From Phycisphaeraceae bacterium (GTDB lineage: Bacteria; Planctomycetota; Phycisphaerae; Phycisphaerales; UBA1924), in NCBI GenBank assembly GCA_019636795.1, contig JAHBWW010000003.1, positions 372,001 through 436,000 of the forward strand: a stretch of DNA of 64,000 bases. The letters run 5' to 3'. The notes beneath the pieces were generated by a model that saw only the letters and a list, made by a program, of their open reading frames with translations, did no database searches and had not been told where the DNA came from. Positions 1 through 64,000 of the stretch are shown piece after piece (the stretch's first letter is position 1; each line of letters starts with the position of its first letter). Position numbers and translations under genes: made by a program.

Positions 1-714
1 CAATGTCGCGTCCTCGCGCCAATGCTTGCCAACTTCGTGAATCTTGATCTGTCCCGAATACGGATCCGCAGTGCTTTCGAGATTGCCATACACAAACCGC
101 CGCCCGTCCGCGAGCCAGTCAGGCGCACGCACCTTGCCCGGAATCTCGTCGGCCAAAAGCGCACGCCGCTCAACATCCATCAAATACAGCGTCGAGTTCT
201 CGTCACCCGCTCGATACATCCCAAACGCCAGCAGCCGCCCATCATCACTCGGGCTGAACCACGACAATGTCAGCAGTCCGCTTGCATCCATTGTGTTCGG
301 GTTGATCAACTCCACCGGCTCGGCGTCGATCCCGTGCCGAACATACAGCACCGCCTGCGCCTGCGTCCCCTCGCGCTTGGTATAAAAATACCGCTCGCCA
401 GCCATCGCAGGCGCGCCCACGCTCCCGACCTCCATCAGTTGCTGCATGCGCGCTTCCAGCTGCGCCCGTCCCGGAAGAGCATCGAGCACCGATCGCGTGT
501 ACGCGTTCTGCTCATGCGTCCACGCTGTCACAGCCTCGGTCGGCAGACCCATGCGCGCCGGATCCGCGTTGTCTCCTTCGAGCCATCTGTACTCGTCCAC
601 GATTTCCACGCCATGAAGCGTGTCACGCACGACCGTCTTGCTCGTCTGAGGCGGACCAGCCAGGACCGATGCCCCACCAAACGCCAACACGAAAACAAGC
701 GACGACCTGAGCAT
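1..714 (-). CDS. Prolyl oligopeptidase family (S9) peptidase, 3' end cut by window edge
   Basis: This is the first 238 codons of a secreted serine peptidase of the prolyl oligopeptidase family; the gene runs off the left edge. After a signal peptide (about residues 1-19, ending VLAG) comes the family's N-terminal signature, DTLHGVEIVDEYRWLEG. The start of the seven-bladed propeller follows, including the SWFSPSDDGRLLAFGMY strand. The catalytic hydrolase domain would lie outside the window. ATG codons stand at 720 and 714. An AGAAAGGA SD directly abuts the first and sits 6 bases before the second, so 714 is preferred. It lies 57 bases downstream of the ABC ATPase on the same strand and may be cotranscribed. 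The family call is firm; activity cannot be judged without the Ser-Asp-His half. Confidence 0.85.
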   Translation of the reverse strand, partial: MLRSSLVFVLAFGGASVLAGPPQTSKTVVRDTLHGVEIVDEYRWLEGDNADPARMGLPTEAVTAWTHEQNAYTRSVLDALPGRAQLEARMQQLMEVGSVGAPAMAGERYFYTKREGTQAQAVLYVRHGIDAEPVELINPNTMDASGLLTLSWFSPSDDGRLLAFGMYRAGDENSTLYLMDVERRALLADEIPGKVRAPDWLADGRRFVYGNLESTADPYSGQIKIHEVGKHWREDATL

Positions 715-770
715 GCCCATTCCTTTCTCGATCGAAACTTCAGCGCGACCCACTTTTCCCTTCCATCTCA

Positions 771-1739
771 TCATTGCACCAGACCCTTGGTCAACCGCAT
801 AAATGCAGTCTCCAGGTTGACCGGCTCCTCCGTAAACTGCGTCAAACGATAGCCATGGTTGATCAGAATGTTCGGCAGATCCGTAAACGACCTCCCGCCC
901 GTCTGGTTGTATTCCACATGCATCATGCGGCCGTTGCCCCCGCCAGCCGCTGTGCCGTCGCCCGCCACGATCCGTACCTTCTCAACCCCCGCAACCTTCG
1001 ACACAAGTTCTGCCGCTTCATCGAGCCGATTCTCGACCGCAAGGTGTATCACATGCCCGACCTTGGCACGCCGCAGGATCTCCGCCACCGACCCGCTGAA
1101 CAGCAGTTGCCCTCGTTCGATGATGCCGACGACGTTGCACAGTTCAGCCAGCTCATGCAGAATGTGGCTCGAAATCAGAATCGTCTTGCCCATCCGCTTG
1201 AGTTCCTTGAGCAACTCGCGAATCTCGATGCGCGCCCGAGGGTCAAGCCCCGACGCCGGCTCATCCATCAACAGCACCTTGGGGTCATGAAGCAGCACGC
1301 GAGCGATACTCAACCGCTGCTGCATACCCCGGCTCAACGAGTTTACTTCCGCCGTCGCCTTATAGCCCAGATCCGTCAGTTCCAGCACATCCTTGACAAC
1401 CTTGCGCCGCTGTTCGCCATGAATGTTGTACGCCGCTGCGAAAAACTCAAGATACTCCGTCACCACCATGTCTTCATACGCGCCCATAAAGTCAGGCACG
1501 TATCCAATCAGAGGCCTGATCTGGCGATTCTGATAGCCAACCGTCAGACCCGCAATCTGCGCCTGCCCGCTCGAAGGCTTGAGCAGGGTCGCCAGGATCT
1601 TGATCGTCGTCGTCTTTCCCGCGCCATTAGGACCTATGAACCCATAGCAATCACCCTCTTCAATCGAGAGGTTCAGATTGTCCAGCGCAACAAGCTCCGC
1701 GTACCGCTTCGTCAGGTTGATCGTTTCAATCATTGGCAC
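771..1739 (-). CDS. ABC-2 type transporter ATP-binding protein
   Basis: Cytoplasmic ATPase subunit of an ABC transporter of the CcmA/NatA/gliding-type class, about 322 residues. Walker A is GPNGAGKT near residue 37, the signature is LSRGMQQRL near residue 137, and Walker B is VLLMDEPASGLDP, followed by the H-loop SSHIL. The C-terminal 100 residues form the usual extra domain of this class. The start is GTG at 1739: a GAGGAG motif lies 9 bases upstream, whereas the in-frame ATG at 1733 is 15 bases away. It begins 21 bases after the stop of the large membrane protein at 1761-4223, so the two are probably cotranscribed partners. No separate ABC-2 permease gene is visible here, so the substrate is unknown. 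Confidence 0.93.
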   Translation of the reverse strand: MPMIETINLTKRYAELVALDNLNLSIEEGDCYGFIGPNGAGKTTTIKILATLLKPSSGQAQIAGLTVGYQNRQIRPLIGYVPDFMGAYEDMVVTEYLEFFAAAYNIHGEQRRKVVKDVLELTDLGYKATAEVNSLSRGMQQRLSIARVLLHDPKVLLMDEPASGLDPRARIEIRELLKELKRMGKTILISSHILHELAELCNVVGIIERGQLLFSGSVAEILRRAKVGHVIHLAVENRLDEAAELVSKVAGVEKVRIVAGDGTAAGGGNGRMMHVEYNQTGGRSFTDLPNILINHGYRLTQFTEEPVNLETAFMRLTKGLVQ

Positions 1740-1760
1740 AACAACAAACTCCTCGAAGTA

Positions 1761-4223
1761 TCAACCCGCTTCGCCAGATGCACGAATGCGCGGCGGATTC
1801 GGCTCCAGCGGATACACCCACATCAGCAGCGTCCGCCCCTCGCTCGGCACACGCTGCCCATCGAGCATCACCGGCACCAACGATGTCTCGCTCCGCCCCG
1901 ATTCCTGAATCTGCCCGATCACCATCACGCTCGGCTGCGTAAACCACATGCCAAGGTCAAACCCGTGCGTCAGCGATCGCCGGGCGAGTCGATCGCCCAC
2001 ACCCGCCCCCGTCCCCTCAAAACGCGGCGGCTCGAGCTGCGAAAACAACGCCAGCGACTTAAGCCGCTCCGGGAACCGTCGCGAATCGGGGCGTGTTGTT
2101 CCCGTCGCCGCGATCCGCTCGCCTTCGAGCAACTGTTGAAGATAAACAAACGCCAACTGCCGCCTCTGCACCGCGTCCGACTCGCCACGCCGTGTCACAT
2201 CGGGCATCAGCAACCTCGAGTTCGGTGCCCAAGGCCCTGCCAGTTCATACGCAAACACATTGCCCGTCAACTGCCTCCCCGGTCGTCCGCCATCGATGAG
2301 CGATACCTGACCGCGATTGACCAGAATCACCACATCTTCGAGTGCAGCCGGCAGTCCGTGGGCGATGGAGCCCTCAATCTCGTAATTCAGCCGCACACCC
2401 GAAGCATCAAACTCATCTTCGCCCACAAGTCGCAGCCGGGGCTCTGAGAGATCGCCAGGCTCGCCGATCGGTTCCGGAAGCCGCCAATCTGTCCGCCCCG
2501 CCCACTCGACCGCAATCTCCTTGACCGTCGAACGCGCCGGAAACATCAACTGACTTGGCGCACGCGCTTCCACGCGATACGGCCGATTGTCCGGGAACCT
2601 CGCCAGACCAACCGAACTCCCCGAAGCCTCGAACGGACTCATCAAGTTCGAGTCGCGTGCACCTTCGACCTGCGCGAGCCCGACCACACCGTCGCCGTAG
2701 TATGGCACGAGCATCGCCATCCACGACCGCGCACGCTGCACCTCCTGCCCATGCACCGCCATGGCGATTGTCACATGGCGCACCACCGCACGCTGCGGCC
2801 TTGCAAGCGACGCGCCCGCCCACGCCACACCTGTGAACAACACAATCGAACCAGCGAACGCAAGCCACGCGTGCTGCTTCAGACCGCGCTTGCTCAGCAG
2901 CATGTACCCGATCGGACCCGCCACCAGCCAGTACGCTACAAAGACCAGCACCCCAAGCCCCACCCCAAACGCCGCTGTCCCCGTCTTGGCGATCTGCTCA
3001 GGCACATCAATGTCGAGCGGCACAAACGATCGCGTCTCCATCCGCACACCCGGTGCCAGCGTGCCTGACGCCGCGATCTGATCCGACGTATTAAGTTCTC
3101 CGCGCCGACCCAGCACGCGATGCCAGAAGATCTCAGCGCGTGGCAATCCCAAGTTCCGCAACCCCGCAGAACCAAGATCAATCCCGATCACTGTCACCGC
3201 ACCACAGCCGATCAACCTCCGAATCACCACACACTCGTTGTCCGGCCCAACAAGAATCGGCATCGCCTCATGCGCAAGTGCATCTGCAGAAGCCCGAAAT
3301 GTGCGCACCAACGCAGAACTCGGCAGCACCGCTTCCTTGTCATACGTCAGCAGTGCCCGATACTGATTCAGGTCCACACCCTCACGTGTGATCGGAGGAT
3401 CGATCCGAGGCATCAGGCTCGCCAGCGGATTGCCCGCAGCGCTGAACCACTCCTGCCCGATCGAAGGCAGCACCACAACCAGGTGCCCCCCACGCTCGAC
3501 CCATTCGCGCACCGCCTGCGCCTTATCCGGACTCAGATTTCCCGGATTCGTCTGCTCGCGTGTCGTCCCCCAGACAAGCACGCTGAGCGAACTAAGCCCC
3601 TGCCAACGGTCCGGGATGTCCATGATGTCCATGCCCGCAACAATCGCTGTCATTTCGTGCCCTTGAGGCAGAAACGACGTGAAGTTCCCTGTCGGGCCAT
3701 AGTCATCAAGCCCGAATCGGAAAGGTCCGACCACGCCGACCATCCCCCTGTGTCCGGGGAGCACCCGTTGCAGGGGGGCTTCCGCCCGACCCAACAATCG
3801 CCCCGTCCGAAACCCAATGCGGTCCCCCCCCGACGAGTTTTCCACAGCCTCGTACGCCAGAACGTCCAGAAAATCACGCCGCGTCGAGGCCGGCAATACC
3901 GCATACAACCAGAACGATTGAGGCAGATTGGCATTCGACGTCACAACCCGGTCGTAGTGCACCTCGTCTCCATCCGGATCAACCGAACGAACGCGCAAAA
4001 CCAGGTCTCGCTGCGGGGCAAGTCCCCGATCGGTCAGTTCGACGCGAATCCCGCTCCAATCTCCCTCACGAGCCGCATTTGCGGGTCCGACCCGCGTCAC
4101 CCGCAACTGCACTTCCAGATCCGACTCCTGCTGCGCCACCACCGGCAACGCCGCCCAAAGCGACAGCACCACCGCAATCACCCGACCCAGACGTGCTCGA
4201 ACAACCTGCTTACACATGCTCAT
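1761..4223 (-). CDS. Large membrane-anchored protein with glutamine-amidotransferase-like fold, ABC-associated
   Basis: An 820-residue envelope protein with a signal peptide ending near VVAQQ. An extracytoplasmic region follows. Around residues 150-370 it contains a stretch resembling a class-I amidotransferase-like fold (VREWVERGGHLVVVLPS and a GCGAVTVIGIDLGS strand), as seen in ABC-associated membrane proteins of planctomycetes. Two membrane segments follow, at about 425-450 and 460-480, and then a C-terminal domain of about 340 residues. I see no amidotransferase catalytic Cys-His pair, so a structural or substrate-binding role is more likely. Tight spacing to the ABC ATPase downstream supports a joint export or envelope function. 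The start ATG is followed by a second in-frame ATG two codons later; either is possible. Confidence 0.75.
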   Translation of the reverse strand: MSMCKQVVRARLGRVIAVVLSLWAALPVVAQQESDLEVQLRVTRVGPANAAREGDWSGIRVELTDRGLAPQRDLVLRVRSVDPDGDEVHYDRVVTSNANLPQSFWLYAVLPASTRRDFLDVLAYEAVENSSGGDRIGFRTGRLLGRAEAPLQRVLPGHRGMVGVVGPFRFGLDDYGPTGNFTSFLPQGHEMTAIVAGMDIMDIPDRWQGLSSLSVLVWGTTREQTNPGNLSPDKAQAVREWVERGGHLVVVLPSIGQEWFSAAGNPLASLMPRIDPPITREGVDLNQYRALLTYDKEAVLPSSALVRTFRASADALAHEAMPILVGPDNECVVIRRLIGCGAVTVIGIDLGSAGLRNLGLPRAEIFWHRVLGRRGELNTSDQIAASGTLAPGVRMETRSFVPLDIDVPEQIAKTGTAAFGVGLGVLVFVAYWLVAGPIGYMLLSKRGLKQHAWLAFAGSIVLFTGVAWAGASLARPQRAVVRHVTIAMAVHGQEVQRARSWMAMLVPYYGDGVVGLAQVEGARDSNLMSPFEASGSSVGLARFPDNRPYRVEARAPSQLMFPARSTVKEIAVEWAGRTDWRLPEPIGEPGDLSEPRLRLVGEDEFDASGVRLNYEIEGSIAHGLPAALEDVVILVNRGQVSLIDGGRPGRQLTGNVFAYELAGPWAPNSRLLMPDVTRRGESDAVQRRQLAFVYLQQLLEGERIAATGTTRPDSRRFPERLKSLALFSQLEPPRFEGTGAGVGDRLARRSLTHGFDLGMWFTQPSVMVIGQIQESGRSETSLVPVMLDGQRVPSEGRTLLMWVYPLEPNPPRIRASGEAG

Positions 4224-4271
4224 CCGATTCTACCGGTCAATCCGGTCAGGGATTCGACCGATGAGCCTGAT

Positions 4272-4550
4272 ATGCTGGATCTCTCTCCAGAGTTCGGCCT
4301 GATCTCCATTGGCATCGCCGCCCTGGCCATCCTCGGATTTCTGTTCGCCCTGGCAACCAGGGTCCGCGAAGAGACCACGATCCATGACCTGCGCGTCCGT
4401 GTCTATGACATGAGAATCCACTACCTGCGCAAACTCATCGAAACCTACAAAAACGACCCCGGGGAGTCCGATGTCGAGATCGTCATGGATGATGAATCGG
4501 ACAATTCCACCTCCGTGGTTGTCGAGCCCGAGCAACGTCAGGCTGCGTGA
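4272..4550 (+). CDS. Small single-span membrane protein, function unknown
   Basis: A 92-residue protein starting MLDLSPEFGL. One clear transmembrane segment lies at about residues 10-28 (ISIGIAALAILGFLFALAT). A charged amphipathic stretch follows (VREETTIHDLRVRVYDMRIHY) and then an acidic tail. The gene diverges from the large membrane protein at 1761-4223 across about 50 bases, and ends ahead of a hairpin shared with the convergent EF-hand gene. The reading frame stays open upstream, but those residues have no protein-like character, so the ATG at 4272 is taken. No strong SD is visible. I recognise no family. Confidence 0.55.
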   Translation: MLDLSPEFGLISIGIAALAILGFLFALATRVREETTIHDLRVRVYDMRIHYLRKLIETYKNDPGESDVEIVMDDESDNSTSVVVEPEQRQAA

Positions 4551-4595
4551 GCGATTTCGATCTCGCTTCGTTTAATTGCTCTGGAAAACAAAAAA

Positions 4596-4649
4596 GAAGC
4601 CGCGCTCGACGACGATCCGTGTGCGATTCGTCCCTCGAGCGCGGCCTTC
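4596..4649. terminator. Bidirectional hairpin between convergent genes
   Basis: A 14-base arm (GAAGCCGCGCTCGA, 4596-4609) is matched by its complement at 4635-4649 with one bulged base. A-rich sequence precedes the left arm, giving a short U-tract when read on the minus strand. It sits exactly between the ends of the plus-strand gene (4550) and the minus-strand EF-hand gene (4677), as expected for a shared terminator. Confidence 0.6.
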
Positions 4650-4676
4650 ATTCATCGGCGGATCATCCCGCGTACG

Positions 4677-5450
4677 TCAGTTCCCGCCACCGCCCGGCCG
4701 CCCCGCACCCTGCCGACCACCGCCAGCCGGTGCGCCCTCTCTCGGCTCCTCGAAAAGGTCGTGCCCCTGGCTCTGAACCTCGACCAAACGCATGCGAGCT
4801 GCGGTCGCGGCTGCCGCATTGCCCTGCACAAGCGCCATCTCAAGGTCGAGTGCTTCCTTGATTGCCTTGATCAGGTTCGTGCGAAACTCAGCCTGATACT
4901 TCGTTTGATCGGTCCCGAATTTCGCCTGTGCATTCTTCGACATCGGCACGCCGAGAATCTGCGCTTTGGCTGCCACGAGCGACACCTGAATCTGCTGCAC
5001 CGCCCCCAGGTCGCCCTCACGCGTGTCCGCGGTGAACTCAGACCGTTGAATGCGCCTCAGAGCCCGACCCGCGTTGGACATGTTGGCCTCGAAGGGGACA
5101 TCCGCAGCCGGTGCGCCTCCAGCACCAGGTGCGCCTCCCCCTGCGCCCGGTCTGCCGCCACGATTGGCAGCGAGTGCTTCGAGTTCGGCCTTGTCAATAA
5201 AGCCATCGCCATTGGTATCGAACCGATCAAACCCGCGCCCCATGGGCGAATCGGCAAGTTCTTCCCGCGACAGTTTCCCGTCGCCGTTGGAATCGAACTC
5301 CATCAGCCGGGCCATAAACTGCGCCGGATCGGTGGGCTGCCCCTGCCCCGGTCTCACCGGGCGATCCGCTTCGGGTTGGAACACACTCGTCGAAGCCACC
5401 AGACCGCACAACGCAGCAACTCCAAAGCCCGCAACCAATGTCTTTCGCAT
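4677..5450 (-). CDS. Secreted EF-hand protein with cytochrome b562-like helical domain
   Basis: A 257-residue exported protein with a signal peptide over residues 1-22. Two canonical EF-hand loops are present, DSNGDGKLSREE (53-64) and DTNGDGFIDKAE (78-89), with all Asp/Asn/Glu calcium ligands intact. After a Gly/Pro/Ala linker (98-118), residues 119-233 look like a cytochrome b562-type four-helix bundle. A Met stands near its start (EANMSNA, Met124) and a His near its end (SQGHDLF, His230), at the places of the b562 haem ligands, and a matching FRTNLIKAIKEAL helix lies between. A low-complexity Gly-rich tail follows. The start is supported by AAGGA 7 bases upstream. The EF-hand call is firm; the b562 assignment is by eye, and haem binding is inference. 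Confidence 0.85.
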   Translation of the reverse strand: MRKTLVAGFGVAALCGLVASTSVFQPEADRPVRPGQGQPTDPAQFMARLMEFDSNGDGKLSREELADSPMGRGFDRFDTNGDGFIDKAELEALAANRGGRPGAGGGAPGAGGAPAADVPFEANMSNAGRALRRIQRSEFTADTREGDLGAVQQIQVSLVAAKAQILGVPMSKNAQAKFGTDQTKYQAEFRTNLIKAIKEALDLEMALVQGNAAAATAARMRLVEVQSQGHDLFEEPREGAPAGGGRQGAGRPGGGGN

Positions 5451-5660
5451 TTTGTTATCCTTTTTCTAAGATCGCTCGCGCGAACCGCACTCCAACCATG
5501 CGCCCACAGCGCTCTGACGCGCAGCAAACGCCCGCCAGACCAGCATATTGCAGACGCGCTGATCGTGCGCCAGCGGTGCACACTGTGATGTTCGGTTCAG
5601 CATGGCTCCTGGGACGGACCCCCAACGCTATTGTCTGAAGAACCCAACCGGAGACCCGAC

Positions 5661-6320
5661 ATGCGCTTCATTCCTGCATTCGTTGCAGTGCCGATCGTCT
5701 GCCTGACGATCGGGTGTGAACGATCTGTGCCTTATTCAGACTCTGTTCCAACGCCGCCTTCCTCGACGGAGCCCTCAGCGTCATCGCCCAAACGGGGTAT
5801 TGGCACTCAAGTCTCTGCGCCCGACGTTCGGCTCTCGACGCCTGAAGGTGTGTTCGTCAATCTCGCCGACGCTTTGGGTTCGGGTCCGGTCGTGGTCATC
5901 TTCTATCGCGGGGGATGGTGCCCGTTTTGTACCGGCCATTTGTCCGCCTGGCAGGACCGCCTGGCCGAACTTGATTCGCTGGGCGCTTCGCTCATCGCGA
6001 TCACGCCTGAACGTCCGGATCGCGTCGGGGCTGGGCAGGCCGAACACAATTATGGTTTTGCGGTGCTCTCTGACGCCCAAGGCGAAGCTGCACGCGCATT
6101 CGATCTTCAGTTCACGATCGACGCCAAGACCCGGGAGTTATACCAAACCTACGACATCGACCTCTCGCAGTTCAACGCCTCGGGAACGTGGGACATGGTC
6201 ATTCCTGCCACATATGTGATCGACTCGGGAGGCGTCATTCGATACGCGTATGTCAATGAAGACTACCGCACGCGTGCGGAAGTAGATGACGTTCTTGAAG
6301 CGGTACGAAGTTTGCCGTGA
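5661..6320 (+). CDS. Peroxiredoxin-like (AhpC/TSA fold) lipoprotein
   Basis: A 219-residue thioredoxin-fold protein of the redoxin group. The leader ends in a lipobox, LTIGC (Cys19), so it is probably lipid-anchored in the envelope. The active-site strand reads VVIFYRGGWCPFC, placing a CxxC pair at Cys87/Cys90. This matches the 'peroxiredoxin-like' group with RGGWCPYC rather than typical 2-Cys AhpC. The frame is open further upstream, but ATG 5661 has a GGAG SD and starts the signal sequence. It is a single gene, followed by a tRNA. A role in detoxifying peroxides or in thiol exchange at the cell surface is inferred. Confidence 0.85.
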   Translation: MRFIPAFVAVPIVCLTIGCERSVPYSDSVPTPPSSTEPSASSPKRGIGTQVSAPDVRLSTPEGVFVNLADALGSGPVVVIFYRGGWCPFCTGHLSAWQDRLAELDSLGASLIAITPERPDRVGAGQAEHNYGFAVLSDAQGEAARAFDLQFTIDAKTRELYQTYDIDLSQFNASGTWDMVIPATYVIDSGGVIRYAYVNEDYRTRAEVDDVLEAVRSLP

Positions 6321-6393
6321 TTCCGCGCGTTACGCAAGCCGCCAACAGAGCCAAGCCTTTGTGTGACTCGTGCGATACGATCTGGTAACCCCT

Positions 6394-6466
6394 GGCCCTG
6401 TAGCTCAGCGGTTAGAGCAGGCGACTCATAATCGCTCGGTCTCCGGTTCGAATCCGGGCGGGGCCA
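6394..6466 (+). tRNA. tRNA with CAU anticodon, most like tRNA-Ile2
   Basis: A complete 73-base cloverleaf. The acceptor GGCCCTG pairs with CGGGGCC. The D arm is GCTCAGCGGTTAGAGC. The anticodon stem is GGCGA/TCGCT with loop CTCATAA, giving anticodon CAT. The T arm is TCCGG-TTCGAAT-CCGGG and the discriminator is A. No CCA is encoded. The anticodon arm GGCGACTCATAATCGCT and the neighbouring GGTC match the minor isoleucine tRNA of E. coli much better than its elongator Met tRNA. The C34 would then need lysidine modification by TilS. Elongator Met is the alternative. Confidence 0.93.
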
Positions 6467-6491
6467 TTCTGGGATCGGGCACGAAAGGCAC

Positions 6492-7475
6492 TTAGGCCAG
6501 ACCGTGTTCGTTGAGCCAGTGTTCGGCGTCCAACGCGGCTTGGCAGCCCATGCCCGCTGCGGTCACCGCCTGCCGATAGCGCGGGTCGGCCACGTCGCCG
6601 GCTGCAAATACGCCCGGAATGGTCGTGTGACTGCTTCGGCTGCGCAAGACCACATACCCCTTGTCATCCAGCTCCACCCCGGTTCCACGCAGAAACTTCG
6701 TTGTGGGGGTGTGCCCGATCGCTACGAAAAGTCCCTTGACATCGAGCGTCGAACGCTCCTGCGTAATGGTGTCCTCGAGCAATACGCCGGTAATCGTGTC
6801 GCCACCCAGAACATCGACCACGACCTTGTTCCACACGGCTTTGGCGTTGGGTTTGGAGAGGAAACGTTCCTGCATGATCTTGCTGGCACGAAAGGAGTCG
6901 CGACGGTGAATGACATACACCATGCTCCCGAACTTCGTGAGGTACGTTGCCTCTTCCATAGCCGAGTCGCCTCCGCCAACGACGGCAAGCGGCTGACCAC
7001 GAAAGGCAGGGAGCGCACCATCGCACACCGCGCACGCCGAAACGCCCCCGCCGCTCCGGGCCAGTCGCATCTCGTTGTCGAGCCCCATCCAGTTCGCGGT
7101 CGCGCCCGTCGCGATGATCACTGCGTGGGCACGTATCGACTCCCCGGCAGAAGTGTGAAGCGTGTGCGGACCGGATTTGGAAAACTCGACCTGCGTGATG
7201 TCTTCCCCGACAGCGACTGTTCCGAAGCGCTCGGCCTGCGCGGCAAAGGCGTCCATCATCTCCGGGCCTTCGATACCCTTGGGGAATCCGGGGTAGTTCT
7301 CGACCTCTGTCGTGAGCATCAACTGTCCGCCGGGAAGAATCGGCCCTGGATCCTGCTTGGGCACACCGACGTAACACACCGGTCGCAATTGTGCACGCGC
7401 CGCGTAGATCGCGGCTGTCCACCCTGCCGGACCTGACCCGATGATGACGACCTTGTGCACTGCATCGGTGCTCAA
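6492..7475 (-). CDS. trxB: Thioredoxin-disulfide reductase
   Basis: Cytoplasmic FAD/NADPH enzyme that reduces thioredoxin, about 327 residues. The FAD-binding motif GSGPAG is at residues 13-18, the redox pair CAVCDG at Cys148/Cys151, an NADPH-binding GGGDSAMEE lies just after, and the C-terminal FAD motif GVFAAGDV completes the family pattern. The start is TTG at 7475: an AGGGAGG SD lies 5 bases upstream, and the alternative GTG at 7460 is too far from it. It ends 25 bases after the convergent tRNA. A thioredoxin gene is not nearby. Confidence 0.96.
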   Translation of the reverse strand: MSTDAVHKVVIIGSGPAGWTAAIYAARAQLRPVCYVGVPKQDPGPILPGGQLMLTTEVENYPGFPKGIEGPEMMDAFAAQAERFGTVAVGEDITQVEFSKSGPHTLHTSAGESIRAHAVIIATGATANWMGLDNEMRLARSGGGVSACAVCDGALPAFRGQPLAVVGGGDSAMEEATYLTKFGSMVYVIHRRDSFRASKIMQERFLSKPNAKAVWNKVVVDVLGGDTITGVLLEDTITQERSTLDVKGLFVAIGHTPTTKFLRGTGVELDDKGYVVLRSRSSHTTIPGVFAAGDVADPRYRQAVTAAGMGCQAALDAEHWLNEHGLA

Positions 7476-7529
7476 TTCAGCCTCCCTTCAACACTGACCC
7501 GAGATCGGGCAACACCACGAAACCCCATG

Positions 7530-9113
7530 TCAGGGCAAGCGACCCGTATCGCGCAAGTGCTCGCGATGGATCGAAAGCATCGGAGGCCAGATCAGGTAGT
7601 CGCCCGTGATGGCGTCGAGATCGTTGCTCACATCTTCGGCGAAGTTCTTGACGCCGTCCTGCCCCACGGAATACATCACGAACTGGTCTTCACGCAACAT
7701 CATCGCAAAGTTCTCGCCTCCGGGTGCGAACACGTTCATGCGGTGAGGCTGCGCGATCGCACGTTCATCGGGCAGATATGAATCACGCACAGGAACAAAG
7801 TATTCGAGCGAAGGCAGGCGACCGGCTGCACGATTCGGATTGAATGGATCCGCTTCGATCTGCGTCAGCCAGCGCGGACGAACCGAACTGGCATCCGGCG
7901 GGAACACCCCCAGTTCGTAGAAATAACCGAGCACCGCCAGGGCATGTCTCGTCCCAACGACTTCTGCTTCGAACACCCGACGCATCCGGAACAACTCGCT
8001 CAGATCCGTCGTCGAAGCCGTCACAACCGCAAATCGGCTGCGATCGAACTGGTCCCAATAGTGCGGCAGCGCAGACTGGCGATCAAAAGCCGACAGACGC
8101 CAACGCGATGACCAACCATCGAACACGCGATTAATCGCATCGCGCACTTCGAACCAATCGGCCTGGTTTGCACCAGCCGACTCGAATCGCGATGCCTCAG
8201 CGAACAGCCTCAGCGGGCGGTCAGACGTGCGCAGTCGAGCCATCACGCTCGCAAAGAGATCTTCCCGCACTCCGCCACGCGGGACGTACAGCGTTTCGAG
8301 CAGCTGTTCGGCCGCCACCTTGTTACCCGTTGGGAACACGAGACGTTCTGGATTGAGATAGCCTCGGTTATAGAGTTCAAGTTTTGCGATGATGCCCTGA
8401 ATCTGTGGCGGCGAGAGCGACCGACTCCCGCGAAAATCCTCGTACGCAATATCGCGAATGCGCGTTGCCGCATCCATCATCATGCTCAAGCCGTAGCGCA
8501 TCTCCTTGGCAAACACGCGATCGCTGAGCTGTCGCCCGACGTAGATGAGACGGACAAGAACATCGCACGCCTCGGCGGTCTTGCCCTCGGTGTTCAGCCG
8601 CATCGCTTCAATGTGCGCCAGGATCCACAGGTTTTCGAACTGTTCGAGATAGTGCATCCTCGCGCCTGCGAGCAGTGGCGGGTCGCCCAGTTCTGTGTAG
8701 GCTCGGGCACGAATGAACTCCGGACTGACTCGCGAGCCATAGACCTGCGCAAAGACCATGCCGTGCCGTTCGTCGGGGTTTTCGGTGACTTGCCGCAAAG
8801 CCGTCAGAGCGGCACGCTGGGCTGGAGCAAGTGCCCAATCTTCGGCCAGACTCCAAGTGATGCTGCCGGCGTATGTCAGTGCTGCCATCTCGGGCGAGTC
8901 AATGCCGATGGGCGGCTCGTCCATCGCGATCAGCGCGCGAAGCAAGATTCCGTCGCTGCGGCGGGACTCGGGCACCTGTACGTATGTGCTGTTCACCCGC
9001 GCGAGATGATCGACCTGCCCACTCGATGGAGAGGCTGCAAGCCCGAGGACACCAAGGATTACACCGGCCAGTCGCGTCGCCCAAGGGCGAGAACATTCAA
9101 TCGTGCTCATCAT
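7530..9113 (-). CDS. Secreted protein of unknown function
   Basis: About 527 residues with a hydrophobic export signal after MSTIECSRPWATR. No catalytic family is recognised. The sequence is largely helical. Its last third carries the pattern RHALAVLGYFYELGVFPPDAS ... ADPFNPNRAAGRLPSLEYF ... QFVMYSVGQDGVKN ... DYLIWPP. That pattern is shared by many planctomycete secreted proteins in which an inner-peptide region ends in a FVLYSVGPDG element. The double ATG at 9113/9110 is taken as start; an upstream TTG at 9131 is possible and no SD decides. It follows the sigma-factor gene on the same strand by 84 bases. Confidence 0.7.
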   Translation of the reverse strand: MMSTIECSRPWATRLAGVILGVLGLAASPSSGQVDHLARVNSTYVQVPESRRSDGILLRALIAMDEPPIGIDSPEMAALTYAGSITWSLAEDWALAPAQRAALTALRQVTENPDERHGMVFAQVYGSRVSPEFIRARAYTELGDPPLLAGARMHYLEQFENLWILAHIEAMRLNTEGKTAEACDVLVRLIYVGRQLSDRVFAKEMRYGLSMMMDAATRIRDIAYEDFRGSRSLSPPQIQGIIAKLELYNRGYLNPERLVFPTGNKVAAEQLLETLYVPRGGVREDLFASVMARLRTSDRPLRLFAEASRFESAGANQADWFEVRDAINRVFDGWSSRWRLSAFDRQSALPHYWDQFDRSRFAVVTASTTDLSELFRMRRVFEAEVVGTRHALAVLGYFYELGVFPPDASSVRPRWLTQIEADPFNPNRAAGRLPSLEYFVPVRDSYLPDERAIAQPHRMNVFAPGGENFAMMLREDQFVMYSVGQDGVKNFAEDVSNDLDAITGDYLIWPPMLSIHREHLRDTGRLP

Positions 9114-9196
9114 GCGCGGATGGTAGCACAACCGTCAGCAGCCGGTCAGCACCCCGGGGAATCGTGGAACTCGATTCATGTGGGCAGGCTACAAGA

Positions 9197-10138
9197 TCAG
9201 GCCGATTCGTTTGCCTCACGCAGCCGAAGCCGCGGTGATTCTTCCCCGAGTGCCTCATTCGGGCGTCTGAAGAACTGGCTCGGCTTGTCGGCCGACAGAC
9301 GCGAGTTCAGTTTCGTCAGGGCTTCGTCGACGATCTGCCTGACACGTTCGCGGCTGATGCCTACTTCCTCGGAAATCTGCTTCAAAGTCAGAGGTTCCTG
9401 CCCGTCCAGACCGAACCGCATCCGCAGAATCTGGGCTTCGCGCACGTCGATGGTGTCGAGCAGTCGCTTGAGCGTTCCAAGTTCCTCGCGCAGCAGTGTC
9501 TTTTCTTCAGCCGTTCCGTCGCGGCTATCCACGACCAACTCGCTCAGGCCGAGCAGATCGCTGTCCCGCCCGCCCGGCTCCTGGGCCGGAGTGCGGAACG
9601 CCTTGACGGCGCGACGGATGATCTTGACCTTCTTGAGGGGGAGATCCATCGCCTCGGCCAGTTGCTCCATTGATGGCGGATGCCCCAGACGCCCTTCGAG
9701 CGACCGCGCGGCTTCCTTCCACTTGGCAATCAACTCCACCATGTATGCCGGAATGTGAATCGGCTGGCTGGCGTTGATCAGAGCTCGCTTGATGCTCTGC
9801 TTGATCCACCACGACGCATAGGTGCTGAACCTCGCGCCCTGGGCCGGATCAAACCCCTCAACCGCACGCAGCAGACCGATGTTGCCCTCTTCGATGAGGT
9901 CGGTCAGCAGCAACCCGCGATTGGTGTAGTTTTTCGCGATCGCAACGACCAGTCGCAGATTCGCGCGGATCATTCTCTCACGCGAAACCTGGCAATTGTC
10001 GTTGATAATCGCCCACGCCAGTTCCCGTTCCTCTTCAGGACTCAGGAGCGGAACCTGGTTGATTTCACGCATGTACAGCTGCAACTCTGATTGCAGCGCG
10101 TCCTTGGTCGATACAGATTGACCGATCATGCCACTCAT
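9197..10138 (-). CDS. RNA polymerase sigma factor, sigma-70 family (RpoD/SigA-like)
   Basis: A sigma factor of about 313 residues with regions 1.2 to 4 but no region 1.1. Region 1.2 is LQLYMREINQVPLLSPEEE. Region 2 has RANLRLVVAIAKNYTNRGLLLTD and the -10-recognition helix FSTYASWWIKQSIKRAL. Region 3 starts IPAYMVELIAKW, and region 4 has the helix-turn-helix TLKQISEEVGISRERVRQI. This matches group 1/2 housekeeping-type factors, so it is either the primary factor or a close paralogue. ATG 10138 is taken; an AGGAG lies only 1 base before it and 10 bases before ATG 10129, so 10129 is a good alternative, as is GTG 10150. Confidence 0.93.
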   Translation of the reverse strand: MSGMIGQSVSTKDALQSELQLYMREINQVPLLSPEEERELAWAIINDNCQVSRERMIRANLRLVVAIAKNYTNRGLLLTDLIEEGNIGLLRAVEGFDPAQGARFSTYASWWIKQSIKRALINASQPIHIPAYMVELIAKWKEAARSLEGRLGHPPSMEQLAEAMDLPLKKVKIIRRAVKAFRTPAQEPGGRDSDLLGLSELVVDSRDGTAEEKTLLREELGTLKRLLDTIDVREAQILRMRFGLDGQEPLTLKQISEEVGISRERVRQIVDEALTKLNSRLSADKPSQFFRRPNEALGEESPRLRLREANESA

Positions 10139-10462
10139 TCTCCTACCCACCGCCCGCCAATTTCTCAGCGGGTTGTCGAGACTGCGGAAAACCTCGACGA
10201 CTCTTCTCCTCGCCCACCCCTCCAGGAGTTCTCGGGACCACCATCCCTTGAACCCAATGAGCGGACGACCGCCTAACCGTTCGGCATCTTACACGCAACG
10301 GTTCATCAATTGCCACACAATTCCGACAAAGTCTCTGGACATTTCCAAAACTTCCTCGCTCTCCTCTCCAGATTCACTCAAACCCCATGCCCGCCCTGAC
10401 TTTCTCGGGCGACGATACTACATTCCTCAAGGCCCGATACAACCAAAACGTATCTCAAAAAT
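10139..10462. other. Divergent intergenic region, no gene seen
   Basis: About 320 bases between the start of the sigma-factor gene (minus) and the UVR-motif gene (plus). Both promoters must lie here, but I see no convincing -35/-10 pair, no terminator and no protein-like short frame. Confidence 0.4.
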
Positions 10463-11251
10463 ATGAACAATGACCTAACATCTATGCTCGACGAATGGCC
10501 CTTCGAACCCGGACAGATCAACGTCCGCATCATCGAAGGCGTCGACGGTCTCCCGCGGCTTCAGGTCCGGCTCGACCTGGGCATCATTCAGATGCACGTC
10601 AATGGCCGCCCCGATGGTCAACGCCCCTTCGGCTTCCCGAGCCTTCTCGATTATTTCGAAGCCCGTCTCGATGAAGGTTCCGTTCCTCCCGACGAATCCG
10701 ATGAACCAGACCCTGAATCGGACGGCGAACCAATCTCTCCCGTTACGCTCACGCCCGAAGATTGCAAATCCCTTCGCGACGAAGCGCTTCAGTATTACCA
10801 CCGATACATCGCGTTGCTTGTGCTCGAAGATTACGAGGGCGTCGTCCGCGACACAACCCGCAATCTGCGCGTGCTCGACCTGTGCGCCCAGTATGCTGCT
10901 GACGACACCGACCAGACTGCCCTCGAACAGTTTCGTGCCTACATCATCATGATGCGTGCTCGCGCGCTGGCGAGTCACGCGTTGCAATCCGAAGAACCCA
11001 AAGCCGCCCTCCTCGCCATCGACGACGGCATCGAAGCCCTCCGCAAGTGCTTCGAGCAACAAAACCGCGAGGGCGATTTTGAGAACTCGAGCGAAGTCCA
11101 ACTGCTCCGCTCGATGCGCGGGGCGCTGATCCCCCAACTTCCCGTGAGCCAGAAGGCCGAACTCCGCCAGCGCCTTGCCGAAGCCATTGCTCAGGAGAAC
11201 TACGAACTGGCTGCCATTCTCCGCGACGAACTCAAGATGCTCAAGGAATAA
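10463..11251 (+). CDS. UVR-motif (UvrB/UvrC) domain protein
   Basis: A 262-residue cytoplasmic protein ending in a UVR motif (about 230-262: KAELRQRLAEAIAQENYELA followed by AILRDELKMLK). This is the helical hairpin that couples UvrB and UvrC and is also found in McsA and Clp proteins. Residues 1-75 form a separate domain (VRLDLGIIQMHVNGRPDG, LLDYFEARL). An acidic linker and a long helical, TPR-like stretch follow (EALQYYHRYIALLVLEDYEG). No nuclease or helicase domain is present, so it is an adaptor type, not UvrB or UvrC. No SD precedes ATG 10463 (upstream is TCTCAAAAAT). Its function is unknown. Confidence 0.8.
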   Translation: MNNDLTSMLDEWPFEPGQINVRIIEGVDGLPRLQVRLDLGIIQMHVNGRPDGQRPFGFPSLLDYFEARLDEGSVPPDESDEPDPESDGEPISPVTLTPEDCKSLRDEALQYYHRYIALLVLEDYEGVVRDTTRNLRVLDLCAQYAADDTDQTALEQFRAYIIMMRARALASHALQSEEPKAALLAIDDGIEALRKCFEQQNREGDFENSSEVQLLRSMRGALIPQLPVSQKAELRQRLAEAIAQENYELAAILRDELKMLKE

Positions 11252-11355
11252 ACACCCCATCCACAACCGGACCAGACCCTCACGAGCACCCACAATCCGT
11301 GGCATGATTCGCAAACGCGGGTGACCATACTCGTCACCCATCCGGAGGTCTGGAC

Positions 11356-12888
11356 ATGTCGAACCTGTACGCGCGCCTCGCTCGCCGTTTTGGCCAAACA
11401 CCCACAAATCGCCAGCGGCGCGACTTCCTCAAGCACTCTGCCGTGCTCGGTGCCGCAGCTCTGCTCTCAACCGGATTCATTTCATGCGCCGGGTCGCGTC
11501 GGTCCATCCTGCTCTCGACGCGCCCGCGCACGACCGCAAATCCGATGCGGATTGCTATCGTCGGTGGTGGATTCGCGGGGCTGGCATGCGCACACGAACT
11601 GCACGCCATCGGCCACGACATCACCGTTTTCGAAGCCCGGAGGCGCGTCGGTGGCCGCGTGCTCTCGCTTGATGAAGTCGTCCCCGGAACACGAGTCGAA
11701 GGCGGCGCAGAACTCATCGGCACCAATCATCCGACCTGGGCTGCCTACGCCAACCGCTTCGGCCTCACATTCAGCGAAATCGACGAAGGAGACGACCTCG
11801 ACACGCCGATCGTCATCGATGGCAGCGTCATGCTCGCCGATGAATCCGAAGCACTCTTCCACGAGATGGAACGTATCGCCGCGAAACTGTCCCGACTCGC
11901 CCGCGCGATCAATCCGCACGAGCCTTGGAAAAGCCGCAACGCCTCAGCCCTCGACGAGCAATCCCTCGCAGGCTGGCTCGACAGCATCGGGGGCGACGCC
12001 ACGGCGTTGCGTGCATTCCGCGCCATGCTCGAAGGCGACAACGCCTGTCCTGCCGAACGGCAGTCGCTTCTGGGCGTGCTCGCTGCCATCGCAGGAGGGG
12101 GCTACGAGAAATACTGGACCGAGTCCGAGGTCTATCGCTGCGCCCAGGGCAACGACGCTCTCGCAGCCGCCCTTGCCGAACCGCTTGGGAGCCGCGTGCA
12201 TCGCGAAACGCCTGTCACGGCCATCGAACGCCAGCCCGACGGCCGCATGCTCGTCTCGGCTGCCGGCGACCGAGGCTCAACATTCGATCATGTCGTGCTT
12301 GCGGTACCGCCGACGGTCTGGGAACGCATCACAATCAACCCCACACTCCCCGATTCGCTCCGCCCGCAGATCGGCGACGCAACCAAACATCTCTTCCGCG
12401 TGAGCGGCCAGTTCTGGCGCGACCAAGGCCTCGCCGCATGGTCACTGAGCAACGGGCTCTATTCGTGGTCATGGGAGGGCACCGATGGCAAGATCGCCCC
12501 CGATGCACCCGCCGACACCGCCCGCTGTTTCACACTCTTCGCCGGCGGGCCACCATCATCAGCCGTCCGCGCTCTCGCCCCAGCCGAACGCACCGACGCC
12601 GTCATCACCGATCTCGAGCGAGCGTACAGCGCCTTCCGACCATCGTGGCTTGGACAGCAGTGGTTCATGGATTGGCCGAGCGACCCCTGGACCCGCGGCG
12701 GTTACTCCAGTGCCGCGCCCGGCGAAATCACCGCTGTTGCGCCGCGCCTGCGCGAAGGCATGCCCGGGCTGTCTTTCGCTGGCGAACACTGCTCCACAGC
12801 CTTCCCTGGCTATATGGAAGGCGCGCTCGAATCGGGCGTACGCACAGCACGCGAGATCGAAGCACGATCCGCATCCGCGACCCGTTGA
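11356..12888 (+). CDS. Tat-exported flavin monoamine oxidase family protein
   Basis: A 510-residue FAD-dependent amine oxidase. The N-terminus has a twin-arginine signal (QRRDFLKHSAVLGAAALLSTG) followed by FISCAGS, so it is exported folded and possibly lipidated at that Cys. The FAD-binding motif is IAIVGGGFAGLACAHEL (about 57-73), with the family's FEARRRVGGRVLS just after. The C-terminal FAD contact is GLSFAGEHCSTAFPGYMEGALESG. The SD GGAGG is 7 bases before the ATG. It may oxidise amines or amino acids in the periplasm; substrate unknown. Confidence 0.9.
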   Translation: MSNLYARLARRFGQTPTNRQRRDFLKHSAVLGAAALLSTGFISCAGSRRSILLSTRPRTTANPMRIAIVGGGFAGLACAHELHAIGHDITVFEARRRVGGRVLSLDEVVPGTRVEGGAELIGTNHPTWAAYANRFGLTFSEIDEGDDLDTPIVIDGSVMLADESEALFHEMERIAAKLSRLARAINPHEPWKSRNASALDEQSLAGWLDSIGGDATALRAFRAMLEGDNACPAERQSLLGVLAAIAGGGYEKYWTESEVYRCAQGNDALAAALAEPLGSRVHRETPVTAIERQPDGRMLVSAAGDRGSTFDHVVLAVPPTVWERITINPTLPDSLRPQIGDATKHLFRVSGQFWRDQGLAAWSLSNGLYSWSWEGTDGKIAPDAPADTARCFTLFAGGPPSSAVRALAPAERTDAVITDLERAYSAFRPSWLGQQWFMDWPSDPWTRGGYSSAAPGEITAVAPRLREGMPGLSFAGEHCSTAFPGYMEGALESGVRTAREIEARSASATR

Positions 12889-13032
12889 CGAGCCGTGGAA
12901 GCAAGTCCACGACAAAGTCCACGACATGATGCGATATCGCACTGCACCACCCAATGACTCACTGCAACCCGCCCACACCCACCGGACGCCGGATCTTCGG
13001 ACGCACCGTTGGACGTTTCGCACGCGCCCTGC

Positions 13033-14937
13033 TTACTTCCGCGACTGCTCGACCAGTACCCTCATCAGCGTCAAGTCCGCTGGCGTCACGCCTTCGAGCC
13101 GGCTTGCCTGCCCGAAGGTATCAGGCTGAAACCTGACCAGCGCCTGCCTGGCCTCATTGCGCAGCGTGTGACACGCGCTCCAGTCGATACTGCGCGGGAT
13201 CAACTTGTGCTCGAGTTCACGCTGCCGCTTCATCTCGCGTCGCTCACGCTCGACATAAGGCTCATACCGCACATCCGCAAACACAGTCTCAATCACGCCC
13301 GGCTCGAAACCCGCGAGCACTCTTTGCGCGTCTGCCCGCTCGTACTCCGCGCGGCGCATGACCTCTGCGAGCGCGACACCATCGACGCGCGACTCTGCAA
13401 CGATCCGCTGCGCGTTATCGAGCGCCTGCCTCCGCTCCTTGAATAACCTCATCCGCGCACGTCCAAGTTCAGTTGTCGCGAGCAACCCCAGCCTGTCGGC
13501 CACCGGAGTCAGACGATCAGCAGCATTGTCGGCCCGCAACTGCAACCGATACTCTGCCCGGCTTGTGAACATGCGATACGGCTCGCGCGGGGTCTTCGTC
13601 ACCAGATCATCCATCAGCACGCCGATGTACCCCTCATCGCGCCCCATCACGAACGCATCCTCGCTGCGCCCCCACCGCACCGCATTGATGCCCGCAACGA
13701 GCCCCTGTGCCGCAGCCTCCTCATACCCGCTCGTGCCATTGATCTGCCCGGCCAGAAACAATCCATCGACGCTCTTGGTCATGCACGTCGCGCTGATCTG
13801 GTGCGGCCGAACCATGTCGTATTCCACCGCATACCCATACCGCAGAATCTCCGCCCGCTCGCACCCGGGCATCGTGCGCACAATCACATCCTGAACATCT
13901 TTCGGCAGACTCGTCGCGATGCCATTGCAATACACCCAGTCCGTCTCCAGACTTTCGGGCTCAAGAAACACGCCATGCGTCGGGCGGTCGGCGAATCGCA
14001 CGACCTTGTCTTCGATGCTCGGGCAATACCGCGGCCCGGCGGAAAGAATCTGGCCACTGAACATCGGTGCCCGATGCAGATTCGCACGAATCACCTCATG
14101 CGCCTCAGTCGACGTCCGCGTCTGCCGACACGCGACCTGCTCGATCAGCGGAAACCGATCAACCACTCCGAGCGGCAACGCATCAACCTTCGCAAGCGCG
14201 CCAGTGCCACTCAAATCACTGAACGCGCGAGGCTGGGCATCGCCTTCCTGCAATGGCAAGTCATCCCACGCGATCGACGCCCGGCTCAACCTCGGCGGCG
14301 TACCTGTCTTGAGCCGACCCAGCTCGAACCCGAGTGCTTCAAGCGAGCCCGAGATGCCGACTGCTGCTTTCTCGCCGAAACGCCCGCCCGAGGTCTGTTC
14401 GGTGCCGGTGTGCATGAGCCCGCGCATGAATGTACCCGTCGTCACAACCACCGCTGGCGCGCGCACTTCAATCAATGCTCCGTCCCTGCTGCAAACCCGT
14501 ACACCGGAAACGTGCCGATCCGCCTGCCGCCCGCCGCGTTCGATCAGCAGTTCCTCGACTGAGCCTTCAACGACGACGATTTCGGGACGACTGGCCACCA
14601 GCGCGCGCACGGCCCTGGCGTACGCCTGCTTGTCGCTCTGGCATCGAGGGCCATGGACTGCCGACCCACGCGAAGTATTGAGCACCTTGAACATGATGCC
14701 CGTGGCGTCGGCCACCAGCCCCATGAGCCCGCCCATGGCGTCGATCTCGCGGACCAACTGCCCCTTGGCGAGACCCCCGATTGCGGGGTTGCAGCTCATC
14801 TCCCCGATGCGCGAGGCATCGAGTGTCACGAGTGCAATCGTGCCAGACTCGCCAAGAGCATTGGCAGCCGCCCACGCAGCCTCGACGCCCGCGTGCCCGC
14901 CCCCGACCACGATCACCTTGTGCTGCTCATGATGCAT
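13033..14937 (-). CDS. mnmG: tRNA uridine-34 carboxymethylaminomethyl modification enzyme MnmG
   Basis: A 634-residue FAD protein that, with MnmE, adds the carboxymethylaminomethyl group to wobble U34 of certain tRNAs. The N-terminal dinucleotide motif is VVGGGHAGVEAA. Also visible are SCNPAIGGLAKG, GTFMRGLMHTG and RPHQISATCMTKSVDGLFLAGQINGTSGYEEAAAQG, all family signatures. The C-terminal helical domain (MnmE and tRNA binding) is present and the length is normal. The gene is convergent with the amine oxidase and follows a small gene on the same strand by 49 bases. mnmE is not in the window. Confidence 0.97.
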   Translation of the reverse strand: MHHEQHKVIVVGGGHAGVEAAWAAANALGESGTIALVTLDASRIGEMSCNPAIGGLAKGQLVREIDAMGGLMGLVADATGIMFKVLNTSRGSAVHGPRCQSDKQAYARAVRALVASRPEIVVVEGSVEELLIERGGRQADRHVSGVRVCSRDGALIEVRAPAVVVTTGTFMRGLMHTGTEQTSGGRFGEKAAVGISGSLEALGFELGRLKTGTPPRLSRASIAWDDLPLQEGDAQPRAFSDLSGTGALAKVDALPLGVVDRFPLIEQVACRQTRTSTEAHEVIRANLHRAPMFSGQILSAGPRYCPSIEDKVVRFADRPTHGVFLEPESLETDWVYCNGIATSLPKDVQDVIVRTMPGCERAEILRYGYAVEYDMVRPHQISATCMTKSVDGLFLAGQINGTSGYEEAAAQGLVAGINAVRWGRSEDAFVMGRDEGYIGVLMDDLVTKTPREPYRMFTSRAEYRLQLRADNAADRLTPVADRLGLLATTELGRARMRLFKERRQALDNAQRIVAESRVDGVALAEVMRRAEYERADAQRVLAGFEPGVIETVFADVRYEPYVERERREMKRQRELEHKLIPRSIDWSACHTLRNEARQALVRFQPDTFGQASRLEGVTPADLTLMRVLVEQSRK

Positions 14938-14986
14938 CGGACGAAGTGTAGAGGTCCGCCCGGTGCCTCACGCTCAGGGATTGTGC

Positions 14987-15256
14987 CTATCCCGCCACGC
15001 GTTGCCTCGAATCGAGCTGCTCGCGCAGTTCGTGCCCGCGTTCGGTCAGGGCGAGTTCGTCGCGCAGTCCGCCGACATTGCGGATGTACCCGCCTCGGAT
15101 CAGTCGCTCGCGAAGCCCCCACCACTCATCCCCGAACCCGAGCCACAGTTCATCCTCGAACCGGCTGCTGTGACCGCGTTCGAGCAGTTCCATCGCCCGA
15201 ATCAGGATCTCCCCCTGCGATTTCGACAACTGCAAGACGAACATCTCCTCCTGCAC
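14987..15256 (-). CDS. Small protein of unknown function upstream of mnmG
   Basis: About 89 residues. The content is protein-like: a helical start (MFVLQLSKSQGEILIRAMELLERG), a Trp-rich middle (FEDELWLGFGDEWWGLRERLI) and a C-terminal part resembling a winged-helix wing (GGYIRNVGGLRDELALTERGHELREQL). It might therefore be a small DNA-binding protein, but no family is recognised. The start is unsettled. GTG 15256 has GAGGAGG 6 bases upstream and is preferred; ATG 15244 is possible; TTG 15271 would use the SD itself as codons. It probably shares a transcript with mnmG. Confidence 0.55.
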   Translation of the reverse strand: MQEEMFVLQLSKSQGEILIRAMELLERGHSSRFEDELWLGFGDEWWGLRERLIRGGYIRNVGGLRDELALTERGHELREQLDSRQRVAG

Positions 15257-15483
15257 CGAATGCCTCCTCAACTCAATTCAACGCTGAGGAGGCGTGCACG
15301 GTTGCATCGGAAGCGTCGGCAGTCGCACTTAAAGTCATTCGTTGCAGTAACTTGCGTAGGACATCGCCCCATGCAGTTTCCTCCGCATGACCCACGCCAC
15401 CCGAACATCGGAACTCGAAATCTCGCACAATGGCTTGACACCCGAGCGAGTGCCACACGCCCGATCATGCACATTTGGGTCGA

Positions 15484-16521
15484 TCACGGCATCGGGGGCT
15501 GGCCAGTATTCACTTCCTTGGCCCCATAATCCACGCCGGTCAAACCGCCACGCGTCCAGCGGTAGTACCCGTCCACGCGGTCACCGTTGACCTTGTCGAT
15601 CAGCGGTGGTGGCTCGAACGTCAGATCGCGGGGCATGTAGTTCATCCACGATGGCTGAGGCAGGTTTGCCTGGTTGGGCCTGAACCCGGGGTTGGCGTCC
15701 TCGGTCTTGAACGCCCCCACCGAGCCGTCGAACAGCAACTGCGATGTCACCGCAGTCGGATAAGCGTAGAAAATGCCCGGCTTGTGAGTGTGCCGATCGT
15801 GGAACTCGAACATGAAGACCTTGTTCCCAGCGAACGCCACCTGCGAAAGACGCCGCCTTCCCAGAGGCTTCGAGCCCACACTCATCAGGTTGTAGTCCTG
15901 CGAATACTGCTGCACGGTCGTGTTCGGCCAGAATCCGGAGTCTTCTGACCACGACGCCGGGACGGCCTGATACGTCGAACTGTACGGGAACATCATCCGG
16001 ATCGTTTCTTCACGCCAAAATGGAATGTCCGAAGTGTCTGTCGGGTTCGACTGCCATCCGATCAGCGTCTTGTCCTCCGGACAGGCCACCAGTTCCGAAG
16101 GCAACGTCGCACCGAGGTAGTCGAGCATCACAAGGTGGGTGAAGCGCCGATGCGGATAGATCTGCGTCAGCCGCGGAAAAGTCGTCCGCCCCGTACGACG
16201 ACGAATGATGTCCACAGCCTGATTCATCGTCGCCTCGATCGAATCCGGCGGCGTGCGCAGATCTGCAAACTCCGTGTTGAAGTTCACACGACCCGGCGAG
16301 AGCAACTCCCACGAATACGACGGAACCTTGTCCTGATTGTCGGTTGCATAACTCGCCGCGCCGACTCCATACTGCTTCAGATTCGACAAGCACACAGCCC
16401 GGCGTGCGGTGTTGCGGGCCTTGCTCAAGGCTGGCAGCAGAATCGCGATCAACAGCGCAATGATCGCGATCACGACCAGCAACTCGATCAATGTAAAACC
16501 ACGACGCTCGGATCGCGACAT
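15484..16521 (-). CDS. Prepilin-type N-terminal cleavage/methylation domain protein (pseudopilin-like), copy 1
   Basis: A 345-residue type IV pilin/type II pseudopilin-like protein. [17 protein letters not shown] is the class-III leader, cleaved before the Phe of GFTLIE and methylated there. A hydrophobic helix and [23 protein letters not shown] follow. The large C-terminal domain ends [20 protein letters not shown], a tail it shares with the next two genes. The frame extends upstream, but ATG 16521 has AAGGGG 7 bases before it and starts the leader. It is the most divergent of three tandem copies and has its own promoter (16600-16628). Surface or secretion-associated fibre subunit is the usual inference for planctomycete members. 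Confidence 0.88.
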
Positions 16522-16599
16522 GCCTTGACCCCTTCGCACCGACAGAAACCGTGCGCCTCCGACGGGAGGCCCGCACGCCCGGAATCGGGCCTGAACACT

Positions 16600-16628
16600 A
16601 TTGAACCCGATTTTGTCGGCTGCGTCAA
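16600..16628 (-). promoter_or_regulatory. Candidate sigma-70 promoter for pseudopilin copy 1
   Basis: Read on the minus strand, TTGACG (16623-16628) and TTCAAT (16600-16605) are separated by 17 bases. This gives a predicted transcript start near 16593 and a leader of about 70 bases. The match is by eye only. Confidence 0.4.
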
Positions 16629-16700
16629 GTCGAATGCACCTCGATGGCCTCAAATGCGTTGACACACGGGCGCAAGCTGTCTGCGGCTCCTTTTGAGTAT

Positions 16701-16725
16701 AAAAAAACGGCTCCGAAAGGAGCCG
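16701..16725 (-). terminator. Intrinsic terminator after pseudopilin copy 2
   Basis: CGGCTCC-GAAA-GGAGCCG (16708-16725), a perfect 7-bp stem with a tetraloop. On the minus strand it is followed directly by seven T residues (16701-16707). It ends the transcript of the gene at 16774-17841 and separates it from copy 1. Confidence 0.88.
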
Positions 16726-16773
16726 ATGGAGAGTTCAAGCTGTGTAGACGAGAAGATTATCTTCGTCCGTGGT

Positions 16774-17841
<1,068 letters not shown>

Positions 17842-17989
17842 GTCAAGCAATCCTCTTCAAGATCTATCCATCAACTTTGTACACCCTTTGCCTGGGGTGC
17901 TGTGCGAGCATTGTAGCCAGAATGGCTGGGCTCAACATCTTAAGCGCAACCAGTGCGGCGACCAATGAGTCCTCTGCTTTCTTGCCCTT

Positions 17990-18025
17990 GAACAAAAACA
18001 ATGCTGGAACCTTGACGGTTCCAGC
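17990..18025 (-). terminator. Intrinsic terminator after pseudopilin copy 3
   Basis: TGCTGGAACC (18002) pairs with GGTTCCAGCA (to about 18025) around a 4-5 base loop. On the minus strand it is followed by a T-rich run (TTGTTTTTGTTC, about 17990-18001). It separates copies 3 and 2. Confidence 0.8.
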
Positions 18026-18039
18026 ACGTTGAGCGTGAT

Positions 18040-19113
18040 TCACGGAATCGGCTGGCCGGTGTTGATTTCCGATGTACCAAAGTCCACGCCTGCCAGGCCG
18101 CCACGGGTGAAGCGGTACCACACCGGGAGCAGCTCGCCCGGGTCGCCGATGGCCGGCGGCTCGGTCGTGAGCGGTGTGTAGACGTAGTACGCGGTATCAG
18201 CACTCGTGGGGTTCATGGGATCCCAGCCGCGATTGGCGTCCGCAGTCTTCTCGGTGCGGACCGATGTATCAAAGAACATGATTTTGGGTGCAGCATTCTC
18301 GTAGGCGTAGAACGGATTGTTCTTGGCTCCGTGCCAGTCATTGAACTCGAACATGAAGACCTTCATGGATGCAAAGGTGACCTGACCGAGTTTGCGATTG
18401 CCATAGATGTTGTCGGCACGAACAGTGGTGAAAAGATGCGTGGTGGAAGGAACGGGGCGAATATGCGCCGTGCGGTCCTCGGTCCATGCGTAGGGCACGA
18501 CCTGATAGGTCGATGAATATGGATAGCGGGAGCGCACGGTGACGTTGTTGAACTGATCAGAATACGCGCCACCGGGGGGCATGGTGCCATCGAGCGTGCG
18601 GTCCATCGGATTGCCCTGGGACAAGAGCAGGCTCCGGTCTTCGGGACATGCTGCGATCTGCTCGGGCAACTGGCTGCTGAGGTAGTCGAACAGCACCAAG
18701 TGGTTGAACGACCTGTGGGGCATAGTCAACGAGTTGTGATTGAGAGCGGTGGGTCCGGTCATTCCTCTGCCTGTGCGGCGACGAATGATGTCGGTAGCCT
18801 GCGCCATCTGTGCAGCCATGTCATCGGCGAAGGCGCGATTCGTGTCGGCGTGATCTGTGGGATAAATCACGTTCGCTTTCCAGGAATAGGACACGATTTT
18901 GTCCTGGAAGTCGGTGGCGTATGAGGCCATGCCGATGCCCTGCTGGCGCAGGTTCGAGGCACACACGGCTCCGCGGCCTGCCCTGCGAGCCTTGGCGAGG
19001 GCCGGCAGGAGGATGCCGATCAAAAGCGCGATGATTGCGATGACGACGAGGAGTTCAATGAGAGTGAACCCCAGAACCCGGCGTTTGTGATTGAGCATTC
19101 GATTCATTGCCAT
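18040..19113 (-). CDS. Prepilin-type N-terminal cleavage/methylation domain protein (pseudopilin-like), copy 3
   Basis: A 357-residue pseudopilin-like protein with leader [17 protein letters not shown] and tail [21 protein letters not shown]. It is the close tandem paralogue of copy 2, so the pair arose by duplication. The start at ATG 19113 (MAMNRML) has AAGGGG 8 bases upstream; a GTG at 19122 overlaps that SD and is rejected. A promoter (19277-19304) and a strong leader hairpin (19169-19191) lie upstream, so this copy heads the group and may be expressed most strongly. Confidence 0.88.
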
Positions 19114-19168
19114 AGTTCTCACCCCTTCGTGGAGGACCTGTTCGATCGACCATGCCAGCGTTGACCAA

Positions 19169-19191
19169 AACGGGGGAAGAATACCCCCGTT
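19169..19191 (-). promoter_or_regulatory. Leader hairpin upstream of pseudopilin copy 3
   Basis: AACGGGGG (19169-19176) and CCCCCGTT (19184-19191) form a perfect 8-bp GC-rich stem with a 7-base loop. On the minus strand it is followed by TTGG, giving a run of four T. It lies between the candidate promoter and the start codon, so it could attenuate transcription or stabilise the mRNA 5' end. It is too weak in U-tract to be called a terminator outright. Confidence 0.55.
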
Positions 19192-19276
19192 GCGACATCC
19201 ATTCGATACGGCTGGAACGGGAAAGTGTTTCAGCCGAACCGACCCAGCCCCTAGAAAAGGGACAAGGCCGAAGATT

Positions 19277-19304
19277 ATTCTACAGCAATTGGCCTGCGTT
19301 GCAA
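19277..19304 (-). promoter_or_regulatory. Candidate promoter for pseudopilin copy 3
   Basis: On the minus strand, TTGCAA (19299-19304) and TAGAAT (19277-19282) are spaced 16 bases apart. This predicts a start near 19270 and a leader of about 155 bases that contains the hairpin at 19169-19191. The rest of the 300-base gap 19114-19412 shows nothing else recognisable. Confidence 0.4.
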
Positions 19305-19412
19305 GTCCGATGCCGCCCGAATACGGGAGTGGTGGACAAAATCATCAAAAAAGTGTCGGCTGAGTCCTGCATGGGGGATGAGTTTGTGGGGTTGTGCGCT
19401 GGAGCGAGGGGT

Positions 19413-20903
19413 TCAGATGGCGTTGCGGTGGATAAATCCACGGTAGATGGTCATGAGCAGAATCCGAACATCGAACCAGAGCGACCAGTGGCGGATGTAG
19501 AAGAGGTCGTACTGGAGGCGTTTGCGGAGGCTGGTCTGGCCACGGAGGCCGTTGACCTGTGCCCAGCCGGTCATGCCGGCCTTTACGTGCTGGCGGAGCA
19601 TGTAGCCTCGCCAGTCGTCGCGGAAGCGTGCGATGAGTTCGGGGCGTTCGGGGCGTGGTCCTACGAGGGACATGTCGCCGCGAAGGACGTTGAAGAGTTG
19701 CGGGAGTTCGTCGATGCTCGTTTTGCGAAGCCAGCGGCCGAGGGGGGTGACGCGTGGGTCGTCTGCCAAGGTCCAGCCGGCGATTTGATCGGAGTTGGAG
19801 GAAACTGGGGCGGAGCGTTCGTCGTCGGCGTGTGCCATGGTGCGGAACTTGTAGATGTTGAAGACCTCGCCTCCGAGGCTGACGCGGCGCTGGCGGAAAA
19901 TTACAGGTCCCGGGCCGCTGAGGCGGATGAGGGCGGCGACGGCGAGCATGAGCGGGGAGAAGAGGAGGATGGCGATGGATGCTCCTGCGAGATCGAGGGC
20001 GCGTTTGGTGAAGCCTCCGAGTCCATAGAGGGGGCACTCGCGGTAACTGAGGATGGGCATGCCTTCGAGTTCGCTGACGGTCATGCTGTGAGGCATGTAG
20101 CGTGGGTTGACATCGGGCACGATGCGGACATCGACCGCGAAGCGTTCGAGGCGGCGGAGGACGGCTGGAATTTCGCCGGCCTGCTGGCTTGGGAGAGAGA
20201 GATAGACGGCGTCGGGGCAGCGGCGTTCAAGGATGTCTTCGAGATCGTCGAGCCCGCCGAGGACGCTGCGATTGAGGCAGGATTTACGGCCGGTGCGTGG
20301 GTGATGGCTGATGAAGTAGGCGACGTTGATGCCGGTCCATGAGTTTCGGCTGAGGGTTCGGCATGTGATCTGGCCGAGGCGTCCGGTGCCGATGATGGCG
20401 ACGTGACGGAGGTTCCACCCTCGGCGGCGGATGTAGCGGAGGGCGAGGCGGAAGGCAGCGCGCATCGAACCAAGAAAGAGGACGAGGAAGATGGCGAGCC
20501 AACCGATCTGAACTTTGGCGGGCGTGTCGGCCCAGCCCCAGGGGCCTAGGGCGGGGGCGTCGATGACACTCGGTGCGGTGAGCAGACTGCTGCCGATGAA
20601 CCAGAGGGTCATGACGAGACCGGCAATAGTCATGGCCACGGCTTTGAGGATCTGCCCTTGCTCACCCCAGATGCTGCGATCGCGGCGCGGGCGATAGAGG
20701 CGCATCGCGGACATGGCAAAAATAGCCATTGGTACGGCGAAGAGGACCAGAGGCTGCTTGATGAAATCTTCCCATTGATTGGGCCAGCGGTCGGCACGGC
20801 GGACAACCCGTACAGCCCAACTCGCGTAGCACGCGCCCGCGACCGCGATGGCGTCGGCGGCAACGAAAAGGGTCACAAAGATCTGTTGGCGTTGTTTGAG
20901 CAA
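19413..20903 (-). CDS. Exopolysaccharide biosynthesis polyprenyl-phosphate sugar-1-phosphate transferase
   Basis: A 496-residue inner-membrane initiating glycosyltransferase of the WcaJ/PssY type. It transfers a sugar phosphate to undecaprenyl phosphate to start a repeat unit. The N-terminal half has about four membrane spans and a Rossmann-like cytosolic domain ([12 protein letters not shown]). The C-terminal 200 residues are the bacterial sugar-transferase domain: [39 protein letters not shown], and the signature [22 protein letters not shown]. The gene stands alone and no other polysaccharide genes flank it. The sugar donor cannot be told from sequence. Confidence 0.93.
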
Positions 20904-21010
20904 GTTCGGTCGATCCCGATTCTGTGCTGCGGCCTACGAGGCGGTTCGTGCGAAATAGGATATCACAAGAGATCGGCTGAAGCGCGATGCGGACGAGAGT
21001 GAGCTCTCAA

Positions 21011-22009
21011 TCACTTCCATCCTGGGCCTGTGCGTGGAGATGATTGCCGAGCGACGAGTGAGTCGAGAGCGGCGCGATCATCGGCGTCCATGTCGGCAGC
21101 CTTGGGTACGACGATCTGTACGATGGCGTACAGGTCGCCGTGTTTGCCGGTGCGATCTTCTAGCCCGCGACCTCTGAGTCGAAGGGTTTTGCCGCTGGAG
21201 GTTCCTGGTGGGACGGTCAGCCCGACCGGACCAGCGATGGTGGGAATGTCGATGCGTCCGCCATTGACGGCTTCGACGATGGTGAGTGGCAGATCGAAGA
21301 AGAGGTCGAGGCTCGACTCGTCGGGCGCGCCGGGTGTGCCTCGCTTGAAAAGCGGATGAGGCGTGACATGAACAGTGACGAGAAGGTCGCCGGGCTGGCC
21401 GCCGGGCGGAGCGGGATTACCTTCGCCGCGCAGGCGCAGTGTCGCGCCGCTTGCGATGCCTTTTGGGATGGTGACATCGATCGTGCGCTGGTCGCGATCA
21501 TCGGCGGCAATGCGAACCGAGCGTTTGCCGCCTTGGGCTGCGGTGACGAAATCAATGGTCAGTTCGGCGCGCACGTCGGAGCCTCGGCGAGGTTGTGCGC
21601 GGTGAGCGCGGGTTGCACGCGGACCGCCGGGAGTACTGCGTCCCCCTTTGCCTCCGAAGAAAGCGTCAAAAACGGAGGAGAGGTCGTCCATGTCAAACTC
21701 GGCACCCGGTGCCCCTCCGCCTGCGCCGCCCGACGTCCAAGTGGCGCGGTATCCTCCGGGATTTACGGTGCTCGCACCGGCTGCGCCACCGATTCCGGCG
21801 CGGCCGAACATGTCGTACTGCTTGCGTTTCTCTTCGTCAGAAAGGACGTCGTAGGCCTCCTGAACTTCAGCAAAGCGCGAGGCAGCGTCGGGCGATTTAT
21901 TCACGTCCGGGTGGAGTTGTCGAGCGAGCTTGCGATAAGCGCGTTTGATGACGTCGGCCGAATCGGTTCGTTTGATTTCGAGGATGTCGTAGTAGTCTCG
22001 TTCAGACAT
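21011..22009 (-). CDS. DnaJ-class co-chaperone without zinc finger (CbpA-like)
   Basis: A 332-residue J-domain protein that stimulates DnaK. The J domain (1-70, YYDILEIKRTDSADVIKRAY) has the essential HPD motif in LHPDVNKS. A Gly-rich linker with DLSSVFDAFFGG follows, then the two beta-sandwich substrate-binding domains (RSVRIAADDRDQRTIDVTIPKG, TVPPGTSSGKTLRLRGRGL). The four CxxCxGxG zinc repeats of true DnaJ are absent, so it is CbpA-type. The frame extends far upstream, but MSERDYYDIL is the natural start; no clear SD is seen. It lies directly downstream of the FKBP-fusion gene, another folding factor. Confidence 0.93.
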   Translation of the reverse strand: MSERDYYDILEIKRTDSADVIKRAYRKLARQLHPDVNKSPDAASRFAEVQEAYDVLSDEEKRKQYDMFGRAGIGGAAGASTVNPGGYRATWTSGGAGGGAPGAEFDMDDLSSVFDAFFGGKGGRSTPGGPRATRAHRAQPRRGSDVRAELTIDFVTAAQGGKRSVRIAADDRDQRTIDVTIPKGIASGATLRLRGEGNPAPPGGQPGDLLVTVHVTPHPLFKRGTPGAPDESSLDLFFDLPLTIVEAVNGGRIDIPTIAGPVGLTVPPGTSSGKTLRLRGRGLEDRTGKHGDLYAIVQIVVPKAADMDADDRAALDSLVARQSSPRTGPGWK

Positions 22010-22029
22010 GAGTATCACTGGAATAGCAA

Positions 22030-22051
22030 CGGCACCCGTGCATGGGTGCCG
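22030..22051. other. Hairpin between FKBP-fusion and dnaJ genes
   Basis: An 8-bp stem (CGGCACCC with GGGTGCCG) and a 6-base loop lie 20 bases upstream of the dnaJ start. No U-tract follows on either strand, so it may be an mRNA processing or stability element and not a terminator. Confidence 0.4.
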
Positions 22052-22122
22052 CTGATGAGGCGCGCTCAGATTGTACGTTTCATGCACAGGCTCGTTCGGC
22101 TGGGCGAACGAGAAAGCGAGAA

Positions 22123-23226
22123 TCAGTCTTCTTGCGCGGGCTCGGCAGCCGGGGCGGCGAGCTTTTGAAGGTGCATGAGTTCTACTTCGAAGTAGAGAGT
22201 GGCGTTTGGCGGAATGTTGGCACGGGGCATGCCTTGCTCGCCGTAGGCCAGGTGACCGGGGATGATGAGGCGGCGCTTGGTGCCGACAGTCATATCGGTC
22301 AGGCCTGTGTTCCACCCGTCGATAAGGCGACCGGGCGAGGGAATCTCGACAGCGAACGTGCGATCCCGCGTGCGGCTGGAGTCGAACTGATTGCCGTCGC
22401 GCGTCCATCCGGAGTAGTGCATGTGCAGCGTGTCGCCGGGGGTGTTGCTCTGGCCTGCAGGCCTGTAATACTCGACAGCGATCAGTCCGCCGCCAAAGTC
22501 GATGATCTTCGCAGGATTCTCGATTTTGTCCCAGGTCCATTCGCTGCTCTTGTCCGCGCCCCAGACGACGTTGCCATCGGCATCCATGCCGCGATCGCCC
22601 GTCACCATGCGGGTGGGCGAGAGTTGAATGCTGCTGGTCATCTCGACCGCACCGTGTGCGCCTGTGGGGTACGGATAGGGCGTCTGTCCGGAATAGGCAT
22701 TGCCTGAACCGGTCAGTTGCACATCGAGCGTGGCGATGAGGTCGGCACGGGACATGGAGGGGAACTCGCCGGGCGAAGCCCATGCACCGCCGAGAACCTT
22801 CTGCCTGGCCTCGTTCCATCGCAGTTCGTAGGTGCGAAGGCGGATTGCGTTCTTGTAGCGGTACATGGAGAAGACTGCGTAGCGATACGGAGCATCCATC
22901 TCGTCCTCGCGGGAGGTCTCGACGACCAGCGCGTTGGGCACGTCTTCAATCGGCACGGGCCAGATCTGCATGACGATTTTGGATGCCCCGCGCGATTCGG
23001 TGTCGTGCTCCGGGATGGCTTCGACAGTGCGCCAGGTTCCGCTCAGGAGCCCCGCGACGCGCTCGATTTCGGCATCGGTCCACTTGGCCACCCAAGGCTC
23101 GGCGTGATGATGATGTTCATGATCGTCATGGTCGTGCCCCTCGTGCTGGAACGCCAGAGAGGGGCTCACCGGAGCAATCAGAGCACCAGCAAGTACACCA
23201 ACAGAGAGAAACTTCGGCAGATTCAT
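22123..23226 (-). CDS. Secreted CpcT/CpeT-like domain fused to FKBP-type peptidyl-prolyl isomerase, with His-rich segment
   Basis: A 367-residue exported protein. After the signal peptide (about 1-26, SPSLAFQ) there is a His/Asp-rich stretch at 27-42 (nine His), a likely Ni/Zn/Cu site. Residues 52-235 resemble the CpcT/CpeT chromophore-lyase fold: EIERVAGLLSGTWRT, VMQIWPVPIEDVPNALVVE, DAPYRYAVFSMYRYKNAIR, LRTYELRW. Residues 262-353 are an FKBP domain (GDTLHMHYSGWTRDGNQFDSS, LIDGWNTGLTDMTVGTKRRL, PGHLAYGEQG, IPPNATLYFEVEL), with the usual catalytic-pocket Tyr/Asp/Trp residues. ATG 23226 has GAGGAG upstream. The isomerase call is firm. The CpcT/CpeT call is by pattern, and the fusion's role is unknown because phycobiliproteins are not expected here. 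Confidence 0.87.
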   Translation of the reverse strand: MNLPKFLSVGVLAGALIAPVSPSLAFQHEGHDHDDHEHHHHAEPWVAKWTDAEIERVAGLLSGTWRTVEAIPEHDTESRGASKIVMQIWPVPIEDVPNALVVETSREDEMDAPYRYAVFSMYRYKNAIRLRTYELRWNEARQKVLGGAWASPGEFPSMSRADLIATLDVQLTGSGNAYSGQTPYPYPTGAHGAVEMTSSIQLSPTRMVTGDRGMDADGNVVWGADKSSEWTWDKIENPAKIIDFGGGLIAVEYYRPAGQSNTPGDTLHMHYSGWTRDGNQFDSSRTRDRTFAVEIPSPGRLIDGWNTGLTDMTVGTKRRLIIPGHLAYGEQGMPRANIPPNATLYFEVELMHLQKLAAPAAEPAQED

Positions 23227-23386
23227 GCAATACTCCTCGTGAAAGGCATTTGAACGGTACAGGGCCGCAGTATAGGTCAAACTCCACGAATCCGCCCTTC
23301 CGGGGCGATCCGTTACTCAATCGTTGCGAACCGACCATCGGCAAACCGATGATGATTGTGATAGGTTTCCAGTCCTCGGAGCACCA

Positions 23387-23881
23387 ATGGCGGATCGCAA
23401 GCAAGAAAACTCGATCGACGAAGCAGCGCTAGATGAGACTGTTGTCGATGTGACTCTCGAAGAATCCCTCGATCAGGTGGATACTGCGCCTAAGCAATCG
23501 ACAGCCGTCTCGCCAGATGAGGTCGAATTTGATCCCGAAGCCCATACCTTCAATGTCCGCAACAAGCAGAGCATCAAAAAGGTGGTGGCATCGGACGGGG
23601 GGCAGTTGGTCCTGGCGCTCGTTGCGGCGCTGGTCGGGATCGCCGTTGGGATATATGCAACATTTATTCGTACGACGCCCTGGCTGATCGCGGCTGGAGT
23701 CGTGACCCCGGCGACATTGATCTATGCGTTTGCACGATGGCGGTTGTGGCTGGGTCAGGCCCCCTACTTGTATCGCCTGTTGACGTCGCTCGGCGAGGAC
23801 GCGGACGACCTGCTCGAAGGTCATCGGCAGAAACTGGTTCAAAAGGGGAAGCTGCCCTCGGATCCGACCGACGAGCATTGA
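23387..23881 (+). CDS. Membrane protein of unknown function with two spans
   Basis: A 164-residue protein starting MADRKQEN. An acidic, unstructured N-terminus of about 70 residues precedes two membrane spans (GQLVLALVAALVGIAVGIYATFI and WLIAAGVVTPATLIYAFAR). A short cytoplasmic tail follows with LYRLLTSLGEDADDLLEGHRQKL. GGAG lies 6 bases before the ATG; the frame's upstream extension has no SD. It is divergent from the FKBP-fusion gene. No family recognised. Confidence 0.7.
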   Translation: MADRKQENSIDEAALDETVVDVTLEESLDQVDTAPKQSTAVSPDEVEFDPEAHTFNVRNKQSIKKVVASDGGQLVLALVAALVGIAVGIYATFIRTTPWLIAAGVVTPATLIYAFARWRLWLGQAPYLYRLLTSLGEDADDLLEGHRQKLVQKGKLPSDPTDEH

Positions 23882-23913
23882 GAGGGGGCGAGACGGGCAC
23901 CTGGGCTGACACA

Positions 23914-24189
23914 ATGTGGTTGATGCTCTTTGGGGCGTATGCGATCGGTTCAGTTGTCTCGTTGACGTTGTTCGGGCTGGACAAGCACCGGGCAAGGACC
24001 GGGCGGTGGCGCATTTCTGAGAGCGCGCTGCTGTCGTCGGCGTTGCTGTTTGGCGTGCCGGGGGCGATAGTCGCCCGGAGACTGTTTCGGCACAAGACGC
24101 GCAAGCAACCATTCGGGATGATCTTGCTGGGCATCGCGATTCTGCATGCCTTGCTGCTGCTGACGTTGGCATGGGTCGAGTTGGGTTGA
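23914..24189 (+). CDS. DUF1294 family small membrane protein
   Basis: A 91-residue membrane protein with the DUF1294 pattern: a first span (MLFGAYAIGSVVSLTLFGL), then DKHRARTGRWRISESALLSSALLFGVPGAIVARRLFRHKTRKQPF, and a last span. The conserved DK, R-E and HKT-K-F residues are all there. ATG 23914 is used; the frame is open upstream and a TTG overlapping the previous stop is possible. Function of the family is unknown. Confidence 0.8.
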   Translation: MWLMLFGAYAIGSVVSLTLFGLDKHRARTGRWRISESALLSSALLFGVPGAIVARRLFRHKTRKQPFGMILLGIAILHALLLLTLAWVELG

Positions 24190-24218
24190 GATCGGGTGGG
24201 CGCACTACGCTTAGCGCG

Positions 24219-25214
24219 ATGACGATGTTGCCGGTACCCAATCTTGACGAGGATCAGATCGTGCGTGTGGTGACTGGCCTTCGGCCGTGTCGGCGCGGGG
24301 GGCTGCGCATCGAAATTGAGCGACTGGGCTCAACAACCGTGGTGCACAACTACGGACAGGGCGGGTGTGGGGTCACGATCGGGTTCGGGTGCGCGTCGCT
24401 GGCAGCGGATCTGGTCGAGAGCATTTCGAGCCCGCCCGAGACTGTTGTCGTGCTCGGCGGCGGAGTTGTCGGATTGACGGCTGCGGATGAGTTGTTGCGG
24501 CACGGGTTTGGAGTGCGGATCGTTGCGGACAAGTGGTTGAGCCAGACGACTTCGAACATTGCCGGGGCGATCTGGTTGCCGACGGGGCTGGATGTGCCAT
24601 CGACCCCGGAAGCGCGTGAGCGGTTTGATCGTGTGCAGGCAATTTCGAGAGCGAGGCTTGCGGAGATCGATCGCGCTCGCTTCGGCGTCGAGACCTTGCC
24701 GGTCTATGAGCCTGAGTACGCAGAACATCACGCGGAGTATTACAGGCCTGGAGTGCTTGAGCCTCCAGTGGCGTGCGGTCTGCTGCCTCTTGCTGGAGCG
24801 CCTCGGCAAGGTCGGGTATTCTCGACGGATTTCATCCATACGCCTCGGTTTTTGCGTGAACTTCGAGCGGACATTGTCGCACGCGGAGCGTTGCTTGAGA
24901 CAGCAAGAATTGCGTCCATCAAAGATGTGCACGATTTGAACGCCCGGGTGGTGGTGAACTGCCTCGGCCTGGGGTCGGGCGAGGTGTTTGGCGATACTGC
25001 GATGTTTCCGGCGTATGGGCTATTGGTGCACCTGAAGCCTCAGGCATTGGGATACATCGTGCACGACGGGTACAAGTACATGTTCCCGCGCGAGGATGCC
25101 TTACTGCTGGGCGGGTGCTTCAGGCCTGATGTGTGGTCGCTGGAGCCGGATGCTGATCTGGCCCGCGAGATCGTGACGCACCATCGGCGGTTCTTCGGGC
25201 TTGAAGAATCATGA
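24219..25214 (+). CDS. D-amino-acid oxidase homologue with circularly permuted domain order
   Basis: A 331-residue FAD oxidoreductase of the D-amino-acid oxidase (DAO) type with its parts in an unusual order. Residues 12-65 carry what is normally the C-terminal end: TGLRP (19-23, with the substrate-carboxylate Arg22) and VVHNYGQGGCGVTIGFGCA (41-59). The canonical N-terminal FAD motif then follows, VVVLGGGVVGLTAADELL (76-93). Next come SQTTSNIAGAIWLPTG, VVNCLGLGSGEV (245-256) and the active-site region YKYMFPREDALLLGGCF (285-301, Tyr287). The chain ends at a helix (LAREIVTHHRRFFG) that in ordinary DAO leads straight into TGxRP. All catalytic and FAD-binding parts seem present once each. ATG 24219 is used. 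Its stop overlaps the stop of the convergent methyltransferase gene (TCATGA). Confidence 0.85.
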   Translation: MTMLPVPNLDEDQIVRVVTGLRPCRRGGLRIEIERLGSTTVVHNYGQGGCGVTIGFGCASLAADLVESISSPPETVVVLGGGVVGLTAADELLRHGFGVRIVADKWLSQTTSNIAGAIWLPTGLDVPSTPEARERFDRVQAISRARLAEIDRARFGVETLPVYEPEYAEHHAEYYRPGVLEPPVACGLLPLAGAPRQGRVFSTDFIHTPRFLRELRADIVARGALLETARIASIKDVHDLNARVVVNCLGLGSGEVFGDTAMFPAYGLLVHLKPQALGYIVHDGYKYMFPREDALLLGGCFRPDVWSLEPDADLAREIVTHHRRFFGLEES

Positions 25215-26378
25215 GTCGGGGTGTGGCGCAGCGACGACGCGATGTGTGATGATGGCAGTGAGTTGGTGGTCGAATCGCAAGATGAAGACAGTCAGAGCGA
25301 GGTTGCCGTTGCCTCGGAGTTTGTGCTGGATGGTGTCGGGATCGACGACGTGTCCTCGGGTCTTGATTTCGACGATGCCGGCGCCGCGCGATGCGAGTGC
25401 TGCGCGCACGCGGGCGAGCGACCAGGGCATAAATTCGATGACTTCGAAGGCTGTGAGAAAGGGGGAGGCGATCAGCGCTGACCCGGTCAGCAACCCACTG
25501 GCCGGATGCGGGGTGTGAAGGCCGAGTGTGCCTGCGAGGTGCCCGATGAGTTCGGCGCGTTCGACTGCGGGGTCGATGCTGTAAATGAACTGGTTGATTG
25601 GACCGAGGGGCGCGGATCCAGGCTGGCCTGCAATCGTGTCGGCTGTGGGAAAAGTCGTCGCGGAGCGAGTGTGCTGGGCGAGGGAACCGGTCCAGAGGAG
25701 GGCCTGTCGGAGGCGACGGCGCTCGCTGATGAGTTCAATCTCGCCGGGTGGAAGGTGCTCGAAAGGAACGCCAGGAAAGAGTTTGACGCAGCATGCGGGG
25801 TGTTCATGTACGAGACGCCAGAGGACGCCCGGCTCGGGGGTGAGGTCGGCCAAGGTCGGGATCCGCGAGCGAGACGCTGAAGTACGTCTTTGGGGATCAA
25901 TATGCAGAGGTATGCAAGGAAGGGCAAGGGAGGCAACGTCGCCGATGAGCGTGCGGCAGGCAGTGTTCTGCTGTGTCATCCAGGCCCGAACGGGATCGAG
26001 ATCGACGGCGAGTGGATCGAGGCCGGCGGCGGTCAAGGCCATGGAATCGGCACCGATGCCGGAACAGAGGTCGAGAATGTCAGTATTATTTAGCAAGTGC
26101 TTGAAACGCTGAGCTTTGTGATCCGCTATGGCGGGAGAGGATGCCATTTGAACCCCCTCGCGGTCGCAGACCATCGTGTGGATGGCAGGCCCGAACTTGG
26201 CCAGGCCTTCGGAGCGAGCGCGGGTAAGTTCGATGGCTGCTGCAACCTGTTCCGGGGAGGCATGTTGTCGGAGGCGTTCGATGGATGCCGGCGTCCCAAG
26301 ATCAAGCCCGTGACAAAGGGTGAGGAGGTGCAGCCCGGGCGGGGTGAGCAAGTGCTGCCAATCGCCGAGTGTGGGCAT
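25209..26378 (-). CDS. THUMP-like domain class I SAM-dependent methyltransferase
   Basis: A 389-residue protein. Residues about 85-130 hold an AdoMet-binding Rossmann core (NNTDILDLCSGIGADSMALTAAGLDPLAVDLDP). The C-terminal part matches the THUMP-like domain that follows this methyltransferase in actinobacteria and planctomycetes. It has SIDPAVERAELIGHLAGTLG, LTGS, an IEFMPWSLARVRAAL helix, then VEIKTRGHVVDPDTIQHKL and a closing LTVFILRF strand. It probably acts on RNA, but the substrate is unknown. The start ATG has no SD. It is divergent from argR across 104 bases. Confidence 0.87.
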   Translation of the reverse strand: MPTLGDWQHLLTPPGLHLLTLCHGLDLGTPASIERLRQHASPEQVAAAIELTRARSEGLAKFGPAIHTMVCDREGVQMASSPAIADHKAQRFKHLLNNTDILDLCSGIGADSMALTAAGLDPLAVDLDPVRAWMTQQNTACRTLIGDVASLALPCIPLHIDPQRRTSASRSRIPTLADLTPEPGVLWRLVHEHPACCVKLFPGVPFEHLPPGEIELISERRRLRQALLWTGSLAQHTRSATTFPTADTIAGQPGSAPLGPINQFIYSIDPAVERAELIGHLAGTLGLHTPHPASGLLTGSALIASPFLTAFEVIEFMPWSLARVRAALASRGAGIVEIKTRGHVVDPDTIQHKLRGNGNLALTVFILRFDHQLTAIITHRVVAAPHPDS

Positions 26379-26445
26379 GGTGGAAGACTATTGTGAGTCC
26401 TGGGGGAGTCAGAGTGGCTGGGGGGCAATATTTTTGTATGCATCT

Positions 26446-26463
26446 CTTGAATAAAGATACACA
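26446..26463. promoter_or_regulatory. Candidate ARG box (ArgR operator)
   Basis: CTTGAATAAAGATACACA matches the B. subtilis-type ARG box (CATGAATAAAAATKCAAK) at 13 of 18 positions by my count, including the TGAATAAA core. It overlaps the -35 of the candidate argR promoter, which fits autorepression by arginine-bound ArgR. Confidence 0.55.
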
Positions 26464-26476
26464 TAGACGATAGTAT
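26447..26476 (+). promoter_or_regulatory. Candidate promoter of argR-argC-argB
   Basis: TTGAAT (26447-26452) and TAGTAT (26471-26476) are 18 bases apart. Transcription should start at about 26482-26484, which is the argR ATG itself. No SD precedes that ATG, so the mRNA may be leaderless. Confidence 0.5.
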
Positions 26477-26482
26477 TGTGGT

Positions 26483-26965
26483 ATGGGCAAAGGAGTTCGC
26501 AGACGACAATTGATCGCTTCGGTGCTGCAACAGGGCAACTTTGCCAGTCAGGCGGAGTTATGCGACATGCTCAAGTCGCACGGGATATCGGCCACACAGG
26601 CGACGGTCTCGCGCGATCTGCGTGAACTTGGCGCGGTGAAGGGGCCGACGGGCTACAGGTTGTTTGCAAGTGACAAGAACGCAATCCCGGGAACGACGCT
26701 TGAGGGTCGTACGTTTCGCCTCGCGCTCGAGACGTATGTGATCTCGGCCAAACCTGCGGGCAACCTGGTAGTGCTCCGGACCGGAGTCGGGCAGGCGCAG
26801 GTGGTCGCGGTTGAACTGGACCGTCACCCGCAGGAAGGCGTGATCGGCGTGATCGCGGGCGATGACACGATTTTCATTGCGTTGACTTCGCCTCGTCAGG
26901 CTGCGCGGCTTGCCAAGAGCGTGTGCGATGTTGCGGACATCGGCAGGCCGGGGAGCAAAGCGTGA
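26483..26965 (+). CDS. argR: Arginine repressor ArgR
   Basis: A 160-residue arginine-responsive repressor. The N-terminal winged helix has RRQLIASVLQQGNFASQAELCDML and the recognition region ISATQATVSRDLRELGAVK (SR residues that contact ARG boxes). The C-terminal hexamerisation and arginine-binding domain ends in GVIGVIAGDDTIFIALTS, with the family's conserved GDD aspartates. Length is normal. It is the first gene of the arginine cluster, overlaps argC by 4 bases, and has a candidate ARG box just upstream. Confidence 0.95.
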   Translation: MGKGVRRRQLIASVLQQGNFASQAELCDMLKSHGISATQATVSRDLRELGAVKGPTGYRLFASDKNAIPGTTLEGRTFRLALETYVISAKPAGNLVVLRTGVGQAQVVAVELDRHPQEGVIGVIAGDDTIFIALTSPRQAARLAKSVCDVADIGRPGSKA

Positions 26966-27987
26966 CGCGGGTGGCGATCATCGGCGTTGGTGGATACACG
27001 GGCATTGAACTGGCCCGTTTGCTGGCTGCGCACCCGCGCGTCGAGTTGGTGTCGGTGCATGCGACGGACGCCTGGGCGGGCAAGGCTCTGGTGGAGCGGG
27101 CACCTGAACTTCGGGGGCTGGTGGATTTGACGGTGCAATCGAGCCGAGAACTCCCGGACGCGGAGCTTGTCTTTCTGGCTACGCCTCACGAAGTGAGCGC
27201 GGATCTGGCGCCTGTGCTGGTCGAGGCTGGGTCGCGTGTGGTTGATCTTTCGGGTGCGTGGCGGCTGAGCGATGCGGCGGCAACAGAGCGCGTGTATGCG
27301 CTCAAGATTCCGAATCGCGAACTGCTGGCGGATCGCGTGTTTGGCATGCCTGAAGTGGTACGCGCGGACTGGGCGCGGGCGAGGCTGGTGGCGTGCGCCG
27401 GGTGCTATCCGACCGCGGCGTGTGTGCCTCTTGCGCCGCTGGTGCGCGACGAACTCATCGATATCAGCGAGCCCGCTCTGGTCAATGGCATCAGCGGGGT
27501 GAGCGGCGCGGGGCGGACGCCGACGCTCGGAAGTCAGTTTTGTGAAGTGAGCGCGAAGCCTTACAAGGTTCTGTCGCATCGGCATGAGCCTGAGATGGAA
27601 ATGGCATGCGGTGCATCGGTGGTGTTCACGCCGCATCTTGGTCCCTGGTCACGCGGGATTCTGTGCACGACGCATGCGAAACTGCATCGGGGTGTGACGG
27701 TGGATGTCATGCGGGCGTCGCTGAGCAATGCGTATGGTGAGTCGCCGTTCGTGCGGTTGCTGCCTGACGGAGAGTGGCCGAGCGTGGGCGCGGTGGAACG
27801 GACCAACTTCATCGACATTGCGTGCGCAGCGGACACGAAGAGGCAACGCGGGATTGTGTTCAGCGCAATCGACAACTTGCTCAAGGGCGCTTCGGGGCAG
27901 GCTGTGCAGTGCATGAACCTGATGCTGGGGTTTGAGGAAACGGCTGGATTGATCGGCACTTTCCGCGGGCGGGAGGTGGTTTCGTGA
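26962..27987 (+). CDS. argC: N-acetyl-gamma-glutamyl-phosphate reductase
   Basis: A 341-residue NADPH enzyme for the third step of arginine synthesis. The Rossmann motif VAIIGVGGYTGIELARLL starts at residue 4. The catalytic Cys is in ACAGCYPTAACVPLAPL, and the second signature is SHRHEPEMEMA with the conserved His. The start is GTG 26962, inside the argR stop (GTGA overlap), with GGAG upstream. It overlaps argB in the same GTGA manner, so translational coupling runs through argR-argC-argB. Confidence 0.97.
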   Translation: MTRVAIIGVGGYTGIELARLLAAHPRVELVSVHATDAWAGKALVERAPELRGLVDLTVQSSRELPDAELVFLATPHEVSADLAPVLVEAGSRVVDLSGAWRLSDAAATERVYALKIPNRELLADRVFGMPEVVRADWARARLVACAGCYPTAACVPLAPLVRDELIDISEPALVNGISGVSGAGRTPTLGSQFCEVSAKPYKVLSHRHEPEMEMACGASVVFTPHLGPWSRGILCTTHAKLHRGVTVDVMRASLSNAYGESPFVRLLPDGEWPSVGAVERTNFIDIACAADTKRQRGIVFSAIDNLLKGASGQAVQCMNLMLGFEETAGLIGTFRGREVVS

Positions 27988-28787
27988 GCGGCCCGATCGT
28001 GGTGAAGGTGGGCGGGTCGGTGCTCGACGAGATTGCGTCGATGCCGGGGCTGTGGAGCGCGATTGCCTCGGCCCATGCGGCAAGGCCGACCGGCAAGGGC
28101 GTCATAGTTGTGCATGGTGGCGGGCGCGCGGTCGATGAGCAGATCGCGGCGATGGGCATGACGACGCGCAAGCATGAGGGGCTGCGCATCACGCCGGCGG
28201 AGCAGATTGACGTTGTGGTCGGCGTGCTGGCGGGCGTGGTGAACACGCGGATGGTGTCGCAACTGCGCACGCACGGCGCGCCGGCGGTTGGTGTGACGCT
28301 GGCTGACGATGGCGTGGTCGAGACGGTGCGCGAGAACCGGTACTCGGCGGATCTCGGGCTTGTCGGGCGTGTGACGGGCGGCTCGGGCTCGTTGCTGCGG
28401 TCACTGCTTGCGGATGGGCGGCTGCCGGTGGTGGCGTCGATCGGGTGCGAGGCTGGCGGCGCACTGCTCAATGTCAATGCCGATGAGGCGGCGATGGGAG
28501 CAGCGGAGGCGGCTGGGGCCGAATCGCTGGTCATGCTGACGGATGTGCCGGGCGTGCTCGATGAACACGGCGTGCTGATCGCATCGCTGGATGTTGATGA
28601 GGCGTTGTCGCTGATCGAGCGTGGCACGGCGCGCGGCGGCATGATTGCCAAGATTCGCTCGGCAGCCGACGCGGCCAGACATCTTGGTCGGCCGGTGTTG
28701 ATCGGAAGTGTCGATGCGGTCGGGGCGCTGATCGCGGGAGAGGCGAACGTCGGCACGCGCATTGAGCCTTCGCGAGTGCGAGTTTAG
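27984..28787 (+). CDS. argB: Acetylglutamate kinase
   Basis: A 267-residue amino-acid kinase for the second step of arginine synthesis. It shows the N-terminal VVKVGGSVLD, VIVVHGGGRAVDEQI, the NADEAAMGAAEAAGAESLVMLTDVPGVL nucleotide region, and GTARGGMIAKIRSAADAA with the active-site Lys. It lacks the N-terminal helix of arginine-inhibited hexameric kinases, so it is probably of the E. coli-like arginine-insensitive type (inference). GTG start overlapping the argC stop. Confidence 0.96.
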   Translation: MSGPIVVKVGGSVLDEIASMPGLWSAIASAHAARPTGKGVIVVHGGGRAVDEQIAAMGMTTRKHEGLRITPAEQIDVVVGVLAGVVNTRMVSQLRTHGAPAVGVTLADDGVVETVRENRYSADLGLVGRVTGGSGSLLRSLLADGRLPVVASIGCEAGGALLNVNADEAAMGAAEAAGAESLVMLTDVPGVLDEHGVLIASLDVDEALSLIERGTARGGMIAKIRSAADAARHLGRPVLIGSVDAVGALIAGEANVGTRIEPSRVRV

Positions 28788-28812
28788 CCGACCGGGCCCG
28801 TAACCCGGTTGG
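28788..28812 (+). promoter_or_regulatory. GC-rich hairpin between argB and argF
   Basis: CCGACCGGG and CCCGGTTGG form a 9-bp stem with one G-U pair and a 7-base loop, starting at the argB stop codon. No T-run follows, so it is not a standard intrinsic terminator. It may set the argB/argF transcript boundary or stabilise the 3' end. The rest of the 144-base gap shows no clear promoter. Confidence 0.45.
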
Positions 28813-28931
28813 CCCCACCACTGACGCGCGAGTGATGTGAAACTCACCATCCACTTTTTCGAACTGATCTTATTCTGTCCCATTTTGCCGCTCGCAGCAT
28901 GAAGCACGAGCGGACTGGAGCGATACTGACC

Positions 28932-29948
28932 ATGACGACTGCATCCATCAAGACTGAACTCAAGCCTGCTGCTGCCCCGCTCGGCGGCTCGCTGAACTGG
29001 ACAATCCGGACTGGCGTGACGGATCTGCTCTCGATCGGGCAGTTAACGACAGGACTGGTGCACACGCTGTTCGAGACGACTTCGGCCTGGAAGGCAGAGC
29101 CTGCGGCGTACAAGGGTGTGCTGGCGGGCAAGAGCATCGTGATGCTCTTCGAAAAGCCCTCGCTGCGGACGCATGTGACCTTCGAGATCGGGCTGACCAG
29201 GCTCGGAGCGCATGTGATGTACCTCGATCACTCGAAGCAGAAGCTCGGAGAGCGCGAGTCGGTCAAGGACTACGCCAAGAATCTGGAGCGCTGGGCCGAC
29301 GCGATCGTGGCGCGGGTGTTCTCGCACAAGGTGCTCGAAGAAATGGCTGAGCACGCTCGGATTCCGGTGGTCAATGCGCTGAGCGATCTTGAGCATCCGT
29401 GTCAGGCACTGGCCGACCTGTTTACGATTCAGGAGCGGCTGGGCACGCTCGAGGGTAAGCGTCTGGCGTATGTGGGTGATGGCAATAATGTGTGCCACTC
29501 GCTGCTGCTGTGTTCGGCCCTGCTGGGGGTGGATATGACGGTGGTTTCGCCCAAGGGTTTCGAGCCTCAGTTTGCGGTGGTTCGCCAGGCGCTCAAGATC
29601 GCAGAGAAGACGGGAGCACAGATCGCGATCACGAATAACCTCGACAATGTCAAGGGGCATCACGCGGTGTATACCGACGCGTGGGTGTCGATGGGGCAGT
29701 CGCATCAGACGCCGTTGCGGAAGGACAGTTTCGAGAACTTTCAGGTGGACGAGGACGTGATGGAGCGTGCGAGCGCAGGAATCGAGGGCGGGGCGTTGTT
29801 CATGCACTGCCTGCCGGCGCATCGCGGCGAGGAAGTGGTCGACGCGGTGATCGATGCGGACTATTCGGTGGTGTATGACCAGGCAGAGAATCGGATGCAC
29901 GTGCAGAACGCGCTGATGATGATGCTGCTGGGCGATGTGAACGGCTGA
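28932..29948 (+). CDS. argF: Ornithine carbamoyltransferase
   Basis: A 338-residue enzyme converting ornithine and carbamoyl phosphate to citrulline. Carbamoyl-phosphate contacts are in FEKPSLRTHVTFE (the SxRT motif in its SLRT form) and HPCQALADLFTIQE. The ornithine loop is DAWVSMGQS, and the catalytic Cys is in FMHCLPAHRGEEV; DQAENRMH closes the family pattern. ATG 28932 has GGAG 11 bases upstream. An ATG at 28899 without SD is less likely. An N-acetylornithine enzyme was considered; the SMG loop and HCLPAHRG favour ornithine. Confidence 0.95.
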   Translation: MTTASIKTELKPAAAPLGGSLNWTIRTGVTDLLSIGQLTTGLVHTLFETTSAWKAEPAAYKGVLAGKSIVMLFEKPSLRTHVTFEIGLTRLGAHVMYLDHSKQKLGERESVKDYAKNLERWADAIVARVFSHKVLEEMAEHARIPVVNALSDLEHPCQALADLFTIQERLGTLEGKRLAYVGDGNNVCHSLLLCSALLGVDMTVVSPKGFEPQFAVVRQALKIAEKTGAQIAITNNLDNVKGHHAVYTDAWVSMGQSHQTPLRKDSFENFQVDEDVMERASAGIEGGALFMHCLPAHRGEEVVDAVIDADYSVVYDQAENRMHVQNALMMMLLGDVNG

Positions 29949-29984
29949 CGGCACGCGGGCAGCGTGCAGAGAGTGGAGAGCAAG

Positions 29985-31262
29985 ATGGCAAGGCCGAAGA
30001 AAGTTGTGCTGGCGTATTCTGGCGGGCTTGACACCTCGGCGATCGTGCCGTGGCTGGTCGAGAACGTCGGTTGCGAGGTAATTGCGTTCGTGGCCGACGT
30101 CGGGCAGGGCGCCGATGAACTTGAGGGCGTCGAGGCCAAGGCCAAGGCGAGCGGCGCGAGCGCGTGTTACGTTGCGGACCTGCGCAAGGAGTTCATCGAG
30201 GACTATGTGTTTCCGACGCTGATTTCGGGTGCGGTGTATGAGCGGCGGTATCTGCTGGGCACGTCGATGGCCCGGCCGGTGATCGCCAAGGCGCAGGTTG
30301 AATGTGCCCGCGCGGTGGGTGCCGATGCGGTGTCGCACGGGTGCACGGGCAAGGGCAACGATCAGGTGCGCTTCGAGGCGACGTTTGCGGCGTTGGCGCC
30401 CGATCTGGGCGTCGTCGCACCGTGGCGAGAGTGGACCTTGCGCAGCCGCGAGCAGTTGCTGGCGTATCTGGCCGAGCGGAACATTGCGTGTTCGTCGAGC
30501 TTGACCAAGATTTACAGCCGCGACCGGAACCTGTGGCACATCAGTCACGAGGGCGGGGCGATCGAGGACCCGTGGAATGCGCCTCCCGAGGATGCCTGGA
30601 TGCTCACCGCGTCGCCCGCCGATGCGCCACATGCTCATGAAGACGTGCTGCTTGGATTCGAGAAGGGTCGGCCGGTGTCGCTCAACGGGAAGAGGCTCGC
30701 GGGTCATGATCTGGTGGCGGCGCTCAACACCATTGCTGCGAAGCACGGTGTGGGGCGTGTGGATCTGGTCGAGAACCGTTGCGTGGGCATGAAGTCGCGC
30801 GGGCTGTACGAAACACCCGGCGGCACCGTGATCTTCGAGGCGCTGCGCGGGCTTGAAGAGTTGACGCTCGACCGCGAGGCGTTGCATTTCCGCCAGGAAC
30901 TCGGGCTCAAGTTCGCCAAGCTTGTGTACGACGGGCGGTGGTTCACGACGGTCCGCGAGGCCATCTCGACCTGCTGCGAGAAGATCGCCCAGCGCACGAC
31001 CGGCGAGGTTGTGGTGCGGCTCTTCAAGGGATCGGCCACGACGGTGCAGCGGCGAAGCCCGTTCAGTCTGTACGCCGAGGACTTTGCGACCTTCGGTGAA
31101 GACGAGGTGTACGACCAGAAGCACGCCGAGGGATTTATCCGCCTGCTCACGCTGCCCGAGCGCATCGCGGCGCTCAAGGGGTTCAACAAGGGCAAGACGT
31201 GCGGGTGCGGCGCCGGATCATGCGGCGGGCAGAAGCAGCCGCACGCTCCGGCACACGCCTGA
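29985..31262 (+). CDS. argG: Argininosuccinate synthase with Cys-rich tail
   Basis: A 425-residue ATP-dependent ligase of citrulline and aspartate. The PP-loop is [15 protein letters not shown]. Citrulline and aspartate-site motifs follow: [17 protein letters not shown] and [23 protein letters not shown] 29985 has GGAG 7 bases upstream. After the normal end ([12 protein letters not shown]) there is an extra tail of about 28 residues, [19 protein letters not shown] plus a few His/Pro/Ala. Its three clustered Cys and the His residues look able to bind metal or react with thiols. The tail is not part of the standard family. Confidence 0.97.
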
Positions 31263-31295
31263 GCTGCGATCACAACGAACCGGGGATCAATCGCG

Positions 31296-32738
31296 TTGAA
31301 TCAGACGAATCAGAATGCGGGCATGTGGGGCGGGCGTTTCGAAGGAGCGGCCGATGCGCTGTTCCGCGCGATCAACGACTCGCTGCCCGTCGATTGGCGG
31401 CTGGTGCAGCAGGACATCCGCGGTTCGATCGCGTGGGCGCGGGCGCTGGCGCGGGCTGGCGTGCTGACTGAGGATGAGGCGACGACGCTGGTGAGCGAGC
31501 TTGAGCGGCTCTCGGCCGAGGCCGCCGAGATGCCTGCGCCGCCGATCGAGTCGGGCGCGGAGGATGTGCATTCGTGGGTCGAGCAGCAACTGACGGCTCG
31601 CATCGGCGACATCGGGCGCAAACTTCACACCGGCCGCAGCCGCAACGATCAGGTCGCGACGGATCTTCGGCTGTGGGCGCTTGAAGCGCTGGCCGAGCGC
31701 GAGGCGGAAGTGCGCTGCGTGCAGGAAGCGCTTGTGAGCCTTGGCGAGCGCACGGTGGATGTCATCCTGCCCGGCTACACGCATCTTCAGCGGGCTCAGC
31801 CGGTGTCGTTTGCGCACTGGTGCCTGGCGTATTTCGAGATGTTCGAGCGCGACATCGCGCGGCTGGGCGAGGCGGCGTCGCGGGCGTCGGTCTCGCCGCT
31901 CGGGTGCGGGGCGCTGGCGGGTACGACGTACCCCATCGATCGCGCACAGATCGCGGCGGAACTGGGCTTTGCGGGCATCAGCCGCAACAGTCTCGACGCG
32001 GTGAGCGATCGCGACTTCGTGCTCGATGCGCTGGCGGCGGCGGCGACGACGAGCGTGCATCTCTCGCGGCTGGCTGAAGATCTGATCGTGTATGCCAGCC
32101 AGGAGTTCGCGTTGGTCGAGCCTGATGACGGGGTAACGAGCGGTTCGTCGCTCATGCCTCAGAAGAAGAACCCCGACGCACTCGAACTGCTGCGCGGCAA
32201 GTGCGGGCCGATCGCGGCGCGGCACGCGGCGCTGCTGATGACGCTCAAGGGGCTGCCGCTGGCGTACAACAAGGATCTGCAGGAAGACAAGCCGCTGCTG
32301 TTTGGCGCGATGGATGAGTTGTCGTTGTGCCTGAAGATTGCGGCGCGTGTGCTCGCGGGGTTGAAGGTGGACAGCGAGCGCTGCCGCACTGCGGCGCGCA
32401 AGGGCGGAACGCTGGCGACGGAGCTGGCCGACTACCTCGTGAGCAAGGGCGTGCCGTTTCGCACTGCGCATGATCTGGTGGGGCGGATTGTGCGGCTGAG
32501 CCTTGAGCGCGGGCTGGAGCTTGATGAGTTGCCGCTGGCCGACATGCAGGCGGTGAGTTTGCAGATCGGGCCTGATGCGGCGTCGTGGCTTTCGCTCGAA
32601 GGAAGTCTGGGGCGGCGGGCGGCGGCAGGTGGGACGAATCTGGATCGGGTCCGGGAGGCCCTTGCTGCGGCGAGGGAGTTGGTAAAGCCTAACATCAACG
32701 GCCAGAGTCCAGGGACGCTCGGCCATCGGAGCAAGTGA
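31296..32738 (+). CDS. argH: Argininosuccinate lyase
   Basis: A 480-residue enzyme of the fumarase/aspartase fold, last step of arginine synthesis. Signatures: WGGRFEGAADALF at the start, EDVHSWVEQQL, KLHTGRSRNDQVATDLRLW, GYTHLQRAQPVSFAHW and the mobile loop GSSLMPQKKNPD with the catalytic Ser. The start is TTG 31296 with a GGGGA about 9 bases upstream; ATG 31323 would remove nine residues. It follows argG by 33 bases and directly abuts the acetyltransferase gene. Confidence 0.96.
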   Translation: MNQTNQNAGMWGGRFEGAADALFRAINDSLPVDWRLVQQDIRGSIAWARALARAGVLTEDEATTLVSELERLSAEAAEMPAPPIESGAEDVHSWVEQQLTARIGDIGRKLHTGRSRNDQVATDLRLWALEALAEREAEVRCVQEALVSLGERTVDVILPGYTHLQRAQPVSFAHWCLAYFEMFERDIARLGEAASRASVSPLGCGALAGTTYPIDRAQIAAELGFAGISRNSLDAVSDRDFVLDALAAAATTSVHLSRLAEDLIVYASQEFALVEPDDGVTSGSSLMPQKKNPDALELLRGKCGPIAARHAALLMTLKGLPLAYNKDLQEDKPLLFGAMDELSLCLKIAARVLAGLKVDSERCRTAARKGGTLATELADYLVSKGVPFRTAHDLVGRIVRLSLERGLELDELPLADMQAVSLQIGPDAASWLSLEGSLGRRAAAGGTNLDRVREALAAARELVKPNINGQSPGTLGHRSK

Positions 32739-33296
32739 ATGATCATGGCGAATGATGCAGGGACGCAGGCGCACGCGGCCGAACTGGCCTTTGCTGTCCA
32801 CGCGGCACCGATTCATGCGGCGAGTGTTTCGCGGCTGATCGGCTACTGGGCCGACCACGGGCTGACGATCCGGCGTGACTTGCGACAAATTGTCACAGCG
32901 ATCGACGATTTCGTCGTGGCGATTCACGACGAACGCGTGGTTGGTTGCGGCGCGCTCGAGACGGTCGGCGGCGGCATCGGCGAGATCCGCTCGATCGCGG
33001 TCGATGCAGCGGTGGGCAAGGTGGGCGCGGGGCGGGCGGTCATGGAAGCGCTGTTTGCCAAGGCGCACCTGCGCGGTATCGACACGCTGGTGCTGCTGAC
33101 CAAGATCCCGGATTTCTTTACGCGCTTCGGCTTCGAGGCGATCGAGCACGACGCGGTGCCCGGTGAGTACGCGGCTCTCATTGCGGCGCAGAGCGGCCGC
33201 ACGTTCGAGGGCAAGTCGATCATGCGGCGTGTGCTGGTGCCGACAGTCGAGGTGCGAGCGGCCGCTCCTTCGGGCGCTGCCTGCTGCGAGCCGTGA
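32739..33296 (+). CDS. GNAT acetyltransferase, probable N-acetylglutamate synthase
   Basis: A 185-residue GNAT protein. The core reads VVAIHDERVVGCGALETVGGGIGEIRSIAV, then the CoA pyrophosphate loop GKVGAGRAVMEALFAKAHLRGIDTLVLLT, and FFTRFGFEAIEHDAVP. This resembles the C-terminal synthase domain of ArgA and the GNAT domain fused to ArgH in some bacteria. The ATG follows the argH TGA without a gap (SD GGAG, 7 bases away), so the two are coupled. That position, and the lack of any other first-step enzyme here, support N-acetylglutamate formation. The exact substrate is inferred. Confidence 0.85.
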   Translation: MIMANDAGTQAHAAELAFAVHAAPIHAASVSRLIGYWADHGLTIRRDLRQIVTAIDDFVVAIHDERVVGCGALETVGGGIGEIRSIAVDAAVGKVGAGRAVMEALFAKAHLRGIDTLVLLTKIPDFFTRFGFEAIEHDAVPGEYAALIAAQSGRTFEGKSIMRRVLVPTVEVRAAAPSGAACCEP

Positions 33297-33404
33297 GCGC
33301 GAGGCAGGTCTGTCGCAGAGTGTGCGATTGAAGGTCCGCGGGCATGGCTGAGGTATCGGACGCGATGTTCGAGCGCCAGGGACAACACCGCCCGGTGCCG
33401 TGGT

Positions 33405-33555
33405 CATGGCTTTGCATGGCCACGATCGAAGGCGCTGGCCACCCACGGCACACTCCGCAACGCTGCCCAAAGCCGAGGCTCGGACCCCCGGCCTTGACAT
33501 GGCCGTGACCCCGCCGCGGCCGCAGCGATGTCCGTCATGGCCATGCAAAGCCATG
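33405..33555. repeat. 18-bp inverted repeat in convergent intergenic region
   Basis: CATGGCTTTGCATGGCCA (33405-33422) returns as its exact reverse complement at 33538-33555, 115 bases apart. The right arm runs into further CCATGGCCATGG palindromes. The region 33297-33633 lies between the ends of the arginine cluster and the MATE gene and has no gene that I can support. I found no second copy elsewhere in the window. It could form a long stem in a transcript, or be a small non-autonomous element; neither is proven. Confidence 0.6.
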
Positions 33556-33633
33556 GCCATGGCACCGAGCCGTGACACCCGGCGTCTGGTTTGCATCCGC
33601 TCACGCCTGGTCTAAACCTGGTCTCTACCCGGC

Positions 33634-35217
33634 CTACACCTGGATCCGCGTCCAGCCGCCTTGCAGAAAGCGCCAGGTGAACGCGATCGAGCGGATCACC
33701 AGTTCGCCGCACAAGCCCAGCCACACCCCAGGCAGGCCCAGTTCGAGCGGGCTGGGGTTGGGCACCAGCACCACCGCTTCGCCCGAAGGCAGCGTGAACA
33801 TCAGATCGGCCCCGCAGAGGATGAACGCCGCGGGCAGACGCACGAAGTATGTCATCAGCCAGGTGATCCACATCGTGACGTTGACATCGCCCGCCCCGCG
33901 CATGGCCGAGCGCAGCACGATCGCCAGCGCGAACGGGATCTGCACCGCACCGCAGATCTGCAGCAGGATCGGAACTTCGGCCAGATGCAGCGGCTGGGTC
34001 GAGATGAGCGCGACGATCGGACCGGGAATCAGCACGAACGCAAAGCCGAACGCCGTCATGATCGCCAGCGCGATCAGCGTGCAGCGCCAGACCGCCGCCC
34101 GCGCCATCGCCGCGCTGCCCGCGCCGAGATACTGCCCGGCGAGCGTCGCGGCCGCGGCCCCCATCGCAAAGCCAGGCAGAAAACTGAACGCCTCGATGCG
34201 GATCGCGACGATGTGGATGCCCAGCAACTCGGCCCCGCCGCCCTGCGCGATCGCCAGCGAGCCGACGAGAATGATGACCAGGAAGTTGCCGATCCACATG
34301 CCGCAGGTTTCGAGAAAGTTGGGCAGGCCCAGGCGCACCAGCCGTCGCATCGTGTGCCAGTGCGGCCGCAGCCAGCGCCGGCGGAGCCTGATCCCCCACT
34401 GCCCGCGCAGCGCCATGCCCAGCACCATGACCGAGCCGGCGATGTCGCCGGCCACTGTGCCCAGCGCGATACCCACCACGCCCATGTCCAGACCCAGCGG
34501 ACTCTTGAGGCCATAGATGCTCACGCCGCTGAGCAGCCAGCTGACAGCAATGTTGACCACGTTGCGAAAGATCATCGCATGCAGCGGCCCGACCGAATCG
34601 CCCGCACCGCGCGCACAGGCGATGAGCGTAAAGAGCATGCTCGCAGCCGGCACGCCACAGGCAATGATGAGAATGTACTGGTCAAAGGCCGTCTGGGCCT
34701 CGGGCGTCAGACTCAAGAGCCCCGCCACCGGCCGGGCGGCGATCGCGATGAACACGCCCGTGAGGATGCCCGAGATCCACGAGAGCAGAATCGTCTGACC
34801 CAGCACGGCGTTGGCCACGCCGCTGCGCCCGCGCCCGATCGCGCGGCTGACCAGCGCGGTCGCGCCCACGCCGATCGCCATGATGATCAGCCCGATGAAC
34901 CACATGATGTAGCTCGCCGCGCCGATGGCGGTGGTCTCGGCCTCGCCCAGATTGGCAGCCAGCATCGTGTCGGTCAGGCCCACGAGCGAGTTGAGAAACG
35001 ACTCGACCATGATCGGCCACGACAGCGCCCAGATCGCGCCGCCCATCGTCAACCCGGCCAGACGGCCCGATGTCAGACGGCCATCGGGCGAGAGTGTGGA
35101 TCGACGCTCGCGCACCCGCAGCGCCCCGACGCCGCCCTCTTCGGACGGGTCAACGCCGGCGGGGTCTATCGGAGGGCGGATGGGGGCTTTGCGTTTTTCG
35201 TGGTCGTCTGGGGGCAT
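33634..35217 (-). CDS. MATE family efflux transporter
   Basis: A 527-residue inner-membrane exporter with about 12 hydrophobic spans in two similar halves. Each half begins with the family's pattern: LSWPIMVESFLNSLVGLTDTMLAANLGE in the first, LGLPNFLETCGMWIGNFLVIILVGSL in the second. A hydrophilic N-terminus of about 50 residues precedes the first span. It probably exports organic cations or drugs in exchange for Na+ or H+. No regulator is adjacent, and it is convergent with the arginine cluster. Confidence 0.93.
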   Translation of the reverse strand: MPPDDHEKRKAPIRPPIDPAGVDPSEEGGVGALRVRERRSTLSPDGRLTSGRLAGLTMGGAIWALSWPIMVESFLNSLVGLTDTMLAANLGEAETTAIGAASYIMWFIGLIIMAIGVGATALVSRAIGRGRSGVANAVLGQTILLSWISGILTGVFIAIAARPVAGLLSLTPEAQTAFDQYILIIACGVPAASMLFTLIACARGAGDSVGPLHAMIFRNVVNIAVSWLLSGVSIYGLKSPLGLDMGVVGIALGTVAGDIAGSVMVLGMALRGQWGIRLRRRWLRPHWHTMRRLVRLGLPNFLETCGMWIGNFLVIILVGSLAIAQGGGAELLGIHIVAIRIEAFSFLPGFAMGAAAATLAGQYLGAGSAAMARAAVWRCTLIALAIMTAFGFAFVLIPGPIVALISTQPLHLAEVPILLQICGAVQIPFALAIVLRSAMRGAGDVNVTMWITWLMTYFVRLPAAFILCGADLMFTLPSGEAVVLVPNPSPLELGLPGVWLGLCGELVIRSIAFTWRFLQGGWTRIQV

Positions 35218-35314
35218 CGGGGTCTCGGTACAAAACTAGGGAATTGTCTGCCCCAGGACCCTTGCGATTCTGTACACTGTGCCCCAAAGGGTCAGCGAAG
35301 ATCAGGAGTCAACG

Positions 35315-36370
35315 ATGGCTGAAGGCAAGGTCTGCATTTTCTGCGGCGTCGATTGCTCGAATCGCCCACGGGTGAAGGATCCGCAGGGACGATATGCCTG
35401 CAGGGAGTGCGCCGAATCCAACGCAGGGGGCGGGGCTGGGGCCGCTGCGCCGCAGGCGGCCCAAGACGCCGAGGCCAACGACGGATTCGATATGTTTGAG
35501 GGGATGGATGACAACATCTCCTTCCCCGCCGAGGAGATGGGTCAGCCTGGTGCCGTGAGCGGATGCCCAAACTGCGGGACAATGCTCCCGACCGGGGCGG
35601 CGGTGTGCATGCGGTGTGGATTCAATTCGGCCACGGGCAAGGTCATCAAGACGAAGGCCAGATCGGATTCGTCGAAAGTCGCGGCCATCGGCGCGGCAGG
35701 ATCGGCCGCGGCCGCAGCAGGAATGGTGGTGGCAGCACCGATCTTCTGGATCCTCGGGGGCTCGATCGGCGGCATCGTGGGCGCGGCGATCTGGGCCATC
35801 ATCGCAGCCACCACCGGCCTCGAAATCGGGTGGATCGCATGGGGCGTCGGCGGACTCGTCGGACTGGGGGTCGCGCTGGGGGCACGCGGCAACGGCAATG
35901 TCATGTCCGGGCTAGTTGCGGTGGTCATCGCGTTTCTTGCAATCTGCAGCGGCAAATACATGACCTGGTACATCGTCCTCGATTCGGGTCTGGAACAGCA
36001 GGCGGAAATAGAGTGGACTGACTCGGACATCCGCGAGATGTTGGCTGACGAGATCATTTATGAGATGAAAAACCAGGGACATCCAGTCACCTGGGAACGG
36101 CCGGGCATTGAACACTATGAAGCGGTCTGGCCGCGTGATTATCCTCGCTATGTTATTGACCGCGCCAACACCCGTTTCGACGCCATGACGGCGTCGGATC
36201 GCGAAACGTACGTTCAGAACCGCCACAGCGAGATGAGGACCTGGATCGAGGAGAACAGGGACACACTCGCAGAAATCGGATTCATGTCGTCGTGGGGGAT
36301 GTTCGACATCATTTTCGTGCTGCTGGCGATTGCGACGGCATACAAGGTGGGCGCGACAGAATCGGACTAG
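35315..36370 (+). CDS. Zinc-ribbon membrane protein of unknown function
   Basis: A 351-residue protein with two Cys4 zinc ribbons: CIFCGVDCSNRPRVKDPQGRYACREC near the start and CPNCGTMLPTGAAVCMRCGFNSATG at about 84-108. Several membrane spans follow (VVAAPIFWILGGSIGGIVGAAIWAIIAATTG, WIAWGVGGLVGLGVAL, and one near FLAICSGKYMTWYIVL). The C-terminal domain is charged and helical, ending in a last span. AGGAG lies 7 bases before ATG 35315. Similar ribbon-plus-membrane proteins are widespread in planctomycetes without known function. Confidence 0.8.
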   Translation: MAEGKVCIFCGVDCSNRPRVKDPQGRYACRECAESNAGGGAGAAAPQAAQDAEANDGFDMFEGMDDNISFPAEEMGQPGAVSGCPNCGTMLPTGAAVCMRCGFNSATGKVIKTKARSDSSKVAAIGAAGSAAAAAGMVVAAPIFWILGGSIGGIVGAAIWAIIAATTGLEIGWIAWGVGGLVGLGVALGARGNGNVMSGLVAVVIAFLAICSGKYMTWYIVLDSGLEQQAEIEWTDSDIREMLADEIIYEMKNQGHPVTWERPGIEHYEAVWPRDYPRYVIDRANTRFDAMTASDRETYVQNRHSEMRTWIEENRDTLAEIGFMSSWGMFDIIFVLLAIATAYKVGATESD

Positions 36371-36391
36371 TTCCTTGCGCAGCAGCCGTAC

Positions 36392-37564
36392 TCAGTCTGC
36401 CAGCAGTTGATCGAGCAGCTCGGGCACACCTTTGCCATGCGTAGCAATCGTCTCGCAGATCGGTCGCGCGCCCGCGATGTCGCGCAGATCGCGTATCAGT
36501 TCGTTCTCGCCCGGATGGTCGGCCTTGTTGCAGACGAAGATGTCGGCGATTTCAAGAATGCCGGCCTTGTCCATCTGCACCGCGTCGCCCATGCCGGGCG
36601 TCAGGACGACGGCTGTGCGATCAACATGCTCGCGGACGCGGACCTCGTTCTGACCTGCGCCGACAGTCTCGACAAAGAGCGTCTGGTAGGCGTCGGTGCC
36701 GCTGCCCTGAGCGCCGATGAGATCGATGATGTCGTTGAGCGCGCGATAATCTTCGCCGCTGATCGCAAGGCTGCGATAGAACACGCGCTCGCCGAGGTTG
36801 TTGAAGTCAACACGGAGACGATCGCCGAGGAGCGCGCCGTGCGTGATCGGGCTCTTTGGGTCGAAGGCGACAACGGCACAGCGGCCGAGCGAGGGGTCGG
36901 ACTCGGCGCGGCGGGTGTACTCGCCGACGAGTTGGGCCACGAGCGTGGACTTGCCCGCGCCGGGCGAACCCGTCACGCCGATGACGCGCTGCGGGCGCTT
37001 GCGCGGGGCGTCGCCGCTGGGTTTGCTGTCATGCGCGAGGCTGATGCGGCGGGCGAGTTGGGCCGTCGGGTGCGCGGACTTGCCTTCGCCGGAAAGTTCG
37101 GCCACGCGCGGGCGAACGGCTGAGCGCACCGCTTCGACGATGTCGAGCAGGCCCGTGCCGGTGGTGAAACACTTGGCGACGCCAGCCGCGTGGAGCGTCG
37201 GGATGTCTTCCTGCGGGAGGATGCCGCCCATATAAACGGGGATGTCGGGTCTGCCGACGGCGCGGAGCGATTCGACCAGACGCGGGCCGAGCGAGAGATG
37301 CGAGTTGGACATCATGCTCGCAGCGATCACATCGCAATCTTCATCGCGGGCGCTGATGGCCAGCGATTGCGGGGTTTGCCACAGCCCCGAGTAGATGACG
37401 TGAACACCAGAATCGCGCAGCGCACGAGCGATGACCTTCACGCCGCGATCGTGACCGTCCAGACCCATCTTGCCCAGCAGCACGCGCGGGCGGTGCGGGA
37501 GATCGGCGCAGCGGTCGAGCTTCTCGAACTGGCTGGTGGCGACGGTGCGTGAATGCGGCATCAT
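36392..37564 (-). CDS. Cobalamin-binding domain fused to MeaB/ArgK-type GTPase
   Basis: About 390 residues in two parts. Residues 25-155 form a methylmalonyl-CoA-mutase-type B12-binding domain: RVLLGKMGLDGHDRGVKVIA holds the DxHxxG motif whose His binds cobalt, and the GG of VYMGGILPQED follows. Residues 195-390 are a MeaB/ArgK G3E GTPase: Walker A GVTGSPGAGKSTLV, switch LFVETVGAGQNEV, base motif CNKAD. These GTPases load or repair cobalamin in acyl-CoA mutases; in IcmF the same two domains are joined to the mutase barrel. No mutase subunit lies in the window. ATG 37564 or 37561 follows a GAGGA. Confidence 0.92.
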   Translation of the reverse strand: MMPHSRTVATSQFEKLDRCADLPHRPRVLLGKMGLDGHDRGVKVIARALRDSGVHVIYSGLWQTPQSLAISARDEDCDVIAASMMSNSHLSLGPRLVESLRAVGRPDIPVYMGGILPQEDIPTLHAAGVAKCFTTGTGLLDIVEAVRSAVRPRVAELSGEGKSAHPTAQLARRISLAHDSKPSGDAPRKRPQRVIGVTGSPGAGKSTLVAQLVGEYTRRAESDPSLGRCAVVAFDPKSPITHGALLGDRLRVDFNNLGERVFYRSLAISGEDYRALNDIIDLIGAQGSGTDAYQTLFVETVGAGQNEVRVREHVDRTAVVLTPGMGDAVQMDKAGILEIADIFVCNKADHPGENELIRDLRDIAGARPICETIATHGKGVPELLDQLLAD

Positions 37565-37654
37565 GATCCTCGGAGAATAGTCTTGCGCAAGAACTGGATG
37601 GTAGAGCACCACCCGCTCAGACGCCGGTCTCCGGCCCGCAGGTTCCGCATGAAC

Positions 37655-38239
37655 TCAGGACTCAGACGAAGCCGGGACGGGGCTCGTGGCGAGCGGCGCG
37701 GACGGAGATACACCGAGTTCGGTCGCGATCTTGCCGATCATCTCGAGCGCCGAAGCATGGATCGATGCACGGCTCTTGCGCATCAGCGATCGCCAGACCC
37801 ACGGCAGAGGCACAGCCGTGAGCGGCAGGTACCAGAGATACGTGAAGGCATCGAACCCGCCGATCTGAAAGATTTCCCTCTGCGAGAAGGCAAAGTACCA
37901 GTCGAACCAGAGTTTGAGCAGGGAGTCGGTGAGTTCGACTCCCGGCCAGACCGTCAGAATGAGCGTCACCGCGAAAATCGCGGGCATCTTTCGGCGCCAG
38001 CGTGTGCGAAAACTGAGCGTGGTGCGGCCGCCCGCTTCGGTCGCGGCAGCGAGCAGATCGGCATCGAAAGGCGTGCCCCAGGCGTCGACGGCAAAGAGGC
38101 TGTCCGAACGCTCTGCGGTGAACCCGGCCAGCCGTCCCTTTCGCGCGGCGCGATCGAGCGCAGTGACGATTTCGTCAGGCGAGAGAGGGACTTCGAGCAG
38201 AGGCAGGTCCGTCATGTTCGAAGGCGAGCGGGTGCTCAT
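37655..38239 (-). CDS. Membrane protein of unknown function
   Basis: A 194-residue protein starting MSTRSPSNMTDLPL. An N-terminal cytosolic part (LSPDEIVTALDRAARKGRLAGF, then FAVDAWGTPFDADL) precedes two likely spans (MPAIFAVTLILTVWPGVELTDSLL and FDAFTYLWYLPLTAVPLPWVW) and a cytoplasmic tail. An AGGA lies about 7 bases before ATG 38239. The start shares a CATG with the divergent plus-strand gene. No family recognised. Confidence 0.65.
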   Translation of the reverse strand: MSTRSPSNMTDLPLLEVPLSPDEIVTALDRAARKGRLAGFTAERSDSLFAVDAWGTPFDADLLAAATEAGGRTTLSFRTRWRRKMPAIFAVTLILTVWPGVELTDSLLKLWFDWYFAFSQREIFQIGGFDAFTYLWYLPLTAVPLPWVWRSLMRKSRASIHASALEMIGKIATELGVSPSAPLATSPVPASSES

Positions 38240-38750
38240 GCAGAGATTCCTGTTCGAGTTATCGCCATTGTTCATCGGCACGATGTGTGCATCATCATTG
38301 TTCATGGCTTGTGGACACGTTTCCGGGCAGGTGACGTTGCGAATTGTCGGCGAGGAGCGTTGCGAAACCGCAACAGTGTTGCCTCCAGACAACGCCGGGG
38401 TTTCCCTCGCCCCGACCGATCCGCGATGGGTCTTTGCGGTGCGGGTTGCGGCAAGTCTGGAAGGCGGACGCGCGGGGGTCTTGACGCCGGCCAAACGCGA
38501 TCACCTGCTGCGTCTTGCGGATCTGTTCGGGCTTCGGCCGTTCGACGCGAGCCTGATTATCGCCATCGTGCAGGACAGCGTGCGGTGTGGTCGCAAGGCG
38601 CTGGGAGTCACGACGGCTGAGCGTCTGTCGCTGGTGCGTCCGGTGCATGCCGGTCGTGCGGATTCTCGAAGCGTGTGGATGACGCGCATCGGGCTGTGCC
38701 TGATGCTTGGCGCAGTCGGCGCGTTCATGCTTGCGCGACTGGTGCAATAA
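38238..38750 (+). CDS. Conserved hypothetical protein with C-terminal membrane anchor
   Basis: About 170 residues. The middle is strongly protein-like: WVFAVRVAASLEGGRAGVLTPA, then KRDHLLRLADLFGLRPFDASLIIAIVQD. I recall this pattern from other planctomycete hypothetical proteins. The C-terminus is a single span (IGLCLMLGAVGAFMLARLV). The start is doubtful: ATG 38238 shares its CATG with the divergent gene and gives a hydrophobic N-terminus, while ATG 38283 or 38304 would give a soluble one. No SD decides. Confidence 0.6.
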   Translation: MQRFLFELSPLFIGTMCASSLFMACGHVSGQVTLRIVGEERCETATVLPPDNAGVSLAPTDPRWVFAVRVAASLEGGRAGVLTPAKRDHLLRLADLFGLRPFDASLIIAIVQDSVRCGRKALGVTTAERLSLVRPVHAGRADSRSVWMTRIGLCLMLGAVGAFMLARLVQ

Positions 38751-38761
38751 GGGTGCTCGAC

Positions 38762-39286
38762 TCAGAGTCGATCCTTCACATTGCGCAGGACCGTTCGCTG
38801 CGTGAGGCCATCAACATCCACAACTTCGTCGGCCAGTTCGCGATACTTCGAATCGCGAGCCGCAAGCACGCGATCGACCTCTGCAATCACGTCGTCACCG
38901 GTGAGACTCGGTCGGTTGGTATTGTCGGCTTGAGCGAGTCGCTCTCGAAGCGTTTTGGCCGACGCACGGAGATAGATGACGAGGATCTTGTCATGTTTCT
39001 GGGCAGTCTCGATAAGATGGAACGCCCCGGGCGCTGTCGGTGTACCGCCGCCAAGCGCGATGACCTGTCCTGGTATCGCAAGCACACGCCGAAGAACCTG
39101 AGCCTCGGCATTGCGAAATCCGGATTCGCCGTGCTCCTTCCACGCCTCGGCGACACTCGGCGCGCCGAGGTGCCGAGCGGTGTGTTCGTCGAGATCGATG
39201 AAGGGCTTGCGAAGCAACGCAGCGAGTTCGCGGCCGATGGTGGTCTTGCCCGAGCCACGGAGTCCGATGAGCAGGATGTTGTTCAT
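38762..39286 (-). CDS. aroK: Shikimate kinase
   Basis: A 174-residue cytoplasmic kinase of the shikimate pathway. The P-loop is ILLIGLRGSGKTTIGRELAALL, the shikimate-binding part FIDLDEHTARHLGAPSVAEAWKEHGESGFRNAE, and VIALGGGTPTAPG completes the substrate site; the lid has the RPSLTG arginine. The frame runs on upstream, but ATG 39286 has AGGTG 7 bases before it and starts the enzyme proper. It is 34 bases downstream of the AsmA-like gene on the same strand, so it is the last gene of the efp-AsmA-aroK run. Confidence 0.95.
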   Translation of the reverse strand: MNNILLIGLRGSGKTTIGRELAALLRKPFIDLDEHTARHLGAPSVAEAWKEHGESGFRNAEAQVLRRVLAIPGQVIALGGGTPTAPGAFHLIETAQKHDKILVIYLRASAKTLRERLAQADNTNRPSLTGDDVIAEVDRVLAARDSKYRELADEVVDVDGLTQRTVLRNVKDRL

Positions 39287-39320
39287 GGCGGTGCACCTGT
39301 GAGCGAAACGCGCGCGACCC

Positions 39321-40910
39321 CTAGCCTCCGATCCCAAGCGGAGCAACGCTGACGGTCGGCGCATCGACTGTGCCGCGAAGGCGGTATGTGAGCAGGCGAT
39401 CTGTAATCTGGCCGAAGATATTGCCGACGCGCCCCAGTGCGCTCTGAAGCCGAGCCAGCGGTCCGGCATTGACCGTCATGTCGAGAGATCCATCGAAGGC
39501 AATGAGGCCTTGTGCTCGCGCAGCGATCAACTCGGTGATAACTTCGGATTGAGTGATATTGATACCTTCCGGGCGTAGTGTGAACTCAGCATCGGCGCGG
39601 TGTGTGAGTTTCTGGTCATCGGAAAGTTTGAGATTGCCGATCTGCGAGATCAACTGGAGCAAGCCGGGGAGCACAAGCAATCGTCCATCACGTACATGCA
39701 CGGAGCCTTCTCCTGCCAGAGAAGCAAGGGGATCATCGATCGCCGTCCGTACAACACCTGAACCGTGAAGCAAGCCTGCGAGTTTGGGGGGCTCGCCGCT
39801 GGGCGTTGCGATACGCAAAGCCTCTTGCAGTTGGAGATCGGTGAGGCTCCATGTCATGTGTGCCGTCCTCGGTTCGCCCACAAGCACGGTGTCCAACCGG
39901 ATCTGCCCGGAGCCACGGAGCAGGGTCATGACGCCGTCGGGCAAGTTGAGTCGTCCGCTCTGCATGTTGAATGAACTCGTGAACGAGTCGATCGGGAGAC
40001 GGTAGTCGCCGGAGGCTACGTTGAAGTCACGAAGGTTGAGCGTGCCGTCGAGCTGTGCGTTGAGCGGATCGAGCAGCGGAATCGAACCCTGGGTTGAAAT
40101 ATCAACGCGCCCTGTCGCGTCGAACTGAGTGATGACGCTCTGAATTTGCGGCGGGAGGGACTTTGCAGTCTGGGCATCGAGCTGGATCTGACCAGTACTC
40201 GATTGAAGTTCGACGACATAGTCGTTGATGTTGAACGCACCGTTGAGTTCGAGTTCGAGCCCGGGCAATCTGCCGACATTGAGCGCAAGGGTGTACCAGC
40301 CGGGCTGCTCACGCGCAGGAGTGATGTCGAGATCGGCTTCGAAGCCTTCGATGCGCATCGGAGAACCGGATCCGTCGTCATAAATCAGCGTGATCCCGCT
40401 CAATCGGATCATTTCGAGTACGAGCACTTCGCTCAGTTGCTGGCTCGGCTCGACCTGACGTGCCCCATCGCCCGCAGCGGGCCTGACCAGGGGCGAGAGG
40501 CCTTTGAAGCCGCCCGATTCAGAGTCGCGCATCAAGCGAACCGCTCCGCCTTTCACCTCGACTTCGGCGATGCGAATGGGCTTGCCGACACTCGGAACTT
40601 CGGCCAGCGTTATGACAAGGGAGTCAACCTCGAACACATCGATCGAGTCGGGACTGGTCAGTCGCACATTCGAGAGCGTCACGGTGCCTGGATAGCGATA
40701 GTCAACGGTCTGAAAACTGAGCGTCGGGACGAGATAGCCATTGATGATGCCGGTGATCTGTCGACCGAGGTAGTCGCGCAGTTCTGCCCCTCGACCGAGC
40801 CCGAGAGGACCGGTGCCACGCGGTGCAAACAGCACATACGCAATCACAGCAACCCCGAGCAATGCCAGCGCAACCGATGCGGCAATCATGGAGCGCGCTC
40901 GAAATGCCAT
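39321..40910 (-). CDS. AsmA-like envelope protein
   Basis: A 529-residue protein with one N-terminal membrane span (MIAASVALALLGVAVIAYVLF), followed by a long beta-rich periplasmic region. That region shows repeating strands of the AsmA/TamB type: VTLSNVRLTSPDSIDVFEVDSLVI, GVVRTAIDDPLASLAGEGSVHVRDG, RADAEFTLRPEGINI and LTYRLRGTVDAPTVSVAPLG. The C-terminal closing pattern is typical of the family. Such proteins are thought to bridge the periplasm for lipid traffic; here this is inference. It lies between efp and aroK. Confidence 0.78.
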   Translation of the reverse strand: MAFRARSMIAASVALALLGVAVIAYVLFAPRGTGPLGLGRGAELRDYLGRQITGIINGYLVPTLSFQTVDYRYPGTVTLSNVRLTSPDSIDVFEVDSLVITLAEVPSVGKPIRIAEVEVKGGAVRLMRDSESGGFKGLSPLVRPAAGDGARQVEPSQQLSEVLVLEMIRLSGITLIYDDGSGSPMRIEGFEADLDITPAREQPGWYTLALNVGRLPGLELELNGAFNINDYVVELQSSTGQIQLDAQTAKSLPPQIQSVITQFDATGRVDISTQGSIPLLDPLNAQLDGTLNLRDFNVASGDYRLPIDSFTSSFNMQSGRLNLPDGVMTLLRGSGQIRLDTVLVGEPRTAHMTWSLTDLQLQEALRIATPSGEPPKLAGLLHGSGVVRTAIDDPLASLAGEGSVHVRDGRLLVLPGLLQLISQIGNLKLSDDQKLTHRADAEFTLRPEGINITQSEVITELIAARAQGLIAFDGSLDMTVNAGPLARLQSALGRVGNIFGQITDRLLTYRLRGTVDAPTVSVAPLGIGG

Positions 40911-40927
40911 GGATTCCTCCGCCAGTT

Positions 40928-41494
40928 TTAGTCGTCCGACTTCACACGCGAGATGTACGAGCCATCTTCGGTCGAAACCTTGATCCGTTCGCCTGGTTCA
41001 ATGAATGGCGGAACGCGAGTCTTGAGACCCGTGTCGCAGGTTGCTTCCTTGAGTTGGTTCGTGACGGTCGCGCCCTTGATGCCGGGGGGCGTATCCACAA
41101 CAGTGACTTCAACTGATGCGGGCAGTTCCATCGTGATCGGCACGCCATCACGACAGAGCACCATGGCAGTGGAGTTTGGCACCATGAACAGCAACGAGTC
41201 GCCGAGGATGCTCTCGGGAATCGTAAGCTGGTCGAAGGATTCGGTGTCCATGAATGTGGCACCATCGTTGTCGCTGAAGAGATACTCCATCTCCCGGCGG
41301 TCAAGGATGACGCCCTCGACGTTGTCGGCGGATCCGAATCGCTTTTCGATGATGCCCGCGCCTGCGACGTCGCGCATCTTGGCCTGAATATACGCCGGGC
41401 CCTTGCCGGGCTTGACGTGGTCGGTCTTCACGACGACCAACAGGCGTCCGTCGACGCTGACAGCCATTCCGGGGCGAAGATCATTTGCCTTCAT
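40928..41494 (-). CDS. efp: Elongation factor P
   Basis: A 188-residue three-domain translation factor that relieves ribosome stalling at polyproline. The tip loop is DHVKPGKGPAYIQAKMRDV, with Lys31 at the modification position. FMDTESFDQLTIP and the C-terminal KEATCDTGLKTRVPPFIEPGERIKVST are family signatures. The tip Lys suggests the EpmA/B-type or an unmodified form rather than the Arg/rhamnose type; no epm genes are here. It is the first gene of the minus-strand run with the AsmA-like gene and aroK. Confidence 0.96.
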   Translation of the reverse strand: MKANDLRPGMAVSVDGRLLVVVKTDHVKPGKGPAYIQAKMRDVAGAGIIEKRFGSADNVEGVILDRREMEYLFSDNDGATFMDTESFDQLTIPESILGDSLLFMVPNSTAMVLCRDGVPITMELPASVEVTVVDTPPGIKGATVTNQLKEATCDTGLKTRVPPFIEPGERIKVSTEDGSYISRVKSDD

Positions 41495-41677
41495 TCCTGT
41501 TCAATCTCCAAAAGAGTGCGGTCCAGTAGACAGATCGTATGCCGACCACGTCGCCTGTTCGCAGCTTGTGAGCACGCTCGGTCAGTAGGATGCTGTTCAG
41601 TATGGATCGAGGACGCGGGAGGTTGACGGAGTATCCTCTATTCGACTGCTTGTGGCCTATTGAAGGAGGAATCGAAC

Positions 41678-42685
41678 ATGGATGGAACGATCGATCGCCG
41701 GACATTCCTTGGTGTACTCGGAGCAGCGGGGCTGGCTTTGCCTCTGGCATCGGCACGTGCATGGGGCAGTATTGCTGATTCGACGAACCACTTTGCATGG
41801 AACACGCTTGTCGAGGGGCGGGCCTGGTCGACTGGCGGCATGAGTTCAGGTGGGAACTGCCTGGTGCTTGCATCGGAGGGCGAGGCACTGCTGGTCGATT
41901 CCAAATTTGTGGGCACATCACCGGTCCTTCGGGCCGAAGCCGAGGCGCGAGCGGGGTGCATGATTTCGATGCTGGTCAACACGCACCATCACGGCGACCA
42001 CACCGGCGGCAATGTGGGATTCTCCGAAGCGGTGATTGTGTCGCACGCAGCTGCCTCGCACAGAGTGGCCAAGCAGATGCAGGCGTATGTGCAGCAGGCT
42101 GAGAACGCGGAGCAGACTCTTCGAGCGCTTGGCACAGGCGATGCGATTGAAAAGGGGGCTGCCCAGATTGGCGAATTGCGTGCGCGGATGGCCGAGAGAA
42201 ACGCAGCAGCATTTACCGCCACACGAACGCTCGATCGTTATCCATCGGTGATGAAGGTTGGATCGTTGCGCGTCGAACTGCGTCACTTCGGCCCGGGGCA
42301 TACCGACAACGATGTGGTGGTCTCGGTTCCTGAGTTGAACATCGTGCACACAGGCGACCTTGTCTTCAATGGCCTTCATCCGTTTTGCGACCAATCGGGC
42401 GGCGTGAGCATTCGAGGATGGATCGCTGCGCTTTTGCAGGTTGCAGAGTTCTGCGACGCTCGCACTATGGTTGTGCCTGGGCACGGCGCGATGACCGACC
42501 TTGCTGGCGTGGTGCGTCAGCGGGAGTATCTGGAGCAGCTGATCGAGCATGTTTCAGAGGAGATCGATCGCGGCGCGAGCCGAGATGAAGTCATGGCCAA
42601 GAGTTGGCCGTTCATGAACGGGCTCGAGTTCGAGCAGATTCGCCCGCGAGCCATTGGAGCCGCGTTTGATGAACTGAGCTTGTGA
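41678..42685 (+). CDS. Tat-exported metallo-beta-lactamase fold hydrolase
   Basis: A 335-residue MBL-fold protein with a twin-arginine signal (DRRTFLGVLGAAGLALPLASARA). The metal motif HxHxDH is in LVNTHHHGDHTGGN. Further ligands are FGPGHTDNDVVV (His) and ELNIVHTGDLVFNG (Asp), and the last His is in MVVPGHGAM. AAGGAGG lies just before ATG 41678. The family includes cyclases, glyoxalases and lactamases. The exported form with FNGLHPF resembles the subclass B3-like or quinoprotein-relay 'SoxH-like' members, but the substrate cannot be assigned. Confidence 0.88.
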   Translation: MDGTIDRRTFLGVLGAAGLALPLASARAWGSIADSTNHFAWNTLVEGRAWSTGGMSSGGNCLVLASEGEALLVDSKFVGTSPVLRAEAEARAGCMISMLVNTHHHGDHTGGNVGFSEAVIVSHAAASHRVAKQMQAYVQQAENAEQTLRALGTGDAIEKGAAQIGELRARMAERNAAAFTATRTLDRYPSVMKVGSLRVELRHFGPGHTDNDVVVSVPELNIVHTGDLVFNGLHPFCDQSGGVSIRGWIAALLQVAEFCDARTMVVPGHGAMTDLAGVVRQREYLEQLIEHVSEEIDRGASRDEVMAKSWPFMNGLEFEQIRPRAIGAAFDELSL

Positions 42686-42772
42686 TTATGGTCAATTCGT
42701 CGTGCGCACCGAACGAGAGTCCATTGTCGTGAGTCGTCCAATTGTCGGGCACAACCGCTCATTACCCGCCCA

Positions 42773-45760
42773 TCACTCGCCACGCGGCATGAAGATCGGC
42801 GAAGGCTGATTGATCTCGATGCGATCTGTTGCGAGATTCCATGACAGAGAGCGAGCATTGGTCACTGCGCCGGTTGTAAGATCGAGCATGCGGACTGGTT
42901 CACGCTCTGTGCCGGTGGCGAAGATCATCTGTCGAGCACGGTCGAAGTGAATCTGGTCCGCGATCACTTCGCGCCCTTCGAAGCGGGCATACGCGGTGCC
43001 CGACGCGAGCACAGCTGTGATGTCGAACTCTTCGCCTGCAGTCTGGGCAAAAGCGACCACGATGCTGCTCGCGGCCAGTTCGGATGATTGATCAGAATTC
43101 AGCGGCTTTTGAATCACCCTTGCGTCGCCGGTTAGGGTGGCCTGACCAATCGCACGATCGACGAGCAACTGATCCTGCCATGTCATGAGCGCGCGACCTC
43201 GCTCCCATCCTTCGAGCGCTCCGGTTCGCTGTTCACCATCCGGGCGATGGTCGAGCACCAGCAGCCGACCCTTGCGTGGCACAATCAGCTCGTTCCCGCC
43301 TCCCTTGACCAGCACTTCTGTACTGAGCAGATCGAGCAGTTCCACGAGCCTGCCTGCCTCGTCGTGTTTTCTGATCTCAGCGTGAGCGGCAAATCGTGTC
43401 GAGCCGAGCACGGTTGCGGTATCGAGCGATTCGCGACCATCGACCTTGCGCAGTTCGACGGTGATGTGCTCGCCTTCGGTGACGCGGCGCTCGCCGGTTG
43501 CAGCGATCGTCTGCTCGACGCGGCTGTCGCCGAAGGTTTCGATCCGGCCGGTGCCGCGGTCAAAGTGCAAAGCCTCGGTCCAGGCTGCTTCGGTGCGTTC
43601 ACCGTCGGCATCGCGCTCGAAGCGCCCTGCGCCGATGACGCGGCCCTTCTCACTGTGTTGTTCGAGTTCGATGCGCGGGCCCGCGATGATCGCGGTTTCG
43701 TAGTCGATGGTCGCCATATTGCCGTTTTCGCCCAGCAGCACTGCAACCGCGTCAAGCCCGTTTGCTTCGAGCCGGTCGGCGTGAGCCTCGATGGTGTCGC
43801 CGTCGCGGTAGACCACGCCCCGCTCGCCCACCACGTCGCCAACGACAACATCACCCTTCTCATCGACACTCAGATCGGCGGAAAACACATCGGCAAACAG
43901 ACTCCGCTGGCCCTGAGACAGAAGCACCGCGCCGCTGGCGAAGGCGCCGGTCGGCGACGTGATCCCATCGATCGTGGTCATGGGAACAACAAAGCGACGT
44001 GCGGCCAGCGAACTGTCAGTGCCATCCGACGCCGTGGCCTCGTACGCCTCAACCTGCGTCAAGACAGGATTGCCCGAGTCATCGACACCAAACTTTGCGA
44101 TCAGCATCTCGCCTGTAACGAATTGCTTGCCGTCGATCGCACGAGCCTCGCCTGCAATGTCGGCCTGCTCGATGCGCCCGGTCATGCGCCCGTCTTCGAC
44201 CGCGAATCGAAAGTCTGCCTGATCGATCCATCGGACCGCCTTTTCGTGACGATTGGGACCGGACGCCACATGGGCCGCGTCGAAAATCTGTCCCGGGCCT
44301 ACGACCGTTACTTCGCCTGAGCTCAGACGCGCAACAACCTTCGAGCCTTCGATCCAGCCTGCATTTTCATCGGCCAGTCTGACCGCGCCACCCGGGCCGA
44401 GCATCGTGAGTTCTTCACGGGTCATTGCGTAATCGATCGACACCGCGCGCCCCGTCGTCGTGACATCGTGATAGTGCACCATGCCGGTCGAAACGGCTGT
44501 GAAACGCAGCACCACGTCGTCGCTGCGCAGCGGGGTCGGATTCGGCTCGACGAGCGGCACCACACGCAGCATGCCGGTCCAGCGCAGGACCACCGGCTCC
44601 TGCTCGATCGGTGCGTCGGACGACTGGGAATCCTCGCCGGCAGGCGGCGATTGCTCATCGGTATGTTCTGCGGATTGGTCATCGAGCGGCTGCGGGTCAG
44701 GATCGAGCCCGTCCTGAAGCGCAAACATGCTCGCGAGCAGATGTGATGCGACATCGGCCGGGGCATGAGCAGTCGCCGACGAGCGCGTGCGATCGGGGAT
44801 CTTGTGATCGATGAGCCTGGCCCACGCTTCGAGCTTGTCGGCCGTGAGTCGCTTGGTGCCTTGCGAGAGTTCGACCGAATCGCTGAATGTTGCCAGATAG
44901 TGCGCGACATGCTGCTGCGGTTCGGAAGGTTCGCTTGCCTGATGTGCGACCGCAAGCAGACCGGGGCGCGACTGATGCGGCGCAGGTGCCTTGGAGGCAA
45001 TCACGCTGGCGCGATCTTTGCTGCCCGAAGCGCGGCCGATCGTCGGCGGGGCGGGATTTTGCTCCAATGGCTCGGCCTGAGCGCGAGGAGGAGGCGTGAA
45101 AACGAGCGATTCTCCCTTGGCCACTTCCAGCACATCAATGCGCTGCCGCTGCTCGTTGATCCGCGCGGTCAGGTAACTCCCTGCAAACGCAATGTCGCGT
45201 CCGGTGACGACGACGCGGCCGGGGGATTCGATGTGCGAGTAAGCAAGATTGAACCGGAGGACATCATCGAAGTTCGCAACCAGCAGCGGCTCGGCGTCCA
45301 GGGGGCCTTGGGCAAACACCGTGATCTTCGGCGTGCCGATGAGACTGCCCGATTCGGGCCCGGCCTTGCGGTCAGGCATGTAGAACCGCCCCTGCTGCGA
45401 CTCAATGAGGATCGTCTCGCCGCTGCGCAGGTACACCCATGCACGCACCTTTTCCAGATGGTACAGGTGCTGCTCCACGACGCCAGCGGTATCGACGGGC
45501 CTCAACTCTTCGGCTTCGAGTTTGGACGCGATGCGTGACAGATCTTCGCTGTCGGCGAACTGGAGCGACAGACCGCCGCCCGATTCGGTGCCTCGCAGGA
45601 TATCAATGATCGGCGGCACATCCAGATCATCATCGTCCAAAGCCTGCTCGTTGATTCCGGTCCAGAGCATCCACCCGAGGACTCCAATCGCGACGCCCCC
45701 GAGGACCATCGCCACGATCAATCCGACCCTGCTGGCTCCATCGCGGGCGTGGGTGTGCAT
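42773..45760 (-). CDS. Giant LptC/OstA (LptA)-like LPS transport protein
   Basis: A 995-residue protein with one N-terminal span (GLIVAMVLGGVAIGVLGWMLW) and a very long beta-rich periplasmic region. Repeated stretches resemble LptC/LptA jelly-roll strands, for example GRFYMPDRKAGPES, VRLADENAGWIEGSKVVARL, YRDGDTIEAHADRLEANG and GREVIADQIHFDRARQMIFA. It begins with ATG directly after the kdsC stop (TAGATG), so it is coupled to the Kdo genes. Ordinary LptC is about 190 and LptA about 185 residues; this one may combine both roles in a single bridge. Assignment rests on fold pattern and operon context. Confidence 0.72.
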   Translation of the reverse strand: MHTHARDGASRVGLIVAMVLGGVAIGVLGWMLWTGINEQALDDDDLDVPPIIDILRGTESGGGLSLQFADSEDLSRIASKLEAEELRPVDTAGVVEQHLYHLEKVRAWVYLRSGETILIESQQGRFYMPDRKAGPESGSLIGTPKITVFAQGPLDAEPLLVANFDDVLRFNLAYSHIESPGRVVVTGRDIAFAGSYLTARINEQRQRIDVLEVAKGESLVFTPPPRAQAEPLEQNPAPPTIGRASGSKDRASVIASKAPAPHQSRPGLLAVAHQASEPSEPQQHVAHYLATFSDSVELSQGTKRLTADKLEAWARLIDHKIPDRTRSSATAHAPADVASHLLASMFALQDGLDPDPQPLDDQSAEHTDEQSPPAGEDSQSSDAPIEQEPVVLRWTGMLRVVPLVEPNPTPLRSDDVVLRFTAVSTGMVHYHDVTTTGRAVSIDYAMTREELTMLGPGGAVRLADENAGWIEGSKVVARLSSGEVTVVGPGQIFDAAHVASGPNRHEKAVRWIDQADFRFAVEDGRMTGRIEQADIAGEARAIDGKQFVTGEMLIAKFGVDDSGNPVLTQVEAYEATASDGTDSSLAARRFVVPMTTIDGITSPTGAFASGAVLLSQGQRSLFADVFSADLSVDEKGDVVVGDVVGERGVVYRDGDTIEAHADRLEANGLDAVAVLLGENGNMATIDYETAIIAGPRIELEQHSEKGRVIGAGRFERDADGERTEAAWTEALHFDRGTGRIETFGDSRVEQTIAATGERRVTEGEHITVELRKVDGRESLDTATVLGSTRFAAHAEIRKHDEAGRLVELLDLLSTEVLVKGGGNELIVPRKGRLLVLDHRPDGEQRTGALEGWERGRALMTWQDQLLVDRAIGQATLTGDARVIQKPLNSDQSSELAASSIVVAFAQTAGEEFDITAVLASGTAYARFEGREVIADQIHFDRARQMIFATGTEREPVRMLDLTTGAVTNARSLSWNLATDRIEINQPSPIFMPRGE

Positions 45761-46300
45761 CTACAGATCATATCGCGCCCGAAGGCCTGCAAGTTCGCTG
45801 CGGGCCTCGATCAGGTGTTCGACCGCCTCGCGTGCCGCCCCACGCCCACCGGCCGCAGCGGTCACCAGATGGGCGATGGCACGAATCTCGGGCACCGCGT
45901 CGGCCGGCGCAATCGCCACCCCGACCATCCGCATCGCCGGCGCGTCGGGCCAGTCGTCGCCCATGAACGCGACTTCTTCGAGCGCGATGCCCGCCTGGGC
46001 CGCGAGTCGCTCGATATCAGCGCCCTTGTCTTTCGACCGCTCGATGACGTGCGTGATGCCCAGTTCCTGCATCCGCGCGCTGACCGCGGGCCCGCCGCGC
46101 CCGGTCAGAATGCCCACCGTCTGGCCCAGAGTCATCCACGCCTTGATGGCAAACCCGTCGCGCACGTTGTAGCACTTGATCTCGACGCCATCAGACGTCA
46201 GATTGATCGAGCCATCGGTCAGTACGCCGTCGATGTCGAAGACGATCATCTGCACGCGTGCTGCACGGGCGGCAAACTCTCGCGGGTCGGCAATCGGCAT
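45761..46300 (-). CDS. kdsC: 3-deoxy-D-manno-octulosonate 8-phosphate phosphatase
   Basis: A 179-residue HAD phosphatase making Kdo from Kdo-8-phosphate. Motif I is VFDIDGVLTDGSI and motif II is GILTGRGG. Motif III/IV is FMGDDWPDAPAM. The small capless size and the KDKGADIERLAAQAG helix fit KdsC. ATG 46300 has AAGGA 8 bases upstream, inside the end of kdsD. Between kdsD and the LptC-like gene, its role in Kdo synthesis is well supported. Confidence 0.93.
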   Translation of the reverse strand: MPIADPREFAARAARVQMIVFDIDGVLTDGSINLTSDGVEIKCYNVRDGFAIKAWMTLGQTVGILTGRGGPAVSARMQELGITHVIERSKDKGADIERLAAQAGIALEEVAFMGDDWPDAPAMRMVGVAIAPADAVPEIRAIAHLVTAAAGGRGAAREAVEHLIEARSELAGLRARYDL

Positions 46301-46303
46301 GTT

Positions 46304-47332
46304 CTAATCCTTGACCAGGCGCAGCGCGATGAGATCCTGCACGTCGAGCAAGCCGATCGGCCTGCCCTGGGCGTCGATTACGGGTGTCTCATCCTGGCGA
46401 TGTTCGCGCAGCAACCTCGCCGCGTCGGCAGCCGTCGCGCTGTCGGGCAGGCTGCGGGGGCTGCGGGTCATGACCTGGCTGATCGGGCGCGACAGTTCGT
46501 CGGGGCTGCGGAGCACGAGCCTGCGCAGATCGCCATCCGTAAAGATCCCCGCCAGCGTGCCGTTGTGTTCGACGACGAGCAGCGCGCCCGGCCTTCGACC
46601 GACTCTGGCCGCGGCTTCGAGCGCCGCAGACACACTCATGTCCGGCGTCACCACCGGCAGATTCAGCCCGACCTTGAAGCGCAGCAGCTCAGTCACAGGG
46701 CGCAGCATCCCGCCGAGCAATCCGCCCGGGTGCCGCTTGGCGAAGTCTTCGTGCGTGAAGTTGCGACGCCGCGCGACCGCCAGCGCCATCGCGTCGCCCG
46801 CCGCCATGGCTGCGGTGGTCGAAGCGGTGGGCGCGATGAACCCGCCGGCCTCGGCTTTGACTCCGACGGCGATGACGACATCGGCCAATCGCTCGAGGCT
46901 CGTCAGCGCCTGGCCCGGCGCGCTGCCGCTGGTGATGGCGATGATCGGGATGCCGTCCTGTCGCAGCGAGGCGGCCAGCGCGACGACTTCATCGGTCTCG
47001 CCCGAGTGCGAGAGGCACAGCGCCACGTCGCTGGCTCTGAACCGGCCCAGGTCCCCGTGCGCCGCCTCGGTCGGGTGCACCGCGTGGGCGGGTATGCCCA
47101 GGCTCGAGAAGGTCGCCGCGATCTTGGCCCCCACCAGCCCGCTCTTGCCCAGCCCGCTGACGAGCACCGTCCCGCCCGAGAGCCCGCAGGTCTCGATGAT
47201 GGTGCACGCCCGGCTGAACGCTTCGTCCGCGCGCTCGGCCAAAGCCCCCACCGCCGCGGCCTCTTCGGCCAGAATCGAGCGGATGAAGGCGATTTCGGTC
47301 GAAACTTCGGTCGCGGGCGCGCGGGGCTGCAT
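46304..47332 (-). CDS. kdsD: Arabinose-5-phosphate isomerase (KdsD/KpsF)
   Basis: About 342 residues converting ribulose-5-phosphate to arabinose-5-phosphate, the first Kdo step. The SIS domain has GTVLVSGLGKSGLVGAKIAATFSS, HPTEAAHGDLG, LSHSGETDEV and APTASTTAAMAAGDAMA. A CBS pair follows (RRPGALLVVEHNGTLAGIFTDGDLRR, ETPVIDAQGRPIGLLDVQD). The frame extends to an ATG at 47401 that shares its CATG with the scpA start; it has no SD, and ATG 47332 gives a family-like N-terminus, so 47332 is preferred. First gene of the kdsD-kdsC-lptC-like operon. Confidence 0.92.
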   Translation of the reverse strand: MQPRAPATEVSTEIAFIRSILAEEAAAVGALAERADEAFSRACTIIETCGLSGGTVLVSGLGKSGLVGAKIAATFSSLGIPAHAVHPTEAAHGDLGRFRASDVALCLSHSGETDEVVALAASLRQDGIPIIAITSGSAPGQALTSLERLADVVIAVGVKAEAGGFIAPTASTTAAMAAGDAMALAVARRRNFTHEDFAKRHPGGLLGGMLRPVTELLRFKVGLNLPVVTPDMSVSAALEAAARVGRRPGALLVVEHNGTLAGIFTDGDLRRLVLRSPDELSRPISQVMTRSPRSLPDSATAADAARLLREHRQDETPVIDAQGRPIGLLDVQDLIALRLVKD

Positions 47333-47399
47333 GTCCCAAGGGTACACTGCCAGAGCCGCCCGCGCCGCATCGAGCGCGCGGGACCGAGGATCCAGCGTC

Positions 47400-48269
47400 A
47401 TGAGCAGTGCATACCGCGTTCGCCTGAGTGCCTTCGAGGGTCCGCTCGATCTGCTGCTCTATCTGGTCCGCAAAGCCGAAGTCGAGATCGCCGACATCCC
47501 CATCTCCACGATCACCGAGCAGTATCTCTCGTACCTGGGCGACATCGATGATCGCAGCATCGACATCGACACGGCCGGCGAGTTCCTGGTCATGGCCGCC
47601 ACGCTCATGGAGATCAAGAGCCGCCTCGTCGCCCGGGCCAGCGAGCGCGACGGTGCGGGCACCGCGTCGGCCAACAGCGACGGCGACTCGCCTGACGCCT
47701 TTGACGCGCTCGACGCGGCCGACCCGCGCAGCGAACTGGTGCGGCAGTTGCTCGAATACAAGAAGTACCGCGACATGGCCGACGGGCTCGAGGCCCGGCG
47801 CGAGGCGTGGCTGAGCCGCTATCCCGCCGCCCCGGCCGCTGCGAGCCGCGAGCATCTGCTGGCAGCGATCGACGATCTCGACGGCCTCGACGCTGACGAA
47901 CTGGATCTGGGCGAACTGGTCGCCGCGTTCGGCCGCATCGTCGGTTCGGTCAACCTGGCGCGGCTGGGTGAACACGAGATCATCGCCGACGACACGCCCA
48001 TCGAGTTGTTCGCGGCCGACATTGTCGATGCGCTGGCGCGGGCGGGCGGCAGGCTGAGCCTGACGCGCCTGCTGCTGGGCCGCACGCGATCCGAGATGGT
48101 CGGGCTCTTCCTCGGGCTGCTCGATCTTGTGCGTCAGCAGCGCGTCGGTGTGCGCCAGCTCGACGGCGCGGTCTCTGACGGCGACCGTTTCGAGCTCTCA
48201 CTGCGTGAGGATGGCACCGAGGCCGAGCCTGACGGAGCGGAGGCCGAAACTCCCTTGACCGATCCATGA
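47400..48269 (+). CDS. scpA: Segregation and condensation protein A
   Basis: A 289-residue kleisin of the SMC-ScpAB condensin. The N-terminal signature is YRVRLSAFEGPLDLLLYLVRKAEVEIADIPI, followed by ITEQYLSYL and EFLVMAATLMEIKSRLV. ELVRQLLEYKKYRDMADGLEAR is the next helix, and the C-terminal winged helix has RLSLTRLLLGRTRSEMVGLFLGLLDLVRQ. AGGA lies 9 bases before ATG 47400. scpB does not follow, unlike in many genomes; the next gene is convergent. Confidence 0.95.
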   Translation: MSSAYRVRLSAFEGPLDLLLYLVRKAEVEIADIPISTITEQYLSYLGDIDDRSIDIDTAGEFLVMAATLMEIKSRLVARASERDGAGTASANSDGDSPDAFDALDAADPRSELVRQLLEYKKYRDMADGLEARREAWLSRYPAAPAAASREHLLAAIDDLDGLDADELDLGELVAAFGRIVGSVNLARLGEHEIIADDTPIELFAADIVDALARAGGRLSLTRLLLGRTRSEMVGLFLGLLDLVRQQRVGVRQLDGAVSDGDRFELSLREDGTEAEPDGAEAETPLTDP

Positions 48270-48293
48270 AAAAAGGGCGACCCGTGTCGCCCT
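48268..48293 (-). terminator. Intrinsic terminator of the dockerin-type gene
   Basis: AGGGCGAC (48274-48281) and GTCGCCCT (48286-48293) form a perfect 8-bp stem with a 4-base loop. On the minus strand it is followed by six T (complement of the A-run at 48268-48273). It lies 60 bases past the end of the gene at 48353-50638, right next to the scpA stop. Confidence 0.85.
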
Positions 48294-48352
48294 GATGCGC
48301 GTGTGCGCTTGATCAACCTCGCCGCCCCCGCGGCCAGGCGGCCGAACCCGGC

Positions 48353-50638
48353 TTACGGGCAGCCCGCGCTGAACGCGTTGAGGAACATCTGCACATCGGC
48401 AAAGTCGAAGATGCCGTCGCCGTTGACATCGGCCGCGACGTTGCCCGCCGAGAAGAGGTTGAGGAACAGTTGCACGTCGGCAAAGTCGAGCGTGCCGTCG
48501 CCGTTGAAGTCGGGCATGCACGGGGGCACTGGCACAATGTCATCGAGGCGCACCACGATCGCGTTGGGTTCATACTCGACGCTCCAGTGATGCACCATCC
48601 CGCCCGCGATCGTCGGCGTCACGATGCTGAACGCGCCGCTCACGCCGCCCAGTGCCGTCAGGATCGTGAACGCATCACCGATCTGCGGGGCGAACAGCGC
48701 TGTGTCCGCCGCGATGCTGGCCAGTTCAACGCTGAGTCTGCCGTCGATCAGCGCGGGGCCGCCCGCGACGATCAGCAGGTCGTGATCGTCGCCCTGGAGG
48801 TAGCCGCCCAGCGACACGACCAGCGCGCCGGTGTTCGATTGTTCGTAACGGTGGACCGACGCGGCACCCGTGCCGGTCGCGATGGCCAGTGTGCCGTCGT
48901 TGAGCACGCCTGCGCCGCCCAGATTGACGCCGTCTTCGAGCGTAAGCGCGCCTCCGGCCGCAACGCCGAGGCGTCCGTCACCGGCAAAGAGCGCGCCGGC
49001 CTCGACGCGCGCAACCCCGCCGAAGCGCAGTTCGGCCGAGGCCGCTCCGATGGTGGTCGTTGCGATGCCGGGGCTTGCGCTGCCCGAGAAGGTCGCGTCG
49101 GCGGTCACCAGCGCCCGGCCCGAGGCCAGCGCCACATCGCCCGCAAAGACCACCGGCGAACCGGCCAGCCGCGTGGTGGGGAACGGAGCGGTGCCCGTCA
49201 GATTCATTGCGCCGCGCATGGTCCACGCGTCACCGTGGGCGAGGTTGATCGCCAGGCGCGCGGCGAATCCGCCGCTGATGATCATCTGGCCGTCGAAGGC
49301 GTCGAACGCTTCGTGAGCGATGCGGCCCGCGTTGACGACCAGGCTTGAGTTGATGTTCCAGGTGGTCTGAGCGTCCACGCCGTCCATGATGAACGTCGAC
49401 GCGTTGATGACCGCGCCGCTGGCAGCGCTGACGGTCGCGCTAGCCGACTGCATGGCCAGACCATTGAATGTGGTCGTGCCGCGCCAGTTTGTGGCCGCGT
49501 CGAAGAACAAGCCTCCGTCTTCGATCAGGCCGCTGTGATAGGTCGTGAACTCCCCGCCCGTCACGGTCGTCGGCGCGGTGAAGCGCACGAAGGTGCCCTG
49601 ACTGAGCAGGCCTGTAGCGGTCGGACTGATGATGGTGGGCTGAGCGATGGTCAGCTGGCTGTCCGCCCCGGCCCGGTAGACACGCAGGTGTCCGCCGAGG
49701 GTGAACGTGCCCGTCCCCTGGCCGATGATCGCGATCTCGCTGGTGTTCGGCGGGCCGGAGAACACTTCAATGGTGCTGCCCGGACCGGTCGCCCAGCCTT
49801 CACTGAGCAGCATGTGCAGCCGCGCATACGGGCCCATGCTCAGCACGCCGTTGAACGCATCCCTGAGCCCGACACCCGAGATCGCCACCGAGGCCAGCGA
49901 GGTGCCGCTGACGAGCAGTTCTCCCCCACCGCTGGTGCCATCGAGGTCGAAGCGTCCGTTGCCTTCCTGGGTCATGAACGCACTGCCGGGCCCGAAGAGC
50001 AATCGCCCGTCGTTGACCAGCGTGTCGCCGGCACCGTTCGAGCGCCAGTGGCCGAACGAAAAGTGCATGTACGCGCCGGGGCTGATGGTTGTCCGCGTGT
50101 TGGTGCGCAGCATGGCCTCGTCGAGATAGACGCGTGCCGACTGGCCCTCGAGCACGAGCTGGGGCGTCGAGAAATCCGTCCCGGCGACCGCGTCGGTCAG
50201 GTACATGCGGCTGCCCGCGCCGATGTAGGTGCTGGCGCCGATCGTGCTGGTGTGTCCCTCGTTCTGATAGCCCATGCCATTGGTGATGATGAGCGCCGCG
50301 GCGTTGACATTGGCATTGGCAAAGACCGTCAGGTTGTTCATGCCCGGCATGTTGCCGATGCGGACGATGTCGGCGCCGTTGGGCACGCCCAGGGGCGTCC
50401 AGTGGGCCGCATTGTTCCACACTCCGTGCCCGCCGATCCACGAGCGATCGACAGCGCAGGCCGGTGCGGCCAGCCCGGCGACCAGGGCGAGCGCCACAAG
50501 CGCCCCGGACGCGGGCCGGGCCCGCGCGTGCGAGCGAACGGGCGATGCGCGGGCCGCGGCGAGCCGCGCATCTGGAGCCTCATTGGTGTTCACGTGGCAA
50601 AAGGTGTGACGCGCGCTGGCAGAGTTGATCCGAAACAT
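48353..50638 (-). CDS. Large secreted beta-repeat protein with C-terminal dockerin-type repeats
   Basis: A 761-residue extracellular protein. A long leader ends in a signal sequence (GALVALALVAGLAAPACAV). The body is beta-helix-like, Gly/Ala/Thr-rich and adhesin- or autotransporter-passenger-like, with repeated strands such as TSTIGASTYIGAGSRMYLTDA and GLFFDAATNWRGTTTFNGLAM. The C-terminus has two dockerin-type calcium repeats, DFNGDGTLDFADVQLFLNLF and DVNGDGIFDFADVQMFLNAF, ending SAGCP. This is the 'GC-type dockerin' end of planctomycete exported proteins, thought to direct sorting or anchoring. ATG 50638 has a GAGGA 9 bases upstream. Probably a surface protein. Confidence 0.85.
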   Translation of the reverse strand: MFRINSASARHTFCHVNTNEAPDARLAAARASPVRSHARARPASGALVALALVAGLAAPACAVDRSWIGGHGVWNNAAHWTPLGVPNGADIVRIGNMPGMNNLTVFANANVNAAALIITNGMGYQNEGHTSTIGASTYIGAGSRMYLTDAVAGTDFSTPQLVLEGQSARVYLDEAMLRTNTRTTISPGAYMHFSFGHWRSNGAGDTLVNDGRLLFGPGSAFMTQEGNGRFDLDGTSGGGELLVSGTSLASVAISGVGLRDAFNGVLSMGPYARLHMLLSEGWATGPGSTIEVFSGPPNTSEIAIIGQGTGTFTLGGHLRVYRAGADSQLTIAQPTIISPTATGLLSQGTFVRFTAPTTVTGGEFTTYHSGLIEDGGLFFDAATNWRGTTTFNGLAMQSASATVSAASGAVINASTFIMDGVDAQTTWNINSSLVVNAGRIAHEAFDAFDGQMIISGGFAARLAINLAHGDAWTMRGAMNLTGTAPFPTTRLAGSPVVFAGDVALASGRALVTADATFSGSASPGIATTTIGAASAELRFGGVARVEAGALFAGDGRLGVAAGGALTLEDGVNLGGAGVLNDGTLAIATGTGAASVHRYEQSNTGALVVSLGGYLQGDDHDLLIVAGGPALIDGRLSVELASIAADTALFAPQIGDAFTILTALGGVSGAFSIVTPTIAGGMVHHWSVEYEPNAIVVRLDDIVPVPPCMPDFNGDGTLDFADVQLFLNLFSAGNVAADVNGDGIFDFADVQMFLNAFSAGCP

Positions 50639-50757
50639 GGGATTGATCCTCGTTGATGTGCATGGGGTGCGGCCCGTCCCCGGGCACCACGCCCGCGACC
50701 TGACCATCCCGCTGCACAGCAACGCGACAACGCGGCTACGGATGCGCCATCAGCGCG

Positions 50758-50793
50758 AAAAAATACCGGGGTCGGGCATCGAGCCGACCCGGG
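50758..50793 (-). terminator. Minus-strand intrinsic terminator next to the repeat array
   Basis: GGGTCGG (50769-50775) pairs with CCGACCC (50784-50790), extended past one mismatch by two further pairs. On the minus strand it is followed by TATTTTTT (to 50758). It points leftwards and lies 120 bases upstream of the dockerin-type gene start. It would therefore end a minus-strand transcript coming from the repeat array. Confidence 0.65.
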
Positions 50794-50822
50794 GGCGATG
50801 CGCGGCAGGAATTGCGCGGTTT

Positions 50823-51011
50823 GAGACGGGGTTTTGTCGATACGAGGCCATGTTTTGTCGATGCGAGACGAAGTTTTGTCGCTATGAGTTCATGTTTTGT
50901 CGACACGAGATGACAATTGCGCGATACGAGTTCATGTTTTGTCGATGCGAGATGACAATTGCGCGATACAACTTCATGTTTTGTCGATACGAGTTCATGT
51001 TTTGTCGATCA
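50823..51011. repeat. 21-bp tandem repeat array, nine units of two alternating types
   Basis: Nine consecutive 21-base units. Type A has GAGTTCATG then TTTTGTCGATAC; type B has GAGATGACA then ATTGCGCGATAC. The two B units (50907-50927 and 50949-50969) are identical and alternate with A units; the outer A units are more diverged. A further B-like half unit lies at 50811-50822. The 50639-51338 gap holds this array, the minus-strand terminator at 50758-50793 and the 5' region of the HAD gene; I see no supported gene in it. Confidence 0.9.
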
Positions 51012-51338
51012 ATTATGACCAAAAATCGCGCTTATCACGACGTTGAGTCGTCCCGCGCGAGCGAACCTCGATCATTTCCGGCCCTGACGCAACAATAAAC
51101 GCACTGGGACGCACACGCATCCATGTTCGCCTCGTGTCCGCCCCCAACACTTCACGATCCCCAGACCCGGGTGCCACGATCATCGAACCAGGTGTCACCC
51201 CGGACGGGCGCACCCGCGTCACGTTCGCACGCTTCTTCGCCCCGCCGGAGCCACAAGGCGCCAAGACCGGGACGCAAGACTGGACAACGGGGCCGGAGCG
51301 CGGCCCCCTGGGCGGGCGCGCTCCCTACCCTCCGCCTG

Positions 51339-52250
51339 ATGCCCCCCGGCCCCGCCTACGACATCCTCGCCCTCGATCTCGACGGCACCCTGCTCGCGCC
51401 CGACGGCACCGTCAGTCAGCCCAACCGCGACGCCGTCCGTGCTGCCCGCGCCGCCGGCATCGCGATCCTGCCCTGCACCGGACGCGGCTTCAACGAATGC
51501 CGCCATGTCCTCGCCGCCATCGAGCACACCGGACCCGTCGCCGTCGCGGGCGGAGCCATGCTCGTCGATGCGGCCAGCGGCACAACCCTTCATCGCTTTG
51601 CCATGAACCCGGCCATCGTCGCCCGCGCCGCCGAGGCCATCGTCGCCGCCGGGCACGCGGCTCTGGTCCACAAGGATCGGCATGCGGCCGGCTATGACTA
51701 TCTCGTGGTCAACGGCCACGACCAGCGCGCGCTCGACCCGGTCAGCGTCTGGTGGTTCGAGACGCTGCGGATCACCACCCGCACCGTCGCCACACTCGAA
51801 GGCGACGAGCACCCCCAGCTGAGCGTGCGCGTGGGCCTCGTGGCCGACGCCGCCGACAGCCTGCGCCTGATGATGACCCTGCGCGAGCAGCTCGACCAGA
51901 GCGCGATCATGCACTCGTTCGCCGCCGTCGTCGGCAGCGGCACCCGGCGCGACGTGCACGTGCTGGAAATCTTCGACGCCCGGGCCCACAAGTGGTCGGC
52001 CGTCGAGTGGTTCATCGCCGACATCGCAGCGCGCATGCCCACAGCGCCCGCCCGCAACGGCTCGGGCCCGCGCGTGGCCGCCATCGGCGATCACATCAAC
52101 GACCTGACCATGCTGCGGGCCGCCGACCTGGGCATCGCGATGGGCAACGCCGACCCGGCGGCACGCGACGCGGCCGATGTCGTCACCCTCTCCAACACCG
52201 ACGACGGCGTGGCCCACGCCATCGGACAGATCCTCACGGGCGCGTGGTAG
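51339..52250 (+). CDS. Cof-type HAD family phosphatase
   Basis: A 303-residue HAD phosphatase of the Cof/IIB cap class. Motif I is ILALDLDGTLLAPDGTVS, motif II is ILPCTGRGFNEC, and motif III/IV is VAAIGDHINDLTMLRAADLGIAMGNA. A long cap lies between. Such enzymes act on sugar phosphates or flavin-type phosphates; the substrate is unknown. The frame runs upstream without protein character, so ATG 51339 is taken. It is followed after 21 bases by rsmA and may be cotranscribed. Confidence 0.92.
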   Translation: MPPGPAYDILALDLDGTLLAPDGTVSQPNRDAVRAARAAGIAILPCTGRGFNECRHVLAAIEHTGPVAVAGGAMLVDAASGTTLHRFAMNPAIVARAAEAIVAAGHAALVHKDRHAAGYDYLVVNGHDQRALDPVSVWWFETLRITTRTVATLEGDEHPQLSVRVGLVADAADSLRLMMTLREQLDQSAIMHSFAAVVGSGTRRDVHVLEIFDARAHKWSAVEWFIADIAARMPTAPARNGSGPRVAAIGDHINDLTMLRAADLGIAMGNADPAARDAADVVTLSNTDDGVAHAIGQILTGAW

Positions 52251-52271
52251 GCTTTGGCAGGAGCAGGCACC

Positions 52272-53099
52272 GTGCAGACCGCCAGCCAGATCAAGGCCAT
52301 GCTCCAAGCACGCGGGCTGCGGCCGCGCAAAGCCCTCGGGCAGAACTTCCTGATCGATCAGAACCTGATCCGCAAACTCGTCGAGGCAAGCGGGGCTGGA
52401 GCGGGCGACACCGTCCTCGAAGTCGGGCCCGGCACCGGCACGCTCACCGAAGTTCTGCTCGAACGCGGCTGCCGTGTCATCGCGTGCGAACTCGATCGAG
52501 ACCTGTGCGCCCTGCTGCGCGAACGCCTCGGGGCCAACCCCAACTTTTCGCTCATCGAGGGCGACTGCCTGGCGGGCAAGCGAGCGCTCTCGCCGCACCT
52601 GGAAGCCGCGCTGGGCGATGGGCCCTTTTCGCTGGTGGCCAACCTGCCCTACGGTGCCGCGACGCCCCTGCTGCTGATCCTGCTCACACGCCGGCCAGCG
52701 TGCAGCGCGATGCATGTGACGATCCAGCGCGAAGTCGCCCAGCGCCTGGCTGCCGCGCCGGGCACCGAGGCCTACGGCTCGATCAGCGTCATCGCCGCCG
52801 CCGCTGCCACCATCCAAACCATCGCAACGCTCCCACCCGAGTGCTTCTGGCCCCGGCCCGGTGTCGAGAGCGCGATGATCTCCATCCGCCGCACCAATCC
52901 CGAGGTTGTCGCGGGCACCATTGACCTGCCGCACCTGGCCGATCTCTGCCAGACGCTCTTCACCCAGCGGCGCAAATACATCCGCGCGGCCTGCCGCAAC
53001 CTCGACCTGACCCTGCCTGAGGGGGTTGACCCCACCCGGCGCGTGTGCGAAATGACACTCGCCGACTTCATCGCGCTGGCACAGGCCGCCAAAATCTGA
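52272..53099 (+). CDS. rsmA: 16S rRNA dimethyladenosine transferase
   Basis: A 275-residue KsgA/RsmA enzyme that dimethylates two adenines in helix 45 of 16S rRNA. Signatures: LRPRKALGQNFLIDQNLIRK, the AdoMet motif VLEVGPGTGTLTEVLLE, and the catalytic NLPY in SLVANLPYGAATPLLL. The C-terminal domain has FTQRRKYIRAACRNL. The start is GTG 52272 with an AGGAG about 9 bases upstream; an earlier TTG at 52254 lies before that SD. Confidence 0.96.
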   Translation: MQTASQIKAMLQARGLRPRKALGQNFLIDQNLIRKLVEASGAGAGDTVLEVGPGTGTLTEVLLERGCRVIACELDRDLCALLRERLGANPNFSLIEGDCLAGKRALSPHLEAALGDGPFSLVANLPYGAATPLLLILLTRRPACSAMHVTIQREVAQRLAAAPGTEAYGSISVIAAAAATIQTIATLPPECFWPRPGVESAMISIRRTNPEVVAGTIDLPHLADLCQTLFTQRRKYIRAACRNLDLTLPEGVDPTRRVCEMTLADFIALAQAAKI

Positions 53100-53114
53100 T
53101 AGGCTGAGCATGGC

Positions 53115-54119
53115 ATGGGGAGCGATTCGTTGGGCAAGGACGCGCACGATCAGCACGAGGCCCTGAATCCCGATGTGGCCGATGCGCAGGACCTGGCCCA
53201 CGAACTGGCGCCCGTTCTGCGACAGACGTGCAGCGGCTGCCTCGGGCCCATCTCGTGGTTCCGCTCGACATGGCAGCACGGCGGGGCCGCCACCGGATAC
53301 GCCGACTGGACCAACGCCACCGGCCAGACCCAGCAGGTCGTCGTCAAACTCCCGGTGGGGTTCACCGAATACTTCTGGACCACCCGCCTCAGTCAAGGCG
53401 ACACACAGGGTTCCACACCTCGCGTCATCGCCAGCGGCGACGCACTGGGCCATTACGATCTGGCCTGGCTTGTCATCGAACGCATCGCGGGCAAGACCCT
53501 GGGCAGCGACCTGGCTTCGGAACGGGTGATGGCGCTCCTCCACGCGGCCGCCGACCTGCACCGCCGGGCTGCTTGCGTAAGGCAGGTCAGCGACCGCGAC
53601 ACCCCAAGCCCCCCGAACTGGGGTCAGATCATCGGGAAAGCCCGCGAGGCGGTGGTTGACAACCACATCCCGCACGAACAACGCTGGACCGACGCCCTCA
53701 AACGCGTCGGACGCCACGTCGAGAGCCTTGTGGCGCAGTGGCGGATGAGGACGATCGACACCTGGTGCCACGGGGATCTGCACCCCGGCAACGCGATCGT
53801 CGATGGCCAGGACCGACTCGTGCTCATCGACCTCGGCCTCGTGCACGCCGGGCACTGGGTCGAGGATGCGGTCTACCTCGAACGCCAATACTGGGGACAC
53901 GCGGACTTTCTCCATGGCGTCAAGCCGGTCTCGGCCATGGCCAGGATCAGACGAACGCTGGGATTGGAACTTGGTGAGGATTATTCCCGCGTTGCCGACC
54001 TGCGACGGCTGCTGATGGCGGCATGCGTTCCGGCGTTTCTGGGGCGAGAGGGCACGCCGGCCTATGTCGAGGCGGCTTTGGGCATCGTTGAGAGACTTTC
54101 GGCCTCCCTGCTGCGTTGA
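53115..54119 (+). CDS. Aminoglycoside phosphotransferase/choline kinase-like family protein
   Basis: A 334-residue protein-kinase-like phosphotransferase. The catalytic loop is WCHGDLHPGNAIV (Brenner motif with the catalytic Asp), and the metal-binding DxG is in LVLIDLGLVHAG. QQVVVKLPVG holds the ATP-binding Lys. The family phosphorylates small alcohols such as aminoglycosides, choline or homoserine; no resistance role is implied. It follows rsmA by 15 bases, so cotranscription is likely. Confidence 0.88.
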   Translation: MGSDSLGKDAHDQHEALNPDVADAQDLAHELAPVLRQTCSGCLGPISWFRSTWQHGGAATGYADWTNATGQTQQVVVKLPVGFTEYFWTTRLSQGDTQGSTPRVIASGDALGHYDLAWLVIERIAGKTLGSDLASERVMALLHAAADLHRRAACVRQVSDRDTPSPPNWGQIIGKAREAVVDNHIPHEQRWTDALKRVGRHVESLVAQWRMRTIDTWCHGDLHPGNAIVDGQDRLVLIDLGLVHAGHWVEDAVYLERQYWGHADFLHGVKPVSAMARIRRTLGLELGEDYSRVADLRRLLMAACVPAFLGREGTPAYVEAALGIVERLSASLLR

Positions 54120-54242
54120 GCGGGGGAATCGGCTATCCTTGGGAAGAAGTCGTGGCAGCGGGAAAGTGGTCTGAAGAGATCGCCCGATGCCCGATGGTTC
54201 ACCAGTCCGACGTCAGGGTCGATCGACCCGGAAGGAAACGCC

Positions 54243-54416
54243 ATGGACCAATTGGACAAGTTGCAGCAGACCATTGCCGCGATCCGCGAGGATTACAACA
54301 AGGCCAAGGGTGGAAACAAGGCTGCGGGCACCCGGGTGCGCAAGGCCATGCAGGACGTCAAATCTCAGGCCCAGGTGATCCGGGCCGAGATGCTCGAGAA
54401 CCGCACCGAAGGCTGA
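54243..54416 (+). CDS. Histone H1-like protein Hc1 family (single domain, 57 aa)
   Basis: A 57-residue basic helical protein. MDQLDKLQQTIAAIREDYNK is followed by the family core GGNKAAGTRVRKAMQDVKSQ, then AQVIRAEMLE. This core matches the Hc1-like nucleoid proteins of Bacteroidota, Chlamydiota and Planctomycetota (KGNKAAGTRVRK). It lacks the Lys/Ala-rich tail of chlamydial Hc1. An excellent SD (GGAAGGA, 6 bases before ATG) supports a highly expressed gene. It is likely to bind DNA non-specifically. Confidence 0.85.
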   Translation: MDQLDKLQQTIAAIREDYNKAKGGNKAAGTRVRKAMQDVKSQAQVIRAEMLENRTEG

Positions 54417-54425
54417 GTAACGTGC

Positions 54426-54980
54426 ATGTCGATCATGTCTGAACAGACCAGGAACCGCGCGGTCCGATTCGGGCCTTTTACGACTGTGGTGCAGTCCAAG
54501 CTGCTCTTCGCGCTGGACAATGTCGATCCCAGCGGGTGTGCTGCCGATGCCGACGGCATTGCCCGTGTCAATCCTCATCGCCACGAGATGTCGCTGCTTG
54601 ACCGCGTGGTGTGGCACTCGCCGGATTACACGCTGGGCGTGGGGATCAAGCACCTCCGTCACGACGAGTTCTGGGTGCGGGGGCACTTTCCCAGCCGTGC
54701 GATGTACCCCGGCGTCCTCATGATCGAAAGCGCTGCCCAGCTCGCCTGCTTCCTGTACAATTCCAGACAGGACAAGCCGAAACTTGCCGCGTTTCTTCGG
54801 CTCGATGACGCTGCATTCCGCCACAGCGTCGAGCCGGGACAGACACTCATCCTCCTGACCAAGGAGGTCAAGTACAGCCCCCGCCGGTTCGTCACCCGCA
54901 CGCAGGGAATCGTCGAAGGCGAGATCGCGTTTGACGCGCAGATCACCGGCATGTCGCTTGGCGATGCGCCCGACATGTGA
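54426..54980 (+). CDS. FabZ-like (3-hydroxyacyl-ACP dehydratase) hotdog-fold protein
   Basis: A 184-residue hotdog-fold protein. The FabZ catalytic segment is FWVRGHFPSRAMYPGVLMIESAAQLACF, with the active His in GHFP and the Glu of MIESAAQ. A basic region follows (KYSPRRFVTRTQGIVEGEIAF). It is longer than FabZ at the N-terminus (about 70 residues before the core). It may dehydrate acyl-ACP for lipid A or membrane lipids, consistent with the nearby LPS genes, but lpxA/lpxD are not adjacent. ATG 54426 or 54435. Confidence 0.82.
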   Translation: MSIMSEQTRNRAVRFGPFTTVVQSKLLFALDNVDPSGCAADADGIARVNPHRHEMSLLDRVVWHSPDYTLGVGIKHLRHDEFWVRGHFPSRAMYPGVLMIESAAQLACFLYNSRQDKPKLAAFLRLDDAAFRHSVEPGQTLILLTKEVKYSPRRFVTRTQGIVEGEIAFDAQITGMSLGDAPDM

Positions 54981-55040
54981 ACCGCGCGCCAGGGCCGCGC
55001 GATTCGTGCAGGCCCCGCCACAATCACCTATGATCCAGCG

Positions 55041-56060
55041 ATGAATGCAACACACGCTATTCGATGCCTCGTGCTCGCCCTTGTGTGCATGATCGGATTC
55101 GAAGCCCTGGCACAAATCGACGAGTTCGGTCTCGATCAGAACGAGTGGGCTCGAACAGGCTCAGTGCCCATTGACCCCGATGTGGCCGAAGCCCGTCGCC
55201 TGCTCGCTCTCGATCAGCCCGCCGCTGCTCTGGCCTTGCTCAACACCTGGATCGACACCCACAAGTACACCAGCCACCCAGACCTGCCCGAAGCCTATCT
55301 GCTCCGCGGCGATGCCAAAAACGCCAAGAATGACGAGTACGAAGCCCTCTACGACTATGAGGTCGTCATCAAGCAGTTCTATGGATCCGACGCGTTTCCC
55401 AAGGCCGTCGAACGCGAGTTTGAAATTGCGGTTCGCTACATCAACGGCCTGCGCAGGTACTGGCTTGGCCTCTTTCGCGTGCAGCGGGCCACATCGCTGG
55501 GCGAAGAACTTCTGATTCGCGTGCAGGAACGCATGCCGCAGAGCCAACTCGCCGAAATTGCCGCTCTCGAACTGGCCGATCACTATTACAAGCAGCGCGA
55601 CATGCGCATGGCCGCAGATATGTACGGCATCTTTGTCGAAAACTATCCCCAGAGCGAACACCGCGTATACGCAGGGCTGCGACAGATCTTCTCCAACATT
55701 GCGTCCTTTAAGGGTCCTCGCTACGACCGCAGCGGTCTGATCGAGAGCCAGGTTCTCATCGAGCGGTTTCAGGCTCGCTACCCCGCCGATGCCGAACAAG
55801 CGGGCATCACAGTGCAGTTGCAGACCTGGATTGATGAATCCGCCGCGAACCACCTTCTCGACACTGCCGTGTGGTATCTCAAACGTCGCGATGAAGCGTC
55901 CGCACGTTTCGTGCTCCGCCGCGTGATCCGCAATCACCCGGGCTCGACCGCCGCTTCTCAGGCCGCAGACATCATGCTCAAGCGCGGCTGGCTTGAAACA
56001 GCCCCAACCGAACGCAGCACCGACACCAACCCGGAGACCACGGACGATGTTGAGCAGTAA
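55041..56060 (+). CDS. BamD-like TPR periplasmic protein
   Basis: A 339-residue exported protein. The signal peptide ends near FEALAQ; there is no lipobox Cys, unlike true BamD. Tetratricopeptide-type helical pairs follow: AYLLRGDAKNAKNDEYEALYDYEVVIKQF, AALELADHYYKQRDMRMAADMYGIFVENYPQSEH, and WYLKRRDEASARFVLRRVIRNHPGS. This is the outer-membrane assembly lipoprotein (YfiO/BamD-like) pattern. Its last 14 bases overlap lptE, so the two envelope-assembly genes are coupled. Confidence 0.85.
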   Translation: MNATHAIRCLVLALVCMIGFEALAQIDEFGLDQNEWARTGSVPIDPDVAEARRLLALDQPAAALALLNTWIDTHKYTSHPDLPEAYLLRGDAKNAKNDEYEALYDYEVVIKQFYGSDAFPKAVEREFEIAVRYINGLRRYWLGLFRVQRATSLGEELLIRVQERMPQSQLAEIAALELADHYYKQRDMRMAADMYGIFVENYPQSEHRVYAGLRQIFSNIASFKGPRYDRSGLIESQVLIERFQARYPADAEQAGITVQLQTWIDESAANHLLDTAVWYLKRRDEASARFVLRRVIRNHPGSTAASQAADIMLKRGWLETAPTERSTDTNPETTDDVEQ

Positions 56061-56571
56061 GTCCGCCTCCATCGCGTTGGCACTCGCATTGGGTACCTTG
56101 GGGGGGTGCAGCGCCGACCCCAGTAAAGGGTACAGCTGGACTTCGACTTACAGCCGCGACATCGCGTCCGTGTCGGTTCCCATATTCAAGAACGAAACAT
56201 TCGCCACCGGCCTCGAGACGCAGTTGACCGACAGCGTCATCAAGGAAATTCAACGCACCACACCCTGGGTTGTCACCCCAGATCGATCAGCAGACACAAC
56301 CATCCTCGGCACAATCACGAATATCGAGTTCAGCCGACTGACCGCAACCCCCGGAACCGGCTTGGTCCTCGAACAGGTGGTCTCCATCGAAATCGACTTT
56401 GACTGGATTGACAACCGAACGGGCACACCCCGCGTATCGCGGGAACGCATGAGGGCAGCCACCATATTCGTCCCGACTCGCACGACCGGAGAACGCGCCG
56501 AGACAGGGCAGCGTGACGCTGTCGCAGAGTTGTCTCGCGCCCTCGTTGCCGAACTTCGCTCGAACTGGTGA
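56047..56571 (+). CDS. lptE: LPS assembly lipoprotein LptE
   Basis: A 174-residue lipoprotein that plugs the LptD outer-membrane translocon. The leader ends in a lipobox, LGTLGGC. The core is GYSWTSTYSRDIASVSVPIFKNETFATGLETQLTDSVIKEI, the hallmark of the planctomycete/alphaproteobacterial LptE group, and beta strands follow. ATG 56047 lies inside the end of the BamD-like gene. lptD itself is not in the window. Together with the Kdo genes at 42.8-47.3 kb this argues for a real LPS outer membrane. Confidence 0.88.
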   Translation: MLSSKSASIALALALGTLGGCSADPSKGYSWTSTYSRDIASVSVPIFKNETFATGLETQLTDSVIKEIQRTTPWVVTPDRSADTTILGTITNIEFSRLTATPGTGLVLEQVVSIEIDFDWIDNRTGTPRVSRERMRAATIFVPTRTTGERAETGQRDAVAELSRALVAELRSNW

Positions 56572-56717
56572 ACCCCAAAACCGTATAACAAGGCAAGGGC
56601 GACGCTACAGCCCGGTCGATTCGATGCGTACGAAAGCCTAGCGTAGGGTACAGTTTGCTACACACCTGCATTCGGTCGAAGCAGAACCGGTGCGTTGACC
56701 TAATGAACGATTGAACA

Positions 56718-58814
56718 ATGATGAGGCACAGAAAAAAGATAAGTAGTAACCCGAGGTTCAAACTCGATATGGCCGGGGGCGAGCCCAGCAAGGGAGGCGA
56801 CGGCCCGGTCCAATCGGGAGGCAACGGCCCCAAAGACCCTAAGGCCCCCACCACCGCCACAGGTCCCAGCCGAAACGGGCTGTTCGGGTTCATCACGGTC
56901 ATTCTCCTGATCGTGATGCTCGTGATGTTCTTCAGCCAGTCGCAGAGCGGAAACCGCATTTCAATTCAGGAACTGGTGGCTCACATCGAAAGCGGGGATC
57001 TGGTTCCCAACACGCAGATCATCGTGCGTGATGACGCCATCATTGCCGAGATCAATCAGCCTGAGAGTCGTACCAGCCGCCAGACCGTGACTGTCGCGAT
57101 GAACTCTGCGACTAAGGAACTGACGGTTGGCAAACTTGACGAAGCCCTCCTCAAGAAAAATCTGACATACATCTCCAAGCCTCAGTCTGCAATGCTCCAA
57201 CTGCTGCTGTTTTTTGGTCCGATCCTGCTCATCATGATCGTGATCTGGGTGCTGATCAGTCGCGGCTTGCGTGGAGCAGCCAGCGGAGGCGGTATGCTGG
57301 GCAACTTCGGCAAGAGTCGCCACCAGAGACTCACGAAGGAAATGACCGGCGTCACGTTCAAGGATGTCGCCGGTATCGACGAAGCCAAGGATGAAGTCCG
57401 CGAGATCATCGAGTTCCTGAAGAATCCGAAAAAGTTCACGCGCCTAGGCGGTCGCATCCCTCGCGGCGTTCTGCTCATCGGCGATCCCGGGTGCGGCAAG
57501 ACCTTGCTCGCCAAGGCGATTGCTGGCGAAGCCGATGTCCCGTTTTTCACGATTTCGGGTTCTGACTTTGTCGAGATGTTCGTTGGTGTTGGTGCCAGCC
57601 GCGTCCGTGACCTGTTCAAGCAGGCCAAGGACTCTGCGCCGTGCATCATTTTCCTCGACGAGATCGACGCCGTCGGTCGTCGGCGTGGTGGAGGCTTCAG
57701 TTCGGGTGGCAATGACGAACGCGAGCAGACGCTCAATGCGATTCTCGTCGAGATGGATGGCTTCAGTTCCAGCGATGGCGTCATCGTGATCGCAGCAACC
57801 AACCGAGGCGATGTGCTCGACCCTGCACTCACACGCCCAGGTCGCTTTGATCGGCAGATCACCGTTCCCCTGCCCGATCTCAAGGGACGTCTCGAAATTC
57901 TGACGGTGCATGCCAAGAAAGTCAAGATGGGTCCGGATGTGGACCTCGAGCGTGTCGCGCGCGGCACCCCGATGTTCAGTGGCGCCGATCTGGCCGCGAT
58001 CATCAACGAATCGGCAATCGCTGCGACCATGCAGAACAAGGATTTCATCGAGCACGAAGATCTCGAAGAAGCTCGCGACAAGGTGAAGTTCGGTCGTTCG
58101 GCCCGCAGCCGCATGCGCGACCGCGAGGAAAACCGCGCGACCGCTTATCACGAAGCCGGCCACGCAGTGCTCCAGGCCCTGCTCTCGGATGCTGATCCGC
58201 TGCACAAGGTGACGATCATCCCGCGCGGGCAGTCGCTGGGGGCAACATTCAGCCTGCCCGAAAAGGACCGCCTCGGCTATTCGAAGCGCTGGCTTCTGGC
58301 GACACAGCGTGTGATGTGTGGCGGGCGCATCGCAGAAGAGAAAGCCACCGGCGATGTCACAAGCGGCGCTTCGCAGGATATCGCGCAGGTGACGCAACTG
58401 GCACGAACCATGGTGCTCGACTGGGGCATGTCCGACCGGCTCGGATTCGTGCGGTATGCGCCGCTCGACTCGCGCGAAATGTTCCTGCCTGAGCGCGATT
58501 ACTCCGACGACACCGCCAAGGCCATCGACCAGGAAGTTCGCAAACTGATCGATGAGGCGTATGAAGACGCGCGGCGACTGATCGAGGCCAACTGGGACAA
58601 GGTTGTCGCTGTTGCCGAATCGCTGCTCAAGCATGAAACGCTTTCGTCTGATGAAGTCGAAAGGCTCATGCGGGGTGAGCGGCTCAACAAGCCGAGCGTG
58701 GTCGAACTTCTGGAGGCCGAGCAGAAGCGAAAAGCAGCATTAACCACGCCAAAGCCGGAAACTCCCAGCGACGATGGAGAGCCGGATTTCCCATTCGTCC
58801 CTTCGCCGGCATAA
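56718..58814 (+). CDS. ftsH: ATP-dependent zinc metalloprotease FtsH
   Basis: A 698-residue inner-membrane AAA+ protease. Two spans (55-72, 160-180) flank a periplasmic domain. Walker A is GDPGCGKT (255-262) in place of the usual GPPGTGKT, Walker B is [11 protein letters not shown], and the second region of homology is [20 protein letters not shown]. The zinc site is HEAGH (478-482). Length and order are normal. The start is uncertain: ATG 56718 has no SD, and an ATG at 56769 (MAGGEPSK) with a GAGG 12 bases away is possible. The gene ends 6 bases before the methyltransferase gene. Confidence 0.97.
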
Positions 58815-58820
58815 TCGTGC

Positions 58821-59672
58821 ATGGCTCCTGACGCACGCAAGACAGAACTCGTCGGTATTGATTCGCACATCGACGCGGTCGAGGCTGAGATTGGTTTGTA
58901 CGCCGATCCTGTGGTGTATGACATACTGCACACGCCGGGCACTGCCGACGAGTCCGCGGGGCTCCTGATCGCGGAGCGCTTCGGGCGCATCCCCGCAGAC
59001 ACGACCCGCTGCTGGCTCGAACCTGCGTGCGGGAGTGGTCGCTTGCTCAGGCTTGCTCGCTCTCGCGGGATCGACACCATCGGCTTCGACATCAATCAGG
59101 CAATGATCGAGTATGCATCAGCCCGTGCCAGACGCACGCAAGCGAATGCCCACGAGACGTACTTTACGGCGTCGATGACAGACTTTGCTTCGCAGGTTCA
59201 CCGCCCAGTCACATTCGCATTCAACCTCATCAACACGATTCGCCACCTTGGATCTGACGAGGAGATGTTCGCCCACTTCGATGAAATCAGTCGCGTTCTC
59301 GCGCCGGGAAGCGTGTACTGCGTTGGCGTTTCGCTCTCGCAGTATCAACTCGAGCAGCCGAGCGAGGATGTCTGGCAGGCCACGCGCGGGGAATGCACCG
59401 TCAGGCAGGTCGTGCAGTATCTCCCGCCGAAAGAAGGCCGCGTCGAGCAAGTCATCAGTCATCTCACGATCGAGCGCTCTGGCAGCGAGGAAGCACGAAC
59501 CAGCACCTACACGCTGCGCACGTATTCTCACGAGGAATGGTTTGATCTGATCGCACGCAGTTGCATGGAAGTCGTCGAGGTCCTCAGTCCGTGGGGAGAG
59601 GTCATGCCCCAGCGGGACTTTGGCTACATGCTCTTTGTGCTCCAGCCGAAACGGTCAGTCGATCAGTGTTGA
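58821..59672 (+). CDS. Class I SAM-dependent methyltransferase
   Basis: A 283-residue methyltransferase. The AdoMet site is RCWLEPACGSGRLLRLARSRGIDTIGFDINQAMIEYA, then VTFAFNLINTIRHLGSDEEMFAHFDEISRVLAPGSVY. The C-terminal strands (ERSGSEEARTSTYTLRTYSHEEWFDLI) are typical of small-molecule methyltransferases. The substrate is unknown. It follows ftsH by 6 bases and its end overlaps the convergent secreted-protein gene by 18 bases. Confidence 0.87.
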   Translation: MAPDARKTELVGIDSHIDAVEAEIGLYADPVVYDILHTPGTADESAGLLIAERFGRIPADTTRCWLEPACGSGRLLRLARSRGIDTIGFDINQAMIEYASARARRTQANAHETYFTASMTDFASQVHRPVTFAFNLINTIRHLGSDEEMFAHFDEISRVLAPGSVYCVGVSLSQYQLEQPSEDVWQATRGECTVRQVVQYLPPKEGRVEQVISHLTIERSGSEEARTSTYTLRTYSHEEWFDLIARSCMEVVEVLSPWGEVMPQRDFGYMLFVLQPKRSVDQC

Positions 59673-62513
59673 CTGGTTGAGCCGGGTTCCATCCTCTGGA
59701 ATCGTGAGGCTCGTAGCGACGCGCGATCCGACAAGAGTTGATGCACCATTGGGCAGCACGAACGTTCGACGAACTGATCGCCCCGGCGCGAGATGAGCAA
59801 CCGAGGCAGCCTCGCGCGGGTATCCAGGAGCCTGCGACGACACTCGAAATGAGATCTGTTCAGGCCCCGTGTTGAGCACATCCACATCGATAAAGACATG
59901 AGGTCCGCCCGGATCGAGGCCGTAGCGGTACGATGTCTGCATGCGCAGTTCCGGCACGCCGATCTCAAACTCGCGTGCAACGCGGATGAGGCCGTACTCC
60001 TGTTCGGTCGTGAGTTCAAAGTCGAAGATGAACTGACGCGCGCCCGATTCCTCAAACGGACTGAAGGCGATTGTGATCGGCAGATGCACTTCTTCGAACG
60101 CATTGAGACTGAACGGAATCACACGCGGCAGAATGCGCCATGTGCGATCGATCGTGCCCTCTGGAGAGCTGTATCCGCCCGGCTCAATGACGTACAACTC
60201 GCCACGAATCGGTACGCCCCATGGATTGCGCAGTAGGAGTGCGTGTTCATGCTCCGTGTTTCGCGCGCTGATCAGTGGCGGTTCGAGGCGAAGACTGCTC
60301 AGGAATCGCACGAGATTCGAGTCCACCCCTTCAATGAAGATCGGAGAAGAGGTGACGGCAACCCGGTGAAACACAAGTCCCGTATCGGTGGGCTCGATCG
60401 GTTCGAGCGAACTGCTATTGCCGAAGATATCGACGATGCGCATTTCTCCGCGTCCAAGCAGGAGTTCGATGACGCCTGAGCCACTCGTGTACGGGTCTGC
60501 CCAGACTGCCAGTGCTGAGCCTCGGTCATTTGGCGCGCCGTTGCGTGGTGCAAGAAGCACCGCACGAATGCCATCTGCAATATGAATATCCGTTGAACCC
60601 GAACGGTCGGCCAGTCGCTCGATAAGGTTGCGCCACACCGCGAGTTCGGCACGCGGCATAAGTCTTGGCCTGCGATGTGTGCTCCAGTACCACGGCTCAA
60701 TGATCGCCAGCCCACCACCACGCCGATCGAGTGAGTCGGTTCGAGGTCCGAGCGCTGCCCAGGCTTCGATCGCACGCCGAGCGAAGTTGTCGGCTGCAAA
60801 ACGTGCACTGACGAGGTCGGTATCGAGACAATCGAGCACGATCTGCATCGCTCGCTCTTCGTTGCCTGAGGATTGTCCGCGCATCCAGTATGATCCGAGG
60901 TCGGCCAGCCCCGACTCCGGCACTCCGGTCGCGACAAGCAGCGCCTTGCGTCTCTGGTCATCGAGATCGCCAGCCCGTTCAGCAACTTCCGCAGGCCATG
61001 GAATCGAGAGTTCAGACTCGGGAACCAACCTGCGAAACTCCGCCTCGATCGTCCTGAGAATCGCAGCCAGATCAGGGCGTGCGATCGCCTGCTCACTTCC
61101 AATCGCCCCGATCTGCCACTGATGAACAAACGGGCCAAGGCGATCAAGGACGGGCTCCATCGCGGCTCCCCATGTAGCGATGGGCTGAGCAAACATGGAG
61201 ATGACCGCGTCGGAGTCCAGTTGTAGCGATTCGGCCATGCGCGGCGGCAGACGATCAATCGCGAGTGTTACCTGCAGCCACTTGTCGCGTAGCGTTCGAA
61301 CTGTTGCCAGCAACTGGTCAAGGTGCGTGCCAGACTCGCCTTCAGCTGTGCCTGGCCATGCGGGTAGTGTGATCGATCCGTTTCCACTCTTGATTGCGAC
61401 ATCGCCCACGCGCTCGAATGTCTTTGCATCAGCGTGAAGCACGGCGATCGAAAACCGGGCACGGTCTGAACTTCCACCACCGCCCAGATGCGATCGAATG
61501 GGCTGCCCGGATTCGTGGCTGAGTCCTTCCACGATCATGCTCGGCCCGAGGATCCAGACAAGATCCAGTGAGTCAGTACCCACAATCCGCTGATCGCGAT
61601 CGACCACCTCGACCACAACGCGATACCACCCGAGCAATGTGATCGCAGGCTCCCACGAGCGAGCACTGCGCCCGGACTCAAACCCGAACTCAACGTGATC
61701 GACGAGCAACCCGTCGGCGTCATGCACACGAATACGAATCGAGAGCTCATCCCCGGTCAGGTCGCGCAGTTCAACGTCAATGCTGGGGCGCTTGGGGTAT
61801 ACCACAACCTGACTGGTTGAGTTCGATGCCAGTTCGATGCGCGGCATCTGGATAACCATGATGTCGTCGAACCACGCAGCACCCGCGACATCCTGAAACG
61901 TGACCAGTTCCGCAAAATTGAATGTCCGCTTTTGGTAGTGCTCGGATTGGAGTACCTGAAGCTCGAGTTGCAAGTAGGCAGCATCGCGCCCAATTACGAC
62001 CAGATCGACCAACGTCCACTGGCCGTCGGTAGAAACCAAAGGCGTGCGCACTTCGGTGGACTCTACCACATTCCCGTCCTGATTCAGCAGGCGAGCCGTG
62101 ATGCAGGCGCGTGCATGCTGCAGATTCTCGGTACGAATCCATCCCGTCACCCTGTAGTCTGCTCCTGGCATGACGCTCATCGCACCAGGCTTGAGAAGCA
62201 AACTGGCGCTGCCCCCTCGAACCGGGAGCTTGACCGATGCGGATCCCGAGCGAGCGACGGACTTGTCAAACTCCCCCCCGTTCCAAATTGGAAACCCAGG
62301 GCGAATTCGAGGGACAAGCGGATCATGCTGGGCGCGAACCCAGTTGAGGGGAATCGGGAGCGGATTGTCTGGTTCTTCAAAGTCGAACATTCGAACGACG
62401 CGCTCGGCGGATCGCGGGCGCTGTACTGCTTCTGGCTGAACGAAGTGCGCAGCGATTGAAGGCGCAAGCATTGCGCTCATTGTCAGCCCAAGGAAACTAT
62501 GAACCTGATTCAT
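59655..62513 (-). CDS. Large secreted protein, possible degenerate glycoside-hydrolase-like architecture
   Basis: A 952-residue protein with a signal peptide (MNQVHSFLGLTMSAMLAPSIAA). Residues about 40-240 resemble a carbohydrate-binding jelly roll (GSASVKLPVRGGSASLLLKPGAMSV, YRVTGWIRTENLQHARACITA, AAWFDDIMVIQMPR). The middle has barrel-like segments (WLQVTLAIDRLPP, GPFVHQWQIGAIGSEQAI), which recall clan-A glycosidases. The acid/base WxxGNE signature is not intact there. The last 250 residues are beta-sandwich-like. No enzyme family is recognised, so activity is open. Its start is divergent from the nitroreductase gene; no SD is seen. Confidence 0.7.
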   Translation of the reverse strand: MNQVHSFLGLTMSAMLAPSIAAHFVQPEAVQRPRSAERVVRMFDFEEPDNPLPIPLNWVRAQHDPLVPRIRPGFPIWNGGEFDKSVARSGSASVKLPVRGGSASLLLKPGAMSVMPGADYRVTGWIRTENLQHARACITARLLNQDGNVVESTEVRTPLVSTDGQWTLVDLVVIGRDAAYLQLELQVLQSEHYQKRTFNFAELVTFQDVAGAAWFDDIMVIQMPRIELASNSTSQVVVYPKRPSIDVELRDLTGDELSIRIRVHDADGLLVDHVEFGFESGRSARSWEPAITLLGWYRVVVEVVDRDQRIVGTDSLDLVWILGPSMIVEGLSHESGQPIRSHLGGGGSSDRARFSIAVLHADAKTFERVGDVAIKSGNGSITLPAWPGTAEGESGTHLDQLLATVRTLRDKWLQVTLAIDRLPPRMAESLQLDSDAVISMFAQPIATWGAAMEPVLDRLGPFVHQWQIGAIGSEQAIARPDLAAILRTIEAEFRRLVPESELSIPWPAEVAERAGDLDDQRRKALLVATGVPESGLADLGSYWMRGQSSGNEERAMQIVLDCLDTDLVSARFAADNFARRAIEAWAALGPRTDSLDRRGGGLAIIEPWYWSTHRRPRLMPRAELAVWRNLIERLADRSGSTDIHIADGIRAVLLAPRNGAPNDRGSALAVWADPYTSGSGVIELLLGRGEMRIVDIFGNSSSLEPIEPTDTGLVFHRVAVTSSPIFIEGVDSNLVRFLSSLRLEPPLISARNTEHEHALLLRNPWGVPIRGELYVIEPGGYSSPEGTIDRTWRILPRVIPFSLNAFEEVHLPITIAFSPFEESGARQFIFDFELTTEQEYGLIRVAREFEIGVPELRMQTSYRYGLDPGGPHVFIDVDVLNTGPEQISFRVSSQAPGYPREAASVAHLAPGRSVRRTFVLPNGASTLVGSRVATSLTIPEDGTRLNQSTLID

Positions 62514-62593
62514 CGGTGGGAATATCGGCGAGCCGACGAAGGTAGGTCCAGAGACCGTGTCGACGTACATGCCTCGTGATCGGAAATTGCGCA

Positions 62594-63307
62594 ATGAACA
62601 AAAAGGCGAGGCCACAAGATATCATGCGATCGAACACCGAACTGGGGTACGTAGTTCCTATAGGTGCCCCTCATGTGCCTTTGAAGCAGGAACCTCCGAA
62701 GGGCTCGGCTGAGGACGAGGCCCGGGTGTTCTACGAGCGCATGAATCTGCGGCGTACGGTGCGGACATTCAGCAATGAGCCTGTGGATCGCGAAGTCATC
62801 GAATGGTGCATTCGGGCTGCGGGAACAGCCCCGAGCGGCGCAAACAAGCAGCCTTGGCAGTTTGTCGCGGTGTCGGACCCAGCCATCAAGCGACGTATTC
62901 GACTCGGTGCGGAAGAAGAAGAACGGATGTTCTATGAATCACGTGCGTCGGAGCGATGGCTCGAAGATCTGAAGCAGCTTGGGACCGATGCTGACAAACG
63001 ATTTCTGGAAATCGCACCGTGGGTAGTTGTGATTTTTGCACTCAAACACACGAGTGATGGCGGACAGGTTTATTACGCGCAAGAGTCGGTGGGAGTTGCG
63101 ACGGGTCTGTTTATAGCGGCTTGTCATCACGCGGGTCTTGCGACACTGACACACACGCCAAGCCCGATGGGGTTCTTGCGAGAAATCCTCGATCGGCCAT
63201 CGAACGAGAAGCCCTACCTGCTCATGCCTGTTGGGTATCCAACCAAGGATTGCGTGGTGCCAGCGATAACCCGCAAATCGCTCGAAGAGATCAGCACATT
63301 CATGTGA
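62594..63307 (+). CDS. Nitroreductase-family flavoprotein, iodotyrosine deiodinase-like
   Basis: A 237-residue FMN enzyme. The phosphate/ribityl contact is [39 protein letters not shown]. The lid resembles that of iodotyrosine deiodinase: [23 protein letters not shown] then [15 protein letters not shown]. The Glu-Tyr-Lys triad of human IYD (Glu157, Tyr161, Lys182) is matched at Glu110, Tyr114 and Lys135 with the same spacing. The C-terminal [33 protein letters not shown] also follows IYD. The role in this bacterium is unknown; reductive dehalogenation of a phenolic substrate is inferred. ATG 62594 is used. Confidence 0.88.
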
Positions 63308-63320
63308 GCCTCGTCTCGCC

Positions 63321-64000
63321 TCACATGCGTTCGACCGTGGGCAGACCGAGCACATCAAGGCCATCAGCAAGAACGGATGCGACAATCGAGCAGAGCCGCA
63401 AGCGTGAAGCCTGCAACTGCACAGAATCAGCCCGGAGCACCGGGCACCGATCGAAAAACGCGCTGTACGCCGAGGCAAGATCAAAGAGATAGGCGCAGAG
63501 TCGATGCGGTTCGAGAGCATCGGCTGACGCCTGTACGACTTTCGGATAGCGCAAGAGTTCGAGCGCGAGCGTTTTCTCTTCAGGCTCAGAAATGATGATG
63601 ACTGCCTTGGGATCGAGAGTGATATTCTGCTCAGACGCCTTGCGAAAGATGCTGCGTACACGCACGAGCGCATACAGGAGGTACGGCCCGGTGTTGCCCT
63701 CGAATGCCAACATGCGATCGTAGTTGAACGTGTAATCCTTGACGCGATCATTCGAGAGGTCGGCGTACTTGATGGCTGCGATGCCGACAGCCTCGGCGAC
63801 AGTGGTCTGCTCGACGGGGGAAAGATCGCGGCTTCGCTCACGGACCGCAGCAGTCGCTCGTTCGATTGCTTCATCGAGCAGATCAGACAAGCGGACGTTT
63901 TCGCCTGAGCGCGTTTTGAATGGCGCACCGTCGTCGCCGAGTATCGTGCCGAAAGCTGCGTGCTGGAGGTGAGCGGGCTCGGCTCGATCGGGTTGCTGGG
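63321..64000 (-). CDS. argS: Arginine--tRNA ligase, 5' part beyond window edge
   Basis: The C-terminal 226 residues of a class I arginyl-tRNA synthetase; the gene enters from the right edge. Before the clearest part come HAAFGTILGDDGAPFKTRSGENVRLSDLLDEAI, then SNDRVKDYTFNYDRMLAFEGNTGPYLLYALVRVRSIF, the family's C-terminal catalytic-domain signature. The DALR anticodon-binding domain ends the protein (YLFDLASAYSAFFDRCPVLRA, SRLRLCSIVASVLADGLDVLGL, VERM). The HIGH and KMSKS-like motifs lie outside. It is convergent with the nitroreductase gene across 13 bases. Confidence 0.95.
   Translation of the reverse strand, partial: QQPDRAEPAHLQHAAFGTILGDDGAPFKTRSGENVRLSDLLDEAIERATAAVRERSRDLSPVEQTTVAEAVGIAAIKYADLSNDRVKDYTFNYDRMLAFEGNTGPYLLYALVRVRSIFRKASEQNITLDPKAVIIISEPEEKTLALELLRYPKVVQASADALEPHRLCAYLFDLASAYSAFFDRCPVLRADSVQLQASRLRLCSIVASVLADGLDVLGLPTVERM

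Follow-up and report, generated by a model that had tools for sequence, protein, structure and literature searches.

A probable natural circular permutant of D-amino-acid oxidase, mostly signal-bearing, across many bacterial phyla

The gene at 24219..25214 of the window (the whole stretch of 64,000 nucleotides analysed here) very probably encodes a true circular permutant of D-amino-acid oxidase (DAO) / D-aspartate oxidase (DASPO), which apparently arose in a single event and spread through many phyla, mostly with a twin-arginine signal. In DAO, a textbook flavoenzyme, the FAD strand lies at the N-terminus. In the permutant, the usual last ~70 residues now come first. In the moved segment, two substrate-part strands, which include the active-site arginine, are followed by the HNYGxGG strand and a flavin-contacting helix; a 7-residue linker joins the segment to the FAD-binding strand, and the chain ends at the helix that in normal order leads to TGxRP. 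An earlier note had read the gene as a circularly permuted DAO homologue, and profiles, predicted structure and relatives uphold this. No description of a permuted DAO was found in the literature searched, which covered few subscription papers, in agreement with what that note had said, nor did we find there any description of a permuted, mostly signal-bearing DAO branch of apparently single origin.

The features of the locus are as follows.

24219..25214, + strand: open reading frame encoding the permuted DAO homologue (331 aa and a terminal stop, uninterrupted)
24219..24419, + strand: residues 1-67, counterpart of the C-terminal end of normal-order DAO (profile E 1.7e-28, model); modelled secondary structure: strands 14-25, 30-36 and 39-45, helix 51-67
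24273..24287, + strand: TGLRP, residues 19-23 (phmmer alignment)
24282-24284, + strand: R22, matching Arg283 of mammalian DAO (phmmer alignment)
24345..24395, + strand: HNYGQGGCGVTIGFGCA, residues 43-59, the HNYGxGG element (phmmer, profiles, conservation)
24420..24440, + strand: linker, residues 68-74, bridging the helix that used to be C-terminal and the strand that used to be N-terminal (model)
24441..25211, + strand: residues 75-331, FAD-binding and substrate part, counterpart of the DAO N-terminus (phmmer, structure, profiles)
24444..24476, + strand: FAD dinucleotide-binding motif VVVLGGGVVGL, residues 76-86 (Pfam DAO, E 9.7e-27)
25077..25079, + strand: Tyr287, matching Tyr228 of mammalian DAO (phmmer alignment)

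An in-frame ATG upstream at 24171 is an alternative start that would add 16 aa. The translation confirmed the motif order that had been claimed (TGLRP, then HNYGQGGCGVTIGFGCA, then the FAD motif), and R22 and Y287 stand at the residues named before, aligned with their DAO counterparts. We take Arg283 and Tyr228 of mammalian DAO to hold the substrate carboxylate, and the HNYGxGG element near the DAO C-terminus presumably contacts the flavin. DAO and D-aspartate oxidase (EC 1.4.3.3 / 1.4.3.1) are the best sequence and structure matches of the window protein and share with it fold elements, the FAD motif, the TGxRP arginine and HNYGxGG. However, normal-order DAO has the FAD strand N-terminal and TGxRP and HNYG C-terminal, and the window protein departs from this linear order, so we file it in a permuted sister group and not as an ordinary DAO/DASPO member.

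Pfam DAO (PF01266) was the sole Pfam family over its cut-off in the window protein (94.8 bits against 27.9) and was matched in two stretches, while none of the eight NCBIfam models listed for the protein reached its own cut-off. Glycine oxidase ThiO (TIGR02352) and DadA belong to the same flavoprotein superfamily, but the window protein scored 45 bits (E 7.5e-12) with TIGR02352 against a cut-off of 250.8 bits, and the best matching stretch, 76-117, covered the FAD motif only. A phmmer search against PDB chains gave D-aspartate oxidase 6rkf as the best match (E 1e-24), with residues 75-320 on its N-terminal part and residues 14-68 on its C-terminal end. On pig DAO, residues 76-307 aligned with 3-248 and residues 7-66 with 268-330. 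We then built profiles from 61 permuted proteins and from 17 proteins of normal order belonging to the window's class, split each at points that we chose and compared the parts by hhalign. The permuted 1-70 matched the normal-order C-terminus (E 1.7e-28) and the permuted 71-331 matched the normal-order N-terminus (E 3.1e-68), whereas both uncrossed pairs gave no match (E 1 and 0.41); these E-values are those of a single-profile search. Crossed matches together with uncrossed nulls are the pattern of a circular permutation, and by the split-profile E-values the match is far above chance.

Motif residues are conserved among the 61 permuted rows of this alignment. G80 and G82 of the FAD motif, H43, Y45, G46, G48, G49 and G51 of the HNYG element, and the equivalent of R22 were kept in all 61, and the equivalent of Tyr228 was present in 48 and absent from 13. 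With the arginine in 61/61 and the tyrosine in 48/61, the likeliest assignment for the family is a D-amino-acid oxidase or dehydrogenase. The window protein would bind FAD and oxidise D-amino acids by passing a hydride to FAD, the imino acid being hydrolysed to keto acid and ammonia, and the electron acceptor would be O2 or, in part of the family, a cytochrome c. Since 13 of the 61 lack the tyrosine equivalent, the substrates may differ in some members.

This leads to the most serious alternative, less probable than the oxidase reading and still carrying real weight, in which the DAO-like fold does another job: it would act on other amines or D-amino-acid derivatives, or be a dehydrogenase that passes electrons to periplasmic cytochrome c and not to oxygen. 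The variation of the Tyr228 equivalent among permuted rows fits with this, as do some neighbours: immediately after the Kozakia gene comes one for a cytochrome c (PF13442), with a PF00144 serine hydrolase nearby, and the rhizobial genes are flanked by an FAD-binding oxidoreductase and a TPP enzyme. But a Pfam-confirmed cytochrome neighbour was seen at that one locus only. A CxxCH-bearing frame lay within 1.5 kb at 5 of 80 loci; four of these were run in Pfam, three without a match at E 1e-5 and the fourth a PSCyt2/PSD1 protein. The window gene itself lies beside genes for a DUF1294 protein and a THUMP-like protein, with no redox partner. As a general rule the cytochrome c link is thus weak, and what there is gives a hint of envelope redox chemistry in some members. 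A TonB receptor gene also lies near the Kozakia permuted gene.

Gene context gave no guide to the substrate, as the neighbours differ between lineages: when 548 neighbour ORFs were clustered, no single context recurred at more than 7 of the 80 loci, and the largest cluster, judged like the others from one representative run in Pfam, was an ABC ATPase in mixed orientation. On the rhizobial plasmids L193 (5929-6990) and L194 (5929-6981), the permuted gene sits between the FAD-binding oxidoreductase (BBE type) and TPP enzyme genes, with multicopper oxidase genes near it; these neighbours were identified by Pfam on L193 only. Nine plasmid records had a match, five of them annotated, as 'FAD-dependent oxidoreductase', and all four plasmid records examined were permuted. 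Because the annotated copies that we examined (three plasmid copies) carry only this name, an envelope D-amino-acid route may be overlooked.

The reading as a D-amino-acid-oxidising permutant also requires that the rearranged chain still completes the fold. AlphaFold2 on the 61-row permuted alignment gave a mean pLDDT of 95.7 and a pTM of 0.93. The earlier note had said that the idea would fall if the N-terminal 70 residues did not complete the DAO fold, but these residues were modelled with pLDDT 95-98, the same confidence as the core. Foldseek (E up to 0.001) returned 34 matches, all DAO-family enzymes, of which 33 were DAO or D-aspartate oxidase chains and one a glycine oxidase. A sequential aligner placed model residues 69-330 on residues 1-267 of human D-aspartate oxidase 6rkf (Z 21.5), and residues 1-68 fall outside this match because the aligner is sequential. 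As a control, we modelled the normal-order relative L115 (333 aa, 17-row alignment, pLDDT 91.5), which matched end to end in the same kind of alignment (4-333 on 1-335, Z 41.3).

When the two models were related through a sequence alignment, 22 of 23 secondary-structure elements in the permuted one landed on control elements of the same kind in rotated order, with the rotation point at about control residue 263 of 333. The mapping is partly many-to-one, in that strands 14-25 and 30-36 fall on one long control strand and two helices on one control helix, and the unmapped element is the 3-residue strand 184-186. R22 mapped to control R279 and Y287 to control Y224, and Y285 mapped to a valine. 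In the model the new ends are flanked by the long helix (312-325) and the TGxRP-bearing strand, in line with the claim that the chain stops at the helix normally preceding TGxRP. The linker had been put at about residues 65-74; a short linker is indeed modelled, and its extent is narrowed to 68-74 because the helix occupies 51-67 and the FAD strand 75-79. Model confidence, profile homology and element mapping together indicate that the predicted fold is complete, and on the model the window protein is a member of the DAO fold.

The short linker and the intact elements would equally suit a domain-swapped dimer, in which residues 1-70 complete the neighbouring subunit. However, every residue of the monomer model is placed with high confidence, and the helix and strand on either side of the linker are adjacent in the rotated map, so we consider the swapped dimer improbable and prefer the monomeric permutant.

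That a frameshift, a misassembly or a fusion of two partial DAO genes produced the protein, the other outcome that the earlier note had named as fatal, has the odd element order as its only support and a negligible probability, since a single open frame runs across 24219-25214, codon-position GC is alike in both parts, and single-ORF co-linear relatives with 59% down to about 27% identity occur in many independent assemblies, among them a complete Synechococcus chromosome (L068) and isolate genomes.

The permutation may plausibly have originated by tandem duplication and then trimming, as the earlier note suggested. In a strict motif scan for intermediates of such a duplication, each of 80 permuted ORFs kept for analysis had exactly one HNYG element and none had a second. 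Two ORFs alone, L029 and L088, had a second RP motif; it lies a long way upstream of the body and was put down to chance. Extra loose matches in L039, L101 and L102 were rejected as HNYG elements. The 756-aa frame of L112 was likewise rejected as a double gene: it has one HNYG, and the first of its GxGxxG-like matches falls within upstream sequence.

A search of the window's own genome and 60 relatives gave matches in 11 of these 61 genomes; the own genome and six matches in five others were full-length and co-linear, and the rest were partial or in two pieces. A contig scan with the permuted alignment then found at least 355 relatives, of which the best 80 were kept. All 80 had the permuted order, 78 by a motif script and two (L023, L057) by reading, as the script missed their FAD motif. 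A stricter FAD pattern hit 75 of the 80, missing L070, L074, L082, L090 and L092, which the first script had accepted and in which the FAD motif is nevertheless visible. Keeping the top matches to a permuted query favours permuted members, so 80/80 indicates that the order is common and not how its number compares with that of the normal order. The permutation spans many phyla, beyond Phycisphaerae. By record titles, the permuted rows of the tree come from ten named phyla (Planctomycetota, Pseudomonadota, Acidobacteriota, Gemmatimonadota, Myxococcota, Bacteroidota, Cyanobacteriota, Verrucomicrobiota, Actinomycetota and Chlamydiota) plus candidate division TM6, some of these assignments resting on one metagenome bin.

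Class samples were searched with the same query, the seed genome being counted in, and the counts are lower bounds, with 5 candidates scored per genome in Phycisphaerae, 10 in Bacteroidota, 11 in Alpha- and Gammaproteobacteria, 18 in Acidobacteriota and 35 in Actinomycetota. In Phycisphaerae, the window's class, where the earlier note had proposed a search for homologues with this order, 397 genomes gave at least 11 permuted and at least 13 normal-order proteins, translation-checked, with weaker matches left unclassified. The 190 genomes of Alphaproteobacteria gave at least 12 permuted and no normal-order proteins among the scored matches, by match coordinates. At least 10 permuted (match coordinates) and at least 3 normal-order (translated) proteins were found in 119 genomes of Acidobacteriota. 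For Actinomycetota (60 genomes), the figures were at least 1 permuted, the seed itself, and at least 7 normal (translated), with the FAD-motif-only match of G501 outside both counts. Among the scored matches from 185 genomes of Gammaproteobacteria, the seed stood alone.

At least 24 of 198 Bacteroidota genomes matched, 3 permuted and 14 normal by match pattern (6 of them translated). The other seven matched only in short pieces; of the six fetched, four when translated belonged to a divergent normal-order group and two had no motif-bearing frame. L180-L182 had no frame with motifs and are in no count. The divergent DAO-like group (L177-L179, L183, L184) has proteins of ~380 aa with the FAD motif first, and no signal peptide was seen in them. 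None of 28 genomes with a permuted gene also gave a normal-order match with the same profile (E up to 1e-8).

In a tree for which normal-order rows were rotated so that columns correspond, one branch parted the 61 permuted from 27 normal-order rows (SH-aLRT 100). A core-column tree with 60 permuted rows, without L023 because the script missed its motif, gave the same split (SH-aLRT 99). Both were quick unrooted searches with SH-aLRT support and no bootstrap, on rows that did not include ThiO/DadA-type sequences. Unrooted trees alone are silent on which order came first. To our knowledge, however, the normal order is universal in the DAO flavoprotein superfamily, so we infer that it is ancestral; the glycine oxidase ThiO / DadA-type relatives L163-L165 have it. 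On these alignments, a single rearrangement within one bacterial DAO lineage is the most likely origin. From it the permuted form would have reached many phyla, mostly as a twin-arginine protein and often with a lipobox-like cysteine; the window's Phycisphaerales clade has no signal and would be cytosolic.

Natural circular permutants are known in other protein families, such as swaposins and lectins, with the same kind of rearrangement and new ends in a surface loop. Unlike these, the permuted DAO is a flavoenzyme whose cofactor strand has moved from the N-terminus into the chain, apparently in one event; the permuted form is widely distributed and strongly linked to export signals. A natural permutant in ten named phyla would mean that the N-terminal FAD-strand layout of DAO is dispensable. 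It offers a natural test of fold tolerance and enzyme rewiring, and of why twin-arginine signals accompany the permuted order.

One rule applied to all proteins called a signal-like N-terminus in 78 of 97 permuted rows and a twin-arginine in 75 (the window excluded; two repeats, L005 = L029 and L012 = L031, and several near-copies included), against 2 and 0 of 38 normal-order proteins. L095, L100 and L195 have a twin-arginine start by eye, yet fail this script rule. The two normal-order hits, L145 and L160, look like upstream misreadings and are not twin-arginine. A stricter signal script called 66 of the 80 permuted proteins, 48 of these with a lipobox-like cysteine. All these signals are pattern-based predictions, from which export of the signal-bearing members would follow.

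The window protein fell in a Phycisphaerales clade of 13 rows without a signal. By eye, no export signal was seen in the open frame further upstream of it, and the other 12 rows have no twin-arginine signal. Thus, by its N-terminal sequence the protein is outside the twin-arginine-bearing subgroup, and its clade is predicted to be cytosolic. Signal state has to change four times on the tree, three of these among the permuted rows. The states were partly read by eye, and such counts do not distinguish a gain from a loss. Most simply, a signal would have been gained once, together with the permutation, and lost in the window's 13-row clade, in L006 and in L065. Because the order changed only once, order and export are tied by one correlated event, and their link is strong in its distribution and unreplicated. 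A tentative scenario, which we hold to be rather unlikely as a whole, is that one ancient permutation freed the DAO N-terminus from the buried FAD strand, so that a Tat signal or lipid anchor could be added and an envelope family of D-amino-acid-oxidising enzymes arose, the window's clade being a later return to the cytosol. If true, the permutation would be the structural change that opened export.

Some single loci also drew our attention. L006 and L012 (G022:C24:18536 and 24891) are two permuted DAO paralogues in one genome of the window's family; ~5.4 kb separates them, and only one has a Tat-like signal, none being recognised in the other. L048 (a Chlamydiae bin), L097 (a TM6 bin) and L099 (Glaciecola) have Sec-like, not twin-arginine, N-termini, which is odd because a flavoprotein is expected to fold in the cytosol. 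In Sphingomonadales, a Tat-type permuted DAO gene sits between hslV and hslU on the same strand, an unexpected guest in this pair. Both partners were seen at L030, L047 and L084, the hslV side at L034 and L056, and the hslU side at L040, with hslV identified as PF00227 (run on L034) and hslU as AAA_2 (run on L084).
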